Part shown: piece by piece, positions 1 to 64,000 of the stretch | How positions within the stretch are numbered: the first letter of the stretch is position 1 | Layout of the letters: the number at the start of each line of letters is the position of its first letter | Assembly: GCA_022844125.1 (NCBI GenBank) | Contig: JALHMI010000006.1 | Coordinates: 1-64,000 of the forward strand | DNA from: Pirellulales bacterium | GTDB taxonomy: Bacteria > Planctomycetota > Planctomycetia > Pirellulales > PALSA-1355 | Length of the DNA stretch: 64,000 bases | Reading direction: 5' to 3' | Translations under genes and position numbers: made by a program | Notes under the pieces: generated by a model | Told to the model about the DNA's origin: nothing | The model's input: the letters and a program-made list of their open reading frames with translations, nothing else | The model's database searches: none

Positions 1-106
1 ATGCAATAACGCGTAACGGGCCTAACCAGCTCCAGAATTATTCGCGTTCACATCGCCGGAGTCTCGTTTTTTACCCACTGCTAGCACGCTGGCGCAACTT
101 CAAAGC

Positions 107-164
107 GCGTGAGCGAGGAGGGAGTGCTCGGTGGATCGCCTCGCTCACGCGTCGGGTTGTGAGG
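107..164. repeat. Short inverted repeat of the CCTCGCTCACGC family
   Basis: Positions 107-118 (GCGTGAGCGAGG) and 139-150 (CCTCGCTCACGC) are perfect 12-bp inverted arms, followed by GTCGGGTTGTGAGG. A related inverted pair lies at 46267-46337 and a single arm near 54580. The rest of the first 232 bases shows no gene I can support. Confidence 0.6.
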
Positions 165-232
165 AGAAAGCTACCCGAAGAACAGTGACGATGTCCTACT
201 ATTGGCTTCAATGATTCAATTCGAGTCTCCCC

Positions 233-1816
233 ATGCTCATCGGTTACGTCAGCGATCAACGCTATCTCGCCCTGGCAGACGTTCTCATCGAATTCGAAAG
301 CCACTCCGGCTCCATCGAAACACGCTCCCGGGCCAGCGGCGCAGTTTATGCCGACATCACGCCAGGCACCTATCGCGTCACCCTGCAAAGGAGCGGCTAC
401 GGCGCGAAGCGCAGCACGGTCACACTCACCGGCCAGCCGCACCACTTCCGCCTGCTGGCCGACGACCTGTTGGGCTACGCCTGGCCGAAGTGGGTTCGCT
501 CGGGCGAATCGTCCGAATTCCGCGTGCACTCGGTCGAGGCGTACAAGATCGACCTCTGGCGCTACGGTTGGCAGAAAGAGCACGTCCGCAAGATCGGCTG
601 GTTCGACGAACACGGACCGCTGGCCACGATGCAGATCACGCCCGACGGCGACTACACGCAGACCGGCGTCGAGTGGAACGAGGTCGGCTACTCGAGCGGC
701 CAGCACCATCAGCGAGTCGTCGCGCCCGAGCGGAGTGGGCTGTACTACTTTCACGCCCGCACCGACAGCGGTCGGTTCTTCGCTTTCCCATGGATCGTCG
801 CGCCGGCCAAACCCACCGCGCCGGTCGCCGTGCTGGCCTCGAACATTACCTGGAACGCGTACAACAACTTCGGCGGCCGCAGCAACTACATCCATGCCGA
901 CCATCTGCCGCCAACGCCGACGGTGAACGCCCGCAGCGAACTCGCTCGCTACAACGATCCGGCGTTCGGCACCTGGAACGCCGCGCAGTACGACCCGCTG
1001 TCGTTCGATCGTCCCGAGCCTATCAACCACATCCCCGAAGCGACCGCCATCACCGATCCGATCGAAGGCCGCGCGGCCTGCCACGTCGCGCCGACCGAGT
1101 GGCGGCTCCTGGGCTGGATGGAGCGCGAACGAATCGCTTACGACCTGTATGCCGAAACTCAGTTGCACTTCGGCCAGCTTCCGCTCGACGCCTATCGCGT
1201 GGTCGTGATCAGCACGCATCCAGAGTACTGGTCGCGCGAGATGTATTTCGCCGTGAAGCGGTGGGTCACCGAGCGCGGCGGGCGGCTGGTGTACCTGGGC
1301 GGCAATGGGCTCAACGCCGAAGTGTCATTTCCCGACGACGCGACGATGATCGTGCACAATGGCGATATGCGCAAGCTGGCCGAACGGCCCGAGCTCGAAA
1401 GCCGCTTCGGGATGCGCGTCGAGTCCGAGGCGAACCTGCTGGGCGTGGTCTACGACGAGCGCGGCGTGATGACGGCGGCGCCGTACCAGGTGCTCGAGCC
1501 CGAGCACTGGGCTTTCGCCGGTACGGGTGTTTCGCATGGCGACAGGTTCGGCGAGGCCAGCCTGCACGAGCGGATCCCCGGCGGCGCAAGCGGCCATGAG
1601 ACGGATAAGATCTCGGCCAGCTCGCCGCAGAACCTCGAACACATCGCCAAGGGCCTGAACTGTGATGAGGGCGGCGGCGACATTGTCCACTACACCACGG
1701 CCAGCGGCGGCGCGGTCTTTTCCGTCGGCTCGATTACCTGGCCCAGCAGCATCTTGGTCGACCCGGTCGTCTCGCGCGTCACCGCCAATGTCCTGCGGCG
1801 CTTCGCTCAGAAGTGA
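233..1816 (+). CDS. N,N-dimethylformamidase large-subunit-like protein
   Basis: A 527-residue protein. The first ~75 residues look like a carboxypeptidase-regulatory type beta-sandwich (DVLIEFES, TPGTYRVTL). The rest resembles the C-terminal part of the N,N-dimethylformamidase large subunit family, with the WNAYNNFGGRSNY stretch near residue 208 and the HPEYWS motif near residue 327 followed by VKRWVTERGGRLVYLGGNG. True dimethylformamidase beta subunits are longer (about 760 residues), and I see no small-subunit gene next to it, so the substrate is unknown and amide hydrolysis is only inferred from the fold. No signal peptide is evident at the ATG chosen. The 3' end faces the gene at 2045 across a long hairpin repeat. 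Confidence 0.75.
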   Translation: MLIGYVSDQRYLALADVLIEFESHSGSIETRSRASGAVYADITPGTYRVTLQRSGYGAKRSTVTLTGQPHHFRLLADDLLGYAWPKWVRSGESSEFRVHSVEAYKIDLWRYGWQKEHVRKIGWFDEHGPLATMQITPDGDYTQTGVEWNEVGYSSGQHHQRVVAPERSGLYYFHARTDSGRFFAFPWIVAPAKPTAPVAVLASNITWNAYNNFGGRSNYIHADHLPPTPTVNARSELARYNDPAFGTWNAAQYDPLSFDRPEPINHIPEATAITDPIEGRAACHVAPTEWRLLGWMERERIAYDLYAETQLHFGQLPLDAYRVVVISTHPEYWSREMYFAVKRWVTERGGRLVYLGGNGLNAEVSFPDDATMIVHNGDMRKLAERPELESRFGMRVESEANLLGVVYDERGVMTAAPYQVLEPEHWAFAGTGVSHGDRFGEASLHERIPGGASGHETDKISASSPQNLEHIAKGLNCDEGGGDIVHYTTASGGAVFSVGSITWPSSILVDPVVSRVTANVLRRFAQK

Positions 1817-1826
1817 AGTCGTTGAT

Positions 1827-2034
1827 TAACCGCAGAGGACGCGGAGGGAGGGCAGGGAGGAAACGAAGAGAACCACAGATGCACACAGATAAACACAAAT
1901 AGGAAACGGAAGAAGATGCCGGCAAGCACTTAGCGGCACTCACTCTTCTTCATCTGTGTGCATTTGTGTCTGTCTGTGGTTCTCCTCGTTGGCCTCTATC
2001 TTCCCTCTGCGTACCTCCGCGTCCTCTGCGGTTA
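1827..2034. repeat. Long nested inverted repeat between convergent genes
   Basis: The outer arms are a perfect 21-bp inverted repeat at 1827-1847 and 2014-2034 (key bases TAACCGCAGAGGACGC). Inner arms at about 1871-1900 and 1952-1981 (ACCACAGATGCACACAGAT and its complement) pair at 23 of 30 positions. The loop holds AGCGGCACTCACTCTTC. The same layout recurs at 4240-4465. It fills the whole gap between two converging genes and could terminate both transcripts. Confidence 0.85.
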
Positions 2035-2044
2035 GTATGCCTAC

Positions 2045-3013
2045 CTAGTCTTTCATCTCCGGCTTGAGCAACCTCTGAATTTCCGGCGTGTGCATGTTCT
2101 CCGGCGTGGCCAGCGCTTCGCCCGTCGCAATCCGCGGTTCCACTTTCTTGCCGCGAATGTGGTCAGCCATCGTGGTCACGGCCAGCTCCGCCATTCGCAC
2201 CGGGTCTTGCAGCACGATGCCGTGCATCTGGCCCGCCTCGAGCGCAGCCACGAGCTCGGGCCCCGGATCGAAGCCGATGAACTTCACCTTGCCGGCGAGT
2301 CCTTGCTCTTCGAGTGCCCGAAGCATCCCGGTCGCCACGTGCTGGCTGGAAGTGAACACGCCATCCACCTGTTCGCCGTAGGTTAATAGCAGTTGCTGCG
2401 ACTTAACGAGCGATTTATCGGCCGTGTCGCCGGCGTACTGATCGGACGAGATGATCTCAATCTTAGGGAACTCTTTCTTCAAGACGTCGATGCAGCCTTG
2501 CTCGCGCAATTCGGCGCTCTGGCTGCCGACGACCTGCCGCAGCACGATCACCTGGCCTTCCCCCTTCAGAAGTTCACCCAGATGCCGGCCGGCGATCTCG
2601 CCGCCGTGATAGTTGTCGGTCGCCACGAAGCTGATCGTGCCGGCTGGATCGCTGAGTCCGCTGTCGAAGATCAGCACTGGAATGCCCGCCTGCGCCGCCT
2701 CTTGCACGACGGGCGAGAGTGCCTGCGAATCGAGCGGCGCCAAACAAATCCCATCCACTCCCTGGGCGACGAAGTCCTGCACCAGGTTGATCTGCATCTC
2801 GCGGTCGCTCTCGGTGATCGGACCTTTCCAGATGATCTCGACGCCCGCCGCCTGCTCGCCGTGCACCGCGCCGGCATGAACCGACTTCCAGAACTCGTGC
2901 GAGACCGCCTTGGGAATCACAGCGATCAGCGGCTTCTCGCGCGGCTCTTTATTCGCGGACGCACCGCCGCAGCCGACCATGAGCACCAAACACAACGGGA
3001 GCCACCACCGCAT
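2045..3013 (-). CDS. Sugar-type ABC transporter substrate-binding lipoprotein (RbsB-like)
   Basis: A 322-residue periplasmic binding protein of the Peripla_BP_4 / ribose-binding type. A short hydrophobic signal ends in a lipobox (LMVGCGG, acylated Cys15), so it should be a lipoprotein on the outer face of the inner membrane. The two-lobed fold shows in IAVIPKAVSHEFWKSV at the start, GVDGICLAPLDSQAL near residue 90, and KVKFIGFDPGPELVAALEAG near residue 245. Such proteins deliver a sugar to a permease/ATPase pair, but no transporter partner is encoded nearby, so it is an orphan here and could instead serve as a sensor. It is divergent from the dehydrogenase gene at 3183, with a 169-bp shared upstream region. 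Confidence 0.85.
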   Translation of the reverse strand: MRWWLPLCLVLMVGCGGASANKEPREKPLIAVIPKAVSHEFWKSVHAGAVHGEQAAGVEIIWKGPITESDREMQINLVQDFVAQGVDGICLAPLDSQALSPVVQEAAQAGIPVLIFDSGLSDPAGTISFVATDNYHGGEIAGRHLGELLKGEGQVIVLRQVVGSQSAELREQGCIDVLKKEFPKIEIISSDQYAGDTADKSLVKSQQLLLTYGEQVDGVFTSSQHVATGMLRALEEQGLAGKVKFIGFDPGPELVAALEAGQMHGIVLQDPVRMAELAVTTMADHIRGKKVEPRIATGEALATPENMHTPEIQRLLKPEMKD

Positions 3014-3182
3014 TGTTGATACCGCCTGCCGGCCGAGTGGGCCGCTTCAAGATGACGAATCATGTCGGAGAATAGCCTGATGATCCCCGCGTGCGGGGAC
3101 GCTGTCAACTTTCGCACGTCACGGGAGGAAGATACACTGAACCGCGATTTCCCACGCTCCGTGTAAGTAGGATTCTCGTTTC

Positions 3183-4238
3183 ATGCCCACGTTTGCCGCA
3201 GCCGACCTGGAGCAACTCGCCTCTCAACTTCTGCAAGGTGCCGGCACGCCGCCTGAACTGGCTGCGATCGTCGCCGACCACCTGATCGAAGCCAACCTGG
3301 CCGGGCACGACTCGCACGGCGTGCTGCGCGTGCTGCAGTATGTCGATTTCATTCAGAACGGACACATCAAGCCGGCCGGAAAAGCGCGCGTGGTCGAACG
3401 GTTCACCGCCGGAGCAGTCATCGATGGCTCCCATGGGCTGGGCCAGGTAATCGGACGTGAAGCGACACTGCTTGCTATCGAGATCGCCCGTGAGTGTGGC
3501 ATGGGTGGCGTGACAGTTCGCAACTGCCATCACACCGGCCGCATTGGCACCTACACGCTGATGATCGCCGAAGCCGGCATGATCGGCATGTGCTTCGTCA
3601 ACTCGGGCGGTGGCGCGCAGGCCGTGCTTCCCTTCGGCGGCATGAAGCGCCGGCTCTCGACCAATCCGATTTCCATCAGCGCGCCGCAGGCCGACGGTCC
3701 GCCGCTGGTAGTCGACATGTCCACGACCGTCGCGCCCGAGGGGAAAGTCCGGGCCAAGTACCAGGCCGGCAAGCCCGCTCCCGACGGCTGGCTGGTCGAC
3801 AGCGAAGGCCGGCCGACAAACGACGCCTCGCTGCTCTATGCCGACCCGCCGGGAGCACTGGTGCCGCTGGGCGGTTCCGTTGGCTACAAGGGGTACTGCC
3901 TGGCCCTGATGATCGACATCCTGGCCGGCGTCCTCACCGGTGCCGGCGGCTGTGCGCCCGATCGGGCTTATCCTGGCGATGGCTTGTTCGTGATGGCGAT
4001 CGACATCGCGCGGTTTCAACCACTGGCCGACTTCAGCCAGCGTGTGCGCGATCTGGCCGAGTATATGCACGCGACGCCAACCATGCCGGGCGTCGACCGC
4101 GTACTGGTCCCCGGCGAGATCGAACTCCAGCGCAAGGCAGCGCTGCTCGAGAGCGGGCTCTACGTCGAAGACGGCACCTGGAACATGCTCCTGGTGCTCT
4201 GCGAGAAGTTCGGCGTCACGCCGCCAGCGGAGAAGTAG
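3183..4238 (+). CDS. Malate/L-lactate/ureidoglycolate dehydrogenase family (Ldh_2) oxidoreductase
   Basis: A 351-residue cytoplasmic NAD(P)-dependent 2-hydroxyacid dehydrogenase of the Ldh_2 family, which is unrelated to the classical lactate dehydrogenases. The family signature HDSHGVLRV lies near residue 40, then GLGQVIGREA, CHHTGRIGTYT near residue 118 and GFKGYCL-like GYKGYCLALMIDIL near residue 235. The length matches the family (about 330-360). Exact substrate (malate, sulfolactate, ureidoglycolate, 2,3-diketogulonate and others are used by members) cannot be decided from sequence. The neighbouring divergent sugar-binding lipoprotein fits a carbohydrate or hydroxyacid role, but that is inference. 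Confidence 0.88.
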   Translation: MPTFAAADLEQLASQLLQGAGTPPELAAIVADHLIEANLAGHDSHGVLRVLQYVDFIQNGHIKPAGKARVVERFTAGAVIDGSHGLGQVIGREATLLAIEIARECGMGGVTVRNCHHTGRIGTYTLMIAEAGMIGMCFVNSGGGAQAVLPFGGMKRRLSTNPISISAPQADGPPLVVDMSTTVAPEGKVRAKYQAGKPAPDGWLVDSEGRPTNDASLLYADPPGALVPLGGSVGYKGYCLALMIDILAGVLTGAGGCAPDRAYPGDGLFVMAIDIARFQPLADFSQRVRDLAEYMHATPTMPGVDRVLVPGEIELQRKAALLESGLYVEDGTWNMLLVLCEKFGVTPPAEK

Positions 4239-4239
4239 T

Positions 4240-4465
4240 CTTAACACAGAGGCACAGAGGAGCGGAGTCCCAGAGGAAATGGGAGAAAGTAAGACAGAAC
4301 CACCGATGAACACGGATACACACAGATCAGAGCGAGGCGCGAATAGCGCTTAATCCACTCACTCTTTTTGTTGTTAACTCCTATCTGTGTTCATTCGTGT
4401 TCATCGGTGGTTCTCTCTTTTTTTGCTCTGCCTGTGTCTCTGTACCTTTGTGCCTCTGTGTTAAG
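4240..4465. repeat. Second long nested inverted repeat between convergent genes
   Basis: Outer arms 4240-4260 and 4445-4465 (CTTAACACAGAGGCACAGAG type) match at 20 of 21 positions. Inner arms 4296-4327 and 4383-4414 (ACCACCGATGAACACGGAT type) match at 29 of 32. Like the element at 1827-2034 it fills the space between two converging genes, and its loop carries the same CACTCACTCTT motif, so the two are members of one family. Confidence 0.85.
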
Positions 4466-4476
4466 ATTCTTGAATT

Positions 4477-6936
4477 CTAAACCGGCTCACCCTTGGCCGC
4501 CGCTTTCTTGCCGTTCCCTTGCGGGGCTTCGGCATAGCGAATCGTCGCCACGCTCTGGAGCCGCTCGGCCAAGGCTGGAATCGCCACGCTCAGTGCGTCT
4601 TCGATCTTCGCGGCCAGCACGAATTTCATCTCGCGGCGAACCTCGTCCGGCAGCTCGCGCAAATCTTTGCCGTTCTGTTCCGGCAGGATCACGGTCCTGA
4701 TGCCAGCACGCCGCGCGGCCAGCACCTTCTCTTTCACGCCGCCGATCGGCAGCACCAGGCCCGTGAGCGTGATCTCACCGGTCATGGCCGTGTCGCCGAG
4801 CGCGGGTTCACCGCTATACATCGAGGCGAGCGCCACCGCCATTGCCACGCCCGCCGAAGGGCCGTCCTTGGGAATCGCACCGGCCGGAACGTGAATATGA
4901 ACGCCGGTACTCTTGAGCGACTCCTCGCTGATCCCCAGCGCCGCCGCGTGCGACCAGATATAGCTCTGTGCCGCCCGGGCGCTCTCGCGCATCACTTCGC
5001 CAAGCTGACCGGTCAGCATCAGGTCGCGCCCGCCCGGCAGCGCGAGCGCTTCGATGTACAGCACTTCGCCGCCCGTCTCCGTCCAGGCCAGTCCGGTCGA
5101 TACGCCCGGTGGCATCGATTCGCGCGCCCGTTCCAGAAAGAACCGCTCCGGGCCCAATAGCTCCGGCAAATCATCCGGCTTGATCGTGGTCGGTTCGCCG
5201 CGCCCCTCGGCATAGCGCACGGCAATCTTGCGCGCGAGCTGGCCGATCAGTCGCTCGAACTGCCGCACACCTGCCTCGCGCGTGTAACGCGTGATAATCG
5301 CCCGCAAGGTTTCATCCGGAATGATCACCTGCTCGGCCGTCACGCCGCTGTCCTTGAGCTGCCGGGTGATCAGGTACCGCCTGGCAATCTGCACCTTCTC
5401 CTCTTCGCTGTACCCGCTCAGGCGGATGATCTCCATTCGATCCAGCAGCGGCCGGGGGATTGTGTCGAGCGTGTTCGCCGTGGCGATGAAGAACGTCTGC
5501 GAAAGATCGAACGGCAGGTTCAGGTAGTTGTCGCGGAATTCGTGATTCTGCGCCGGGTCGAGAATTTCGAGCAGCGCCGCACTCGGATCGCCGCGGAAGT
5601 CGCGTCCCAGTTTGTCCAGCTCGTCGAGCATCAAGAGCGGATTGCGCACGCCGGCGCGGCGGATGGCCTGAACGATCCGGCCCGGCATCGCGCCGATGTA
5701 GGTGCGGCGATGGCCGCGCAGCTCCGATTCGTCGTGCATGCCCCCCAGGCTCATCCGTTCGAACTTGCGACCCAGCGCCCTGGCAATCGACTGTCCGAGC
5801 GAAGTCTTGCCCACGCCCGGCGGACCGACGAAGAGCAGGATCGGCGCCTTCGCCGCGGGGTTCAACTTCAGCACAGCGAGCTGCTCAACGATCCGCTCCT
5901 TAATCTCCTTCAGTCCGTAGTGATCCTCGTCCAGCACTTGCCGAGCGCGTGCCAGGTCGAGGTTGTCCTCGGTCGTCTTGTCCCACGGCAGCTCCAGGAT
6001 CAGTTCGATGTACGACCGCGTGATTTGGTAGTCCGGCGCGGCCGTCGGCAGCCGCGAGAGACGTCCCAACTCCCGCTCGGCTTCCTTGCGAACGTCCTCG
6101 GGCAGTTCAATCTTCTCCATCCGCTCGCGCAATTCGTCCACCTCGGCCGCCTCGCCGCCGCCTTCGCCCAGCTCCTCCTGAATGGCGCGCAGTTGCTGCC
6201 GCAGGTGATACTCGCGCTGTTCGCGGCTCATCTCGCTTTGGGCCTGCGTCGCGATCTTCTGCCGCAGTTCGACAATCTGAATCTCGTGTGCCAAGAGCTC
6301 GTGCATCAGCCGCAGACCTTCCAGCCGGCTGTTCGACTCGAGCAGTTGCTGCTCCTTCTCCAAGTCGAGACTGAGCATCGTGGCCATCATGTAGGCCTTG
6401 TGCAGCGGATCTTTGAACTGCGAGAGCACCTGCGCGATGCTGATCGGTGCTTCGGCATTGCTCATCGCCTGAATCTGCCCCGCCTGGTCGACGATGTTCC
6501 GCTCCAGGGCGTCGATCTCATCCCCCGTGTCGCTCGGTTCGGGAAGTGCCTGCACGCGCGCTTCCAGAAACGGCATCGCCCGGCCCGGCTCGATGATTTC
6601 CATCCGCCGCGTACCCTGCACGATCATCTGGATCGCGCCGTCGTGGCGTTCGAGCCGTTTGATCACCGCCTCGGTGCCGATCGTGTAAAGCTGTTCGAAC
6701 GTGGGATCCTCGACGCGCGCGTCGCGCTGCGAAACGATCAAAATCGTTTTGTCCTCGCTCGTGGCGGCGGCCTCGACTGCGGCGATCGACCGTGCCCGGC
6801 CCACCGAAAGCGGCATCAACAAGTACGGATAGAGCACCGTGTTCTTGATCGGCAGGATCGGCAGTGTGCGCGACTGCGGAGCGTCGTTCTTTTCGGGCGT
6901 CACTTCGGAAGCATTCAAGACTTGTTCTCCTGGCAA
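4477..6936 (-). CDS. lon: ATP-dependent Lon protease
   Basis: An 819-residue cytoplasmic Lon. The N-terminal substrate-recognition domain spans about residues 20-215 (LPILPIKNTVLYPYLLMPL at its start), followed by a coiled-coil linker, an AAA+ module with Walker A GPPGVGKTS near residue 370 and a C-terminal serine-lysine protease domain. The catalytic serine is Ser694 in PKDGPSAG and the catalytic lysine lies in GGVKEK (about residue 737). Lon degrades misfolded and specific regulatory proteins. Its start overlaps the end of the hsp20 gene by 22 bp, so the two are almost certainly co-transcribed as a proteostasis operon. The 3' end abuts a long hairpin repeat that may act as terminator. Confidence 0.97.
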   Translation of the reverse strand: MPGEQVLNASEVTPEKNDAPQSRTLPILPIKNTVLYPYLLMPLSVGRARSIAAVEAAATSEDKTILIVSQRDARVEDPTFEQLYTIGTEAVIKRLERHDGAIQMIVQGTRRMEIIEPGRAMPFLEARVQALPEPSDTGDEIDALERNIVDQAGQIQAMSNAEAPISIAQVLSQFKDPLHKAYMMATMLSLDLEKEQQLLESNSRLEGLRLMHELLAHEIQIVELRQKIATQAQSEMSREQREYHLRQQLRAIQEELGEGGGEAAEVDELRERMEKIELPEDVRKEAERELGRLSRLPTAAPDYQITRSYIELILELPWDKTTEDNLDLARARQVLDEDHYGLKEIKERIVEQLAVLKLNPAAKAPILLFVGPPGVGKTSLGQSIARALGRKFERMSLGGMHDESELRGHRRTYIGAMPGRIVQAIRRAGVRNPLLMLDELDKLGRDFRGDPSAALLEILDPAQNHEFRDNYLNLPFDLSQTFFIATANTLDTIPRPLLDRMEIIRLSGYSEEEKVQIARRYLITRQLKDSGVTAEQVIIPDETLRAIITRYTREAGVRQFERLIGQLARKIAVRYAEGRGEPTTIKPDDLPELLGPERFFLERARESMPPGVSTGLAWTETGGEVLYIEALALPGGRDLMLTGQLGEVMRESARAAQSYIWSHAAALGISEESLKSTGVHIHVPAGAIPKDGPSAGVAMAVALASMYSGEPALGDTAMTGEITLTGLVLPIGGVKEKVLAARRAGIRTVILPEQNGKDLRELPDEVRREMKFVLAAKIEDALSVAIPALAERLQSVATIRYAEAPQGNGKKAAAKGEPV

Positions 6937-7280
6937 TGGAGGACGACGATCAGCATTCCGTCGCGATACTGCGTGGCCAGCTCCATCGTGTTCAAGTCGC
7001 AGGGGAGCTCCAGCACGCGTTCAAAACGGTTATACGAAATCTCCATGCAGAAAGACTGCCGCTTTTCCTCAATCCGCACGTCGCGCCGCACACCCCGAAC
7101 TGCGATCGTCCGGCCGGCGACCTGCACCTCGATATCCTCAGGCGCGACGCCAGCCAGCTCGTACTTCAGCACCCAGCCGCGGGCCGTTTCATAGACGTCA
7201 ACGGCCGGCTGCCAGTACGGGCTGTGATAAGCCCGCGCTGCCGAAACGAATAGTTCTCCGGCGGTCCGCCTGGGAGTGGC
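6915..7280 (-). CDS. Small heat-shock protein of the Hsp20/alpha-crystallin family
   Basis: A 121-residue holdase chaperone from the chosen ATG. The alpha-crystallin domain covers most of the protein (WQPAVDVYETARGWVLKYELAG, then VAPEDIEVQVAGRTIAVRG, then SYNRFERVLELP). The usual GxL/GVL motif near the end is GMLIVVL. Upstream in-frame ATGs at 7379 and 7460 would add 33 or 60 residues with no family similarity, and 7460 would overlap the start of the divergent gene at 7449, so 7280 is preferred. It leads directly into lon with a 22-bp overlap. Confidence 0.85.
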   Translation of the reverse strand, partial: ATPRRTAGELFVSAARAYHSPYWQPAVDVYETARGWVLKYELAGVAPEDIEVQVAGRTIAVRGVRRDVRIEEKRQSFCMEISYNRFERVLELPCDLNTMELATQYRDGMLIVVLHCQENKS

Positions 7281-7377
7281 CATGAGATCGAGGTCCGGTG
7301 CGACAGGAACAGGCCCCGACACCTGGAATCGCAAAGGTTGTGCCGGGATTTCTGGAGCGGATGCTCCACCGCGGCGC

Positions 7378-7406
7378 ATTTTTTGCAATCTAGATCGTAA
7401 AGTCAA
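7378..7406 (-). promoter_or_regulatory. Possible promoter for the hsp20-lon operon
   Basis: On the minus strand TTGACT (7406-7401) is followed 17 bases later by AAAAAT (7383-7378). If used, transcription would start just upstream of the ATG at 7280, which supports that start. The call rests on spacing and one good -35 box only; planctomycete promoter rules are not well known to me. Confidence 0.3.
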
Positions 7407-7448
7407 ACGTTCCAAACACGTTCCAGGCCATGCAGTAGGTAGTTTGTC

Positions 7449-7814
7449 ATGGAAAAGCATCTCTTGCAGCGTTACCAGACGAAACTCATCGAAGTCCGCC
7501 AGCGGCTGATTGACGAGGTCAATTCGGCCGAGGAATCGCTGCGCGAGGATATCAACTCACCCGGCACGACCAGCAATCTGCCGACGCATCCGGCCGATCA
7601 CGACTCCACGGGCCTCGACGAACAACTGGCAATCGTCGCCAACGAGGAGCAGTTGCTCGAAGAAGTCGAGGCGGCCCTGGCCCGGATCGAGGCCGGCTCG
7701 TTCGGCAAGTGCGTCGACTGCAATAAGCCGATCGACGCGCAGCGACTGGCAGCCATTCCTTATGCCGCCCGCTGCATTGACTGTGCGAAGCGGCACGAAG
7801 TCGAGCTGAGCTAG
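7449..7814 (+). CDS. DksA/TraR-family zinc-finger protein
   Basis: A 121-residue protein with two helices able to form the coiled coil of DksA-like secondary-channel binders (residues ~5-30 and ~57-80), then a C4 zinc finger CVDC-x17-CIDC near the C terminus (FGKCVDCNKPI, AARCIDCAKRHE). Members bind RNA polymerase and modulate initiation with ppGpp or alone. The acidic coiled-coil tip of E. coli DksA (DxxDxA) is not clearly present, so it may be a TraR/YbiI-type relative, not a true DksA. It is divergent from hsp20-lon, so the intergenic region may carry both promoters. Confidence 0.85.
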   Translation: MEKHLLQRYQTKLIEVRQRLIDEVNSAEESLREDINSPGTTSNLPTHPADHDSTGLDEQLAIVANEEQLLEEVEAALARIEAGSFGKCVDCNKPIDAQRLAAIPYAARCIDCAKRHEVELS

Positions 7815-7858
7815 TGTGCGTTTGGAGTTCCTGTAGGGCGCCACCCTACGCCATAAAC

Positions 7859-7936
7859 GCCAGGGCCCAGCTAAAAAAGGGGTGTCACTTGGTGGCACTG
7901 GTGGCACTGACAACTCGTTCGTCAGTGGGCCCTGGC
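7859..7936. repeat. Nested palindrome, GACAAC..GTCAGTG family
   Basis: Outer arms 7859-7869 (GCCAGGGCCCA) and 7926-7936 are perfect complements; an inner hairpin CACTGAC (7905-7911)/GTCAGTG (7921-7927) sits inside, preceded by GGTGGCACTGGTGGCACTG. A related copy in opposite orientation lies at 54528-54562, where the core is a perfect 22-base palindrome. No gene is seen from 7815 to 8102. Confidence 0.65.
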
Positions 7937-8102
7937 CCAAGAGCGATCAGGCAAATCGCTGCACGAAACGAAGTTTCCCTTTCAATACGCTCCCCCTGAA
8001 CCCTCCGGTGCTGCGAACACCGACAACAAGTTGTCGCTGCTACCCGATGAAACCGCGAAAAAGGTTAGCGGCGTAGGGTGGCACCCGAACACGCCGGCGA
8101 AT

Positions 8103-8996
8103 TTACCGGACCAGCAAATCCAAGAGCTGCTCGGCCGCCTGCGATTCGTCGAGCTGGTGGGCTTTCCAGCGATCGATGATCGGCCCGGCGGCCGCGCCCC
8201 GGCTGCGATAGCGATCGGCCAGCAGTTGCTGAGCCAGCCGCAAAAGCTGCCTGCCGTCGAGCGTCGTGCCTCGGCGCGGCGCAGCCATCACCGCTTCCCA
8301 TAGCGCTTCAAAGCCTTGCCCCGTCCGCGAGCTCACGCGTAACACCGCGATCTCCCGGCTCCCCGGCAAACTCAAGAGTTCCTTTACCTGTCCCTCGGTC
8401 TTTTCGGCGCCGGCCAGGTCCGCCTTATGCACGACCACGACGTCGGCCACTTCCAACAGGCCCGCCTTTTCCCACTGCAGCTCGTCGCCACTCTCGGGCT
8501 GCACGAGCAGCACCACGACGTCAGCCAGTTCGCGTACCGCCGTGTCACCTTGTCCCGCGCCGACCGTCTCCAGCAGGATGACGTCGAATCCAAACTTCGC
8601 CAACAGCCGAATCATCAGGTCGACATGCTCGGCCACGGCCTGATGTCCGCTCGCCGCGGCCAGGCTGCGAATGAACAGCCCGGCGTCATCCGGCCGGCTC
8701 GGCATCCGGATGCGATCGCCCAGCAGGGCGCCGCCGGTGAGCGGACTTTCCGGATCGCAGGCCAGAATGGCGACCGACTTATCTTCGCCGCGCAAGTACT
8801 CGGCCAGCTTCCCGACCAGCGTGCTCTTGCCGACACCGGCATTGCCCGTGATCGCTACCACCGGCGTCGTCTCATTACGTGTACCGATCGCGCTACTGAT
8901 CTCGGGCAATTGCTCGCCGCGCGAAATGAGCGTCAGCAACCGCGCCAGCGCGAGCCGATCCTTCTCCTCGAGCCGCGCGAGCAGATCGCTAAGCAT
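8103..8996 (-). CDS. meaB: MeaB-like G3E P-loop GTPase for methylmalonyl-CoA mutase
   Basis: A 297-residue GTPase of the MeaB/ArgK family. The P-loop is GNAGVGKST near residue 53, the switch region follows with ACDPESPLTGGALLGDR, LLETVGAGQGDTAVRE gives Walker B and the G3 region, and VVHKADLAGAEK is the base-recognition motif (NKAD equivalent). MeaB escorts adenosylcobalamin into methylmalonyl-CoA mutase and protects the enzyme from inactivation. Its start overlaps the stop of the B12-binding subunit gene by 8 bp, giving tight coupling within the mutase operon. Confidence 0.93.
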   Translation of the reverse strand: MLSDLLARLEEKDRLALARLLTLISRGEQLPEISSAIGTRNETTPVVAITGNAGVGKSTLVGKLAEYLRGEDKSVAILACDPESPLTGGALLGDRIRMPSRPDDAGLFIRSLAAASGHQAVAEHVDLMIRLLAKFGFDVILLETVGAGQGDTAVRELADVVVLLVQPESGDELQWEKAGLLEVADVVVVHKADLAGAEKTEGQVKELLSLPGSREIAVLRVSSRTGQGFEALWEAVMAAPRRGTTLDGRQLLRLAQQLLADRYRSRGAAAGPIIDRWKAHQLDESQAAEQLLDLLVR

Positions 8997-9399
8997 GCGT
9001 GCGACTCCCCTCGCTCCGCAAATACGTGATGATGTCGGTCATTGGGGTGCCCGGACCAAACACGCGCGAGACGCCCATCTCGTGGAGCTTGGGGATGTCG
9101 GCCTCGGGAATGATCCCGCCGACCAGCACGCCGACGTGATCGAGCCCCGCGGCTTTCAAGAGGTCGATGATCCGCGGTACCAGCGTCAGGTGCGTGCCGC
9201 TCAGCAGGCTGATCCCCAGCCAGTCCGCGTCTTCATCACCCACGGTTCGCACCACGGCTTCGGGCGCTTGCCACAGCCCGGGATAAATCACGTGGAAGCC
9301 GGCATCGCGCAGCGCGCGGCTGACCACCTTCACACCGCGGTCATGGCCATCGAGGCCCACCTTGGCCAGCACAATCCGAAGCGGAGCCTGTTCGTTCAT
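8989..9399 (-). CDS. Methylmalonyl-CoA mutase B12-binding (C-terminal) subunit
   Basis: A 136-residue stand-alone cobalamin-binding domain. The base-off/His-on signature DGHDRG near residue 17 supplies the lower axial histidine, and GISLLSGTHLTLVPRI and GVLVGGIIPEADIPKLHEMGV are the other two cobalamin-pocket motifs. It completes the separate large subunit at 9638-11287, as in archaeal and some bacterial split mutases, and feeds propionyl-CoA-derived methylmalonyl-CoA to succinyl-CoA. I start at ATG 9399 (MNEQAPLRIV), because an upstream ATG at 9420 adds only seven unrelated residues. Confidence 0.92.
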   Translation of the reverse strand: MNEQAPLRIVLAKVGLDGHDRGVKVVSRALRDAGFHVIYPGLWQAPEAVVRTVGDEDADWLGISLLSGTHLTLVPRIIDLLKAAGLDHVGVLVGGIIPEADIPKLHEMGVSRVFGPGTPMTDIITYLRSEGSRTHA

Positions 9400-9455
9400 A
9401 AAGGGGATACTCAGCGCCACGAAGTCTTGAACTGTTTCAACGATCCAACAGGATT

Positions 9456-9582
9456 GGGTGCCACCGGTGCTGCGCAGCAGTCACCGGTGTACTTCGCGCC
9501 CTAAAAGAGCCCCGCCTCGCAAACCGTGCTGCCATTCCCAGCAGAGCACAGGTGAGCCGCCACGCGGCCACCTGTGGTACCC
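9456..9582. repeat. Paired-hairpin repeat, CACAGGTG family, copy 1
   Basis: The element opens with GGGTGCCACCGGTGCTGCG and its inverted arm CAGCAGTCACCGGTG, then about 60 bases later a second hairpin CACAGGTGAGCCGCC/GGCCACCTGTG closes with GGTACCC. The same two-hairpin layout occurs at 14165-14298 (opposite orientation), 22568-22694 and 50200-50298. It lies inside the mutase operon, between the large-subunit and B12-subunit genes. Confidence 0.8.
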
Positions 9583-9637
9583 GACCATATCAGCGGAGCC
9601 TGATCGTTCACACCTAACGCCACCAATTCCCGTTGCT

Positions 9638-11287
9638 TCACACCACCGCGCCTTCACACCGGCCATACACATCCGCCAGGGCATGCATCGTCTCGCCGAC
9701 CGTCGCCCGGGCGCGAGCCGCATCGATTAGCGACGGCAGCAGGTTCTCCTCGGCTTCAGCCGCGCGGCGCACCGCATCCAGCGTGCGGCTCAAGTCCGCG
9801 GCGCTGCGATCGCGCTTGACCTTGTTCAGGCTCGCCACCTGCTCGGCCTCGACTGCCAGGTCAATTTGCAGAATGTCGAGCGGCTTCTCGTCTTTCTCCT
9901 GGAAGGCGTTCACGCCAACGACCAGCTTGTGGCCGGCATCGAACTCCCGTTGGAAAGCGAACGCCGCGTCGGCAATCTCGCGACGGAAGAACCCGCGATC
10001 GATCGCGCCGAGCATCCCGCCCAATTCGTCGATTCGCTCGAAATACCGGCGTGCTTCTTCGGACATCTGACGCGTCAGCGTTTCGACGAAGTAACTGCCG
10101 CCCAAGGGATCGACCGTGTTGGTGACGCCCGTCTCATAGGCCAGCACCTGTTGCGTCCGCAGCGCGAGTGTCACGGCGTGTTCCGAGGGGAGCGCCAGCG
10201 TCTCGTCCATGCTGTTGGTGTGCAGCGACTGGCAACCACCCAGCACCGCGGCCATCGCCTGGTACGCCACGCGAATCAGGTTCACCTCGGGCTGCTTGTC
10301 CTGCAGCGTGCACCCGGCGGTCTGGGCATGGAACCGCAGCTTCCACGATGATTCCTTCTTCGCGCCGTAGTGATTCCGCAGCCGATCGGCCCACAGCACG
10401 CGCGCTGCGCGATACTTGGCGATCTCCTCGAACATGTCGTTGTGAGCGTTGAAGAAGAAGCTCAAGCGGCCGGCGAACTGATCGACATCCAGCCCGCGCT
10501 CGAGCGTCTGGTCGATGTAGTGGAACCCGTCGGCCAGCGTGAAGGCCAGTTCCTGGACGGCCGTCGAGCCGGCTTCGCGAATGTGATAGCCGCTGACCGA
10601 CACGGGGTTCCACTGCGGCACGTGGTGCGCACAGAATTCGACGACGTCGATCGCCAGCTTCACCGAGGGTTCCGGCGGAAAGTAAATCTCGTTCTGGGCG
10701 TGAAACTCTTTCAGCGTGTCGTTCTGAATCGTGCCGCGCATCTTCCGCCAGTCGAAGCCGCGGTCCTGCGCGTTGGCCAGGTAAAACGCCATCACGATCG
10801 CGGCCGGGGCGTTGATCGTCATCGAGACTGACAGCTTCTCGATGTCGATCCCGTCGAAGAGCTGCCGCATGTCGTCGATCGTGTCGCAGGCGACGCCCAA
10901 TCGGCCGACTTCACCCAGCGAGCGCGGGTCGTCGCTGTCGAGGCCCATCAACGTGGGCAGGTCGAACGCCGTGCTGAGGCCGGTCTGCCCCTTGTCGACC
11001 AGGAACTTGAACCGCTCGTTCGTTTGCCGCGCGGTGCCAAAGCCGGCGAACTGCCGCATCGTCCACAGCCGGCCGCGATGCATCGTGGCATGCACGCCGC
11101 GCGTGTAGGGATACTGACCCGGATAGCCGAGCTCGGTGTCGTAGTCGAACCCGTCCAGATTGTCGGGCGTGTAGAGCGGATCGATCGCCACACCGCTCAC
11201 GGTCGTGGCCGGCAGCTCCGGCGGCGGCGATTTCTCGATCTCCTCTTGCCACCTGGCCCACAATTTTCGATCCATGGCGGTCGCCAT
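9638..11287 (-). CDS. Methylmalonyl-CoA mutase large subunit
   Basis: A 549-residue TIM-barrel catalytic subunit without the B12 domain. Family motifs include YTRGVHATMHRGRLWTMRQFAG near residue 60, the substrate-binding FLVDKGQTGLSTAFDLPT, SVSMTINAPAAIV, VSGYHIREAGSTAVQE and CQSLHTNSMDETLALP. It binds the acyl-CoA and, with the small B12 protein encoded downstream, interconverts methylmalonyl-CoA and succinyl-CoA. The gene order large subunit, B12 subunit, meaB is a complete functional set. Close relatives isomerise isobutyryl-CoA or ethylmalonyl-CoA, so substrate is likely but not certain; no epimerase or propionyl-CoA carboxylase is in the window. Confidence 0.94.
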   Translation of the reverse strand: MATAMDRKLWARWQEEIEKSPPPELPATTVSGVAIDPLYTPDNLDGFDYDTELGYPGQYPYTRGVHATMHRGRLWTMRQFAGFGTARQTNERFKFLVDKGQTGLSTAFDLPTLMGLDSDDPRSLGEVGRLGVACDTIDDMRQLFDGIDIEKLSVSMTINAPAAIVMAFYLANAQDRGFDWRKMRGTIQNDTLKEFHAQNEIYFPPEPSVKLAIDVVEFCAHHVPQWNPVSVSGYHIREAGSTAVQELAFTLADGFHYIDQTLERGLDVDQFAGRLSFFFNAHNDMFEEIAKYRAARVLWADRLRNHYGAKKESSWKLRFHAQTAGCTLQDKQPEVNLIRVAYQAMAAVLGGCQSLHTNSMDETLALPSEHAVTLALRTQQVLAYETGVTNTVDPLGGSYFVETLTRQMSEEARRYFERIDELGGMLGAIDRGFFRREIADAAFAFQREFDAGHKLVVGVNAFQEKDEKPLDILQIDLAVEAEQVASLNKVKRDRSAADLSRTLDAVRRAAEAEENLLPSLIDAARARATVGETMHALADVYGRCEGAVV

Positions 11288-11428
11288 CGATGGATGCCCT
11301 CAAAACGGCTGGAAGTTTTTGCGACGAGGGGAGTTAGGAAGCCTTTAGTTTAGGCCGTGTGGCGGTGGGGAACAAGCGACATAGCATATCAGGGTCGCAT
11401 CATATTCGTGTGCTGGTGGGTACGGCCG

Positions 11429-11632
11429 TCACGTCGGATTCGATGGCCCGCGCAGCCGAGAATACACCAAGAAACCAATCGCCAACCCGATTCCCAAGCC
11501 GAAGGCAACGGTAAGGCGTGGATACGGTGGTTCTTTGGCACCTATGGGCAGCGGGGTGATGCCGACTGCGCTCGTGGCAGCAATGCAACTGATTAACATC
11601 ACGAAAGCCGCCATAAAGTCGCGAGCGATCAT
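11429..11632 (-). CDS. Small two-helix membrane protein, unknown
   Basis: A 67-residue ORF with two hydrophobic segments (about residues 7-25 and 41-60, the second GLGIGLAIGFLVYSRL). I do not recognise it. Two clean membrane spans in a short frame with a positively charged C-terminal end suggest it is real, but there is no homology support and no clear ribosome site, so it may be spurious. Confidence 0.4.
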   Translation of the reverse strand: MIARDFMAAFVMLISCIAATSAVGITPLPIGAKEPPYPRLTVAFGLGIGLAIGFLVYSRLRGPSNPT

Positions 11633-11705
11633 GTCTCCATTCTACCGCGCATGAATAGGACACTATTCCGCATCCACGAATCCCGCGAATATCTCGCGCC
11701 AAGTC

Positions 11706-12479
11706 TCACTTCCCCCACTGCGGCTTCCGTCGCTCCAAAAACGCCTGCATCCCTTCAATCGCGTCGGGTGCTTTGGCGTTCTCGACCATGATCTGCTCGG
11801 TCAGCGCATAGGCCTGCTCAACGTCGAGTCCGATCTGATCGTAGAAGCCTTTCTTGCCGAGCCCGACCGTGTACGGACTCGCCGCGGCAATCTTTCGGGC
11901 GAGCGTCAGCGTGGTCTCTGCGAGCTCTGCGCGCGGCACCACGCGGTTCACCAGCCCGATGCGCTCTGCTTCGCGCGCCGGAACCGGCTCCGCGGTGAGC
12001 AGCATTTCCATCGCTTTCTTAGGACTCATCACGCGCGAGATCGCTACGGCCGGCGTCGAGCAAAACAGCCCGATCTTGATTCCCGGCGTGGCGAAGCTGG
12101 CATCTTCCGCCGCCACGATTAAATCGCACGTCGCGGCCAGCTGGCAACCGGCCGCGGTCGCGATCCCTTGCACCTCGGCAATCACCGGCAGCGACAGATT
12201 CCGCACGGTCATCATCGCGCGGGAGCAGAGCGCGAACAAGCTCTCGCGCTCCGCATCGGTCGCCGCCACGATCTCGGCCAGATCATGCCCCGCGGAGAAC
12301 ACGTTTCCTGTCGCACGCAGGATGACGCACTTCACCACTCCATCCGCCTCGGCCGAATCCAGCCGCGCGATGAGCTGCCCGAGCGCCATCCGCGAGAGCA
12401 CGTTCCGCCGCTCAGGATTATTGAGCGTCACGATGCCGACGTCACCATCCGCTGCAAAATCCACCAGCGACTTTTCCAT
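11706..12479 (-). CDS. Enoyl-CoA hydratase/isomerase family protein (ECHDC3-like)
   Basis: A 257-residue crotonase-fold protein. The first oxyanion-hole loop is ATGNVFSAGHDLAEI near residue 60 and the second is VQGIATAAGCQLAATCDLIVA near residue 105; KIGLFCSTPAVAISRV is characteristic of the ECHDC3-type subgroup, not classical crotonase. The usual catalytic glutamates are not evident in the second loop, so hydration activity is uncertain. Its place near the mutase, thiolase and acyl-CoA ligase genes suits acyl-CoA metabolism, though it is not in an operon with them. Confidence 0.88.
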   Translation of the reverse strand: MEKSLVDFAADGDVGIVTLNNPERRNVLSRMALGQLIARLDSAEADGVVKCVILRATGNVFSAGHDLAEIVAATDAERESLFALCSRAMMTVRNLSLPVIAEVQGIATAAGCQLAATCDLIVAAEDASFATPGIKIGLFCSTPAVAISRVMSPKKAMEMLLTAEPVPAREAERIGLVNRVVPRAELAETTLTLARKIAAASPYTVGLGKKGFYDQIGLDVEQAYALTEQIMVENAKAPDAIEGMQAFLERRKPQWGK

Positions 12480-12518
12480 AACTCAGCCTACTTTCTCTCT
12501 TCTGCTTTCCTCGGTTTT

Positions 12519-12554
12519 CCCTCTGCGATCCTCCGCGCGTCCTCAGCGGTTAAT
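12519..12554. repeat. Solo arm of the CCGCAGAGGACGCGGAGG repeat
   Basis: CCCTCTGCGATCCTCCGCGC followed by GTCCTCAGCGGTTAATC matches the right outer arm of the element at 1827-2034, but no opposite arm is present. It sits in the short gap between two same-strand genes. Another solo arm is at 53083-53120. Confidence 0.6.
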
Positions 12555-12568
12555 CAAACTTCTCTCAA

Positions 12569-14023
12569 CTAAATCCAGATATCACTCGTTGAGTCCCCGC
12601 CCGGGAAGCGCATCTCATGCGCCCGGGCCGGTCCGCCCGGCTCTTTACTGAAGTCGACATGGAAGTCCTCGTTCAGCTTCATCCCGCCGGCCGGATCGCA
12701 ATCGATCATCTTCAGCGACGAGCCCTCTTTCATCTCCGGATAGAATTGATTGTCCCAACTGCTGTACAGCGAGTTGGTCACGTAAAGCCGGCGTCCGTCC
12801 AGGCTGAGCTGCAGCATCTGCGGACCGCCGATGAAGGGCCGCTCGCCATCCTTCCCTTCGCGAAACTTGCCGCTGCGGCCGATCACACCGCCCAGCCAAA
12901 GCTGCCCCGTGAGCTTCGGCTTCGCCGGATCGCTGATGTCGTATTGCCGCAGATCGCCGTGCAACCAGTTCGAGAAGTACAGGAACTTATCGTCCATCGA
13001 GACCAGCAGGTCGGTAATCAAGCCCGGCACCGGGAACGGCCAGCCCTCGTGCTCGATCCCTGCGACCTCGATCACCTTGTCGACGTTCCACTTCTCGCCG
13101 TCCTTGTGCCAGTGCCACATCGTGCTCGACAGTGCCGCGCCCACATAGCCGTGCGTGCTGTCCGGGTTGTGGTGGAAGCGGACTTCGAGCGGAATCAATC
13201 CCGTCGGGCCCAGGTCGATCTTTTCGAGTAGGTTCCGCCCGTCCCAATCCCAGAACAGGATCGAATGGCCATACTTGCCCGCCTCGACGTCTTTTACATC
13301 GAAGCCGGGTCCAAACGTGTTCGGCGCGCCCCACTCGCTGGAGACCATCACGTTGTGCCGCGGCTGGTACCAGAAGTCATAGTTGAACTTAAGACCACTA
13401 TCTTTGGAGTCCCACCGCCCCACGATTTCAAACTTCTCGTCGAGCAACAGAAATCCGCCCGGCGTGTTCCCCTTCGCATCGCCCAGCATCGAGATCATGA
13501 TCTGCCCGTTGGGCAGGCAGTGCACGGTATGCGGCGCGCTGAGGTTCGTCTGGGCCGCAACATCGCTCCCCTTGATTGTCTTGATCAGCTTCAGCTTGCG
13601 CGGCTCGTGCGCGTCGATCACGTGGATGTTGCCGCTCTTGATCCCCGGCACAATCAGGTACCGCCGCATGGCGTCCTTCGCGCCGTGGCAACTGCTGCAC
13701 GCGTTCCAGCCGAAGTGATGCAGCTCGTCCCCGACGGTCGGCATCATCACCCGATCCACGACCTGCGAGTAGGTCTTCGACTTCGGATCCACATCGACCA
13801 CGGCCAGGTAGTCCGGCTGCTTGTCGGTAATGCCGACGCGCAATGCCGTGACGAACATCTCGGTCTCGCGCGGCGAGGCGATCGCTTCGGCCGGCGAAGC
13901 GTACGTCCGGCACTCCTCAGCGCCGGCATGCCCCGCATGTTCGTGCGCGGTTCCTCGACGCGCTGTGATTGAGGTGGTCAGCGTGGCGGCAGCGGCCGTG
14001 GCCAGAAATTCTCGGCGTCGCAT
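12569..14023 (-). CDS. Selenium-binding protein 56 family / methanethiol oxidase
   Basis: A 484-residue SBP56-family protein. It starts with a twin-arginine-like signal (MRRREFLATAAAATL), so it is probably exported folded to the periplasm. The family core DELHHFGWNACSSCHG near residue 108 carries the metal/selenium-linked cysteine pair, followed by seven-bladed propeller motifs such as APHTVHCLPNGQIMISMLGD, SSEWGAPNTFGPGF and KFLYFSNWLHGDLRQYDISDP, and the C-terminal AHEMRFPGGDSTSDIW. Bacterial homologues are copper-dependent methanethiol oxidases that release formaldehyde, sulfide and peroxide; that activity is inferred. The CxxCH in CSSCHG is part of the family motif and should not be read as heme binding. 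Confidence 0.92.
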   Translation of the reverse strand: MRRREFLATAAAATLTTSITARRGTAHEHAGHAGAEECRTYASPAEAIASPRETEMFVTALRVGITDKQPDYLAVVDVDPKSKTYSQVVDRVMMPTVGDELHHFGWNACSSCHGAKDAMRRYLIVPGIKSGNIHVIDAHEPRKLKLIKTIKGSDVAAQTNLSAPHTVHCLPNGQIMISMLGDAKGNTPGGFLLLDEKFEIVGRWDSKDSGLKFNYDFWYQPRHNVMVSSEWGAPNTFGPGFDVKDVEAGKYGHSILFWDWDGRNLLEKIDLGPTGLIPLEVRFHHNPDSTHGYVGAALSSTMWHWHKDGEKWNVDKVIEVAGIEHEGWPFPVPGLITDLLVSMDDKFLYFSNWLHGDLRQYDISDPAKPKLTGQLWLGGVIGRSGKFREGKDGERPFIGGPQMLQLSLDGRRLYVTNSLYSSWDNQFYPEMKEGSSLKMIDCDPAGGMKLNEDFHVDFSKEPGGPARAHEMRFPGGDSTSDIWI

Positions 14024-14164
14024 GGCAGGTGACTCCTACATGAGAGGTAGCGGATGCAAGCTGCACCACCTGCGCTTGGCGCACGCCCCCCTCCGCCTGC
14101 GGGAATTATATCTTCTTTCCAACGCGAATCTCGGGGTGCGTCCGAGCCGCGACGAAAGTCCACC

Positions 14165-14298
14165 GGGGTGGCACAGGTGGCCGCGTCGCGGCTCACCTGT
14201 GTTCGCCGGGTGTGGCAGGAGTTTGTACCTGACACGGGGCTCTTCGCTGGACATCTGACAGCACGGGTGACTGCTACGCAGCACCCATGGCACCCAAG
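14165..14298. repeat. Paired-hairpin repeat, CACAGGTG family, copy 2 (reversed)
   Basis: Reading left to right it gives GTGGCACAGGTGGCCGCG, the arm GCGGCTCACCTGTG, then at the far end CACGGGTGACTGCTACGCAG and CACCCATGGCACCC. This is the copy at 9456 in reverse orientation. It lies between the SBP56 gene start and the end of the P-type ATPase gene; the rest of 14024-14315 shows nothing else. Confidence 0.8.
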
Positions 14299-14315
14299 GA
14301 CTAGCCCGGCCTGCC

Positions 14316-16211
14316 CTAAAAATCCGTCAAACTTCGCGGCGGAATCGCCACCCGCAACGCGTTCAGCACCGCCACCAGGTCGATCACTTCCTGGGCCAGG
14401 GCCCCGGCCACGGGCGGCAAATACCCGGCCGAGGCAAGCCCCATCCCGATCACGCTCAAGGCCATCCCGCCCACGGCACTTTCCAGCGCGATCCTGCGCA
14501 TCCGCCGGCCGATGTGCAGAAATTCGTCCACGCGCGTGAGCGAGGTGTCCATGATCACCGCGCCCGCCGCCTCGGCCGTGATGTCGCTGTTCTGGCCGAA
14601 CGCCACGCCCACGGTCGCCGCCGTCAGCGCCGGCGCATCGTTGATCCCGTCTCCCATGAACAGCGTCTTGGCCTTCGCCGTCTCGCGCTTCACCAGCTCC
14701 AGCTTCTGCTCGGGCGACTGTCCGCCATACACTTCGGTGATTCCGACCTGCCTGGCCAGGTACTCGACTTCGCTTTCCCGATCGCCCGAGACGAGCATCA
14801 CCCGCTCGATCATGTGCCGCGGCCGCAAGTGCTCGACGAACGAAAATCCCTCGGGCCGCGCCTCATCGCGAAACACATACGTCGCGGCATACCGGCCGTC
14901 GATCGCCGCGCAGCATTCCAGTCCTCCGCTCACCGGCGGGAACTTCGCCGGCGCCTCCGGATCAACCGCGACGATCTGCTTGCGATTCGCTACCCGCACT
15001 TCGCGCCCCGCAACCACGCCGCGCAGTCCTTCGCCGGGCCGCTCACTCACCGACGCCGCATTCTCCAGCGCGAGCCGCTCGGCTTCGGCGGCCTTCATGA
15101 TCGCGCTCGCCAGGGGATGCTTGGAGTATCGTTCCAAGCTGGCCACCAGCCGCAGGACGTCTGCTCGGTCAAAGCCCCCGGCCACGTGCTGCGCCACCAG
15201 GTGCGGTTCGCCGTAGGTGAGCGTGCCGGTCTTGTCCAGAATCACCACCCGGCACTGTTCGACCTGTTCGAGCACGGCCGGATCTTTGATGATGATGCCC
15301 CGCCGCGCTGCCAGCGAGATCGAACCGATGATCGCCACTGGAATCGCGATCAAGAGCGGACAGGGGGTTGCCACCACCAGCACCGCAAGAAATCGCGTCG
15401 CCTCGCCGCTCACCAGCCACGCGGCAATCGCGATCGCCACGGCCAGAGGCGTGTAGAACGCTCCGAGTTGATCTCCCAGCCGGCGCATCCGCGGCCGGTG
15501 CTGCTCGCTCGCGCGCATCACCTGCATGATCCGCGCGTAGCGCGAGTCGACCGCCAGCTTCGCCGCTTCGATCGTCAAGGCCGAGTCGCCGTTGATCGCA
15601 CCCGAGAGCACCGCCGAGCCGGGCGTCTTCGACATCAGGTACGGCTCGCCCGTCAGGTACGACTCATCCATCACGCCGTGCCCTTCGACGACGGTACCGT
15701 CCACGGGGCACGTCTCGTGCGGCAACACGATCAGCCGATCGCCGACCGCCACGTCATCCAGCGCGATGTCGACCAGGCTGCCATCCGCCTTGCGATGCGC
15801 CACCTGCGGCATCCGCCGGGCGAGCGCGTCCAGCACGCTCGAGGCACTCCGCACTGCGTAACTCTCGAGCGCGCCGCCGCCCGAGAGCATCAGCACCACG
15901 AGCGTGCCGGCCAGGTACTCTTCCAACAGCACGGCCGTCACGATCGAGATCCCCGCCAAAAGGTCGGAGCCGAACTCGCGATGCCAAGCCTTCACCGCCA
16001 GCTCGACCACCAGCGGCAACCCGCCCACGGCCAGCGCGATCCATAGCGGCGCCTGCACCAGCCACAGCGGCCCGCTCGTGCCAAACCGCAGCACCAGGTG
16101 CAGCGCGATTGCCACGGTGGCGAGAATCGCAATCAGCGCGTCTCGCCGCTGCCGGATTAGTTCCAGCAGCGATGGCCGCTCGACGCTCTTCGCAGGGGTG
16201 GAAGCGGCCAT
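14316..16211 (-). CDS. Heavy-metal P1B-type ATPase, TPC/QExxD (P1B-5-like) class
   Basis: A 631-residue inner-membrane metal pump from the chosen ATG at 16211; the upstream ATG at 16265 would overlap the next gene and adds only basic residues. Conserved parts in order: actuator loop [11 protein letters not shown], membrane motif ATPCPLL near residue 279, phosphorylation site DKTGTLT near residue 324, the SKHPLASAI nucleotide motif, [10 protein letters not shown] and membrane motif QEVID near residue 605. TPC in the sixth helix with QExxD in the eighth is, as I recall, the P1B-5 signature (nickel/iron in a rhizobial member). Those usually end in a hemerythrin domain, which is absent here, and there is no N-terminal HMA domain. 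Metal specificity is inferred. Confidence 0.9.
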
Positions 16212-16227
16212 CGTTTGTGGAGCCAGC

Positions 16228-16653
16228 TTATTTCTTCGGAGCCGCGCCGTCCGGCGCCGGCGCACGAATCACCTTGTGACAATCGACGCACGAGAGCGTC
16301 AGTTGTACATAGGCCAGCGCCGCCCCGTCGAGCTGTTCTTCGTCCGCATGCCGAATCAACTGGTCATTCGCCCGCTCAAAGTTCCGCAACTGCGTCCGAT
16401 ACTCGGGCATTCCGGCCCGAACCCAGCGTTCCATGTGGGTGAGGGCCCGCATCGAGCGAGCCGCCTTGCCGATGCCCTCATAATCTTCCTTCGACAGGCC
16501 TTCCAGAATCCGTCCGCTATATTCCAGCTTCTTCCGCATCCAGAAGCTGGTGTCGTCCGGCTTGGCTTCGCCTTTCGGCTCTTGAGCTGCCAGGAGCGGC
16601 ATCACCAGCACCGCCGCCGCGAGCGAACCCAACACAATCGCAATACGTTTCAT
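16228..16653 (-). CDS. Secreted cytochrome c-like protein (four-helix type)
   Basis: A 141-residue protein with a signal peptide ([24 protein letters not shown]) and one C-terminal heme motif CVDCH near residue 121, the placement seen in cytochrome c-prime and related four-helix cytochromes. The segment before it is helical and rich in charged residues ([25 protein letters not shown]). It lies 16 bp upstream of the P-type ATPase start on the same strand, so the two are probably co-transcribed. Function could be redox sensing or gas/metal binding in the periplasm; no partner is certain. Confidence 0.8.
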
Positions 16654-16934
16654 GATCCTGCGCGCCTCCGTTCACCGACCTGAAGAGTCAACATCACGAG
16701 CCACGCGAACTTTACGTTGCAACTGCCGGACCGCCGCCGGCCCGCGGCTCGTCCGAGCGGGCGAACCCGGGCGAATCGCTCTCGAATCGCTCGGAGAGTT
16801 GCCAATTACCGCGGGAGTCGTAAGCTGATAGCAGTGTGCGGAGGAGCGCGAAGTGTGCTCCCGTGGCCCAAGGCATCCGCCGGCCCACGTTCCGGGTTTT
16901 GGCTGCCTGGGGAGTAGAATAGGACAGTCCCCGT

Positions 16935-16970
16935 TCGCCGTTCGGTTAAGCCCGCTTGCCGTTCAGTTAA
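16935..16970. promoter_or_regulatory. Direct repeat upstream of the universal stress protein gene
   Basis: CGCCGTTCGGTTAA and TGCCGTTCAGTTAA recur 21 bp apart, two helical turns, about 70-110 bp before the ATG at 17043. The spacing suits a dimeric regulator. This is the only structure I see in the 389-bp gap 16654-17042. Confidence 0.35.
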
Positions 16971-17042
16971 ACTCGTAGCTGCGTGCGATTTGCAAGTCGC
17001 TCTTAGGAATCTGTCGCCGCCACCAGGAGGCCCGTGCCAGCC

Positions 17043-17495
17043 ATGTCGTCGTTCGAACTCAATACGCTGCTGCTTCCCGTCGATCTGACGCCCGTCTCCA
17101 AGGGCGTCTTCGAGCGGGCTCTCGCGCTGGTCCATGGCGAAGACGCCGCGCTGATCCTGCTCCACGTCATCGATCCGCACCTGGTCGACTTCGCCGCCGG
17201 GCTGCAACTCGATGCGCGCGAGAAGATCATCGAGAAGCTTCGCGCTCAGGCCGAGGCCGCGCTCGCGGAGCTGAAAGGCTCCGTCACCAGCAGCGTCGAG
17301 ATCCAGGTGATCATCAGCGAAGGCACCCCCTTCGTCGAGATCCTCCGCAAGGCCGAGGATTTCGAAGTCGACGCGATCGTGATGGGCCGCTACGGTTCGC
17401 ACGGCCCTCTCGAGAAGATGCTCTTCGGCACCACGGCCGAACACGTCATGCGCGGCTCGCTCCGCGCGGTGATCGTGGTTCCGGTCGAGACCTAG
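17043..17495 (+). CDS. Universal stress protein UspA family
   Basis: A single-domain 150-residue cytoplasmic Usp. It begins with the typical LLLPVDLTPVSKGVFERALALV strand-helix, has LILLHVIDP near residue 36, and ends with the ATP-binding signature GRYGSHGPLEKMLFGTTAEHV followed by VIVVPVE. Presence of the G-x2-G-x9-G(S/T) motif marks the ATP-binding class. A strong AGGAGG lies at 17025-17030; the ATG at 17043 fits it better than the GTG at 17034. It stands alone, divergent from the cytochrome and metal-pump genes. Confidence 0.92.
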   Translation: MSSFELNTLLLPVDLTPVSKGVFERALALVHGEDAALILLHVIDPHLVDFAAGLQLDAREKIIEKLRAQAEAALAELKGSVTSSVEIQVIISEGTPFVEILRKAEDFEVDAIVMGRYGSHGPLEKMLFGTTAEHVMRGSLRAVIVVPVET

Positions 17496-17570
17496 GCACC
17501 CTTCACGCCGGCGCCGACTGCCCTTCGTCACGGGGACACGTAGTCTTCAGTTGCTGCTGCTGATTCCTGA

Positions 17571-17671
17571 ACCCCGGAGGGGTGGCCGTTAATAGCCGGG
17601 CGTGGAAACCCCCGGAATCGATCGCAACATTATCGCACCTGTTTTGTCCTAAGCCCCGGAGGGGCGGCAGG
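17571..17671. repeat. CCCCGGAGGGG palindrome pair
   Basis: ACCCCGGAGGGGTGGC at 17571 and AGCCCCGGAGGGGCGGC at 17652 bracket a GC-rich stretch with an inner inverted pair (AGCCGGGCGTGGAAACCCCCGG). Repeats of this kind are common in planctomycete intergenic DNA. No gene is seen from 17496 to 17748. Confidence 0.55.
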
Positions 17672-17748
17672 TGGTTTCGCCCGTCAGGTGAACTAAAGGG
17701 GAAAGTAGACTGCCGTGCCGTGCATGAGCCTCGTCGCGCACCATCGGC

Positions 17749-18045
17749 TCACAACGCAAACTGCCTCACAAAAAACGACCCCAGCACGAACCACAGGATC
17801 ACCGCCACAACCGCGGCCGCGCACCCAATCAGAGTCGGGCGGTTGATCGCCCAGACGCCGACGGACGCCAACAGAGCCGTCAACACACACGAGGCGACAA
17901 CATCCTTCCAAGAGTTGCCCGCCGTGACGAGCAAGTACAGCGGCCCCAGCCAAGAACCCAGGGCTTGGCCTGGCGACCCGACGGCGAGCAGCAGCAACGT
18001 GCCCGCCACGACGAAGCAGATGAATACGATGGCTGGTAGTCGCAT
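17749..18045 (-). CDS. Small four-helix membrane protein, unknown
   Basis: A 98-residue protein that is almost entirely membrane: hydrophobic stretches at about residues 4-22, 30-43, 50-66 and 71-92. I do not recognise a family. It is the first of a run of four short membrane-protein genes on the minus strand (17749-19529), separated by repeats, that do not look like an operon of known function. Confidence 0.5.
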   Translation of the reverse strand: MRLPAIVFICFVVAGTLLLLAVGSPGQALGSWLGPLYLLVTAGNSWKDVVASCVLTALLASVGVWAINRPTLIGCAAAVVAVILWFVLGSFFVRQFAL

Positions 18046-18191
18046 GGCAACGTTACGAACAAGGGGAGCGAGTCATACTTACTCTCGATCTGTCATTCGC
18101 ATCGCCACCACACATTTCCTGCTCCCTCCCACGCCGCGGGGAGGGCCGGGGAGGGGGGCAGCAGCACGCCGGAGTGTCCCTCGCAACTCAC

Positions 18192-18536
18192 TCACGGCTC
18201 CCACGGCGGTTCACCTCCTAACCGCGTGACGTACTTCTCGGGAAACAACCGCCGCACTCGTTCCAACTCTTCGTCCGACGTCGCTTCGGGGAGATAGAAC
18301 TCGGGAATCCCTGTAAGAGTCGTACCGAACCAGCCGAGCGGCCAAGGCGGCGACGTTGTGACAAAGCTAACTATCGGGATCGCCAGATCATCTCTGGCCA
18401 GCACCGCCTCGCGCTGGCGAATCCAATTGAGATGATACGCGATCCATCCCGCCGCACCGGCCGCGATCGTCACCGTCACCAGCAGCCCCAACAAGCTGAA
18501 GCGAAACCAACGACGGATGGAAATGAATCGTGTCAT
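18192..18536 (-). CDS. Planctomycete-type RRWFRFSL small membrane-anchored protein
   Basis: A 114-residue protein with the N-terminal pattern MTRFISIRRWFRFSLLGLL and one transmembrane helix, then a soluble tail ending in a segment on ERVRRLFPEKYV. Very similar N termini (RRWFRFSLRTLL) are frequent in planctomycete genomes, often in multicopy families without known function. An upstream in-frame ATG at 18683 would add 49 residues that are simply translated repeat DNA, so the ATG at 18536 is chosen. Confidence 0.65.
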   Translation of the reverse strand: MTRFISIRRWFRFSLLGLLVTVTIAAGAAGWIAYHLNWIRQREAVLARDDLAIPIVSFVTTSPPWPLGWFGTTLTGIPEFYLPEATSDEELERVRRLFPEKYVTRLGGEPPWEP

Positions 18537-18552
18537 GGCTTGTGTCGGTGTT

Positions 18553-18720
<168 letters not shown>

Positions 18721-18747
18721 TGGCGATGTGTCGCGGTGGCCGTTCAT

Positions 18748-19041
18748 TCATTGCCCTCCCCACATGAACACCAGCAGCGGAATCAGGAAGATCATGATTG
18801 CCACCACCGCCGCGCCGCCACCAACGATTGCCCCCTTGAACCACTTACCAAACGGAGCGCCGATCGCCGCACCGAGGCAGGGCAGCGACAGGAGCAGCAT
18901 CCAAGCAGTCCCCTCAATGGCATTGCCAAGCGGCAACTGCCACACCGCCAGCGCGCCACCGACAAACAGCATGCACAGCAGCAGCCGGCGGATCGTGATC
19001 CTGCCTGCTCGCTCGGAAGAGTAGTTGGCCGCTTCATTCAT
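18748..19041 (-). CDS. Small membrane protein, unknown
   Basis: A 97-residue protein with three hydrophobic spans (about residues 17-36, 44-64 and 72-94) and a charged N terminus containing RAGRITIRRLLL, a planctomycete-style anchor pattern. No function is recognised. It lies between two palindromic repeats and two other small membrane-protein genes. Confidence 0.5.
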   Translation of the reverse strand: MNEAANYSSERAGRITIRRLLLCMLFVGGALAVWQLPLGNAIEGTAWMLLLSLPCLGAAIGAPFGKWFKGAIVGGGAAVVAIMIFLIPLLVFMWGGQ

Positions 19042-19079
19042 GGGTTCGCTCTCGGCTCACTTCGCAGCAGCGGCGGCAG

Positions 19080-19529
19080 TCATTTGTCAATGAAGCTAAT
19101 CTCAGCTTCCGGGAAGTACTCTCGCAGCTTCCGCACATCATCCTCGTTGTACCAGCCATTCCGCAAATCGACCCTTACGAGTCGATAGTCCCCGAGCCAC
19201 TCGTCCGCCCCGGTGCGTGAAGTGTGGATGCCTCCAATTTTTGATCCGGCGGTCAACGATCGAATGACTTTCTCGCGTTCGGCAGCAGCGTGCCGGCGCC
19301 ACGCCACGCAGCCGAACAGCACGCAGATCGCGGTGACTTGCAAGAACAACTCGCGCAGGCCGAATCGCCGCTTTGGCTTCCCTCGCCAGAACAGAAAGCG
19401 AATGAGTCCGGCGATGGCGAACACGATCAACAACCCCAACCAGACCAGGTTCCACACACCCTCGTTGCGCATGAGCAGCAGCACCGCTGCCGACAACCAG
19501 AAGGAGATGAATAGGTAATTCAGCATCAT
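19080..19529 (-). CDS. Small membrane protein with soluble C-terminal tail, unknown
   Basis: About 149 residues from the MM start at 19529. Two N-terminal transmembrane helices (residues 3-18 and 24-42), a basic loop (FWRGKPKRRFGLRELFLQ), a third helix, then a soluble tail (WLGDYRLVRVDLRNGWYNEDDVRKLREYFPEAEISFIDK). The tail pattern, with a leucine-rich-repeat-like ending on KLREYFPEAEI, resembles that of the gene at 18192, so the two may be paralogues. The longer frame to 19607 only adds translated repeat sequence. Confidence 0.6.
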   Translation of the reverse strand: MMLNYLFISFWLSAAVLLLMRNEGVWNLVWLGLLIVFAIAGLIRFLFWRGKPKRRFGLRELFLQVTAICVLFGCVAWRRHAAAEREKVIRSLTAGSKIGGIHTSRTGADEWLGDYRLVRVDLRNGWYNEDDVRKLREYFPEAEISFIDK

Positions 19530-19553
19530 AGCGTGCGTTGTATCATTCGAATC

Positions 19554-19655
19554 GGGTGCCACTGCTGGCCCAGCCCAGCAGTGCTCTTCGCTGGGTTCAG
19601 CTTGCACTCAAAGCTGCTAGTTGATGATACCCCAGACCGAGCCGGAAGGAGGCCC
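19554..19655. repeat. GTGCCACTGCTGG palindrome repeat, copy 2 (left half)
   Basis: Starts GGGTGCCACTGCTGGCCCAG..CAGCAGTGC and keeps the ~100-bp body of copy 1 (CTTGCACTCAAAGCTGCTAG, TTGATGATACCCCAGACCGA) but lacks the closing right palindrome, so it looks truncated. Confidence 0.75.
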
Positions 19656-19737
19656 GCGTTTGATTCGCTCGTTCGCTGGTTGGTCTGGCATGAAACGGTG
19701 CAAAACACTACTTACCTCATCGTGTGGTAATGCGCGC

Positions 19738-19766
19738 TTGACATGATGTACTTATGTTTATTACTC
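19738..19766 (+). promoter_or_regulatory. Possible promoter of the DUF5131-tcmP module
   Basis: A consensus TTGACA box at 19738-19743 is followed after 16-17 bp by ATTACTC in an AT-rich run, unlike the surrounding DNA. The ribosome site GGGGAGGG (19773-19780) and GTG start at 19785 follow directly. The weak -10 makes the call tentative. Confidence 0.35.
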
Positions 19767-19784
19767 TTAGGTGGGGAGGGCGTT

Positions 19785-20612
19785 GTGAGCACCAACTCAA
19801 AGATTGAATGGACGGACGCCACGTGGAATCCGGTACGTGGTTGCACCAAGATTAGTCCCGGGTGCGCCCACTGCTATGCCGAAACGTTTGCCGAAAGATT
19901 CCGCGGTGTCCCGGGCCATCCCTACGAGTTGGGATTCGACCTCCGCATTGTGCCGGAGAAGATTGCCGAGCCATTGACGTGGTCGAAGCCGCAGATGGTG
20001 TTTGTCAATTCGATGAGCGACCTCTTTCACAAGGCCGTGCCCGATGAATACATCGAGATAGTCGCTCGCGTGATGGTCGCCGCGAATTGGCACACGTACC
20101 AAGTGCTCACAAAACGTTCGGATCGATTGCGAGACTTGCTGCGAACCAAGTTGTCGTTCGCGGCGAGCGCGCCTCATATTTGGTGGGGAGTCAGCGTCGA
20201 GAATCGCAAGCACGGTTTACCTCGTACTATGCATCTTAGAGAGGCCCGACCCCAGGTCGCGTTTCTATCCATAGAGCCTTTGCTGGAAGATCTCGGCGAT
20301 TTTGATCTAGACGGAATTGACTGGGTGATCGTGGGTGGAGAGAGCGGCCCGGGAGCTCGCCTGATGCAGGCGGAATGGGTTCATCGAATCCGCTCGCTAT
20401 GCCAACGCGATAAGGTTCCTTTCTTCTTCAAACAATGGGGCGGTGTGAGAAAGAGTTCAACCGGTCGTCACTTGGATGGTCAGACATTCGATGCCATGCC
20501 CCCGACCACTAGAAACGAAGTGCCTAGCTCTTCCCTGCGCAAGGAGCTTGCTGCCGAGTACCTTGCGATGTGGCCTCGGCGTCCTTCACGCAAGAACCGA
20601 CGCACAGCATGA
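19785..20612 (+). CDS. DUF5131 (phage Gp37/Gp68 family) three-cysteine protein
   Basis: A 275-residue protein from a GTG start with GGGGAGGG 4-12 bp upstream; an upstream ATG at 19746 gives an unrelated hydrophobic leader. It opens with NSKIEWTDATWNPVRGC and carries the C-x6-C-x2-C cluster at Cys20, Cys27 and Cys30 that gives the three-Cys motif family its name; this resembles the iron-sulfur ligation of radical-SAM-like proteins. Other family hallmarks are FVNSMSDLFH, YQVLTKRSDR, LSIEPLLEDL and VIVGGESGPGAR, and FFFKQWGG near the end. It is followed after 9 bp by tcmP, its usual partner. Biochemical function is not established to my knowledge; a nucleic-acid-modifying radical enzyme is one guess. 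Confidence 0.88.
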   Translation: MSTNSKIEWTDATWNPVRGCTKISPGCAHCYAETFAERFRGVPGHPYELGFDLRIVPEKIAEPLTWSKPQMVFVNSMSDLFHKAVPDEYIEIVARVMVAANWHTYQVLTKRSDRLRDLLRTKLSFAASAPHIWWGVSVENRKHGLPRTMHLREARPQVAFLSIEPLLEDLGDFDLDGIDWVIVGGESGPGARLMQAEWVHRIRSLCQRDKVPFFFKQWGGVRKSSTGRHLDGQTFDAMPPTTRNEVPSSSLRKELAAEYLAMWPRRPSRKNRRTA

Positions 20613-20621
20613 GCTGAACGG

Positions 20622-21881
20622 ATGAGCCGCAAGCACCACGAATGGAAGATCGGGCAAGCGCCGCCGCTAATCCGGCCACACAGCCTGGCCAAACATCGTG
20701 TGCTCAAGGCATATCTCGAACGATACGTCTCCGTTCTGACGTCGAATCCGCGGCAAGAGCGGCTTCGCTTGACTCTCGTGGATGGATTCGCGGGTGGTGG
20801 GCGTTATCTCGACAGTCGCACGAAAGAGGAGCGACCTGGCTCGCCGATGATCATGCTGGAGGCAATGGACGTCGCGGCCGATGATGCGCAGCGAGTCAGA
20901 TCCAAGCCATTTCATCTCGACACACAGTATGTTTTTGTCGAAGAGAAGAAAGACGCATTCGACCATCTCCGTGCTGTATTGAATGATTCGAAGCACGCCA
21001 AGTTGGTTGGCGATCGAATTCACCTCGAACACGGTGAGTTCACCGCTCAGGTACCTGATATCGTTGAATTTGTGAAGAACCGCGGACGCGCTGGGCGGGC
21101 TATCTTCGTACTTGATCAGTTTGGCTACACCGACGTTCCGCTGGAGACGATTCGGTATATCCTTTCGGCGCTCGATAATGCCGAAGTACTTCTGACGTTC
21201 GCGACAGATTCCTTGATCGACTACCTCAGCGGGAGTGATCAAACTCAGCAGATACTTAACAAGGTGGGCATATCGCTCCCCTCTTCAACCATTGCCACCT
21301 TGAAAGAGGCACGAGATTGGCGGCGGGCAATCCAGTTTGCATTGCATGACCAGATTCCGGCACGAACTGGGGCAAGGTTCTACACCCCTTTCTTCATCCG
21401 ATCTGAAGACGCTCATCGAGATTTCTGGCTAATCCATTTGTCGGGACATTTTCGTGCGCGTGATGTGATGGTTGGGCTGCACTGGAAGGAAAGCACCTCT
21501 TTCGCTCACTATGGTCGTTCAGGCTTGCGGATGCTCGGTTACGATCAGCAGCGTGATGCGAAATGGGCAGAGCAGCGGATGCTCCCCGGTTTCTTCTTTG
21601 ATGAGACGGCACTTGCGTCGAGCCAGGAGGAGTTGTTGGAACAGCTGCCAGAACAGGTGTTCAAATTCAAAGATGGCGTTGCATTCTGTGACCTGTTTTC
21701 ATCTCTTACGAACGAGTGCCCTGTAACCGCCGAGATCATGAAAGGCGTGTTGGGCGACTTAGCCAGGCAGGGCTTGGTTCATGTGCGCGACAAGACAGGC
21801 GCAAAAACGCGACGCGCTGCCATTCAACACGATTCGGACATTATCATTCCAAGCCAGCAGAGACGCCTATTCATGCGATAG
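20622..21881 (+). CDS. tcmP: Three-Cys-motif partner protein TcmP
   Basis: A 419-residue protein of the TcmP family, which is found beside three-Cys-motif genes such as the one just upstream. VDGFAGGGRY (residues 53-62) and RPGSPMIML (71-79) look like the entry to a Rossmann methyltransferase-like fold, and FVLDQFGYTDVP (162-173) matches the family's LDPxG position although DP is changed to DQ. The C-terminal ~90 residues (KDGVAFCDLFSSL, VTAEIMKGVLGDLARQGLV) read as a winged-helix DNA-binding module. Codon use is more AT-rich than that of nearby genes, suggesting transfer. Role unknown; defence or mobile-element linkage is inference. Confidence 0.88.
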   Translation: MSRKHHEWKIGQAPPLIRPHSLAKHRVLKAYLERYVSVLTSNPRQERLRLTLVDGFAGGGRYLDSRTKEERPGSPMIMLEAMDVAADDAQRVRSKPFHLDTQYVFVEEKKDAFDHLRAVLNDSKHAKLVGDRIHLEHGEFTAQVPDIVEFVKNRGRAGRAIFVLDQFGYTDVPLETIRYILSALDNAEVLLTFATDSLIDYLSGSDQTQQILNKVGISLPSSTIATLKEARDWRRAIQFALHDQIPARTGARFYTPFFIRSEDAHRDFWLIHLSGHFRARDVMVGLHWKESTSFAHYGRSGLRMLGYDQQRDAKWAEQRMLPGFFFDETALASSQEELLEQLPEQVFKFKDGVAFCDLFSSLTNECPVTAEIMKGVLGDLARQGLVHVRDKTGAKTRRAAIQHDSDIIIPSQQRRLFMR

Positions 21882-22020
21882 CGCTTCATCGAATCGTGGC
21901 ACCCGGCATCCTACAGCGGCAGCGAACGATCCATTCTCCGCCAGAGTACGCCGTGATTTGCCGCCGCTTCGGGGCCGAAGAGTAAGCCACTGGCGATGCC
22001 TCGGCTTCTGCGATGCGCAT

Positions 22021-22353
22021 GAGAAAAAATCGCACTCCGAATCGCCCTTGCCCGCGCGTGTGGCGCGCTGCCGCCGCAACTCGTTCATGCGCAACGCACT
22101 CGCTTGCGCATCGCGCACACCGCCCACGTGTCCACCACCTCTAGTAATCAGGCCAGGATTTCGTTTAGTGTAAGGTCACGACAACAGGTAGAGACCGCAG
22201 CATGTCGCCGACGAATTCGAACACCACTGCGAACTTGGAGAAACCGCGCAGGCTGACCACGACCGCTCGGGCCCGTTTTCAACGCCGCAGAGAGGAGTGT
22301 GTGCGCCCGAAACATCATTTTCACGACTTTCTAAGCGCACACGCGCGAAAAAT
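22021..22353 (+). repeat. ~330-bp dispersed element, copy 1
   Basis: Matches the reverse complement of 45601-45919. Block A (about 22021-22167) shares TGTGGCGCGC, GCGCAACTCGTT-like, CCCACGTGTCCAC, AATCAGGCCAG and TTTCGTTTA in order. Block B at 22297-22326 is identical for 30 bases to 45625-45654 and forms the left side of a hairpin with GCGCACAC downstream. The ~130-bp middle has diverged. Confidence 0.8.
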
Positions 22354-22382
22354 CGTTCGCTTAAAAACAGCCAGGAAACTTT

Positions 22383-22472
22383 TCAGTGTGAAGTGTTCAG
22401 TTTTCGGTGTTCAGCAAGAAAGACAGCGAGCGGTTCTTCATCCTCGCTGAAAACTGAATACTGAAAACTTCA
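22383..22472. repeat. Inverted repeat with AGTTTTC..CTGAAAACT arms
   Basis: AGTGTTCAGTTTTCGGTGTTCAGC on the left pairs with GCTGAAAACTGAATACTGAAAACT on the right across a short loop. It is probably a hairpin-forming dispersed repeat. It belongs to the 825-bp gene-free stretch 21882-22706, which holds three repeat elements and no gene I can support. Confidence 0.6.
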
Positions 22473-22567
22473 AACTCCCCCCGTTCTTTGAAAATCCGAC
22501 CCAGACAGACTCGCCTCTGTCTTCCTTACTGGGTGCCACTCGACGCCGCTGACCAGGGCGCCGGCTC

Positions 22568-22694
22568 GGGTGCCACAGGTGCTGCGCAGCAGTCACCTGT
22601 GCACGTTGCGAACAACGCGAGCCCGAGTCGCAAATGTTGCTGACACGCCAAGACGAGCACAGGTGAGCCGCCACGGCGGCCACCTGTGGCACCC
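22568..22694. repeat. Paired-hairpin repeat, CACAGGTG family, copy 3
   Basis: Left unit GGGTGCCACAGGTGCTGCGC with arm GCAGCAGTCACCTGTG, right unit CACAGGTGAGCCGCCACGGC with arm CGGCCACCTGTGGCACCC. It is the best-preserved copy and ends 12 bp before the stop codon side of the next gene, where it could act as a transcription terminator for it. Confidence 0.82.
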
Positions 22695-22706
22695 AGAAGA
22701 GAAGGT

Positions 22707-23894
22707 CTAGGCCGAGAGCTCTTCCGCCAGCCGCCTGGCAAGCACCGCCGCCCGCTCATCGTCGAGATTCAGCGGGTTGATCACCAGCTTGCCCTCGGCG
22801 AGCAGGCCGTGCCCGACGTAGCACGGCGGCGAACCGGCCCGCAGCCGGCGGCAGACGTTAAACGCTGTCTCGCGATCCTTGACCGCGATCTCCAGAATCG
22901 GCAATCGCTCGCCGTCGGATTCGAGCAGCATGCACTCGGCCGGCGCATTGGCTAGCGCCGTCGCGATCGTCTCCAGGCAGCGCTGGTAGCCAGTGAGTCG
23001 CCGGTCGTACTCGCCCGCGGCGAACGCTCGCAGCGCCACAAGCAGGGCCACGATCTGTTCCTTCGAGACCTTGAACCCGCGGCCGATGCCATGTCGCGGC
23101 AAGCCCGGCACGCAGTCGCGGAGGATCAGCTCGGCCGGCGGATCCCAGAGCTCGGCGTGATCGTCCATGTCGAGCATCTGCAGCGCCGCCGAAGAGATCA
23201 GCTCCTGGCGGCCGCAGAGAATTCCGGTCGCTTGCGGCCCGCGAATCGCCTTGCCGCCGCTGAACGCGACCAGATCGGCGCCCGTGGCCGGCAGCGCTTT
23301 CAAGTTCGCCCGCGGCGGTAGCTCGCCCGCGGCATCAACGATGACCGGCAGGTGATGCGCATGCGCGACGGCGACGACTTCGGAGAGCGGCGGCCGCGAG
23401 CCGTCGGTCAGCACGTACAGCACGCCGGCCGTGCGGGGACCAAACGCCGCGGCGTACTCCCAGGCTTCGGTTCTGCGGACGCCCGCTCCGCTGACGAGTT
23501 CGTTGAAGCCGACCTCGACGAGCCTGGCGCCGGCCCCTCGCACCGCGTGATCGTAGCCACTGCGATGTTCCCGGGCGACGACGATCTCGTCGGGAAAACC
23601 TTCGCAGTGCGGCAGCCGTTCCATCCGCCCCAGATCGTGCCGGGCGAGGATCGCCGCGGTGCCGAGCGTGAGCGCCGCGGCAGCGCCGGCGGTGACGAGG
23701 CCCGCTTCGGTGCCGGTCGCGCTGGCGATCTCGCGACAGGCGGCCGCTTGCAGCTTCTCGAGCGGCACCGACTCGCGCGCAGCTTCGGCAAACGCGGCGA
23801 GTGCCTGCTCGTTCAGCGGCGCACCGCCTAGACGCGTCACCGCGCCCGAGGCGTTGATGATCGGTTCGACTCCGAACTGCTCGTAGATGCTCAC
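22707..23894 (-). CDS. SelA-like PLP-dependent enzyme
   Basis: A 395-residue fold-type I PLP enzyme of the SelA / D-glucosaminate-6-phosphate ammonia-lyase-like group. It starts with YEQFGVEPIINASGAVTRLGG, has TGTEAGLVTAGAAAALTLG for cofactor phosphate binding, PVIVDAAGELPP for the pyridine-nitrogen aspartate and SGGKAIRGPQATGILCG with the Schiff-base lysine near residue 212. True SelA works with tRNA-Sec, but no selB, selC or selD is present, so an ammonia lyase or related amino-sugar/amino-acid reaction is more likely. Monocistronic, with a divergent neighbour at 24086. Confidence 0.85.
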   Translation of the reverse strand: MSIYEQFGVEPIINASGAVTRLGGAPLNEQALAAFAEAARESVPLEKLQAAACREIASATGTEAGLVTAGAAAALTLGTAAILARHDLGRMERLPHCEGFPDEIVVAREHRSGYDHAVRGAGARLVEVGFNELVSGAGVRRTEAWEYAAAFGPRTAGVLYVLTDGSRPPLSEVVAVAHAHHLPVIVDAAGELPPRANLKALPATGADLVAFSGGKAIRGPQATGILCGRQELISSAALQMLDMDDHAELWDPPAELILRDCVPGLPRHGIGRGFKVSKEQIVALLVALRAFAAGEYDRRLTGYQRCLETIATALANAPAECMLLESDGERLPILEIAVKDRETAFNVCRRLRAGSPPCYVGHGLLAEGKLVINPLNLDDERAAVLARRLAEELSA

Positions 23895-24085
23895 GGCGGA
23901 TCAGTGCTCACGGCGGATCGATCTTGGCGGGAGTGGAAAATAGCGAGTTTCGCAGCCTCGCCATTGTACTTCGCCGCGGGGCGTGGTGCAGGCCGAGTTC
24001 CATTGTTGCGGCGGGATGGTGAGCGGTGTAGCATCGGCCGCTAGAGGAAGTACTCCCGCCCCACGGCATCCCCTTGCGAGTTGTC

Positions 24086-27000
24086 ATGAACCGTCGCCCG
24101 CCGATTGCCGCTCTCGTCACGCTGCTGTGCCTGGCGAGCTCCTTCCCGAAGAACGTGCTGGCCGAGCGCGGCCAGTTCGACAAGTCGCCCGTGGTCGAAG
24201 CCGAGGAGAATTACATCTTCACTCCGCCGGGTTTCAGCCACCCGGGCAAACCGGAGAAAGCGGATGGGGCCGACACGGCCGAGCTCTTCGTGACGATCAA
24301 TGACGCCGCGACCGGCGACCCGACGTTCTGCCGGGTGAACGTCGTCGGCCCGGACGGCAACTTCTACGAGCCGGCCGAGAACCCGCTGGCCGACTATAGC
24401 CTGACGGGCACCTGGCCCGAGCGGCTCGCTGGCAACCGGCCGAGCAAGGCGCCGATCCGCTACTTCGGACATTTCTTCTACACGCCGGGCAAGTTCAAGG
24501 TGCGCGTGCCGGCCGGTAAGTCGCGTGTGGAAGTGTGGAAGGGTTTTGAGTATCGGCCGGTGACGAAGGAGGTTGAGCTCGCTGCCGGCAAGTCGAGCGA
24601 GATCACACTCGCGATCGAGAATCCCGCGCCGATGCACGAGCGCGGCTGGCACTCGGGCGATCCGCACCTGCACTTCATCCGCGCGGATGAGGACGATGAC
24701 CGCGAGATCTTCGATCTGCTCGAAGCCGAAGACATTCGGATGGGGATGATCCTCGCCTACAACGAGACGAACGACTATCCGGGCTTGATGCCCGAGCTGA
24801 TCACGCCGCAGCTAAAGGGGCTCGGCAAACGGTCGATCCGCAGCCGCAGCGGTTACCAGATCATCTCGGGGCTGGAGTATCGCAACGTGATCTTTGGTCA
24901 CATGCTCCTGATTGGCCGCAACGACCTGGTGCTCGACGGCCAGCACATTGACCCGAACCTGGGGCCAGTGTTCGGCGAGCTGGGACTCGAGACGCGCCGC
25001 GAAGGAGGGCAGGCGTTCTATGCACACGGTGGCTACGCCCAGGAAATTTGGGCTGACATCGTGCAAGGCGCGGTCGACGGCGTGGAGCTATTGCAGTTCG
25101 GCATCTACCGCGGCATTGGCCTCGACGGGTGGTATCACGTGCTGAATTGCGGGTATCGATTTCCCGGCGTCGGCGCGTGCGACTATCCGGCCTGTCGCAA
25201 ATTGGGAGACGCGCGGACTTATGTGCACATTGATGGGTCGGCCGACTTCGACAAATGGCTCGCCGGCGCCGCGACGGGCCGCAGTTTCATGACAACGGGG
25301 CCGATGATCCTGCTGGATGTGGACGGACATACGCCGGGGGATGAGATCGCGGTGACGGGTGTCGATGCCAAACGGCTGCCCGTGACCATCAAGGTGCAGA
25401 GCGAAACCTGTCCGGTGACGCACGTGCAGCTCGTGGTGAACGGCAAAGTGGAACGCGAGCTGGCAGTCGAACCGACGCAAGGTAAGGAGCTAGTACTTGA
25501 GCATGAGTTGAATCTCAGCGGTCCGGCATGGATCGCCGCGCGGGCGTTCTCCAAGTCGCCGAGCGGCAACGCGGACGCCGAGGCCCATGCGAATCCGGTG
25601 TATGTGACTTGGGATGGACGTAAGCCGTTCTCCGCCCAGTCGGCCGATTACTTGCTCGCGCGATTGGACGAGCAGATTGCCGATCACAAGGCGCGCGATG
25701 TGCCCGAGAAGTCGAAGGCTGTCGAGTACTTCGAGCGGTCGCGAGCGATCCTGCTGGAGGCAAAAGCTCGAGGTGGCTTAGCCGCGGCGGGGCTTGGGAG
25801 CACAGCTGACGCGGCAGTCATCAAACAGCGAACTAACGATGAGGAACTCGCCGAGTTCTTGAAGCCGGTGCCGGCCAAGACACCCGATGAAGCTGTGAAA
25901 ACGATCGAAGTCGCCGCCGGCTTCCGCATGGAACTGGTGGCTCACGAGCCGGACGTGATCGACCCGGTGGCCGCTTGCTTCGACGAAATCGGCGGGATGT
26001 ATGTCGCCGAGATGATCGACTATCCGTATCGGCCGCAGGCTGGTCCGCCGCTGGGTCGCGTGCGATACCTGGTCGACGAGGACAATGATGGACGCTATGA
26101 GCAAAGCTCGATCTTCGCTGACGAGATTGCCTGGCCAACGGGCGTCGCGCCCTACAAAGGGGGTGTGTTCGTCGCCGCAGCTCCGGACATCTGGTACCTG
26201 CGAGATACTGACGGCGACCGAGTGGCCGACGAACGCCGCAAGGTGTTTACTGGCTTTGGCGACCGCAACCAGCAGGGAGGGATCAACAACCTGGTCTGGG
26301 GCATCGATCACAAGATCTATGGCGCCGGCTCGGTCAACGGTGGGAATGTAAAGCGCGTGGCCGCGCCCGACGAGCCGGCGATCGAGTTGTCCGGCCGCGA
26401 CTTTCGCTTTGATCCGACGACCGAGAAGTTTGAGACGATCACGGGCCGCCAGCAGTTCGGCAACGCGTTTGACAACTGGTTCAACCGATTCGTGTGCAGC
26501 GAGTCGAACCCGCTTGTGCACGAAGTGCTGCCGCAGGAGTACGTTTCGCGAAACCCGTACCTTGCGGTTCCGGTGGGGATGAACGACCTGGCGCCGGGAG
26601 TGACGCCGATCTTTCGGATCAGTCCCGTCGAGCGGTGGCGGCAGATTCGCTCGACGCGTCGGCTGGCTGCTGGAGAGCGCGGCATCGACTCCGCCGGACT
26701 AAGTCAGAACGTGATCGACGCGGCGGCGGGACTCGCCGTGTACCGCGGGCATGCGTATCCGGAGAAGTTCCAGGGCGAAGTGTTCGTTGGCTGCTCGCAG
26801 AACAACCTGATTCATCATCGGCGGCTGATCCCCGATGGCGTGACTTTTCGCTCCGAACGAGTGGAGACTGATACCGAATTTGTGCGCTCGACCGACATTT
26901 GGTTCCGCCCGGTCAATTGCATCAACGCGCCAGATGGCACAATGTATGTATTGGATATGTCGCGGGAAGTCATCGAATCGATCCACATTTCGAGCGACGT

Positions 27001-28765
27001 GGCGAAGCATCTCGATTTGACCAACGGACGCGACAAGGGGCGAATCTATCGCCTCGCGCCGCCGGGTTTCGAATCGCCGCGGCAGCCGCGGTTGGCGTGT
27101 GCCACGAGCCAGGAGCTCGTCGAACTCCTGGAGCATCCCGGCGGTTGGTGGCGCGACACGGCTACACGGTTGCTCTTCGAGCGGCAGGACAAGTCGGTCG
27201 TTCCGGAATTGGCCAAGCGGCTACGAGAATCCGATTCGCAGGTCGGCCGGATGCACCTGATGGGAATACTGGCTGGGCTGGATGCCCTCACCGATGAAGA
27301 TTTGCTGGTCGTGCTCGCCGATCGTTCAGCACGGGTTCGCGAGCATGCCGTGCGATGTGCGGCCGGTCGAGTGGCGAATTCGCAGGAGCTGCGCGACGCT
27401 GTGCTCGAGCTTGCCACGGACGATGATGCGCGCGTGCGATTTCAGGTGGCGTTTTTACTAGGAGAATGGAAAGACCCCAAAGCATCTCGTGGTTTGGCGG
27501 AGATCGCTGCACGAGATCTGGCCGATCCGTGGCTACGGACTGCCGTACTATCGTCATGTCGGGAGCGCTCGGGCGAGTTACTGGCGGCACTGCTGGCGCA
27601 GAGCGGTTGGGGCGAGCTTCCACAGGCCGCCACGTGGTGCGTGGAACTGGCGACCATCGCCGGGGCGCGGAATGATCGGGCCGAGGTGGAAGAAACGCTT
27701 GCCTTGGCACGAGCGGCAGCTGAGAGCAATCGTGGAGTCGCCAGCGCGTTAGTCCTGGGATTGGGGCGTGGGTTGGCTCGCGCGGATAGTTCGCTATCGG
27801 CGGTTCAATTCAAAGTCGATAGCTTATCTTCGGCGTATCTCACGCAAATTAAGGATGAATGCCTGGCGCGGATAGCTCAGGCCGAGGCTCCGCTCGGTGA
27901 TCAACTGGCAGCCGTTTCGCTGTTGAATTACTTCGACGACGAGCATGCGACAGGTGCGGTTTTGCAGCTAGTTGACCGCGAGCAACCGGAAGCGCTACAG
28001 TCGGCAGCGCTAACGATCCTCCAGCGCCGCAAGCAGCCTCAGATTGCGAAGCACCTGATTTCTGTTTGGCCCGCGAGTTCTCCCAAGTTGCAGGAGCAGA
28101 TCATCACCGTGCTGACCGGGCGGCCGGCTTGGGCAGGCGAATTGTTGGCTGCATGTCGCGACGGTCAGATCGTGCCCGCGCAGGTCTCGGGATCGCAGCG
28201 ATCAGCACTGCTCGGCCACGCAGATCCCGCAATCAGCCAGCTCGCCGAAGAACTTTTCGCTTCCAATGAAGAGCGCAGCGCGGCGATTGCTCGGTACACG
28301 GCCGAAATGCCCAAGGACGCCAGTGGCCAGCGCGGAGCACTGGTGTTCGAGCAGCGTTGCGCCACGTGCCACCGGCTTGGTGAGCGTGGGTCGGTGGTCG
28401 GGCCGAACCTGGCGCTGGTCCGAAATCGAACGCCGCAGGCCCTGCTGGAGGCGATTCTTGATCCGAATCGCGAGGTTCAGCCGGGTTTCGTCAACTACGT
28501 TGCCCTGGATGACTCCGGCCGCACGATCACAGGGATCCTCTCAGCTGATTCGACGACCAGTATCACGCTAACTCGCGACAAGGGCGAAACCGAGACTCTG
28601 CTGAAACAGAACCTCGAAGCGCTCCGCAGCACAGGTAAATCGCTGATGCCCGAAGGACTTGAAAAGGATATCAGTCCGGCACAAATGGCCGATCTCTTGA
28701 GCTTCCTAACCGAGATGCAGTACGACATCGGCACGCGTCCCGACTTTGTTTCGCCCGAGGATTGA
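24086..28765 (+). CDS. CehA/McbA metallohydrolase fused to PVC-type heme-binding protein
   Basis: A 1559-residue secreted giant from ATG 24086 (a TTG at 24074 adds four residues). Signal peptide residues 1-26, a prealbumin-like beta region, then a CehA/McbA PHP-type metallohydrolase domain from GWHSGDPHLHF (residues 187-197) to about 400, including YAHGGYAQEIW and SFMTTGP. Residues ~600-1010 form the membrane-bound-dehydrogenase type beta-propeller (YVAEMIDYPYRP, DEDNDGRYE, DTDGDRVADE). HEAT-like repeats fill ~1040-1390 and a C-terminal cytochrome domain carries CATCH at residue 1425 and the STGKSLMPEGLE ending. It heads a three-gene operon with an esterase (adjacent stop/start) and a symporter. 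Substrate is unknown. Confidence 0.88.
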   Translation: MNRRPPIAALVTLLCLASSFPKNVLAERGQFDKSPVVEAEENYIFTPPGFSHPGKPEKADGADTAELFVTINDAATGDPTFCRVNVVGPDGNFYEPAENPLADYSLTGTWPERLAGNRPSKAPIRYFGHFFYTPGKFKVRVPAGKSRVEVWKGFEYRPVTKEVELAAGKSSEITLAIENPAPMHERGWHSGDPHLHFIRADEDDDREIFDLLEAEDIRMGMILAYNETNDYPGLMPELITPQLKGLGKRSIRSRSGYQIISGLEYRNVIFGHMLLIGRNDLVLDGQHIDPNLGPVFGELGLETRREGGQAFYAHGGYAQEIWADIVQGAVDGVELLQFGIYRGIGLDGWYHVLNCGYRFPGVGACDYPACRKLGDARTYVHIDGSADFDKWLAGAATGRSFMTTGPMILLDVDGHTPGDEIAVTGVDAKRLPVTIKVQSETCPVTHVQLVVNGKVERELAVEPTQGKELVLEHELNLSGPAWIAARAFSKSPSGNADAEAHANPVYVTWDGRKPFSAQSADYLLARLDEQIADHKARDVPEKSKAVEYFERSRAILLEAKARGGLAAAGLGSTADAAVIKQRTNDEELAEFLKPVPAKTPDEAVKTIEVAAGFRMELVAHEPDVIDPVAACFDEIGGMYVAEMIDYPYRPQAGPPLGRVRYLVDEDNDGRYEQSSIFADEIAWPTGVAPYKGGVFVAAAPDIWYLRDTDGDRVADERRKVFTGFGDRNQQGGINNLVWGIDHKIYGAGSVNGGNVKRVAAPDEPAIELSGRDFRFDPTTEKFETITGRQQFGNAFDNWFNRFVCSESNPLVHEVLPQEYVSRNPYLAVPVGMNDLAPGVTPIFRISPVERWRQIRSTRRLAAGERGIDSAGLSQNVIDAAAGLAVYRGHAYPEKFQGEVFVGCSQNNLIHHRRLIPDGVTFRSERVETDTEFVRSTDIWFRPVNCINAPDGTMYVLDMSREVIESIHISSDVAKHLDLTNGRDKGRIYRLAPPGFESPRQPRLACATSQELVELLEHPGGWWRDTATRLLFERQDKSVVPELAKRLRESDSQVGRMHLMGILAGLDALTDEDLLVVLADRSARVREHAVRCAAGRVANSQELRDAVLELATDDDARVRFQVAFLLGEWKDPKASRGLAEIAARDLADPWLRTAVLSSCRERSGELLAALLAQSGWGELPQAATWCVELATIAGARNDRAEVEETLALARAAAESNRGVASALVLGLGRGLARADSSLSAVQFKVDSLSSAYLTQIKDECLARIAQAEAPLGDQLAAVSLLNYFDDEHATGAVLQLVDREQPEALQSAALTILQRRKQPQIAKHLISVWPASSPKLQEQIITVLTGRPAWAGELLAACRDGQIVPAQVSGSQRSALLGHADPAISQLAEELFASNEERSAAIARYTAEMPKDASGQRGALVFEQRCATCHRLGERGSVVGPNLALVRNRTPQALLEAILDPNREVQPGFVNYVALDDSGRTITGILSADSTTSITLTRDKGETETLLKQNLEALRSTGKSLMPEGLEKDISPAQMADLLSFLTEMQYDIGTRPDFVSPED

Positions 28766-30805
28766 ATGACAACGACCGGCAGATGGTTCGTGATGTTTGC
28801 ACTGCTCGCGCTCGCACCCCCAGCGGCGAGGGCGGAAGAGACTTCGCGCGTCCAGGCGGCGCTCAGTGCGCCGGCTTTTCCCGCAGAACTGCCTCTGAAC
28901 GAGTTCAAAGCATTTCTCGAGCCAAAAATTGTTCAGCCACCGCTGGTGACAACTCGTGAGAAGTGGGAGCAGCGGGCTCTATCACTGCGCAGGCAAATCC
29001 TCGAGCGGATTATTTTTCGTGGCCGTGCCGCTGATTGGCGCACCAGCCAAGGCAAAGTCGAATGGCTGGAGACAGTTGCCGGCGGACCAAGCTATTGCAT
29101 CCGCAAGTTCCGTTTCGAAGCGATTCCGGGGATGTGGATTCCGGCATTGCTGTATGAGCCTGAGACGTTGACCGATCGCGTGCCACTTGCGCTGCACGTA
29201 AATGGTCACGATCCGCTGGGCAAAGCCGCACCCTACAAACAGCTTCGCTCGATTAACCTCGCCAAGCGGGGAATGCTGGTGATCGACCTGGAGTGGTTCG
29301 GGATGGGGCAGTTACGAACCGAAGGTTTTGCTCACGGGCGGATGAACCAGCTCGAATTGTGCGGCGCGAGCGGGCTTGCACCGTTCTACCTGACGATGCA
29401 GCGGGCCCTAGATATCGGCCTCGCGCTGCCGAACGCCGATGCGAAGCGAGTGGCTGTGTCGGGTTTGTCGGGCGGAGGCTGGCAAACCATTTTGATCAGT
29501 AGTCTCGACGAGCGGGTGACGCTCGCCAATCCGGTGGCGGGTTATGCCAGCTTTCACACAAACCTCTCGTTCGGCGATCTGGGCGATTCTGAGCAGGCGC
29601 CGACTGACATGGCGGCGCTGGCGGACTACACGCACCTGACCGCGCTGCGAGCACCGCGGCCGACATTGCTGACCTACAACGCCAACGATGACTGCTGCTT
29701 TCCAAGCGGGCATGCGCTGGAGCCGCTGGTACGCTCTACGCGACCTGCGTTTGTGCTGTATGGCGCCGCCGATGCACTGCGAACACACGTGAATTACGAA
29801 CCCGGGACGCACAACTTTGAGCGCGACAATCGCGAGCAGTACTACGCGATGATCGGCGATTATTTCTTCGCGGGCGACACAACCTACGCGCGAAAGGAGA
29901 TCGCCAGCGAAGCCGAGCTGCGTAAAGCCGAGGAACTGAATGTGGAGCTGCCCTCAGACAACGTTGACTTTCAAGGGCTGGCAACGTCGCTGGCCAAAGG
30001 GCTGCCTCTGCGGCAGCAACTACCGACAATACGCGAGGCGGCAAATCGGTTGCAACGCGAGAAGCGGCGGCGGCTAGCGGAACTACTGCGGATTCCAAGC
30101 TACGAGGTCAACTGGCGCGAGTCGGTGGCGCTAGCAGATGCACCCTTAGGGTGCCGGGCATACCGACTACGAATTGGCGGCTTGTGGACGATCCCCGTCA
30201 CGGAGTTCGCGGCAGGCACTGCCGAGCCTAAGGGTATCGTGCTGCTGATTGCCGATGAGGGCCGCGCGAAGCACGCTGCCGAAGTCGAGCAACTCCGCAG
30301 CTCCGGCTACCGCGTACTCGCGGTCGATCCGCTCCTGTTCGGCGAGTCTGCCATCAGAGGCTCCGATCCTGCGTATCTTTACGCACTTTTCATGACGACG
30401 GTTGGCGAGCGACCATTGGGAGTGCAAGCCGCTCAATTGGCCGCCATCGCGCGGTGGATTGCGACGGACGACGCCAGGCCGCTGACGGTGATGGCCGTGG
30501 GACCGCGCACCTCGACCGCCGCTCTCGTCGCAACGGCCATCGAGCCGGATGCGATCGATGCAGCGGAGATCTCCGGCGGACTGGCTAGCTTCCACGTGTT
30601 GTTGGAGCAGAACGTTGCCGTTGAAGCAATGCCGGAGTTGTTTGCCTTCGGACTGCTGGAGGAATTCGATGTCCGCGAGCTCGTGGCGCTGGCGGCGCCG
30701 CGCTTCGTGCGCTGGCGCGAGCCGAGCGATCGCCTCAAGAGCGAACTCGCGCCGCTGGCGGCCTGGTACGAAGTGTGGGGTGCCAAGCTGGATGCCCCGC
30801 AGTAG
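28766..30805 (+). CDS. Secreted tandem alpha/beta hydrolase (acetyl-xylan-esterase-like)
   Basis: A 679-residue exported protein (signal MTTTGRWFVMFALLALAPPAARA) with two alpha/beta-hydrolase-like halves. In the first, GLSGGG places the nucleophile at Ser235, NANDDC near residue 311 offers the acid and THNFERD near 352 the histidine; RGMLVIDLEWFGMG gives the oxyanion-loop region. The second half (from ~400) keeps the strand-helix plan (VLAVDPLLFGES, LTVMAVGPRTSTAAL) but the nucleophile elbow is GPRTST, so it looks catalytically dead. The ATG follows the preceding stop without a gap, indicating translational coupling. De-esterification of sugars or glycans is a family-based guess. Confidence 0.85.
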   Translation: MTTTGRWFVMFALLALAPPAARAEETSRVQAALSAPAFPAELPLNEFKAFLEPKIVQPPLVTTREKWEQRALSLRRQILERIIFRGRAADWRTSQGKVEWLETVAGGPSYCIRKFRFEAIPGMWIPALLYEPETLTDRVPLALHVNGHDPLGKAAPYKQLRSINLAKRGMLVIDLEWFGMGQLRTEGFAHGRMNQLELCGASGLAPFYLTMQRALDIGLALPNADAKRVAVSGLSGGGWQTILISSLDERVTLANPVAGYASFHTNLSFGDLGDSEQAPTDMAALADYTHLTALRAPRPTLLTYNANDDCCFPSGHALEPLVRSTRPAFVLYGAADALRTHVNYEPGTHNFERDNREQYYAMIGDYFFAGDTTYARKEIASEAELRKAEELNVELPSDNVDFQGLATSLAKGLPLRQQLPTIREAANRLQREKRRRLAELLRIPSYEVNWRESVALADAPLGCRAYRLRIGGLWTIPVTEFAAGTAEPKGIVLLIADEGRAKHAAEVEQLRSSGYRVLAVDPLLFGESAIRGSDPAYLYALFMTTVGERPLGVQAAQLAAIARWIATDDARPLTVMAVGPRTSTAALVATAIEPDAIDAAEISGGLASFHVLLEQNVAVEAMPELFAFGLLEEFDVRELVALAAPRFVRWREPSDRLKSELAPLAAWYEVWGAKLDAPQ

Positions 30806-30847
30806 ACTAATTGTCCAACCTTCCATTTGAATCAGGCGGATTCTTTC

Positions 30848-32497
30848 ATGCTCGAAGTGGCGCCCCTCGTGCTCGGCCAGGTGAGCAGCGTTCCGCTGCA
30901 GTGGCTCGACATGGCCGTCCTGATTGGATCGATCGTCGGCGTGACGATTGTTGGCATGTGGATCGGCAGCCGCGAGAAAGGCACGGTCGACTATTATCTC
31001 GCCGGCAAGAGCGTCGCCTGGTGGGCCGTAGCCGGATCTATTTTCGGCACCAACATCAGCTCGCACCACATGGTCGGCATGATGGGTGCTGGGCTGAAGG
31101 AAGGTTTTGCCCAGGCGAACTTCGAGTTTGGTGCAATTTTCGGCCTCCTAATGATGTGCTACTTCTTCTTGCCGTTCTATCGGCGAATGGGAGTCTTTAC
31201 CCTTTCGGAGTACCTCGGTCGCCGCTTCGACGAGCGGAGCCGAATGGTATACTCCGTCACGAACATGGCCTTCCTCCTAATCCAGATGGTCGGCACCATG
31301 ATTCTCGGAGCGCTGACGATCGCAACGCTCACCGCCGATTCACAGTATGCAGTCAGCTATGAAGCGGCAGTTTGCATCCTCGCCGCAGTGGCTGGGGCCT
31401 ACACGTTCTACGGTGGTTTAAAGGCCGACATCTTCAACGACGTCGTGCAGAGCGTCCTCCTGCTGATCGGCAGTGGACTGCTGGCTGTACTGGCAATCTG
31501 GCATCCGAACGTGGGTGGGCTGTCGGGTCTGATGGAACGGCAGCCAGAGAAGTTCCACGTCTTCTTTCCGGCCGATCATCCTACGCTGCCTTGGACCGGC
31601 GTGCTCAGCGGATTGATGGTCCTGCACATGTACTACTGGGGAACGAATCAGTTTATCGTGCAGCGCACGCTGGGAGCGCGCAGCGGCTGGGACGCTCGGA
31701 TGGGCACAATCTCGGCCGGCTTCTTCAAACTGTTGATCCCGTTCCTGTGCATCGTGCCGGGCATGGCTGCAGGATACATCCTGGCGATCGATCCCGAGAC
31801 TGAAAGCGACACGGCCTTTGCCGGATTGACGCGGGAGTTGCTTCCTAGCGGGTACGGACTGGTGGGTATCGTAATGGCGGGGCTCGTGGCGGGGATCCTC
31901 TCAACCATCGATTCGATGATGAACTCCACCGCTACGCTGTTCACGTTTGATATTTACAAGAAATACGTGCGGCCGGACGCCTCGGAACGGCGATTGGTGT
32001 GGGTCGGCCGGTTCGCGATGATGCTGATGGTAGCGGCCGCCATCGGTCTGTCGCTTTACTTTGGCCAGACGCGGGGCGGGATCTTTAATACCATGGCCGA
32101 CTACAACGCGTACCTCGTCCCGGGAGTCATCGTCGCTTACGTCGCGGGCATTTTGCAGCCGCTGGTGACCCGGACCGCCGCATTCTTCTGTATTTTGGCA
32201 GGTCCGTTCGTGTCGATCGCCTTCGAACGGACAGCATACTGGGCGTTCGATCACAAGCTTCAGGCGTTTCATCGCGCCGGAATGGCAACCGTGGCATGTT
32301 ACTTTATCGTGCTGGTGGTGAGCCTCGTGACCCGCCGCGAGCGCGACGCGGGCCGGGAGAAGTACACGTGGTTTCGGTTCCGCGCTGAGCGCCGCGCGGA
32401 AGACGAGTCGGCGATTCGCCCCTGGTGGCAAAACGACAAGATGTGGGCGGGTATTCTAGTGGCCTGCACGCTGGCAATGTGCTGGTTCTTTGCGTAG
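30848..32497 (+). CDS. Sodium:solute symporter family transporter
   Basis: A 549-residue inner-membrane protein with about 13-14 helices, of the SSS (SGLT-like) family. Signatures: DYYLAGKSVAWWAVAGSIFGTNISSHHMVG for the first core helix, YLGRRFDERSRMVY, GGLKADIFNDVVQ and GLVAGILSTIDSMMNSTATLFTFDIYKKY for the sodium-site region of the eighth helix. The ATG at 30848 (MLEVAPLVLG) is preferred to the TTG at 30827. As the third gene of the operon headed by the metallohydrolase-cytochrome fusion it probably imports the sugar or acid released in the periplasm. Confidence 0.93.
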   Translation: MLEVAPLVLGQVSSVPLQWLDMAVLIGSIVGVTIVGMWIGSREKGTVDYYLAGKSVAWWAVAGSIFGTNISSHHMVGMMGAGLKEGFAQANFEFGAIFGLLMMCYFFLPFYRRMGVFTLSEYLGRRFDERSRMVYSVTNMAFLLIQMVGTMILGALTIATLTADSQYAVSYEAAVCILAAVAGAYTFYGGLKADIFNDVVQSVLLLIGSGLLAVLAIWHPNVGGLSGLMERQPEKFHVFFPADHPTLPWTGVLSGLMVLHMYYWGTNQFIVQRTLGARSGWDARMGTISAGFFKLLIPFLCIVPGMAAGYILAIDPETESDTAFAGLTRELLPSGYGLVGIVMAGLVAGILSTIDSMMNSTATLFTFDIYKKYVRPDASERRLVWVGRFAMMLMVAAAIGLSLYFGQTRGGIFNTMADYNAYLVPGVIVAYVAGILQPLVTRTAAFFCILAGPFVSIAFERTAYWAFDHKLQAFHRAGMATVACYFIVLVVSLVTRRERDAGREKYTWFRFRAERRAEDESAIRPWWQNDKMWAGILVACTLAMCWFFA

Positions 32498-32510
32498 TAA
32501 AAGCGCAACA

Positions 32511-32538
32511 AGCCCCGACGATGGAGTTCGCCGGGGCT
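32511..32538. terminator. Shared hairpin between convergent symporter and infC genes
   Basis: AGCCCCG at 32511-32517 pairs with CGGGGCT at 32532-32538 around ACGATGGAGTTCGC. It lies between two converging genes and could stop transcription from either side, though no long T-run follows. Confidence 0.6.
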
Positions 32539-32566
32539 CGAGGTTGATCGTTGACAGCGAAGGAAA

Positions 32567-33067
32567 CTACTTCGGCGCCAGAATCGCTACGATTCGCTTG
32601 CCTTGATGCGAAGGAGCCGATTCAATCTTGCCGATATCTTCGAGTTCTTTAATGACGTGATCGACGACCTTGCGACCTTCTTCGATGTGTGCGAGTTCTC
32701 TCCCGCGGAAGATCACGGAAACCACGACCTTGTCCTTGTGCGCGAGGAAGGTCCGAGCTTGGTTGACTTTGAAGGCGATGTCGTGATCGCCAGTCTTCGG
32801 TCGAACACGGATTTCCTTGATCTTGCTGTGGTGCGTGTGGCCCTTAGCCAGCCGCTTCTTCTGCTGGTACTTAAACTTGCCGTAATCCATGATCCGGCAA
32901 ACCGGCGGCCGTTCGTTCGGCGCGACTTCAACCAGATCAAGTTCCGCCTCGCGAGCGCGCGTTAGCGCTTCCTCGGTTGGCATGATGCCCAGCAGTTCTC
33001 CGTCGCCGGAAATCACCCGCACCGGCGAAATGCGAATCTGCTCATTAATCCTCTGATTGCGTTCTAT
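32567..33067 (-). CDS. infC: Translation initiation factor IF-3 with non-canonical ATA start
   Basis: A 166-residue IF-3. The N-terminal domain begins [22 protein letters not shown] and continues with [18 protein letters not shown]; the C-terminal domain has [21 protein letters not shown] and GREL-HIEEG. The only ATG/GTG/TTG-type start in frame is a GTG at 33022 inside the conserved ISPVRV, which would remove the first 15 family residues. In frame upstream, ATA at 33067 follows AAGGG by 7 bp and precedes ERNQRINEQ, and a stop lies 13 codons further up. Rare starts (ATT, ATA, ATC) are known for infC and allow IF-3 to repress its own translation. No rpmI or rplT follows. Confidence 0.93.
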
Positions 33068-33111
33068 ACCCGTACCCTTTTCCGATTGAACCGTGAAATT
33101 AGATAGTCAAC

Positions 33112-33181
33112 CGACCCGAGCCGCAAATGAGCTCGGCGGTTCCGCCTGCCACTTGGATTCCCAAGCGGCAAACTCGGGTCG
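33112..33181 (-). promoter_or_regulatory. Possible structured leader of infC
   Basis: CGACCCGAG (33112-33120) and CTCGGGTCG (33173-33181) form a perfect 9-bp closing stem around GC-rich sub-hairpins, 45 bp upstream of the ATA start. It may be a 5' untranslated control element or a terminator-like structure; no more can be said from one sequence. Confidence 0.4.
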
Positions 33182-33466
33182 TACTAGATGGCGGAGGCCG
33201 CCGCTGGATGCGGAAGTGAGCGAGCCCGCAGAAGCGCAACCCCTACCAACTACCAGGAATCTTGTCGAATCTTGGCATTCGAGTCAACCGCTTCTGCCGT
33301 ATTAGTTTACCGCACCGGCCGCAGATCGAAGCAGGTAATTATGGCGAAGCGGTCGCCGATTCTGGCGGCGCAGCCGCTATCGCCAGCAGGATCGGGCGGT
33401 GCGACGGGCTTTACCGAGCTAGGTTTTCAGGGTGGGGATGTTGTCACTGCCGGGAACCTAATTGCG

Positions 33467-34315
33467 ATGATGCGACTGATCTGGATGCTGTTGGCCCTGG
33501 CCGGGGGACTCATCTTTGCCGTAATTCTCGACGCGGCCGAACCGCTCCAAAACGGTCAGCAGGTTGCCCAGGCCCCGACGCTAACCGACCTGACAGGGGG
33601 CAGGCTGCCCATTGTCGACCTCTCCTGGCCGCTGAATGCCGAAAGTGTCTTCTGGCCGGGCGATGGATACGAACCGTTCAAGCTTCGCGACATTGCTACG
33701 CTCGAAAAAGACGGTGTGAATTCGAAGGCATTCTCCTCGCCGGAGCATTTGGGAACGCACCTCGACGCCCCGAGCCACTTCGAGGCCGGCCGGCTGAGTG
33801 TCGATCGACTGCCCAGCGAGTCGCTATTCGCCCCGGGCGTGGTGGTCGACATCTCCGGTCCGGTGGGTGCCGACCCTGACTACCAGGTTTCGCTTGAGGA
33901 CATTCGCCGCTTTGAGCAAATGCACGGCGCGATTCCGCACGGGGCAGTTGTCTTGGCATACACCGGCTGGAGCCGTTTCTGGAAGATTCCTGCTCGTTAT
34001 CAGAATCGCGACATGCGGGGCCAGCTGCACTTTCCGGGCTTCTCGGCCGAGGCGGTCGATTTTCTGATTCGCGAGCGCGACGTGCGCGGAGTAGGCCTTG
34101 ATACGTTGAGCGTCGATCGGGGGCTCTCGCGCGACTTTCCGGTGCACCACCTGCTCGGCAAGGCCGAACGGTATGGGCTGGAGAATCTGGCCTCGCTGGA
34201 CAAACTTCCACCGACGGGCTTCGCACTGTTTGTCGCGCCGATGAAGATCGAAACCGGCACCGGCGGCCCGACGCGAGTCTTTGCCATTCTCCCGTCGCCG
34301 AATTCTAGCGAGTAA
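33467..34315 (+). CDS. Cyclase-family (kynurenine formamidase-like) metal hydrolase, exported
   Basis: A 282-residue protein from ATG 33467 with an N-terminal hydrophobic signal (MMRLIWMLLALAGGLIFAVIL). The metal-binding signature HLGTHLDAPSHF lies near residue 95; DLSWPLNAESVFWPGDG marks the family start and VRGVGLDTLSVDRG the later conserved loop. Members include kynurenine formamidase and isatin hydrolase, but cofactor and substrate vary and a periplasmic member cannot be assigned. Longer in-frame extensions to 33188 read as translated non-coding DNA. It converges with the zinc-ribbon gene 16 bp downstream. Confidence 0.85.
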   Translation: MMRLIWMLLALAGGLIFAVILDAAEPLQNGQQVAQAPTLTDLTGGRLPIVDLSWPLNAESVFWPGDGYEPFKLRDIATLEKDGVNSKAFSSPEHLGTHLDAPSHFEAGRLSVDRLPSESLFAPGVVVDISGPVGADPDYQVSLEDIRRFEQMHGAIPHGAVVLAYTGWSRFWKIPARYQNRDMRGQLHFPGFSAEAVDFLIRERDVRGVGLDTLSVDRGLSRDFPVHHLLGKAERYGLENLASLDKLPPTGFALFVAPMKIETGTGGPTRVFAILPSPNSSE

Positions 34316-34330
34316 TCGCTCGCTCGAACG

Positions 34331-35821
34331 CTACCCTGGGTGGTGGAAGTTTATGCGCGGCGTTCCACCATCCGGTTCGCGCGGCACCTGTTCGTCGGGG
34401 ATCACGATTCGCACCCGTGAGCGCTTCTTCCCTTTGCCTCTAGCCAAGGCAGACGCAAGCTCGCCTTCGACCAACAGGGCGGCATCTTCGGGACTAGTGT
34501 CGAGTTCGATCTGGGCCATCCGCGAGCCCGAAGCCTTCCAGGCCAAGCGGCCGAGCAGGCGAGCATAGACGAGGGCGACGGTTGCGAGCACGGGGCCGCC
34601 CACAAAGAACGTCGCCAACGGCGAAAAGTCGAAGCTGTAGTAAGCGGCGACCCCCACGGCGGCCGCCATCAGGGTGACTAGGAGATAGAACATCACCCAA
34701 CTGCCAAGTTGGTAGCCCAGCGACCGGACGACTGGCATTGAAAACGGCATCAGAACGGACTCGGTCTCCAGCGAGCTGAGCAAAAGAAATGGGAAGAAGA
34801 TCCAGAGCGTGATAAAGAAGGCCATCGGGCCGATAGCAAGACTGAGTGGAAAACCGATCGAAGCCGCGGCCGTTCCGAGCATCAGCCACGAGATCGCGAT
34901 AAAAATCCATTGCCCCAGTTCGGGCATCGTGTGCTCTTGCGGAAGCGGATGTCCATCGGCAGTATCCTGCAGCGCCGTCTGGCAGCAGGCCGACACGAGC
35001 GAGAGCACGATCACATCGAACGCCACGGCGAGAGCGCCGATGAAGACGCCCCCGAGGGCGTTCATCGACAGGTGATCATCGAACATTCCAAGCATCGACA
35101 TGGCTGTGTAGCTTAACCCGACGGCCACGCACAGCCCGACGGCCATCATGGTCCAGCGCGGGAGATTTGGTCCGCGCCAGGGAAAGTCAAAGACTCCGCT
35201 GAAGAATGTCCACTTGGGAGGATCTGGCGTAATAAAGTGTCGCACTAGCCCCCGCCGCTTCGCGCTCTCCAAATACATCTCTGCGTTATCGGTGCCCGGG
35301 CCAGTTTGTCGATCGACTTGCAAGTCATCGCGGACGCCCGGAGTCACTTCCCGCCGCCGCTCAGCGAACGAGCCGAGGTTCGCATCGATAAACGGCTGTT
35401 CAGGAATCTGAGAAGGGATCAGCGGAATCTCAGGCTCATAGGCGTCTTCATTGTCAAGCGAGTCCTCTGTCGCAGCGGGTCTGGCAATGGGCAACTCACC
35501 GGGTTGTCGATCAACAAACGGATTGACCGGTACGACCCGGGGCGGACCGGAACCATCGATCACCAGGGGGGCATCAATGGTCGGCTTGCGAGGTTGCCTA
35601 ACGGGCGTTGGTTGCGAAGGTTTCCCGCCGCCAGCATCCACCGGTTTTCCTGAGCGACCTTCGGGCCGGCGTGGACTGGATTCCGGTGCGCCACCGACAG
35701 TGATCGGCGCGGCGCACTTGGGGCAGCGGACCACTTCGCCGGCCGCTAGCCCACCGAGTCGCAACGGATTGCCGCACTTCGGGCACGGCGTTTTACTGGG
35801 TTTCGGACTATCCATGGCCAT
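34331..35821 (-). CDS. Zinc-ribbon multi-pass membrane protein, unknown
   Basis: A 496-residue protein. The first 40 residues form a C4 zinc ribbon (Cys13, Cys16, Cys33, Cys36, of the KTPCPKCGNPLRL type), then a long proline-rich, acidic and probably disordered stretch to ~210, then about six transmembrane helices (for instance TMMAVGLCVAVGLSYTAMSML and AIGPMAFFITLWIFFPFLLL). Such ribbon-plus-membrane proteins recur in planctomycetes without known function. The start at ATG 35821 fits the ribbon; the frame to 35944 adds no similarity. Divergent from the cysteine desulfurase gene. Confidence 0.75.
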   Translation of the reverse strand: MAMDSPKPSKTPCPKCGNPLRLGGLAAGEVVRCPKCAAPITVGGAPESSPRRPEGRSGKPVDAGGGKPSQPTPVRQPRKPTIDAPLVIDGSGPPRVVPVNPFVDRQPGELPIARPAATEDSLDNEDAYEPEIPLIPSQIPEQPFIDANLGSFAERRREVTPGVRDDLQVDRQTGPGTDNAEMYLESAKRRGLVRHFITPDPPKWTFFSGVFDFPWRGPNLPRWTMMAVGLCVAVGLSYTAMSMLGMFDDHLSMNALGGVFIGALAVAFDVIVLSLVSACCQTALQDTADGHPLPQEHTMPELGQWIFIAISWLMLGTAAASIGFPLSLAIGPMAFFITLWIFFPFLLLSSLETESVLMPFSMPVVRSLGYQLGSWVMFYLLVTLMAAAVGVAAYYSFDFSPLATFFVGGPVLATVALVYARLLGRLAWKASGSRMAQIELDTSPEDAALLVEGELASALARGKGKKRSRVRIVIPDEQVPREPDGGTPRINFHHPG

Positions 35822-35967
35822 GTGCGTGGAAGGGCTGAGAATACTGCCCCCATCATAACGCGCCGCTGGCGGCTGAGTGCATCTGGAATTGCGATGGACG
35901 GCCTGGACGGCCCCATCCCCTTTCCCAGCCAAACGCGAGTACAATTGAAGCTTTGAGTCATCGGAAC

Positions 35968-37158
35968 ATGATCTACCTCGACCACAATTCGACGACGAAT
36001 CTCGCCCCCGAGGCGCTCGCCGCGATGACCCCTTGGATGACCGAGCGGTTTGGCAATCCGTCCAGCCAGCACGGCGTGGGACGTCGTGCGCGGCAGGCCA
36101 TTGAGCAGGCTCGTGAAGAAATTGGTCGAATCCTTGGCGTTCGGCGAGCTGGCTTGGAGCCTGATAGGATCATATTTACCAGCGGCGGCACCGAAGCGAA
36201 CAACCTGGCGTTGTTCGGCATCACGGGCTGTCTGGAAACGGGGCGCGAGATTGGCGAGATTATCGTTTCAGCCATCGAGCATCCCAGCGTTAACACGCCG
36301 GCGGCAATGTTCGAGCAACGCGGCTGGAAAGTACATCGCTTGCCGGTTGATGGCGACGGGGTGGTCCGAGCGGAACGGCTCGACGAGTATCTCAGCGCGC
36401 GAACGCGTCTGGTAAGCGTGATGCTGGCCAACAATGAAACCGGCGTGTTGCAGCCACTGCGCGAAGTTGCCCAGTGGTGCGGTGAACATGGCATTCCCCT
36501 GCATACCGACGCGGCCCAAATGGTCGGCAAGTTACCGATCGATTTTCAATCGCTTGGCATAAGCGCAATGACCATTGCTGGGCACAAGTTTAATGGACCG
36601 CTGGGAATCGGCGCGCTGGTCGTCCGCCACGACATCAAACTCTCGCCACTCTTGCGTGGTGGGTTTCAACAGGAAGGAATGCGGGGTGGAACGGAGTCGG
36701 TTGCACTGGCCCTGGGGATGCATGCGGCTTTGGCCGCCTGGGAGGCGGAGCGCGGATCGCGTGCCGAAAGAATGCGGGCACTGCGCGACCAGTTCGAAGC
36801 CCGGCTACGGACGGCATGTCAGAGTGGAGTCGAGATCGTGGGCGCCGGCGCCGATCGGCTTCCCAATACGTCGAATGTGGCCTTCCTGGGCTGTGATCGG
36901 CAGGCACTCGTGATGGCCTTAGATCTGGCGGGCGTGGCGTGCTCGACGGGCTCTGCTTGTGCCAGTGGATCCAGCGAGCCGTCGCCCGTTCTGTTGGCGA
37001 TGGGTTGCGCGCCCGAGGTAGTCGCAAGCGCGGTGCGGTTTAGTCTAGGCGCAACCACAAGTGCCGCCGACATCGACGGCGCAGTGGAGCGCATCCTACG
37101 CGTTTACCAAGAAGCCTGCTGGGCGAGTGGAACCCGACGGTCTAACGCAAGAACTTGA
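35968..37158 (+). CDS. Cysteine desulfurase (NifS/IscS family)
   Basis: A 396-residue PLP enzyme that supplies sulfur from cysteine for iron-sulfur clusters and thiolated tRNA. It opens MIYLDHNSTTNLAPEAL, has TSGGTEANNLALFG, the PLP-lysine in AGHKFNGPLGIGAL (near residue 206) and the persulfide cysteine in STGSACASGSSEPS (near Cys331). The longer RxxxGT..E insertion style matches group I NifS/IscS. The ATG at 35968 is preferred to the TTG at 35953. No iscU or other cluster-assembly gene is adjacent. Its last 17 bases overlap the convergent gene at 37142. Confidence 0.94.
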   Translation: MIYLDHNSTTNLAPEALAAMTPWMTERFGNPSSQHGVGRRARQAIEQAREEIGRILGVRRAGLEPDRIIFTSGGTEANNLALFGITGCLETGREIGEIIVSAIEHPSVNTPAAMFEQRGWKVHRLPVDGDGVVRAERLDEYLSARTRLVSVMLANNETGVLQPLREVAQWCGEHGIPLHTDAAQMVGKLPIDFQSLGISAMTIAGHKFNGPLGIGALVVRHDIKLSPLLRGGFQQEGMRGGTESVALALGMHAALAAWEAERGSRAERMRALRDQFEARLRTACQSGVEIVGAGADRLPNTSNVAFLGCDRQALVMALDLAGVACSTGSACASGSSEPSPVLLAMGCAPEVVASAVRFSLGATTSAADIDGAVERILRVYQEACWASGTRRSNART

Positions 37159-37525
37159 TCGCTTTGACCTCGCTCGTAATCACCCGGTTCTTGGCTTCCA
37201 AATCGTCGAAGCCGAGTTCCATTTTCAGACCGACTTTCACCTCGTGCATCAGGACCAGCGTTTGCTCATCCTGTGGCCCAGCGGTGGCGCCTAGCAAATA
37301 GACAGTTCGCGACGGAGAGAACGCGGCGCCGTGCCGAGCAATCGCCATCTGGCATTCGCCTGTGCGGCGATCGAGCAGTTGGCCGCGATAGACCTGGTCA
37401 TCGGTTTCAATCACGAATTCCTGCCCCAACGGCATTCTGTCGTGGGTCACTGAGGTCACCGGAGTGCCTGGCGCAGCAGCCATCGTGGCCAGCGCGAAGA
37501 GCACTGTTGCCGAGTGGCTTTTCAT
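37142..37525 (-). CDS. Secreted protein of unknown function
   Basis: A 127-residue protein from ATG 37525 with a signal peptide (MKSHSATVLFALATMAAA). The mature part is beta-rich (FVIETDDQVYRGQLLDRRTGECQMAI, VYLLGATAGPQDEQTLVLMHEVKVGLKME). No family is recognised. It overlaps the end of the convergent cysteine desulfurase gene by 17 bp, which argues for a real gene with tight packing but says nothing about function. Confidence 0.6.
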   Translation of the reverse strand: MKSHSATVLFALATMAAAPGTPVTSVTHDRMPLGQEFVIETDDQVYRGQLLDRRTGECQMAIARHGAAFSPSRTVYLLGATAGPQDEQTLVLMHEVKVGLKMELGFDDLEAKNRVITSEVKAIKFLR

Positions 37526-37741
37526 GGTTGCGATCTCCAAGTTGCTTTCCGCGAATGCGGATCTACAGGATGTGTAACCAAATGTAGCTCCTATGTCGAG
37601 CAACAGGCACGGGAACGAAGTAGCAATTGTGGAAAGTTGTCAGCCGCTAGCGGCTGCATAATCAGCATAGGCTGCCCAGGGTCGCAACCAATGCAGGATT
37701 TCGGCAGGGTTTTGGCTAATGTTCATCGTCGCAGTGGCCGA

Positions 37742-38791
37742 TTATTCGCGTTCTTCCGAAGTGCCGGAGTCAGTTCTTTTCGGATCTTCGGCAGCGGTTA
37801 CGAGCAGTGCCTGTAAAGCCCATCCGGTCGTGGAAACCTGCTGAGCATAGCTGTCGACGCCGGGCGGCCGGGTCGTGGCCGGCCAACTACCGTCCGCATG
37901 CTGCCGGGATAGTAGATAGTCTCGCCCGTGGACGATCGAAGCCGCAAGCTTGCGCTCTATGGGATACCTCATATACTCCGCGCTGAGTGCGAGCAAGACG
38001 ACGGCCGTATCAAACACTTCGGGCGGTGAGTTGACGTAGGGGCCCCAGCCGCCGCCGTCCGATTCGCCAGCAGCGATCAGCTTCAGCGCCTGCGTGCGAT
38101 GCAAGCGGACTGCCTGGCAATCCTCGTTGGGAAGCGCTAGCAGCGCTGCGGCCGCGTCGAGAACGCCCTGAGGCTCGTGCTCAGCAAACCACTGCTGGCC
38201 TTGCTTGATCTGCCTGGAGAATCCCCTCGCGTCTGCCGCAAGCAGAATACGAATCGCCATCGCCGTGGCCAGAGGTTGGCCATAGGTAACGGGCGAGCCG
38301 AGCGTGCCCTCGGCGTCGGCGGGCCAGCTGCCATCGGGCTGTTGCAATTCGGCCAAGAGCTGCGCCGCAGATTTGAGCGGCCCGCAGCTGTCGACGAGTC
38401 CGCTGGCCGTCGCGTCGGCGAGCGCTGCGGCAAATTGGATTCGGGCGAGGTTCTTATCCTTGAAAGGTCCGTCCGGACCGTTGTTGTCCCATGCCTCTGG
38501 TGAACGCAGGAACTTCAGCGTATCGTCAAGCGGCGTACGATCGTGAAGCAGTCCTCGACTTGTTGCCGCGGCAAGGGCTCGCACGGCGTCGCCGTTGTTG
38601 TGGCAAGAGTAGCAGTCGTTCTCGCGATGCCACTTGGGGACCTCGGTCGCCAGATAGGCAATGGCTCGCTGGACCGATTCAGGCGGCTCGCCGAAAACCT
38701 GGCTCGGGCTTACGAGCGCGATCAAGGCAAACAGCACTGAAAGCGCTAGACCACGAATGGCTCGTCGACAACGGACGTTGAATTTGCTCAT
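37742..38791 (-). CDS. Secreted prenyltransferase/squalene-oxidase-repeat protein with CxxCH
   Basis: A 349-residue exported protein (signal to about residue 34). A single heme motif CYSCH spans residues 60-64, and the rest is an alpha/alpha-toroid with QW-like repeats: QQPDGSWPADAEG, ESDGGGWGPYVNSP and QHADGSWPATTRPPG. It lacks the DxDD/catalytic acid motifs of squalene-hopene cyclase, so it is not expected to cyclise terpenes; it more likely is a planctomycete periplasmic protein of unknown role. It is divergent from the PVC-cytochrome gene at 38933 (141-bp gap), which suggests a linked function. Confidence 0.8.
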   Translation of the reverse strand: MSKFNVRCRRAIRGLALSVLFALIALVSPSQVFGEPPESVQRAIAYLATEVPKWHRENDCYSCHNNGDAVRALAAATSRGLLHDRTPLDDTLKFLRSPEAWDNNGPDGPFKDKNLARIQFAAALADATASGLVDSCGPLKSAAQLLAELQQPDGSWPADAEGTLGSPVTYGQPLATAMAIRILLAADARGFSRQIKQGQQWFAEHEPQGVLDAAAALLALPNEDCQAVRLHRTQALKLIAAGESDGGGWGPYVNSPPEVFDTAVVLLALSAEYMRYPIERKLAASIVHGRDYLLSRQHADGSWPATTRPPGVDSYAQQVSTTGWALQALLVTAAEDPKRTDSGTSEERE

Positions 38792-38932
38792 GCCGGAATT
38801 CTAGGGTTACTTCGGAAGTAAGTCTCGCGGGGACTGGCCGCGCGCGTCAGGGCTGCTTATCCTCAGGGGTTCCGCGGCCGAGCCAGCCCACCAGCCCACG
38901 TTTCCTAACTCACTGGTTCCTTCAGGTGTTCG

Positions 38933-41872
38933 ATGTACCGATTGCCATTTCAGTCAATGTTGGTCTTGATGGCCGTGCTGTCCGCGGCGTTTGCGGCAGC
39001 TGAGGATCGACCTGTGCCCACGGGTGAGGCCGCCGCGCGGTTCAAGCTGCCGAAGGGCTTCAAGGCGACGTTGTTTGCGGGTGAGCCGGACCTGGTGCAG
39101 CCCATTGCGTTCACGTTTGACGACCGCGGCCGACTGTGGGTGTGTGAAAACTACTCTTATCCGAGTTGGTCTGCCGAAGCCCAAGACAAAGTCCTGATCT
39201 TCGAAGACACCGACGGTGACGGAGCGTTCGATGTTCGCAAAGTGTTTCTTGAGAACGGTAGCAACTTGTCTGGTATCGAATACGGCTTTGGCGGCATCTG
39301 GCTCTGTTCGACGCCGAATCTGGTCTTCGTGCCGGATGCCGATGGCGACGACGTGCCCGATGGTCCGGCGGCAATTAAAATCGACGGATTCGATATCACG
39401 GCTCGGCACAACGTCAGCAGTTCATTGGCCTGGGGTGTCGATGGTTGGCTGTATGGCTGCAATGGCATCCTTTCGAACTCGAAGCTTGGTGCGCCGGGGA
39501 CTCCCGACGCCGAGCGCACGCTGATGAACTGCGGCGTGTGGCGGGTGCATCCGACTCGCGGCACATTCGAAGTCGTCGCACACGGCACGACGAACCCGTG
39601 GGGGCTCGATTTCGACGCCTACGGTCAGACGTTCATCACCAACTGCGTAATCGAGCATCTGTGGCATGCCGTGCCTGGGGCCCGCTTCCAGCGAATGTTC
39701 GGCCAGGATTTCAATCCGCATACGTACGCCCTGATGAAAACTTCGGCCGATCACATCCACTGGGCGGGAGGCCATTGGACCGAAGCCCGCGGCGAAGAAC
39801 GCCATAGTGCAAGCGGCGGCGGACATGCTCATGTCGGCGCGATGGTTTATTTGGGTGACAACTGGCCCGACGAGTATCGCCAGAGCATCTTCATGTGCAA
39901 CATTCACGGTAATCGCGTGAATCGCGACTTGCTCGAACGGCACGCCTCGGGCTATGTGGCGGAGCACGCCGCTGATTTCCTCCATGCCGGAGACCCTTGG
40001 CTTCGAGGACTGCAGATCAAGTACGGTCCGGACGGTGGCGTGTATGTCAGCGACTGGACCGATACCGGGGAGTGCCACAATTACGAAGTCGCGGATCGGA
40101 CTAATGGGCGGATATTCAAGGTGAGTTACGGCACGCCGAAGCCGTGGACGGCGGATCTGGCGAAACTGAGCGATGCCGAGCTTGTTAGTCAGGTGATGCA
40201 TAAGAATCAGTGGATTGCACGGCATGCCCGGCGACTATTGCAGGAGCGAGTCGCAGGCGGCAAGATGATCGACGCAGCACCTGCGCGGAAGTTGTTGGCC
40301 GAGGCCAAGTCGGGTATCGACGCGTTGGCGGCATTATGGACACTCCATGCGATCGGATCCGCGGATGAATCTTTGTTGCTCAACGTAATGAGTAGTTCGT
40401 ACGACGTCGTGCGCGGCTGGGCGATTCAGCTTGAGCTGGAAGATCATGCGGCATCAACAAACATGCTGAGTAACCTCGCGAAACTGGCCGCCGACGATCC
40501 ATCAGCCTGGGTGCGGATGCAGTTGGCCGCGGGACTGCAGCGACTGGAGCTTGCCGATCGCTGGCCGATTGCCACGGCACTGGCGCGACATGCGGAAGAC
40601 GCCGGCGATACGAACCTGATGCTGATGCTGTGGTACGGCATTGAACCGTTGGCCGGCAGCGACCCAACCCGCGCACTCGACCTGGCGGCCACCTCAAAAA
40701 TACCGCTCATCCGGCAGTACATCGCCCGGCGAATCGCTTCGGATGCGAGCCCCGCCGGACTGGCTGCACTTGTCGCGGCAATGACAGGCGGCGACGATAC
40801 CTTTCGCGAACCGGTGCTGGCTGGCATGCACGAGGCAATGGGGGCCCGCCGCCGAGTGGCGATGCCAGAGGGATGGGCCGCCCTGTATCCGCTGATCGCC
40901 AAGAGCAAGGATCCCAACGTGCGCGAGACGGGTATGCTGCTGGCGCTCATCTTTGGAGATTCGCAGGCAACCAGCGATCTCAAGCAGATTGCAATTGATA
41001 CCAGCGCGGCCGGTGCAGATCGTTCGAAAGCGGTCGTGGCACTCGCGCAAGCCAAGGTCGACGGTTTGCCGTCGCTGCTGTTCTCGCTGCTGGCGGATCC
41101 CGCAGTGCGGATTGACGCCTTGCGAGGTTTGGCCGCCTACAGCGATGAGGCGACACCCGAACAAGTGCTCGCGGCGTACTCGCATTACGATCAGCCGGCG
41201 CGCCAGGAAGCCGCCAGTGTGCTCACGTCGCGAGCGGTCTGGGCGCACAAACTGCTCGACGCAGTGGAAGCCGGTCTGGTGGCCAAGAGTGATCTCTCGG
41301 CTTTTCACATCCAACAGCTCCAGAGCCTGAAGGATCAGACGCTGAGTGAGCGGTTGGCCAAGAGCTGGGGAGCCGCTCGTCCGACCGCCGCCGATCGGGT
41401 TGCCAAGATCGCCGAATACAAAGAGAAGCTCACCGAAGAGCTCCTCGCCAAGGCCGATCCTGCGAAGGGCAGGGCGGTGTTCACGAAGACTTGCGCCACT
41501 TGCCACACGCTGTTCGATGCTGGTGGACGCATCGGCCCGGAACTGACCGGCGCCCAGCGAGAGAACCTCGACTACGTGCTCTCGAATGTCCTCGACCCCA
41601 GCGCCGTGATGGCGAACGAGTATCGCATGCAGCTCATCCAAACGGCGGATGGCCGCGTGTTAACGGGCATCGTCAAGCAGGAAGACGAAGCAGGCCTCAC
41701 GCTGCAAACCGCTACCGAGCAGGTGATGATTCCCAAGGAGGAAATCGAGGTTCGCCAGACGACCGACGCCAGCATGATGCCCGACGGCCTGCTGAATGAA
41801 CTCAGCATCGACGATGTTCGGGTGCTCGTGGCGTACTTGCGAAGCAAGCAGCAAGTACCGTTGGCCGAATAG
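38933..41872 (+). CDS. PVC-type heme-binding CxxCH protein (membrane-bound dehydrogenase domain)
   Basis: A 979-residue exported protein (signal MYRLPFQSMLVLMAVLSAAFAAA). A sorbosone-dehydrogenase-like six-bladed propeller spans about residues 35-400 (WVCENYSYPSW, DTDGDGAFDVRKVF, GIWLCSTPNLVFVPDADGD), HEAT-like helices follow to ~820, and the C-terminal cytochrome domain has CATCH at residue 854, GGRIGPELTG and an MMPDGLLNELS ending. It is assumed to oxidise a periplasmic sugar, alcohol or amine and pass electrons to the covalent heme. It stands as a single transcription unit, divergent from the CxxCH toroid protein. Confidence 0.9.
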   Translation: MYRLPFQSMLVLMAVLSAAFAAAEDRPVPTGEAAARFKLPKGFKATLFAGEPDLVQPIAFTFDDRGRLWVCENYSYPSWSAEAQDKVLIFEDTDGDGAFDVRKVFLENGSNLSGIEYGFGGIWLCSTPNLVFVPDADGDDVPDGPAAIKIDGFDITARHNVSSSLAWGVDGWLYGCNGILSNSKLGAPGTPDAERTLMNCGVWRVHPTRGTFEVVAHGTTNPWGLDFDAYGQTFITNCVIEHLWHAVPGARFQRMFGQDFNPHTYALMKTSADHIHWAGGHWTEARGEERHSASGGGHAHVGAMVYLGDNWPDEYRQSIFMCNIHGNRVNRDLLERHASGYVAEHAADFLHAGDPWLRGLQIKYGPDGGVYVSDWTDTGECHNYEVADRTNGRIFKVSYGTPKPWTADLAKLSDAELVSQVMHKNQWIARHARRLLQERVAGGKMIDAAPARKLLAEAKSGIDALAALWTLHAIGSADESLLLNVMSSSYDVVRGWAIQLELEDHAASTNMLSNLAKLAADDPSAWVRMQLAAGLQRLELADRWPIATALARHAEDAGDTNLMLMLWYGIEPLAGSDPTRALDLAATSKIPLIRQYIARRIASDASPAGLAALVAAMTGGDDTFREPVLAGMHEAMGARRRVAMPEGWAALYPLIAKSKDPNVRETGMLLALIFGDSQATSDLKQIAIDTSAAGADRSKAVVALAQAKVDGLPSLLFSLLADPAVRIDALRGLAAYSDEATPEQVLAAYSHYDQPARQEAASVLTSRAVWAHKLLDAVEAGLVAKSDLSAFHIQQLQSLKDQTLSERLAKSWGAARPTAADRVAKIAEYKEKLTEELLAKADPAKGRAVFTKTCATCHTLFDAGGRIGPELTGAQRENLDYVLSNVLDPSAVMANEYRMQLIQTADGRVLTGIVKQEDEAGLTLQTATEQVMIPKEEIEVRQTTDASMMPDGLLNELSIDDVRVLVAYLRSKQQVPLAE

Positions 41873-42205
41873 GTTTCTTCGCTCGGCCGATCGCATAATC
41901 GGCAAAGTCAACCACAGTGAATCGACACTCCCTCGCACGTCCTCGGCAAACTTGAGGCAAACTGTACATTCCGCGGATGGTAAAGTTTTCCGCAACACTT
42001 GCAAACATCTGCACGAACATCGATGGATCGACGGACGGCAAAGGACTTGCGCTGGCCGCGCTGGTCACGCATCAAAAATCGTCTTGTCAAAGATCGTGGG
42101 CACGCCGCTTGCATTGCGGTTCCCGTCGCCCGACGCCGCGGGCGCTTGTCGGCACACTGAGGTGCTGATTCTCATCTTCCACACGCTTTCCAGGAGGGAA
42201 CGCAC
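41873..42205. other. 333-bp gap with no supported gene
   Basis: No palindromic repeat of the families described elsewhere and no coding frame with recognisable content is seen. The last 25 bases carry a strong CAGGAGGGA ribosome site for the small gene at 42206. Confidence 0.5.
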
Positions 42206-42448
42206 ATGGACCCTAGCAGTCTTCGCTATCTGCTCATCGCTCTGGCCGGCGCGCTCGCGGTTTGCGTGAACATTCCCTGGCGGCACACGGCCTGGTCACT
42301 ACGCCGAAGTGTGCATTCGATCGTTGCTCCTCGAGATCTGACTGCCTGGAACACGCGGGCGCGTCAGCGGCAATATGCCGTTGCTCCCGCGACGGTTCGC
42401 GGCAGCAGCCGGCTGTATGCCCAGACACGGGCGCGAGCGCGGGATTGA
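42206..42448 (+). CDS. Small membrane-anchored protein, unknown
   Basis: An 80-residue protein with one transmembrane helix (residues 6-23, RYLLIALAGALAVCVNIPW) and a basic soluble tail. AGGAGGGA sits 8 bp before the ATG, an unusually good ribosome site for this window, which is the main support. Function unknown. It converges with the thiolase gene 15 bp away. Confidence 0.5.
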   Translation: MDPSSLRYLLIALAGALAVCVNIPWRHTAWSLRRSVHSIVAPRDLTAWNTRARQRQYAVAPATVRGSSRLYAQTRARARD

Positions 42449-42463
42449 ACGCCGAATTGTCGG

Positions 42464-43615
42464 TTAGATCCGTTCGATGATCGTGCAGGTGGCCATTCCG
42501 TGGCCGATGCACATCGTTTGCAGTCCCAAGCGGCCACCGGTCGCCTCCAGGCCGTTCAGCATCTTGCCGAACAGTCCGGCGCCGGTGGCTCCCAAAGGAT
42601 GCCCGTGGGCGATGGCCCCGCCCCACGGGTTTACTTTTTCCAGATTGGCGTTGAGCTCGCGTGCCCAGGAGAGCACGACCGTGGCGAAGGCTTCGTTGAT
42701 CTCGATCCAGTCGATGTCCGCGAGTGTCAGACCGGCTCGCTTGAGCGCCTTTTGCGTTGCGGGAATCACGCCGGCCAATTGCAACGTGGGATCGTCGCCC
42801 ACGGCTACGCGAGCCAGGAAGCGAGCCCGCGGTTTGAAGCCGTCGCCGATGGCCACCTCGCGATCGGCAATGAGCACGGCCGACGAACCGTCCGAAATCT
42901 GGCTTGAGTTGGCGGCCGTAACCACGCCGTTGCCGTTCGGTCGGAAGACAGTCTTCAGTGAAGCCATCTTCTCGGGATCGAGCGTTTCGCGAACACCTTC
43001 GTCGCGGTCAAGCGTGAAGGCCTTGCCTGCGCCATCGACGGCGGCAGTCGGAAGGATTTCCTTGTAGCGTCCTTCGCGAATCGCAGCGGCTGCCCGGCGA
43101 TGGCTTTCCTTGGCGAACTCGTCAACGTCACTGCGGGTGATCTTGTACTTCTCGGCCAGCAGTTCGGCGCTTTCGCCCTGATGCACAAGGTTGAACCGCG
43201 CGAGCTCGGGATTCAGCTTGTCGAGCGAACCCACGTCGCTGAACATCGGCACTCGGGTCATGTTCTCGACGCCGCAGCCAATCGCATAGAAGGCATCGCC
43301 GGCGCCGATCGCTTGCGCGGCGAAGTGGATCGCCTGCTGGCTCGATCCGCACATCCGGTTAAGCGTCACGGCGGGCACTTCGACCGGGAAGCCGGCCAGA
43401 AACGATGCCAGACGGCCGACGTTCGCGCCCTGCTCGCCGGCCTGGCTGACGCAGCCGGTGATCACGTCTTCAATCTTCGCCGGATCGATGCCCACTCGCT
43501 CGACGAGTCCGGCCAGCGAAAAGGCCAGCAGCGAATCAGGCCGCACTTCGCGCAGCGCGCTCCCCTTGCGACCAAATGGCGTCCGCACGGCTTCGATGAC
43601 GACTGGCTGTGGCAT
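42464..43615 (-). CDS. Acetyl-CoA acetyltransferase / thiolase family
   Basis: A 383-residue thiolase-fold enzyme. The nucleophile is Cys89 in [29 protein letters not shown] (general-base histidine) and the second catalytic cysteine in CIGHGMAT complete the site. It cleaves 3-ketoacyl-CoA or condenses acetyl-CoA. The cytoplasmic enzyme lies downstream of an acyl-CoA ligase on the same strand (78-bp gap), so the pair probably forms a fatty-acid activation and degradation unit. Confidence 0.93.
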
Positions 43616-43693
43616 GGCTGGTTTCCTCTCAATGAATTGATCGGGCGTACGGCCCGCTGGTTTCCGGATGAATTGTAGGCAGATGGACGAGGG

Positions 43694-45343
<1,650 letters not shown>

Positions 45344-45600
45344 TTCTCGCCTCGGAAAGGGAGCGGATGGAGATCAGAAGTGGAAGTGTTGCGGCCGCCT
45401 GACTGTTGGCCCGTGAGGTGTCCGCCGGGGATGAATTCTAATCGAGTGGAAACTGGGAAACGAGAGGGAGGCCTGAGGCGACAGGCCCCAGGCCTGGAGG
45501 TCAAAAAACGGGGGTTAGGGGTTACAAACCTGGTTCAAGATGTCGTTTGTCCGGCGGCCCAGGCCAAAATGTTGGGGTGGATGTTTTCCGCGTTCGCGGA

Positions 45601-45919
45601 TTTCGCGCGTGTGCGCCCAAGTTTTCGTGAAAATGATGTTTCGGGCGCACACACCTGCATTGTCGGACCCAAACGGGTGGCACCTGAGCTGCGTGATTTC
45701 ACCAGGCCTCCAATGATGTTGTCGTTTCAGTCGTCTTGTCGAAGTTGGGACACAATCCGCTGAACGTACCATAAACGAAACGCTGGCCTGATTTCAAATG
45801 TTTGTGGACACGTGGGTCGTGTGGGACGGTGTGCGGTGATCGCGGTCCGTAGAAACGAGTTGCGCTGGCGGCGCGCCACACAAGCGGTCAAGTGGCCAGC
45901 GGAGTGCGAATTTTTCAGA
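45601..45919 (-). repeat. ~330-bp dispersed element, copy 2 (reversed)
   Basis: Reverse-complement relative of 22021-22353. The 30-base identical block lies at 45625-45654; here the hairpin stem is a perfect GTGTGCGCCC/GGGCGCACAC (45609-45618 with 45643-45652) around a loop that holds GAAACATCATTTTCACGA on the minus strand. It sits in the 1.46-kb gene-free stretch 45344-46805; 45344-45600 shows no gene. Confidence 0.8.
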
Positions 45920-46266
45920 CATGTCCAGCCCGCCGCGGGTGATTGGTCATGGTGAGATCCACCGTTGTCATCGTCGTACTCCTGAGATAACACTCCGCAT
46001 GTACGCTACCGCAAAGGGTGGCAACATTTCAAGCGCGCGAAGTGAGTGTGGATAGCGATTCGCGATGCGTTAGATGCTGCAAGGAGTTGCGGCTCGAGTG
46101 CGCCACACAGTTTACAGAGTTGCTCCCGCTCTTCGTCGTGCCGTCGCGGTTGGTTCATGCTCTTGGCTGAGCAGGAAGCTAATGGACTACCACAACGGCA
46201 CGACAACACGACGCAAGAATGGGAAGCAGGAATTCAACCATCGCCGTGTCATTGATCGCTGACTCA

Positions 46267-46337
46267 CAACCCGACGCGTCAGCGAGGAGAAGTTGACTTG
46301 CTGCGTTATGTTCCGCCTCGCTCACGGCGTCGGGTTG
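46267..46337. repeat. Inverted repeat of the CCTCGCTCACGC family
   Basis: CAACCCGACGCGTCAGCGAGG (46267-46287) pairs with CCTCGCTCACGGCGTCGGG (from 46316). It is a longer relative of the repeat at 107-164. Confidence 0.65.
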
Positions 46338-46805
46338 CGATAACGGCGAAGTTCAGGCCTTGTCCTGCCACTCGAATCACGCGTGCAAATTGGAGTATTC
46401 AGTTGTCCACGGGGAACGAGGACGGGCTGCTTTGCACGACTCAGATTGGGATGCACGGAATGGCCAAAACGTGCCAGCAAAGGGCGAGCCCGATTTGCTA
46501 GTCGATTCAGGATCTGACGCGGAGCCCGAACGCGCCTGGCCGTATCTGCGGCCCGCGCGGCGAGGAACCAACCTGCTTGCCGTTGATTCAATATTGAAGG
46601 TTGGCGTTCTCTCAGTAGCAAGGAATGTTTCGCTGGGATCAGGTGTGAACCTGTTGTGAGCGCAATAGTTTGCGGTCTCCAATGTCCACCCCGGCCAATG
46701 CAGCGGCATTGTAATTGCAAAGGTGGCCGCCGCCGCTTCGCTAGCACGGAATGCGGAGTGAGTCTCGTCCTGGCCCATCAGACCAACCAGCGGAAAAGTA
46801 CCACC
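46338..46805. other. Upstream region of the beta-helix surface protein, no supported gene
   Basis: Short frames exist on both strands but none shows recognisable or compositionally convincing coding. The last ~150 bases could carry the promoter and leader of the gene at 46806; I could not pick a convincing promoter. Confidence 0.4.
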
Positions 46806-49800
46806 ATGAATCAGCACCCATTGCAAACCCGTGTGTTCAATTCCTCGCGACGTCCTAGCGGTCCGGGCCGAAGTCGGTTTGGCAAGTCTGGCCGATCGTT
46901 GGCTCTGGAGCCCTTGGAGCGTCGTGCGTTGCTGACCACGTATCTGGTCAACACGGCGGTGGACGAAGTGGCGCTCGACGGGATGCTCAGCCTGCGCGAG
47001 GCGGTGATGGCGGCCAACTCCAACGCGGCGGTGGGCGACGCGCCGGCCGGCATGAACAACGGTGACCGGATTCACTTCGACAGCTCGTTAAATGGAGCGA
47101 CGATCACGTTGCAACAGGGCGAACTACCGATCCTGGATGACCTGAATATTGACGGGTTTGGCCGCAACATCACGATCGACGCCAACGGCGCCAGCCGCAT
47201 CTTCAGGCTCGACACGAGCGAGACCGTGCGACTGGCCAATTTAGAACTCACCGGCGGCGCCGTGGATGACGAAGGCGGCGCGATTGCCACCAGCGGCGGT
47301 TTGCTGGATCTTCGCCGCGTCGCGATTCTCGACAGTACGGCCAGCGGCGACGGCGGCGGCGCGCTATTCGTGCTTGATGGGCAGGTGGTCATTCGCGACT
47401 CGGTCATCTCCGGAAACGCGGCCGACGGGTCCAGCGGCAGCGGCGGCGGCCTGCTGATCAACGATGGACGCGTGAGCGTCTGGAACTCCGAGATCAGCGG
47501 CAACACGGCGGTTCGCGCCGGTGGCGGAATCGAAATCGTCGACGGACAACTGACCCTCAATAACGTCGACCTGGGCGGAGAGACTCCCGCTGATGGTAAC
47601 TTCGCGGGTTCGGCGGGTACGCCGGTAGATGAAGCACTACTTTCCTATTCATTCGATGAATCGGGAACGGTCGCTTCAGCTGCGGGCAGTGCCTCTTTCG
47701 GCGCGGGAAACCCGCTACTTAATCTCATTGGAAATGGCGGTGGCGCCGCCGATCTGCACGGCGGGGCCGGTTCCGGTGTCTCGGGCAGTCCCAGCGATCG
47801 CGCCTTGGACAACACCGCAAGTGACGGCATTATCGGTGCCAGTCGCGGCCAACACGCGGCCGATTTCGATCCCATCGACGCACTGGCCGCCTTCACGCTT
47901 TCAGGCTGGTTCAAGTTACCCGATACGGCGACCGAAAGCATTGGGCGGCAGGATGCCCTGATTGAGAATGGCACCATCTCGGTGCTTGATGATCCGGGCG
48001 GCTATCGACTGCGTGGCGGTGCGGTCGCCAATTCCGGCACGCTGGAACTGCGCGTCAACCGCGACTTTTCGATTGAGTCTTCGGCGGCATATACCGAAAT
48101 CGGCGAGTTCGTGTACTTCGCTGTCAGCTACGACGGCAGCGGCGGGACAGGCAATGTCAAGTTTTATAAGGGTACGACCACCGAAACGGTAACGCTCGTC
48201 GATACTCTGACGCTCAACGCCGGCGTGGTTCTCGATGAGGCTATTCCGCTTTCATTGGGGGTGACACAAACCAGCGGCCTGACAGTCAACCCGTTCAACG
48301 GCCTCCTCGACAATGTCCGTATCGATAGTTCGATCGTCTCGCTGGCCCAGCTTGAAGCGAGGCGGCTTGTCGACTTGGGCCTGACGCCCGCTGCCACGGG
48401 CAATCCTGGGAATGGTGGCGGCCTGCACGTCACGGGGATCGCTCGAGTCGTGATCAACGGCGGCACCGTGAAAAACAATTTCGCCGCCAGCGAGGGGGGT
48501 GGGCTATGGAACCAGGCTGGCAGCACATTGGCCGTTCGCAACGGGAGCATCATTTCCGACAACATCGCCCGTGGTGACGCGGCCGACAACGGTGGTGGCG
48601 GCATTTTCAACAACGGCGGAACGCTGATCGTCATGCGCTCCGAGATCAGCAACAACACAGCCAATGGCTCCGCGGGCAGCGGCGGCGGCGTGTTCTCTAC
48701 AGCCGGTGCAGTTTCAATCTTGAACTCGCGCGTCGATGGCAATTCCGCGAATCGTGCTGGCGGCGGTGTCGAATTAATTGACGGCAGCCTGAACATTCGA
48801 TCCTCGTCTTTATCGAACAACGTCACGGGGCCAGTCGGATTTGCCGCGCCGGGCAACGGCGGCGGGCTCCATGTCAGCGGGAACGAGGCCGACGTGAATG
48901 TCTTGTTCAGCCAGGTAATCGGCAACTTCGCCGCGCGCGAAGGTGGCGGCTTGTGGAATCAGGCCGGCAGCACCATGAACGTCGTCGGCTCGACAATCCA
49001 AGGCAATACGGCGAGCGGCGACGCAGCCGATGATGGTGGCGGCGGCATCTTCAACAACGGCGGCACGGTTAACGTGCTACGCTCCGAGATCAGCGGCAAT
49101 TCAGCCAATGGCGCCGCGGGCAGTGGCGGCGGGGTCTTTTCCACCGCCGGCATGGTCCAGATCACGAACACCCATATCGAGGACAATACGGCCAACCGCG
49201 CCGGCGGTGGCGTTGAAGTCGTCGATGGGGCAATCGACCTGCGCTTCTCCTGGCTTTCCCGCAACGTCGCGGGACCCCAGGGATCTGCCTCGCCGGGCAA
49301 CGGCGGCGGACTCCATGTCAGCGGGAACGACGCCGCGGTCAATGTCTTCTTCAGCCAGGTAATCGGCAACCTCGCCGCTCGCGAAGGTGGCGGATTGTGG
49401 AATCAGGCCGGCAGCACCATGAACGTCGTCGGCTCAGCGATTCGTGAAAATCGCGCGCTCGGCACGGCCGGCGACGACGGCGGCGGAGGGATCTTCAACA
49501 ATGGTGGCATCATGGAACTCATCTTCGCACAGGTTGAGAGAAACTTTGCCGCCGGGAATGGCGGTGGAATATTTAACCTGGCCGGCGGCGAGATGAACGT
49601 CCGCGGCAGCAACATCTCCGACAATCATGCCGACGACAATGGCGGCGGCATCTACAACGACGGAGATTTGTTGATCCAACTTTCAGCCGTCCGTCGTAAC
49701 GACGCCAGCGACGACGGCGGCGGCATCTTCAACGATATCAATGGTGAGTTGGACTTGGCGCTGACGCTCCTGTTTGACAACTCACCCAACAATCTGAGCG

Positions 49801-49820
49801 GTCCCGGTACATTGATCTAG
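46806..49820 (+). CDS. Extracellular right-handed beta-helix protein with LamG-like insertion
   Basis: A 1004-residue protein. LEPLERRALL at residues 34-43 is the planctomycete N-terminal sorting motif that precedes secreted giants. It is followed by a CSLREA-like domain (LDGMLSLREAVMAAN) and parallel beta-helix repeats rich in GGG, SGN and NNGG motifs. At about residues 275-522 a LamG/concanavalin-like domain (LLSYSFDESGTV, AFTLSGWFKLPD, FVYFAVSYDGSGG) interrupts the helix. After it come three tandem copies of a 148-residue unit. Likely cell-surface or matrix protein, perhaps glycan binding; no catalytic residues identified. The ATG at 46806 gives the sorting motif its usual position; a longer frame to 46656 adds junk. 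Confidence 0.85.
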   Translation: MNQHPLQTRVFNSSRRPSGPGRSRFGKSGRSLALEPLERRALLTTYLVNTAVDEVALDGMLSLREAVMAANSNAAVGDAPAGMNNGDRIHFDSSLNGATITLQQGELPILDDLNIDGFGRNITIDANGASRIFRLDTSETVRLANLELTGGAVDDEGGAIATSGGLLDLRRVAILDSTASGDGGGALFVLDGQVVIRDSVISGNAADGSSGSGGGLLINDGRVSVWNSEISGNTAVRAGGGIEIVDGQLTLNNVDLGGETPADGNFAGSAGTPVDEALLSYSFDESGTVASAAGSASFGAGNPLLNLIGNGGGAADLHGGAGSGVSGSPSDRALDNTASDGIIGASRGQHAADFDPIDALAAFTLSGWFKLPDTATESIGRQDALIENGTISVLDDPGGYRLRGGAVANSGTLELRVNRDFSIESSAAYTEIGEFVYFAVSYDGSGGTGNVKFYKGTTTETVTLVDTLTLNAGVVLDEAIPLSLGVTQTSGLTVNPFNGLLDNVRIDSSIVSLAQLEARRLVDLGLTPAATGNPGNGGGLHVTGIARVVINGGTVKNNFAASEGGGLWNQAGSTLAVRNGSIISDNIARGDAADNGGGGIFNNGGTLIVMRSEISNNTANGSAGSGGGVFSTAGAVSILNSRVDGNSANRAGGGVELIDGSLNIRSSSLSNNVTGPVGFAAPGNGGGLHVSGNEADVNVLFSQVIGNFAAREGGGLWNQAGSTMNVVGSTIQGNTASGDAADDGGGGIFNNGGTVNVLRSEISGNSANGAAGSGGGVFSTAGMVQITNTHIEDNTANRAGGGVEVVDGAIDLRFSWLSRNVAGPQGSASPGNGGGLHVSGNDAAVNVFFSQVIGNLAAREGGGLWNQAGSTMNVVGSAIRENRALGTAGDDGGGGIFNNGGIMELIFAQVERNFAAGNGGGIFNLAGGEMNVRGSNISDNHADDNGGGIYNDGDLLIQLSAVRRNDASDDGGGIFNDINGELDLALTLLFDNSPNNLSGPGTLI
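48408..49500 (+). repeat. Tandem 444-bp coding repeats in the beta-helix gene
   Basis: The GNGGGLHV block begins at 48408, 48852 and 49296, exactly 444 bp (148 codons) apart. Units 2 and 3 are nearly identical (FSQVIGNFAAREGGGLWNQ and FSQVIGNLAAREGGGLWNQ), unit 1 is more diverged and unit 3 is cut short near 49500. Confidence 0.85.
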
Positions 49821-49891
49821 CGCCGTGCTGACAACGGACAGCAGGCTGGAAGCGTTGCGGCGAGGCGTCGCAGTCGCGTCAAGCCGGCGCG

Positions 49892-50170
49892 CTACTTGCC
49901 GCGGTTGGGGCGCTCTTCGCCGACGGGCTGTCGCTTGAAGACGTACTCCCGTTCGTTCGACCACGGGTCGCTCGTGCTGAGCGGCTCGTCGGACTCGAAG
50001 TCCGGGCTCCGCTTCCCGAACGTCAGACGCATCAGGTTGCCATCGAACTGGCAGGTTCCGGAAAGCTGCGCATGGGCCTGGCGATCGCGGTGAGGTGCCG
50101 CAGTGGTGTCCCCTCGGCGGATTGCACTTCGATGTTCGTCTCGAAGCGATATGTGACGTTTCCGTGATGA
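49892..50170 (-). pseudogene. Frameshifted remnant of a small protein gene
   Basis: Two adjoining minus-strand frames read as one protein with a frame change near 50065: HGNVTYRFETNIEVQSAEG upstream, then LSGTCQFDGNLMRLTFGKR and NEREYVFKRQPVGEERPNRG to a stop at 49892. The C-terminal pattern (xDGNxxRLTFG..FKR) loosely recalls TIGR03067-type planctomycete proteins, a weak guess. There is no start codon or signal, and the 5' end stops near the palindromic repeat at 50200, so the gene looks truncated as well as frameshifted. Confidence 0.5.
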
Positions 50171-50199
50171 CAGGAGCCGGCAGATCATCCGCGCAACAA

Positions 50200-50298
50200 C
50201 TGGTGCCATGGTTGCCGAGCAACAGTCACCCGTTATGTGATGTTCGGTGAAGTAACGTGCGCACAGGTGAGCCGCGACGCGGCCACCTGTGGCACCCA
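50200..50298. repeat. Paired-hairpin repeat, CACAGGTG family, copy 4
   Basis: A decayed left unit (CTGGTGCCATGGTTGC, AACAGTCACCCGTT) and an intact right unit GCACAGGTGAGCCGCGACGC with arm GGCCACCTGTGGCACCC. It abuts the truncated end of the remnant at 49892-50170 and the stop of the CoA-transferase gene. Confidence 0.75.
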
Positions 50299-50317
50299 GC
50301 GTGCGCCGTGGCAATCG

Positions 50318-51154
50318 CTACTTCACTTCGCCGAGCGGCAGGCGATGCTCGGCGGCCCAGGCTTCCCACTCGGCGGCGGTGCGCGCGGAGAGCGCGGCCT
50401 TGAGTTCGTCGTAGGTGCCGGCGGTGAGATTCAAGAGCTCGCGCAGGCGGGCCCAGAATTGCGGTTCGAGCGCGGCAACGGCCAGCCAGCCGGAGCGCGT
50501 GGGGTAGAGGTTGTAGTTGGGCAGCGCGCCGCCCAGGTAGCCCCCTTCGACGGTCATGCCGTGGCGGAGCGGCAGCGTGTAGAAGTCGAGGGCGCTGGCG
50601 ATGGGCACTAGAGCGAAGATGCCCTCGCCGGTTCGCGCTCGCTCGGCAAGCACGGCGAACGTCTCGGTGACGGCCGACTGTGCGCCGGCCATGTCGCCCA
50701 GCAGCGTGGCGGGCATGGCCGGCGGGCGAACGAGCCCGACGCTGGCCTGATAGGTCAAATCGTGGCCGGTCAGCTCGTCGTCCGGCGGCGGATAGCCGAC
50801 GATCGCCACCTGGCAGAGCTGCGGGAAATCGGCATGCAGCCGCGGCCAGCCGAGGTTCATTCGCTCGAGCGACGACGGCAGGCTGGACGTGACGAGCACA
50901 TCGGCGACGGCGAGGTGCTCGTCGAGACGCGCGCGATCTGCCGCGTCTTTCAGGTTGAGCGCGACGGCCTGCTGCTGGCCGAGCAGTTCGTTGTAGAGCG
51001 CGGGGCAGCCCAGCTTGAGCGGATCGCCCGCGGGCGGTTCAACCTTCACGACGCTGGCGCCGTACTGGTGCAGCTTGCCGACCGCGGCGGGGCCGGGGAG
51101 GTTAAAGGCGATGGTAACGATCTTGGTGCCGGCGAGTGGTTGCATGCGCGTCAT
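50318..51154 (-). CDS. Short CaiB/BaiF (family III) CoA-transferase-like protein
   Basis: A 278-residue protein that starts as the family does (MQPLAGTKIVTIAFNLPGPAAVGKLHQYGASVVKVEPPAGDP) and keeps the catalytic aspartate Asp132 in LTGHDLTYQASVG. Normal members have 360-440 residues; here the C-terminal part of the large domain is missing and the ending (YPTRSGWLAVAALEPQFWARL, then EWEAWAAEHRLPL) is compressed. It may be a genuine short subclass, as related to alpha-methylacyl-CoA racemase-like proteins, or a degenerating gene. It would move CoA between organic acids, in keeping with other acyl-CoA genes nearby. Confidence 0.75.
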   Translation of the reverse strand: MTRMQPLAGTKIVTIAFNLPGPAAVGKLHQYGASVVKVEPPAGDPLKLGCPALYNELLGQQQAVALNLKDAADRARLDEHLAVADVLVTSSLPSSLERMNLGWPRLHADFPQLCQVAIVGYPPPDDELTGHDLTYQASVGLVRPPAMPATLLGDMAGAQSAVTETFAVLAERARTGEGIFALVPIASALDFYTLPLRHGMTVEGGYLGGALPNYNLYPTRSGWLAVAALEPQFWARLRELLNLTAGTYDELKAALSARTAAEWEAWAAEHRLPLGEVK

Positions 51155-51328
51155 GCTACTGAAGGAGAGACGCTATCGGCAACGGGGGCGACGGGTTGAA
51201 GGTTACGTCGAGCGAAGAAAAGCTTGACGGCGGGGCGGGGTAGGGTGTACATATGTCGACACCCCTCGGAGTGAGGGAGTCGTTGAGTGAGGTTGCTTTC
51301 GAGGACATCCGCATAGCGAGGTCAAGCG

Positions 51329-52066
51329 ATGGCCAACGATGAGGCATTCCGCCAACCACCAGCTGACAATCCTTACTACGCGCCGCAGGCCGCTCCGGCT
51401 GAAGCGGGCGGATACATCACGCGCAGCGCGCTGACGCTCAACCCGTGGACGTCGATTTGGACACGGCCGCGGGCGACGATTCGGCAGATCGTCGACACGG
51501 ATCCCACGTACATGGTGATTCCGCTGGCGATCTTCGGTGGGATCGTGCAGGCGTTTGATAATGCCTCCACGCGAAACCTGGGAGATGAGTTGCCGCTTGG
51601 CGGGATCCTCGTCGCGGCGCTGATTGGCGGACCGATCGGTGGCCTGATCAGCCTCTATCTCGCCGGCTGGCTGCTGCGAGTCACCGGTGGTTGGTTAAGT
51701 GGCAAGGCCGATGCGGAGAAGGTGCGCGCGGCAATCGCCTGGGGACAGGTGCCGGCGATTGCCACCCTGCCGCTGATCGGGTTACAGATTGCATTGTTTG
51801 GGATCGAGATGTTTACCGAGTTCACTCCGGAGCTCGATGCGAACGACCAGATGCTGTACGTCCTGTTGGCAACAGGGATCGCTGAAATGACTCTTGGAAC
51901 CTGGGCGATCGTGGCCGTGATCAAGTGCGTGGCGGAAGTCCACGAGTTTTCTGCCTGGCGCTCGCTGGGAGCGATGTTTCTGGCGTTTCTCCTGCTGCTG
52001 GGCGTGCTGCTGATCCCGATCATGCTGATCGGTATCATGGTTGGACTTGCGGGCGTGGCGCGCTGA
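51329..52066 (+). CDS. Yip1-domain membrane protein
   Basis: A 245-residue integral membrane protein. The cytosolic N terminus (FRQPPADNPYYAPQAAPA) is followed by NPWTSIWTRPRATIRQIVDTDP, the usual lead-in of bacterial Yip1-like proteins, and five hydrophobic helices, the last two near the C terminus (GAMFLAFLLLLGVLLIPIMLIGIMVGLAG). Function in bacteria is not established. The next gene starts 28 bp later on the same strand. Confidence 0.8.
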   Translation: MANDEAFRQPPADNPYYAPQAAPAEAGGYITRSALTLNPWTSIWTRPRATIRQIVDTDPTYMVIPLAIFGGIVQAFDNASTRNLGDELPLGGILVAALIGGPIGGLISLYLAGWLLRVTGGWLSGKADAEKVRAAIAWGQVPAIATLPLIGLQIALFGIEMFTEFTPELDANDQMLYVLLATGIAEMTLGTWAIVAVIKCVAEVHEFSAWRSLGAMFLAFLLLLGVLLIPIMLIGIMVGLAGVAR

Positions 52067-52094
52067 GTTTTTTGATACTCAATGGGCGAACATC

Positions 52095-53066
52095 ATGAAT
52101 AAGTACGACGTGGGATTGCCGGAAGGGCTGGTGCCGGCGGACGCGAAGGTGCAAACCGCCGCGGGCGTGTGCTTTCTGGAAGGGCCGGCCTGGCATCCGT
52201 CGGGCGACGTGTACTTCAGCGACATCGCGGGGAACCGGATTCTGAAGCGTTCGGCCGATGGGCTGGTGAGCGTGTTTCGCGCCGATAGCGGCCGCACGAA
52301 CGGCAACACGTTTGACGGCCAGGGGCGGCTCATCAGTTGCGAAGGCTCAGAGTTCGGCCCCGGCGGCCGACGGCGGCTGGTGCGCACGACCATCGAGACT
52401 GGTGAGATTGAAGTGCTCACCGATCGCTTTGAGGGGAAGCGATACAACGCGCCGAATGATGTGTGCGTTGATACCCGCGGGCGGATCTGGTTCACCGATC
52501 CTTATTACTGGACCGACGCGGGTAGCCTCGAGCTCGATCATCAGTCGGTGTATTGCCTGGAAGGTGGCTCGGAGCTGAAGGGAAACACGGTGCGGCGCGT
52601 GGCGACGCAGCCGGAGATCGGCCGGCCGAACGGGATCGCGATCTCGCCAGACGCGAAGACGCTGTACCTGGTCGATAATCACAATGGGCCGGGGGGCAAT
52701 CGCAAGATCTGGGCGTTCGACGTCAGCGACGATGGCACGCTCAGCGGTCAGCGGTTGGTGTTCGACTTTGGACGCGGGCGCGGCGGCGACGGGATGCGGC
52801 TCGACCGCGCGGGCAACCTGTGGATTGCCGCCGGCGTGCATAAGATTCGGTCGCAGCACGAGACCGAGGAAGTGCAGACCGGCGTGTACGTGGTCTCGCC
52901 CGAGGGGAAACTGCTGGGGCGGATTCCGATCTTTGAAGACGTGATTACGAACTTGTGCTTCGGCGGGCCGGAGATGAAGACGCTGTTCGTGACGGCCGGG
53001 AAGTTTCTGTTCCGGATCGAGACGAACACCGTGGGGTACGCGCTGTGGCCGCCGCTGGGCAAGTGA
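52095..53066 (+). CDS. SMP-30/gluconolactonase family protein
   Basis: A 323-residue six-bladed beta-propeller lactonase from ATG 52095. Family motifs: FLEGPAWHPSGDVYFSDIAGNRI (first metal glutamate), NGNTFDGQGRLISCEGS, NAPNDVCVDTRGRIWFTDPYYW (metal asparagine and aspartate) and IGRPNGIAISPDAKTLYLVDN. No signal peptide is present at this start, so it is probably cytoplasmic. It hydrolyses a sugar lactone, likely in the oxidative sugar pathway; substrate not defined. A longer frame to 52041 overlaps the Yip1 gene and adds no similarity. Confidence 0.92.
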   Translation: MNKYDVGLPEGLVPADAKVQTAAGVCFLEGPAWHPSGDVYFSDIAGNRILKRSADGLVSVFRADSGRTNGNTFDGQGRLISCEGSEFGPGGRRRLVRTTIETGEIEVLTDRFEGKRYNAPNDVCVDTRGRIWFTDPYYWTDAGSLELDHQSVYCLEGGSELKGNTVRRVATQPEIGRPNGIAISPDAKTLYLVDNHNGPGGNRKIWAFDVSDDGTLSGQRLVFDFGRGRGGDGMRLDRAGNLWIAAGVHKIRSQHETEEVQTGVYVVSPEGKLLGRIPIFEDVITNLCFGGPEMKTLFVTAGKFLFRIETNTVGYALWPPLGK

Positions 53067-53082
53067 GATGCGCGCCGGAAGA

Positions 53083-53120
53083 GTTAACCGCGGAGGTCGC
53101 AGAGGTAAGGGCAGAGAGGA
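53083..53120. repeat. Solo arm of the CCGCAGAGGACGCGGAGG repeat
   Basis: GTTAACCGCGGAGGTCGCAG followed by AGGTAAGGGCAGAGAGG matches the left outer arm of the element at 1827-2034, without a partner. The rest of the gap 53067-53242 shows nothing clear. Confidence 0.55.
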
Positions 53121-53242
53121 AGAGAGAGCAGAGCCAGCGATTTTGGCGGATTCTCACGGGTTGTTACCCCTGGTTCCGGGCGTGGTAAGATAGTAGGGTT
53201 TCGGTAGGAACCCAGTCCCACGCGACATTCGATCCGCCCCCC

Positions 53243-53884
53243 ATGGCTCAGGCTGCTAACTCCGATCAACTGCTGGTCACACGCATTCGCTCGGGCGAGC
53301 CCGAGGCGTGGAACGAACTGATCGCGCGGTTCGAGGGTCGGCTGCTGGCGTTCGTCGAAGGTCGGCTCGGCCGGCGGAGTGCGGGCGAGGACGTCGTGCA
53401 GGAGACGTTCCTGGGTTTTCTGAACAGCCTGCCGAACTTCGAGGATTCGCGGCCGCTGGAAAGCTATCTGTTTTCGATCGCCGCGCACAAGCTGACCGAT
53501 CATTTGCGGCGCGAAGGTCGGCGGCCGACGTTGCCGCTGGCAACCAACAGCAGCGGTGGCGACTGGGAGCCCCCGGCCGGCGGACGCGCCGTGTCAAGCA
53601 TCATGCGGAGCGGCGAACGGAAGGGGCTGGAGGAAGAGGCCCTGGTGCAGGCGCTTCGCGAACAGCTCGAGCGACTGCGCGGCAAGCGCGAGTTTCAGAA
53701 GCTCGAATGTCTGGAGCTTTTGTTCGTGCGCGGGTGGGCGAATCGCGACGTCGCGAACCAGCTCTCGATGAGCGAGCAGCAGGTGGCAAACTTCAAGTTC
53801 GAGTTCATCTCGCGGATGCGCACGCTGGTGCGCAAGCAGGGATTATCGGAAGACGTGTTTCCGGAATTGACAGACCGCACATAA
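53243..53884 (+). CDS. ECF-type RNA polymerase sigma factor
   Basis: A 213-residue sigma factor. Region 2 spans about residues 18-95 (WNELIARFEGRLLAFV, DVVQETFLGFLNSLPNFED, SYLFSIAAHKLTDHLRREGRR) and region 4 about 148-190 (LFVRGWANRDVANQLSMSEQQVANFKFEFI). A ~50-residue linker between them is longer than in most ECFs and contains low-complexity sequence, a pattern seen in planctomycete ECFs. The next gene begins 5 bp after the stop and encodes a candidate zinc anti-sigma protein. Confidence 0.9.
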   Translation: MAQAANSDQLLVTRIRSGEPEAWNELIARFEGRLLAFVEGRLGRRSAGEDVVQETFLGFLNSLPNFEDSRPLESYLFSIAAHKLTDHLRREGRRPTLPLATNSSGGDWEPPAGGRAVSSIMRSGERKGLEEEALVQALREQLERLRGKREFQKLECLELLFVRGWANRDVANQLSMSEQQVANFKFEFISRMRTLVRKQGLSEDVFPELTDRT

Positions 53885-53889
53885 AAGTC

Positions 53890-54297
53890 ATGGCGACGAA
53901 GTTCACACAAGCCGATTTGGAAGCCTATCTGGACGAAGCGCTGCCGATGGAGCTGATGGCCCAGGTCGAGGGTGCGCTGCGCGACGATCCGAAGCTGGCC
54001 CAACAACTGATGGCGATCAACGGCCGCCGCGACGCGGGGCTGCACTCGCTGGGTGAGATCTGGCGGCGGCATCGGCTCACTTGTCCCTCGCGCGAGCAGC
54101 TTGGCAGTTATCTCTTGGAAGTGCTCGACCAGGATGAGCTCGCGCACATTCGCTTTCACCTGGAAGTTTCCGGCTGCCGAACCTGCCAGGCGAATCTCGC
54201 GGACCTGAAGACCCGGCGCCTCGAGGATCGCACGGTGGTGGATGGCCGGCGGAAGAAGTACTTCCAGTCGAGTGCCGGGCAGCTCAAGCGCGGCTAG
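53890..54297 (+). CDS. Putative zinc-binding anti-sigma-like protein
   Basis: A 135-residue soluble protein with an N-terminal helical acidic part (QADLEAYLDEALPMELMAQVEGAL) and FHLEVSGCRTCQANLADL near residue 97, a H-x5-C-x2-C pattern that resembles the zinc site of ZAS-type anti-sigma factors. No transmembrane helix is present. Position 5 bp after the ECF gene makes it the natural partner; whether it inhibits the sigma factor is inference. Confidence 0.7.
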   Translation: MATKFTQADLEAYLDEALPMELMAQVEGALRDDPKLAQQLMAINGRRDAGLHSLGEIWRRHRLTCPSREQLGSYLLEVLDQDELAHIRFHLEVSGCRTCQANLADLKTRRLEDRTVVDGRRKKYFQSSAGQLKRG

Positions 54298-54327
54298 GGC
54301 CCGGCTTCGCCGTGTGGCGATGTTCTT

Positions 54328-54475
<148 letters not shown>

Positions 54476-54527
54476 GCGTTGCCGAGAAATCGGCTCTAGC
54501 TTTCGGGAACGCGTGCCCTGATCTCTC

Positions 54528-54605
54528 TTGGGCCAAGGCCCACTGACAACGCGTTGTCAGTGCCACTCGGCGGGGCACCCTCGCTCACGCGCTCACGCTT
54601 CGGGC
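54528..54605. repeat. Palindrome cluster: CACTGACAACGCGTTGTCAGTG and CTCGCTCACGC
   Basis: A perfect 22-base palindrome lies at 54541-54562, preceded by GGGCCAAGGCC, and is the reverse copy of the element at 7859-7936. CCCTCGCTCACGCGCTCACG at 54578 belongs to the family of 107-164. Confidence 0.65.
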
Positions 54606-54740
54606 TATCTTGCGACGGCTCCCATCGTGGAATTTCCCCGTTCAGAAGGCTTTGAGCGAGTGCGCAAGTTGCTTGCTGCACGCTGCGCGGGAGGCGAGAA
54701 TAAACGGGCTGAATTTCAAAGGCCCCGAGATTGCCCCGCC

Positions 54741-57104
54741 ATGTTGCTTCTGTGCCGTTCCGCTGCCTTGTTTATCGTCCTGGCGGCGCTCGCCTGTTTG
54801 AATTCTGCGAAGGCCGGCGGCCTGACCAAAGCCGCTGTAGTTGCTCCGAAGGACCTTTCACCGCGCGAGCAGAAAGCGGTGACGATGCTCGTCGAAGAGG
54901 TCGAGAAGCGGACCGGCGTGCGATGGAGTGTGGTGCCCGATAAGCCGGCGAGCGAAACGTGGATCACGGTTGTGCCGGCCAAGGCGGATGGCTCGCGTAA
55001 GGCTGAGTCGTTTCAACTGAGGAGCTATCCCGACGGAGTGAGTATCTCGGGGGCCGACGAACGCGGGACGCTGTTCGGCATCGGCTACCTGTTGCGGCAA
55101 CTGCGAATGACGCCGGGCAGGATCATGCTGGCCGACGACTTGCAGGTCGACACCGCGCCGGCGTATCCCATTCGTGGGCATCAGCTTGGTTATCGCCCCA
55201 AGACGAACAGTTACGACGCCTGGGATCTGCCACAGTGGGAGCAGTACTATCGCGATCTGGCGGTGTTCGGTTCGAACGCGGTGGAGTTGATTCCGCCGCG
55301 GAGCGATGACGCGGCCACCAGTCCGCACTTTCCGCGGCCGCCGCTGGAGATGATGACCGGCATGTCGCGCCTGGCCGATGAGTATGGCCTGGACGTGTGG
55401 ATCTGGTATCCGGCGATGGACAAGGACTACGGTGATCCGGCGACGGTCGAGTTTGCGCTGAAGGAATGGGAGGAGGTCTACAAGGCGCTACCGCGGATCG
55501 ATGCGATCTTTGTCCCCGGCGGCGATCCGGGCCACACGCAGCCGAAGCATCTATTCACGTTGCTCGAAAAGCAGACGGCGCTGCTGAAGAAGTATCACCC
55601 CAAGGCGCAGATGTGGATGTCTCCACAGGGGTTCACGGCCGAGTGGATGGATGAGTATTACGAACTGATGAAGGCGGAGCCTGAGTGGCTGAGCGGCGTG
55701 GTGTTCGGGCCGCAGGTGCGAGTAAGCCTGCCGGAGCTGCGCGCGAGCATTCCGGCGAAGTATCCGATTCGACACTATCCGGACCTTACCCATAGCCGGC
55801 AGTGCCAGTACCCGGTGCCGGATTGGGATCTGGCGCACGCGGTCACTTCGGCGCGCGAGCCGATCAATCCGCGGCCCAACGGACAGGCAACGATCTTTCG
55901 CCTGCTGCAGCCGCACACGATCGGCTTCCTGACCTACAGCGAAGGTTGCAACGACGACGTGAATAAGTTCGTGTGGAGCGGTCTGGGCTGGTCACCGGAT
56001 GCGATGGTGAGCGACATTCTGCGCGAGTTCGGCCTGTACTTCATCGGCGAGGACATGGGAGACGACTTCGCTCAGGGATTGCTCGCGCTGGAGCGGAACT
56101 GGCAGGGGCCGCTGCTCACCAATACGAATGTCGACGTGACACTTGAGCAGTTCCAGGCAATGGAACACCGAGCCACGCCCGGACAGAAGAAGAACTGGCG
56201 CTTTCAACAGGCGCTGTATCGGGCTTACTACGACGCTTACGTACGGCAGCGGTTGCTTCACGAAACGGACCTGGAAGCCCGGGCGATGGACGCACTGCGC
56301 ACGGCGCGGGAGACCGGCTCGCTGGCGGCGATCGACCGCGCGGCGACGTTTCTGGCTGAAGCCGACAAGCCGGTGGCGCCGGACCTGCGAAAGCGGGTGT
56401 TCGAACTGGCGGATGATCTGTTCGCCAGCATCCAGATGCAAACCAGCGTCGGCAAGTACCGGGCGATCTCGATCGATCGTGGAGCGACACTCGATACGGT
56501 CGACGTGCCGCTGAACAACCGGCAGTGGCTCGAACAGCGGTTCGCCGTGCTGAAGGAACATAGTGTCGACGACGAGCGGCTGGCCGGGATCGACGAGATC
56601 GTGAACTGGACGAATCCCGGGCCGGGGGGGTATTACGACGACCTGGGGAAAGCGGCGAGCCAGACGCATTTAATTCGCGGGCCGGGCTTTGACGAGGACC
56701 CCGCGTTTCTAGTTTCGGCGAAGACGGGGTTTGCCGGGTTCGGACCGATGCGGACGAGCTGGAAGGATCACGGCGAGGCGATGCTGGAACGGCCGCTGCG
56801 GATGCGGTGGGAAGGGCTTGATCCGTCAGCGAGCTACAAGCTGCGCGTGACGTACGGTGGCGACGGCGCGGACAAGCCGGTGCGTTGCGAAGCAGTGCCC
56901 GGCATCGAGGTGCATCCCTATTTGGAGAAGAGGAAGCCGGTGGGGCCGGTGGAGTTCGACTTGCCCGCCGAGGCCACCCAGAGTGGCACGCTGGAGCTGT
57001 CCTGGCATGGGCCGAAAGGGCGTGGCGGCAACGGACGGAACACGCAGGTCTCTGAGGTGTGGATCATTAAGAAGGATACAGCGGGAAGGACGAAGGATGA
57101 ATAA
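54741..57104 (+). CDS. Secreted glycosidase-like protein with GH20-type N-terminal domain
   Basis: A 787-residue exported protein from ATG 54741 (signal MLLLCRSAALFIVLAALACL). The N-terminal ~130 residues resemble the zincin-like domain that precedes catalytic barrels in family 20 glycosidases and alpha-glucuronidases (LSPREQKAVTMLVEEVEKRTG, GVSISGADERGTLFGIGYLLRQLR). Then comes a likely TIM barrel (YRDLAVFGSNAVELIPP, YGLDVWIWYPAMDKDYG, DAIFVPGGDPGHTQP) and a C-terminal beta domain. The catalytic acids cannot be assigned with confidence. It overlaps the next gene by 8 bp (ATGAATAA), a sign of co-translation. Substrate is likely a complex glycan, by analogy. Confidence 0.78.
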   Translation: MLLLCRSAALFIVLAALACLNSAKAGGLTKAAVVAPKDLSPREQKAVTMLVEEVEKRTGVRWSVVPDKPASETWITVVPAKADGSRKAESFQLRSYPDGVSISGADERGTLFGIGYLLRQLRMTPGRIMLADDLQVDTAPAYPIRGHQLGYRPKTNSYDAWDLPQWEQYYRDLAVFGSNAVELIPPRSDDAATSPHFPRPPLEMMTGMSRLADEYGLDVWIWYPAMDKDYGDPATVEFALKEWEEVYKALPRIDAIFVPGGDPGHTQPKHLFTLLEKQTALLKKYHPKAQMWMSPQGFTAEWMDEYYELMKAEPEWLSGVVFGPQVRVSLPELRASIPAKYPIRHYPDLTHSRQCQYPVPDWDLAHAVTSAREPINPRPNGQATIFRLLQPHTIGFLTYSEGCNDDVNKFVWSGLGWSPDAMVSDILREFGLYFIGEDMGDDFAQGLLALERNWQGPLLTNTNVDVTLEQFQAMEHRATPGQKKNWRFQQALYRAYYDAYVRQRLLHETDLEARAMDALRTARETGSLAAIDRAATFLAEADKPVAPDLRKRVFELADDLFASIQMQTSVGKYRAISIDRGATLDTVDVPLNNRQWLEQRFAVLKEHSVDDERLAGIDEIVNWTNPGPGGYYDDLGKAASQTHLIRGPGFDEDPAFLVSAKTGFAGFGPMRTSWKDHGEAMLERPLRMRWEGLDPSASYKLRVTYGGDGADKPVRCEAVPGIEVHPYLEKRKPVGPVEFDLPAEATQSGTLELSWHGPKGRGGNGRNTQVSEVWIIKKDTAGRTKDE

Positions 57105-58449
57105 AACGCACGTTTGGCATCTGGTGGTGGGACTCGTCGTGCTAACTGCCGGTGTGACGCGAGCGGAAGGGCTGCGCGTGGGAGCGGCGGCGGTGAACAT
57201 CGCGGCGGATGACTCGATGGTCATCGGGGGCGGCATCGGGCCAGGAAAAGCCACCGGGCAGGAAGGCGAACTGCGAGCCGTGGCGACGGTTATCTCGCAG
57301 GGGGAAGGATCCACCGTGGCGATCGTGGCTTGCGATGTGCTGTTCGTCGAGCGCGATTTTATCGACCGGGCGCTCGCGCGAATTGAAAAGCAGACCGGCA
57401 TTCCGGCGTCGCACGTGCTGGTGAATGCCACGCACACGCATCACGCGCCGACGACTTCGACGGTGCATGGCTACGAGCGCGAAGTGGAGTTCGTCCGCCG
57501 GCTGGAAGACGCGATCGTGCTGGCGGTCGAAACTGCCGCCGCGAATGCCCACGATAGCGACAACGTGCAGATGCTTTACAAGCTGGGCGAAGAGCGCACG
57601 GTGGGCGCCAACAGTCGCGTGCTGCTCTCGGACAATACAATCTTCTGGATCGGCTCGATGGACGACGCGGTGCGGCATACCGGGCCGTTTGATCCGCAGC
57701 TTCCGGTGCTGGCGTTCCGCAACGGAGCAGATGACAAGCTGCGAGCGCTGCTGTTCAACCACTCGACGCACACGATTGGCACCCGGCAGGTGGGCGTGCG
57801 CTCGCCCAGCTTTTATGGCCTGGCGGCGCAGGAGCTGGAAAGCGAGCTGGGCTGCCCGGTCGAGTTCCTGGAAGGGGCGTCGGGTTCGACGCACAACATT
57901 CAGCCGGTGCCGGTGGATGAAGCGATCAAGCGGATGAAGGCGGCCGTGCTTAACGCGCTGGCCGAGGCCGAGCCTCAGGAAGTCAAGCGGGTGGCCTCGC
58001 TCAAGCGGCCATTCGAATTCAAAGTCCGCACGTTTGACGAGTCGATTGAAGACGAGAAGGTGTCGAGCTATTGCCGTAAGCGGGCGCCTGCGCATGCCGA
58101 TCCGATCATCGACGTGTTCCGCAACATGCGGCTCAAGCTGAAGCCGGAGCAAGGGAAGACGCGCGAGACGTTCTTGCAGGTGATCGCCTTGGGAGACGTG
58201 GCAATTGTGGGCGTGCCGGCCGAGTATTTCACAATCTTTGGCGTCGACATCAAGCGCCGTTCGCCATTCAAGCACACAATCGTCGCCGAGCTGGCGAACG
58301 ACTGGATCGGGTACCTGCCGAATCACGAGGCGCATGCGATGGGCGGCTATCAGACCTGGATGGGGCTTCACAGCTATGCCGAGGAGGGAACAGGCGAACG
58401 GGTCGCGGATGAAGTGGTCAAGATGCTCAACGAGCTCGCCGGAAAGTAA
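57097..58449 (+). CDS. Neutral ceramidase-like / alkaline ceramidase-family secreted hydrolase
   Basis: A 450-residue exported protein (signal MNKTHVWHLVVGLVVLTAGVTRA). The metal-site motif NATHTHHAPTTS near residue 108 and LFNHSTHTIG near 227, plus EGASGSTHN and YLPNHEAHAMGGYQTW, match the N-terminal metal domain of neutral ceramidase-like proteins found widely in planctomycetes. Planctomycete members usually lack proven ceramidase activity, so a zinc amidohydrolase for another N-acyl substrate is equally likely. It sits second in an operon between the glycosidase-like protein and a PVC cytochrome. Confidence 0.85.
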   Translation: MNKTHVWHLVVGLVVLTAGVTRAEGLRVGAAAVNIAADDSMVIGGGIGPGKATGQEGELRAVATVISQGEGSTVAIVACDVLFVERDFIDRALARIEKQTGIPASHVLVNATHTHHAPTTSTVHGYEREVEFVRRLEDAIVLAVETAAANAHDSDNVQMLYKLGEERTVGANSRVLLSDNTIFWIGSMDDAVRHTGPFDPQLPVLAFRNGADDKLRALLFNHSTHTIGTRQVGVRSPSFYGLAAQELESELGCPVEFLEGASGSTHNIQPVPVDEAIKRMKAAVLNALAEAEPQEVKRVASLKRPFEFKVRTFDESIEDEKVSSYCRKRAPAHADPIIDVFRNMRLKLKPEQGKTRETFLQVIALGDVAIVGVPAEYFTIFGVDIKRRSPFKHTIVAELANDWIGYLPNHEAHAMGGYQTWMGLHSYAEEGTGERVADEVVKMLNELAGK

Positions 58450-58456
58450 CGCACGT

Positions 58457-61408
58457 ATGCGGTTCGCTGTCGGCTATCTGCTGCTGTTTGTATGCGTGGG
58501 CATCGCGTTTGGCGAGGAGCCCGCCGAGCGGACGAGCCCGCTTTCGCCCGCGGAAGAGCTGGCGACGTTTGAATTGGCGGATAAGCGGCTGACTGTTGAC
58601 CTCGTGGCCGCGGAGCCGGAAGTCGACAGCCCGGTGGCGGTCTGCTGGGACGCCTCGGGCCGGATGTACGTGGCCGAGATGATCGACTATCCGGCCGGTC
58701 CAGGCAGTGGGCGGATTCGCCGGCTGGAGGATCGCGACAACGACGGACGCTATGAACATGCGACCGTGTTTGCGGCAGGTCTTGAGTTTCCGAACGGGCT
58801 GATCGTGGCCAATCGCGGACTGTTCGTCACCGCGGCGCCCGATCTGTTATTTCTCAAGGACACGAACGATGACGGCGTGGCTGACGAGAAGACGGTTGTG
58901 TTTACGGGCTTCGGCGAAGGAAACCAGCAACTGCGGGCGAACGGTTTGACCTGGGGGCTCGACAACTGGATTTATGGCGCGAATGGCCGCAGCGACGGGG
59001 CGATTCGCCGGCCCGATCAACCGGCCGAGCAGGCCGTGTCGATTCGCGGCTGCGACTTTCGCTTCACGCCGGATGGCAAGCGTTTCGAAGCCACGAGCGG
59101 GCAGAGCCAGTTTGGCCAGTCGCACGACGACTGGGGAAACCGATTTCTCTCCTGGAATACGATTCCGGTGCGGCATGCACTCCTGGATCGGGCGTTTATC
59201 GAGCGAAATCCGCGGCTGGCGATGTTCGCGGTGCGGGACATTGCCGATCCGACCGATCCGGGGCAGGTGTTCCCGCAGAGCCCGCGGCCGAAGACGTTCA
59301 ATCGCGAGGCGGTGGATTTTTATAACGCGCTTTCCGGGATGAGCGTGTATCGCGGCGACGCGCTGGGGAAGGACTATGAGGGGAGCGTGTTCGCGGGCGA
59401 ATCGCTGACGAACCTGGTGCATCGGCGGGTGCTGACGCCGCAGGGGGCGACGTTCGTTTCGCGTCGCGGAGAGCACGATCGCGAGTTTCTGGCCGCGCGC
59501 GACGGCTGGTTTCATCCCGTGTTCACGACAACCGGGCCGGACGGGGCGTTATATCTAGTCGACTTTTATCGCCGCTGGGTGGAGCATCCGGCGTTTGTGG
59601 CCGAGGCGCTGCGCGAGGGTGTCGACTGGCAGGAGGGATCGGGACACGGCCGGATCTGGAAAGTGAGCCGGCGCGAGAATACCTGGCCGCCGAAACCGCG
59701 AGTGGACCTGGCGGGGATGAGTTCGGCAGAGCTGGTGAAGCAACTGGAGTCGCTCAATGGTTGGCGGCGCGATTGCGCGCAGCGATTGCTGGTCGAGCGG
59801 CGCGATGAAACCTCGCTACCAGCGGTGCGGGCGCTATTGGCCAGCTCGCACATGCCGCAAGCGAAGCTGCATCTGCTGGGTGTGCTCGATGGAATGGGAC
59901 AGCTTGACGACGGGCAGCTCGTGCGGGCGATGGAAGACGGCGACGTGCGCGTGCGGCAGTTCGCGCTGCGAATGGCTACTCCACGGCTGGCGACTTCGGA
60001 TCCGCTGCGGAACGCGGCGCTGGCGATGACGGACTTTCCCTCGCCGGCTTTGCGGTTCGAGCTGGCGGCGGCGCTGGCAGGCATCGAAGGGCCGGAGAAG
60101 GTCGATGCGCTTGTGCGGCTGGCCGATTTGGAAACGCGTGACGAGACGATTGGCTTGGCAATCGTTGGCAGCCTGGGGAAATCGGCCGGACCATTCCTGC
60201 AGGCTCTTATGGGCAAACACTCCGAATGGCGGAAGAAGCCGTCTGCCGATCAGTTGCGGCTGCTGCGCGAAGCGGCTGCCGCGGTGGCCGCCGCGCGCGA
60301 CGATCGGCAGCTTGCGGCATGCTTCGGACTCATCGCCCCGGAGAATCCAGAGAAAGTGCGGCCCGGCGACCTGGCGATGCTGGCCGGCTTTGCGCAAGGA
60401 ATTGCCGACCGAGGATATTCGCTGAAGGCGCTTTTGGCCGATCCGCCGGAGGGGCTGAAGCCGCACGTGCCGGCGGTGAACCTGCTGCTCGAAGCGGCTC
60501 GCACACTGGCTGCCGCGGAGGATCGCAAGCCAGAGTATCGGCTGACGGCGATCGACGTGCTCGGCACGATCGACGCGGCGAGCGGGCCAGTGCTGGTCAA
60601 GCTGATTGAGCCGGACCAGCCCGAGCCATTGCAGACGGCAGCGGCGCGGGCGCTTTCCAGCACGGACGCCGCGAGTGCGGAACGGATGTTCGCGCGCTGG
60701 AACGAACTGACGACCGGCACGCGGCGGGCCCTGGTTGCGGCGTCATTGCGATCGCCGACGACGACCGCGGCGCTGGTGTCGGCGATTGAAGGCGAGCAGA
60801 TTCTGGCCCGGGAGCTCGAGCCGGCGACGCGCGACGCGCTGCTGGCCGTGCGCGATCCGCAGCTTGAACCGCGGATCAAGAAGCTGCTGGAGTCGCAGGC
60901 GGCCGCGCAGAATCGAGACGAGATTGTGCAGAAGTACACCGTGGCGCTGGAGAAGGATGGCGACCGGAGCCGCGGCGCCGCGCTCTTCGAGAAGCACTGC
61001 CTGGTATGCCACACGGTGCAGACGCGCGGCAACCGCGTGGGGCCGGACCTGTCGGGCGTGGGCGCGCGGCCGAAAGAGACGATCCTGGTCGATGTGTTTG
61101 ATCCGAGCCGGCAGGTGACGCCGGAGTTCGTGGCTTACACGCTGGTAACGAATGACGGACAAGTGATGAGCGGGCTGGTGGTTTCCGAAACGGGCGACAG
61201 TCTCACCTTGCGGCGGGCCGAAGGAGCCCAGGACTTTGTGCGCCGGGCCGACGTCGAGGTGCTGCGCTCGACGGGTAAGTCGCTGATGCCCGAGGGATTG
61301 GAAGCAAACCTGAGCGAGCAGGACGTGGCGGATTTGCTATCGTTTCTGTCGCAGCCGAACGCGGCGTTATTTTCGAAGCCGCTGATGCCGGAAGGTACGA
61401 AGCGGTAG
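58457..61408 (+). CDS. PVC-type heme-binding CxxCH protein (membrane-bound dehydrogenase domain)
   Basis: A 983-residue exported protein from ATG 58457 (signal MRFAVGYLLLFVCVGIAFG), third gene of the operon, 7 bp after the ceramidase-like gene. Propeller motifs are SPVAVCWDASGRMYVAEMID, RDNDGRYEHATVF, DTNDDGVADEKTVVF and WIYGANGRSDGAIRR; HEAT-like repeats span ~440-800 and the cytochrome domain has CLVCH at residue 848 and STGKSLMPEGLEANLSE near the end. Its domain order equals the C-terminal two thirds of the 24086 protein, so these are paralogues. Likely oxidises a product of the two upstream hydrolases. Confidence 0.9.
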   Translation: MRFAVGYLLLFVCVGIAFGEEPAERTSPLSPAEELATFELADKRLTVDLVAAEPEVDSPVAVCWDASGRMYVAEMIDYPAGPGSGRIRRLEDRDNDGRYEHATVFAAGLEFPNGLIVANRGLFVTAAPDLLFLKDTNDDGVADEKTVVFTGFGEGNQQLRANGLTWGLDNWIYGANGRSDGAIRRPDQPAEQAVSIRGCDFRFTPDGKRFEATSGQSQFGQSHDDWGNRFLSWNTIPVRHALLDRAFIERNPRLAMFAVRDIADPTDPGQVFPQSPRPKTFNREAVDFYNALSGMSVYRGDALGKDYEGSVFAGESLTNLVHRRVLTPQGATFVSRRGEHDREFLAARDGWFHPVFTTTGPDGALYLVDFYRRWVEHPAFVAEALREGVDWQEGSGHGRIWKVSRRENTWPPKPRVDLAGMSSAELVKQLESLNGWRRDCAQRLLVERRDETSLPAVRALLASSHMPQAKLHLLGVLDGMGQLDDGQLVRAMEDGDVRVRQFALRMATPRLATSDPLRNAALAMTDFPSPALRFELAAALAGIEGPEKVDALVRLADLETRDETIGLAIVGSLGKSAGPFLQALMGKHSEWRKKPSADQLRLLREAAAAVAAARDDRQLAACFGLIAPENPEKVRPGDLAMLAGFAQGIADRGYSLKALLADPPEGLKPHVPAVNLLLEAARTLAAAEDRKPEYRLTAIDVLGTIDAASGPVLVKLIEPDQPEPLQTAAARALSSTDAASAERMFARWNELTTGTRRALVAASLRSPTTTAALVSAIEGEQILARELEPATRDALLAVRDPQLEPRIKKLLESQAAAQNRDEIVQKYTVALEKDGDRSRGAALFEKHCLVCHTVQTRGNRVGPDLSGVGARPKETILVDVFDPSRQVTPEFVAYTLVTNDGQVMSGLVVSETGDSLTLRRAEGAQDFVRRADVEVLRSTGKSLMPEGLEANLSEQDVADLLSFLSQPNAALFSKPLMPEGTKR

Positions 61409-61470
61409 GGGCACGAGAACCCCAGCCGCTGTCGGCAATGGTTCCGTGCCAGGCAGTGCAGAGGCCACTG

Positions 61471-62622
61471 CTATTCTGGGTTGATTTCGAAGGGAAGCGA
61501 CACGGACTTCGACTCGACTCGCTCATCGAACTTGTCGAACTCGTCGACTTCGAACGGGCGGCCGATCGCGTTGCCGGCGAGATCTTCGAGCGTCGTGTCG
61601 GCAGTGAGCTGATAGTCTCCCGCGGACCAGGGCTGTTCGGGGGTGAACTGCCAGCAGGCTTCGCCGTCTCCGGTGGCGATCGTGCCGGCGATGCGCTGTC
61701 CGTTGGGGCCAATGACGCGCACGACGCGCTCTAGCAACGAGTGATCGAGCGGCTCGCCGAAGCGGAGAAGCAGCGGATCGCGGCTTTCAGCGACCGGTGC
61801 GGCAAGCTCCCAGTTGGCCGTGTCGATTGGCGTTGCATCGGCCGGACCAACCCGGAAGTGCTTGCGTGCGCCGGCGTTGAGCGGCGTGCGCGTGGCGTCG
61901 CGCCAGGCGCCGTCGACGACGAGCGAGTAACTGCGGCCTTCGACAATCGCGGGGCCCAGTTCTTCGCGCGGCTTGAGCCCTCGTTTGACACGGCCGGGAT
62001 CGAACAGCAGCGTGAACCGCTTTTGCTCGGCGTCCCACAGCTCTTCGCCGAGTTCGAGGAACACGCCTTCGACAGGCTGATCGTTCTCATCCAGCAGGTG
62101 TATGTGCCGGTAGGCTTCGCCGCGGCTCATCGGCGCGGAGAAGTGGATGTAGAACTTAAGCTGATTTTCAGGCAAGACGTCGGCCGTGGGATAGATGTGG
62201 GTGACTACCGTCGTCGGTTCAGAATCGCTGGTTGGCACTTCCATGACATGGATGAGCGGCGGTGAGTCCAACACGGCGCGGTAGCTCAGGCCCGGTTCGA
62301 GCGGATAGCGGGGCTGAAAGCGGAGCGTTCCGCCTTCGATGGTGAGCGTGCCGGTCAGGGGCGGCAGGTCGCTGGCCTCGGCGCCGACGGAGACCGTTAA
62401 GGTCTTGGCGCGGTCTTCGGCCGAGAGGGCCTCGAACTGTTTAAGTTGCTCGGCGCCGAGGCCGGTGATCTCGATCGAATAGCCGCGGTCAACGGAGCCC
62501 GCGAGCGTGATGCGCGGAGTAGCCTGCTGCGCGAAGCTGGTTGTCGCGATCGCTGAGAAGGTGATCATCGCGATGGCGGCATACAGCAACCTGGTGTTTA
62601 GGAAGAATCGAGGCCTGGACAT
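61471..62622 (-). CDS. Secreted protein with SbsA-like Ig fold domains
   Basis: A 383-residue exported protein from ATG 62622 (signal MSRPRFFLNTRLLYAAIAMIT). The mature part is beta-rich with repeated SbsA Ig-like features (TVVTHIYPTADVLPENQLKFYIHFSAPMSRGEAYRHIHLLDENDQPVEG is a typical opening, seen near residue 150) and DGEACWQFTPEQPWSAGDYQLTADTTLEDLAGNAIG later. It may be a surface or periplasmic binding protein. The 5' extension to 62748 is not supported. It converges with the PVC cytochrome gene. Confidence 0.75.
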   Translation of the reverse strand: MSRPRFFLNTRLLYAAIAMITFSAIATTSFAQQATPRITLAGSVDRGYSIEITGLGAEQLKQFEALSAEDRAKTLTVSVGAEASDLPPLTGTLTIEGGTLRFQPRYPLEPGLSYRAVLDSPPLIHVMEVPTSDSEPTTVVTHIYPTADVLPENQLKFYIHFSAPMSRGEAYRHIHLLDENDQPVEGVFLELGEELWDAEQKRFTLLFDPGRVKRGLKPREELGPAIVEGRSYSLVVDGAWRDATRTPLNAGARKHFRVGPADATPIDTANWELAAPVAESRDPLLLRFGEPLDHSLLERVVRVIGPNGQRIAGTIATGDGEACWQFTPEQPWSAGDYQLTADTTLEDLAGNAIGRPFEVDEFDKFDERVESKSVSLPFEINPE

Positions 62623-62683
62623 GGTTGCACCCGCCCTGACAAACCACGGTGAAACGGCGACCTTTATTCTATCAAGAAACGAA

Positions 62684-62717
62684 CACGGACGGTCTGACCG
62701 GGGCCAGACCGTCCGTG
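62684..62717 (-). terminator. Intrinsic-type terminator hairpin
   Basis: CACGGACGGTCTG (62684-62696) and CAGACCGTCCGTG (62705-62717) form a perfect 13-bp stem with loop ACCGGGGC. On the minus strand it is followed by TTCGTTTCTT. It lies between the gene ending at 62749 and the start of the next at 62622. Confidence 0.8.
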
Positions 62718-62748
62718 CTTGAAAGTGGGCTAGACGAGCGGCCAGCAC

Positions 62749-63831
62749 TTACGGCAGTTCGATGGCCTCGAGGTTGAGCGAACCGGCCTCGGTTTGCTTG
62801 AGCACGAGGGCATGGTCCTTGTCGAGCTTGTCGAGCTGGGTGACTCCCTTCAGGTCGCCGATCGTGTCGTACGGCAGGCCGGCGGTGCCGCTGATGCGGT
62901 CGGTGATGCCATCCGTCTTGTCGATCGTGGCGACGTCAACCTTCATCACGCCGCGGCTGCTGTTGGCCATCAGCAGGTAGTCCTTGCCGCCCTTGTTGTA
63001 GACAATCATGTCCAGCGGTCGGTTGCGGTTGCCGAGCTCGGCGATGGTCGTGCCGCGAACCTTCGCGCCTGGCTTTAAATCCGAGAGCGGGAACTTCACG
63101 AGCGGCGTGCAGGTGTAGGCGGCCAGGACGTTGGGCTCGCCGCTGATGTCGAAGACCGCCAGCGTGCGAACGGGCGAGTGCGTTTCCAGCTTGCCGTGCG
63201 CGCCGTGATAGATCTCGACGCCGGTGCCGCCGGCGGCTTCCTTGAATGGGAAATCGAGAACGCGGAGCTGCGAGGCGAACTCTTCATTCGAGAGGCCAGC
63301 GACAATGATCTGTCCGCCGGTGAACTGCAGGTCGGTGGTCACTTCCTGCCGTTTCTTGTCTTCGGTCGGAGCATTGGGAAGCTGGGCCCGCGAGAACTTG
63401 ACGTCTTCGAGCTTTTGCTCGGCGAGCTTGCCCGCCGAATCGAGACGCACGACGACAGGCGTGGCGTCGGGACCGGTGCCCCGCGAGACCGAGAAGAAGG
63501 TGTTGCCGGTTTCCGGGTTCACGGCCATGTCGTTGATCAGGATTCCCTTGGGCGTGGTGCCGAGCAGGGCCGCGATTTTCTCGTCAAGCTTTTCGACGCT
63601 GAGCTTCTCGCTGGGCGAGCCCGAGGATTTGTCTTCGGTGGCGACGGCCACGATGCTGGAGCCTTGCGGGTCGCCGATCAGCAGGATGCTTTGCGGGGCG
63701 AACGTGATCGGGCCGATTGATTTGAGCTTAGGCGAACCTTGCTGCATGCCGGCGGTGAGATCGGCTGCGGGGGCGGCACTCGCGATAAGCGAGAGGGCCA
63801 GGGCGGCGAGGAGCGTGGAGCGAACAGGCAT
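62749..63831 (-). CDS. Secreted protein of unknown function, possible beta-propeller
   Basis: A 360-residue exported protein (signal MPVRSTLLAALALSLIASAAPAA). Its body contains repeated beta-strand patterns such as ILLIGDPQGSSIVAVATED, ILINDMAVNPETGNTFFSVSRG, PVRTLAVFDISGEPNVLAAY and RPLDMIVYNKGGKDYLLMANSSRG, consistent with a YVTN-like or other propeller, but I do not recognise the family. It ends at a strong hairpin terminator, so it is probably monocistronic. Upstream 63832-64000 has no supported gene. Confidence 0.7.
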   Translation of the reverse strand: MPVRSTLLAALALSLIASAAPAADLTAGMQQGSPKLKSIGPITFAPQSILLIGDPQGSSIVAVATEDKSSGSPSEKLSVEKLDEKIAALLGTTPKGILINDMAVNPETGNTFFSVSRGTGPDATPVVVRLDSAGKLAEQKLEDVKFSRAQLPNAPTEDKKRQEVTTDLQFTGGQIIVAGLSNEEFASQLRVLDFPFKEAAGGTGVEIYHGAHGKLETHSPVRTLAVFDISGEPNVLAAYTCTPLVKFPLSDLKPGAKVRGTTIAELGNRNRPLDMIVYNKGGKDYLLMANSSRGVMKVDVATIDKTDGITDRISGTAGLPYDTIGDLKGVTQLDKLDKDHALVLKQTEAGSLNLEAIELP

Positions 63832-64000
63832 CGTAAGTCCTCCTGTAATAGAAGCGGGTGGATCCGCGTGTGCGTTCAGCGGGCTCTCGCTGGAGCAGAC
63901 AACGCCGCGGCGCGAGAAAAGTTCCCGGCCGCGGCGCGTTAAGTGTAGCAGAGCCGCTACGAACGATCGAACAAATGCGCAGATCGTTTGGCTACTTCGA

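What the first reader, a model, noticed from the sequence alone, without database searches (positions are those of the whole stretch)
22021..22353. ~330-bp element in two opposite copies with an exact 30-nt block
22021-22353 and the reverse complement of 45601-45919 share two blocks in the same order; 30 bases at 22297-22326 are identical and sit in the loop side of a hairpin whose stem is kept (8 bp here, 10 bp in the other copy). The middle ~130 bp has diverged. Conserved loop plus conserved stem suggests a structured RNA or a protein-recognised mobile end, not a protein.
Basis: seen in the sequence. Interest (0 to 1): 0.65.

Follow-up and report, generated by a model that had tools for sequence, protein, structure and literature searches.

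The report
Repeated promoter-bearing noncoding element, 34 copies
The two look-alike stretches are two of 34 copies of a roughly 350-base noncoding DNA element scattered between the genes of this planctomycete; each copy carries its own apparent promoter, most end in the same "keep transcribing" signal that precedes ribosomal RNA genes, and two distant relatives carry unrelated elements built to a similar plan.

Summary
The genome holds exactly 34 full copies of a ~350-bp intergenic element and no solo 3' blocks; 28 relatives have none.

It is not a gene for a protein (no codon signal). In this genome it is not a covarying structured RNA either: the GTGTG/CACAC stem is invariant, and its flanking pairs break as often as they compensate. 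It has no terminal inverted repeats and no target duplication.

The inner ~130 bp is gapless in all 31 distinct copies aligned and holds a promoter-like core (T-GAAATnnGGCCAG-N8/9-TAnGGT) below a GTGTG..GCAACTCGTT..CACAC module. Beyond the 3' end, 22 of 34 copies carry the boxA (NusB/S10 antitermination site) that precedes this genome's own 16S gene.

The promoter core recurs across the order (11 of 147 genomes, control 0). In two other families it heads different dispersed families, most copies also with boxA.

Best reading: a lineage-specific multicopy family of boxA-bearing noncoding transcription units, spread by duplication and conversion. Transcription is inferred, not shown. What the RNA does is unknown; a regulatory RNA or a selfish, promoter-carrying repeat are both open.

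The parts
22017..22378 (+). Copy 1 of the element (5' edge GCATGAGAAAAAATCGCA, 3' edge AAAAACAGCCAGG)
   Evidence: Alignment of 31-33 copies; blastn match 22017-22378
22047..22178 (+). Copy 1, 5' block: gapless in all 31 aligned copies; GTGTG..GCAACTCGTT..GCGCACAC module followed by the promoter-like core
   Evidence: Model R2 hit; alignment A6
22142..22171 (+). Copy 1, promoter-like core: TAGTAATCAGGCCAG (-35 side) to TAGTGT (-10 side)
   Evidence: Core pattern scan; alignment
22296..22374 (+). Copy 1, conserved 3' block with the invariant GTGTG/CACAC arms and the 30-nt identical stretch 22297-22326
   Evidence: Model R1 hit; alignment A5
22483..22499 (+). Copy 1, boxA-like antitermination site GTTCTTTGAAAATCCGA
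   Evidence: same motif as the boxA before the 16S gene at G000:C2:310978
45566..45920 (-). Copy 2 of the element
   Evidence: nhmmer and blastn
45761..45892 (-). Copy 2, 5' block with promoter-like core TTGAAATCAGGCCAGCGTTTCGTTTATGGT (core at 45797-45768)
   Evidence: Model R2 hit; pattern in window with chance expectation 0.02
45577..45655 (-). Copy 2, conserved 3' block
   Evidence: Model R1 hit
46001..46109 (-). Stand-alone copy of the same promoter module upstream of copy 2 (tandem P1): GTGTGGCGC..CGCAACTCCTTGC..CCACACTC..CTTGAAATGTTGCCACCCTTTGCGGTAGCGT
   Evidence: Model R2 hit E=0.002; core pattern

Best explanation
The element is one member of a lineage-specific, 34-copy family of noncoding transcription units. 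An upstream activator region (GTGTG..GCAACTCGTT..CACAC) and a promoter core (T-GAAATnnGGCCAG - 8/9 nt - TAnGGT) start an untranslated RNA of about 200-300 nt. The RNA carries a conserved 80-nt 3' block and, in about two thirds of copies, ends in an rRNA-type boxA, which would load the Nus antitermination complex and protect the untranslated transcript from Rho. Copies spread by segmental duplication with gene conversion or recombination between copies (near-identical inverted neighbours, mosaic modules), not by a defined-end transposase. Shown by sequence: copy number, noncoding nature, conserved blocks, identity of boxA with the rrn boxA, recurrence of the promoter core across the order, analogous families in two other families of the order. 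Inferred: that the promoter fires, that boxA works, and any downstream role of the RNA.
For: Exactly 34 copies by two independent blocks, no solo 3' block, none in 28 relatives. All copies lie between genes, one by adjusting an over-extended gene call. No codon-level selection in any frame of two blocks. 133-bp 5' block gapless in 31 copies. The promoter core also stands alone upstream of ordinary genes, and its module sits in tandem upstream of several elements. The core is found in 11 of 147 genomes (this one included) with 0 for the reversed pattern. boxA-like site at 22 of 34 elements; 19 of 22 genome sites of TCTTTGAMAATTCGA lie at elements, control 0, and one lies ~160 nt before the 16S gene. 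Genome G028: about 20 copies, promoter core - boxA - hairpin with compensated changes. Genome G178: about 11 copies with the core, boxA in some. boxA upstream of long noncoding RNAs and CRISPR arrays is established (PMC7862264). Young pairs: 980 bp identical at C17, ~500 bp at C18.
Against: No expression data exist here. 12 of 34 copies have no recognisable boxA within 200 nt. No intrinsic terminator follows boxA as a rule. The conserved upstream 5' block is larger than a promoter needs. No conserved RNA structure in this genome's family. The G028 species' congener G011 lacks the G028 family apart from one weak match, which fits a selfish repeat as well as a gene family.
Confidence: 0.55

Rival explanations
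1. A selfish, non-autonomous dispersed repeat (MITE-like, or hairpin-ended like palindrome-associated elements of IS200/IS605) that happens to carry a promoter and boxA and is moved by an unidentified enzyme.
For: 34 dispersed copies restricted to one lineage, none in same-family genomes; analogous but unrelated families in G028 and G178, with G028's congener G011 nearly free of them; recent duplicate pairs; enrichment of convergent pairs within 30 kb, 6 of 7, P about 0.001 under random orientation.
Against: No terminal inverted repeats, no target-site duplication; no truncated copies except one remnant at C8:234k, although copies have drifted to a median 62% identity; duplicated units differ in 5' extent; ordinary genes lie between three of the pairs examined.
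Confidence: 0.25
2. DNA sites bound by a host protein (activator, nucleoid or partition protein), the GTGTG/CACAC arms being half-sites; transcription is incidental.
For: Rigid spacing of the 5' block, invariant GTGTG/CACAC arms in both blocks, constant 34-nt spacing in the 3' block, module also at stand-alone promoters.
Against: A 3' boxA is an RNA signal; the promoter core heads the module in one fixed order; 5' and 3' blocks share only CGCGCGTGTGG, barely above shuffles (p = 0.04).
Confidence: 0.1
3. A portable promoter that serves the flanking protein-coding genes.
For: In 14 of 33 copies the next gene downstream is co-directional; copy 2 lies 220 bp before an acyl-CoA synthetase-like gene; stand-alone versions of the core do precede genes.
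Against: In 19 of 33 copies the downstream gene is convergent, often within 130 bp, so a gene-promoter role cannot be general.
Confidence: 0.06
4. A family of small proteins encoded in the 3' half (frame reading GVCVxPKHHxRAFLxPH).
For: That frame has no stop in any copy over the 3' block, and many copies have an ATG upstream.
Against: No excess of synonymous changes (z = 0.5) or conservative replacements; upstream indels shift the frame between copies; no Pfam match for the one translation tested.
Confidence: 0.03

Closest known systems
rRNA operon leaders and CRISPR leaders with boxA
   Same: Promoter followed by a boxA that lets RNA polymerase make a long untranslated RNA; the boxA here matches this genome's own rrn boxA; principle documented in PMC7862264
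   Different: No rRNA or repeat-spacer array follows; 34 dispersed copies; the promoter is not the rrn promoter; boxA lies at the end, not the start, of the conserved unit in this genome
Dispersed intergenic repeats with promoters (Correia elements of Neisseria, ERIC, BOX, RUP; recalled, not tested here)
   Same: A few hundred bases or less, intergenic, many copies, lineage-restricted, can carry promoters
   Different: Those are MITEs or palindromes with inverted termini; here no TIR, no TSD, strongly ordered internal motifs and an rrn-type boxA
Multicopy small-RNA gene families of bacteria (for example Qrr, alpha-r; recalled)
   Same: Several paralogous noncoding genes each with its own promoter
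   Different: 34 copies at a median 62% identity, no conserved fold found, no recognisable terminator, no known partner

Membership tests
MITE / non-autonomous transposon | Terminal inverted repeats | tested here: not met
   First 40 versus reverse complement of last 40 bases: mean longest match 5.3 versus 4.8 shuffled
MITE / non-autonomous transposon | Target-site duplication | tested here: not met
   Flank-flank direct matches not above mispaired flanks (4.8 versus 5.0; 6.1 versus 6.0); fuzzy 5' edge limits the test
MITE / non-autonomous transposon | Autonomous relative sharing the ends | not tested
   No longer element with these ends was seen in the loci read; no transposase search was made
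Structured noncoding RNA (Rfam sense) | Covarying helices | tested here: not met
   0 of 5 predicted pairs covary; extended stem at shuffle level. Met only for the analogous G028 hairpin
Structured noncoding RNA (Rfam sense) | Match to a known family | tested here: not met
   cmscan of the window, of elements and of the analogous loci: none at gathering score
boxA-antiterminated noncoding transcription unit | boxA matching that of the genome's rrn leader, on the transcribed strand | tested here: met
   22 of 34 copies; 19 of 22 genomic sites lie at elements; the rrn site found before 16S
boxA-antiterminated noncoding transcription unit | Untranslated transcript | tested here: met
   No codon signal in any frame of the two blocks tested
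boxA-antiterminated noncoding transcription unit | Active promoter and transcript | not testable with these tools
   Only sequence evidence: conserved core, order-wide recurrence, core also upstream of genes
Small protein gene | Synonymous bias in one frame | tested here: not met
   All z-scores within about 1 of permuted columns, or negative

The most novel reading that the evidence does not exclude
Planctomycetes of this order use a dedicated promoter class (TTGAAATnnGGCCAG..TAnGGT) to drive families of boxA-protected noncoding RNAs that multiply to tens of copies and are wholly replaced between lineages: prokaryotic counterparts of SINE-like, promoter-carrying noncoding repeats, with the same transcriptional head (core promoter plus boxA) but unrelated bodies in each lineage.
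Probability: 0.35. Interest if true: 0.75.

Novelty: new variant of a known kind. Interest (0 to 1): 0.5.

Why it matters
If transcribed, this is a large, undescribed class of bacterial noncoding transcription units, recognisable not by its body, which differs in every lineage, but by a shared promoter core plus the rRNA-type boxA. That gives a simple handle (core pattern with boxA downstream) to find such families in genomes where no RNA homology search would work, and it makes testable why untranslated RNAs outside rRNA and CRISPR arrays carry antitermination signals.

Tried and rejected
Protein coding in the 3' block (a stop-free frame caught the eye; no synonymous bias). Covariation of the stem in this genome and fold stability. 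Composite transposon between inverted neighbours: genes between three pairs are ordinary (sulfatase, helicase, pyrE-like, DnaE-like and others, named from their sequences). Terminal repeats and target duplications. 3' block as an inverted copy of the 5' block (weak). Intrinsic terminators after boxA. Copies in plasmids and viral contigs (one chance hit). Pattern scan of genome contigs: 8 hits, about what chance gives; one, in a planctomycete, was informative. Rfam. Literature on planctomycete repeats, noncoding RNA and boxA: nothing relevant in the library searched. The first alignment was unusable because minus-strand loci had not been turned; redone. A first folding script timed out.

Full report
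Observation. Searching the whole genome shows that these are two of many copies. Sequence models of the 3' block and the 5' block, made from 31 distinct copies, each find exactly 34 full elements in the 6.44-Mb genome and none in 28 relatives, three of them of the same family. An earlier blastn of 57 relatives also found none. There are no solo 3' blocks. The 5' block alone, without the rest, occurs 11 more times at much lower scores.

Anatomy. The element is about 350 bp. From the 5' side: GAAAAA(A/T)TCGCA; a 133-bp block without a single gap in 31 copies, holding CTTG.CC..GTGTG, GCAACTCGTT, GCGCACAC, GTGTCCACC and then a promoter-like core T-GAAATnnGGCCAG, 8-9 bases, TAnGGT; a variable part with a conserved CTGGAGAA; and an 80-bp 3' block GTGTG..GAAACATCATTT..CACAC..AAACAGCC. 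Beyond the 3' edge, at 8-104 bases, 22 of 34 copies carry GCTCTTTGAAAATTCGA or a close variant. Median identity of copies is 62%, yet these motifs stand in all or nearly all of them. In about 10 copies a second module of the same promoter type stands upstream in tandem, copy 2 of this window included (46109-46001; others read).

boxA. The 3' motif is the rRNA-type boxA. The genome's 16S gene is preceded, about 160 bases upstream on the transcribed strand, by GATCTTTGACAATTCGG. Of 22 sites of TCTTTGAMAATTCGA (one mismatch allowed) in the genome, 19 lie at the elements and one at the 16S gene; the reversed pattern gives none. boxA is known to be bound by the Nus complex upstream of long noncoding RNAs such as 16S rRNA, and proposed to work likewise in CRISPR leaders (PMC7862264).

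Not a protein, not a covarying RNA. Codon tests on the two blocks give no synonymous excess in any frame. In this family RNAalifold finds only the invariant 5-bp stem, with no covariation. Extending the stem to 13 pairs gives 76% paired cells against 75% in shuffles. Folding energies are near those of shuffled sequences (mean z -0.6 on the transcribed strand, -0.7 on the other). No Rfam family matches.

Not a classical mobile element. No terminal inverted repeats, no target duplications. Two near-identical inverted pairs lie 13-14 kb apart (C17: 980 bp identical, ending right after boxA; C18: about 500 bp), and a third pair at 7 kb is 88% alike; the duplicated units differ on the 5' side. Of seven neighbouring pairs within 30 kb (positions), six are convergent (P about 0.001). 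Genes between three such pairs are ordinary chromosomal genes. This suggests local duplication, conversion or inversion between copies; the cause of the convergent bias is unexplained.

Wider picture. The promoter core TTGAAATnnGGCCAGnnnTTnnnnTA is found in 11 of 147 genomes of the order, this one included, the reversed control in none. In several it precedes genes, often with a leader that contains a terminator-like hairpin. In G028, of another family of the order, it heads a dispersed family of its own (40 partial matches, about 20 read): core, boxA about 60 bases on, and about 100 bases further a hairpin TTATTGAAC..GTTCAATAA around AGGTACTGGGGCCCCCCAG. That hairpin shows changes on both sides at three pairs and five G-U substitutions at a fourth, with 90% of cells paired against 86% in shuffles. 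In G178, of a third family, the core heads about eleven copies of a third body with inverted TTTTCGGACAC/GTGTCCGAAAA motifs, some copies with boxA. The three bodies share no obvious sequence, apart from core and boxA; the R1 and R2 models of this genome's family do not hit G028. G011, placed in the same genus as G028, has only one weak match to G028's element. So what is shared across the order is the head (promoter core plus boxA) and the habit of multiplying; the body is replaced.

Most likely working. Inference: RNA polymerase starts about 7 bases below TAnGGT, makes an untranslated RNA through the 3' block, and boxA, once transcribed, recruits NusB/S10 and protects the untranslated transcript from Rho. 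What the RNA does cannot be told from sequence. A regulatory RNA family and a selfish repeat both remain open. Downstream genes are convergent in 19 of 33 copies, so antisense read-through into neighbours is a concrete possibility to test.

Noticed in passing
window 19743-21881 (+): Next to copy 1 lie a DUF5131 gene and a gene ending in a GMT-like wHTH domain (TcmP-like three-Cys-motif partner, the latter name from memory); their codon scores are low for their length, so they may be recent arrivals.
   Followed up: no
window 22374-22480: Between the copy 1 3' edge and boxA sits an inverted TTTTCAGTG..GTTCAGTTTTC..GCTGAAAACTGAATACTGAAAAC repeat; similar TTCAGTGTTCAG inserts and a GGCACACGG(A/C)GTGTGCC palindrome flank several other copies.
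   Followed up: no
L117 (OFTM39) and L125 (G131): The promoter core stands 5' of a phage-type terminase small subunit gene (phrog_4102, E 1.5e-16), hinting that the promoter class is also used by prophage-like loci.
   Followed up: partly
L110, L120, L127, L128 and L105 (G000:C6:179k): Stand-alone promoter cores are followed by a leader with a terminator-like hairpin (GAGCCC..GGGCTCTTTTTTT) before a gene, a possible attenuator; the gene after C6:179k carries a DddA-like deaminase domain.
   Followed up: partly
G000 contigs C4, C6, C7, C9, C17, C18: Neighbouring copies within 30 kb are nearly always convergent (6 of 7); no explanation found.
   Followed up: partly
L163 4989-5821 (-): The only 16S rRNA match spans the whole Rfam model (1-1533) in just 833 bases; either a large gap in the match or an assembly or masking effect.
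   Followed up: no
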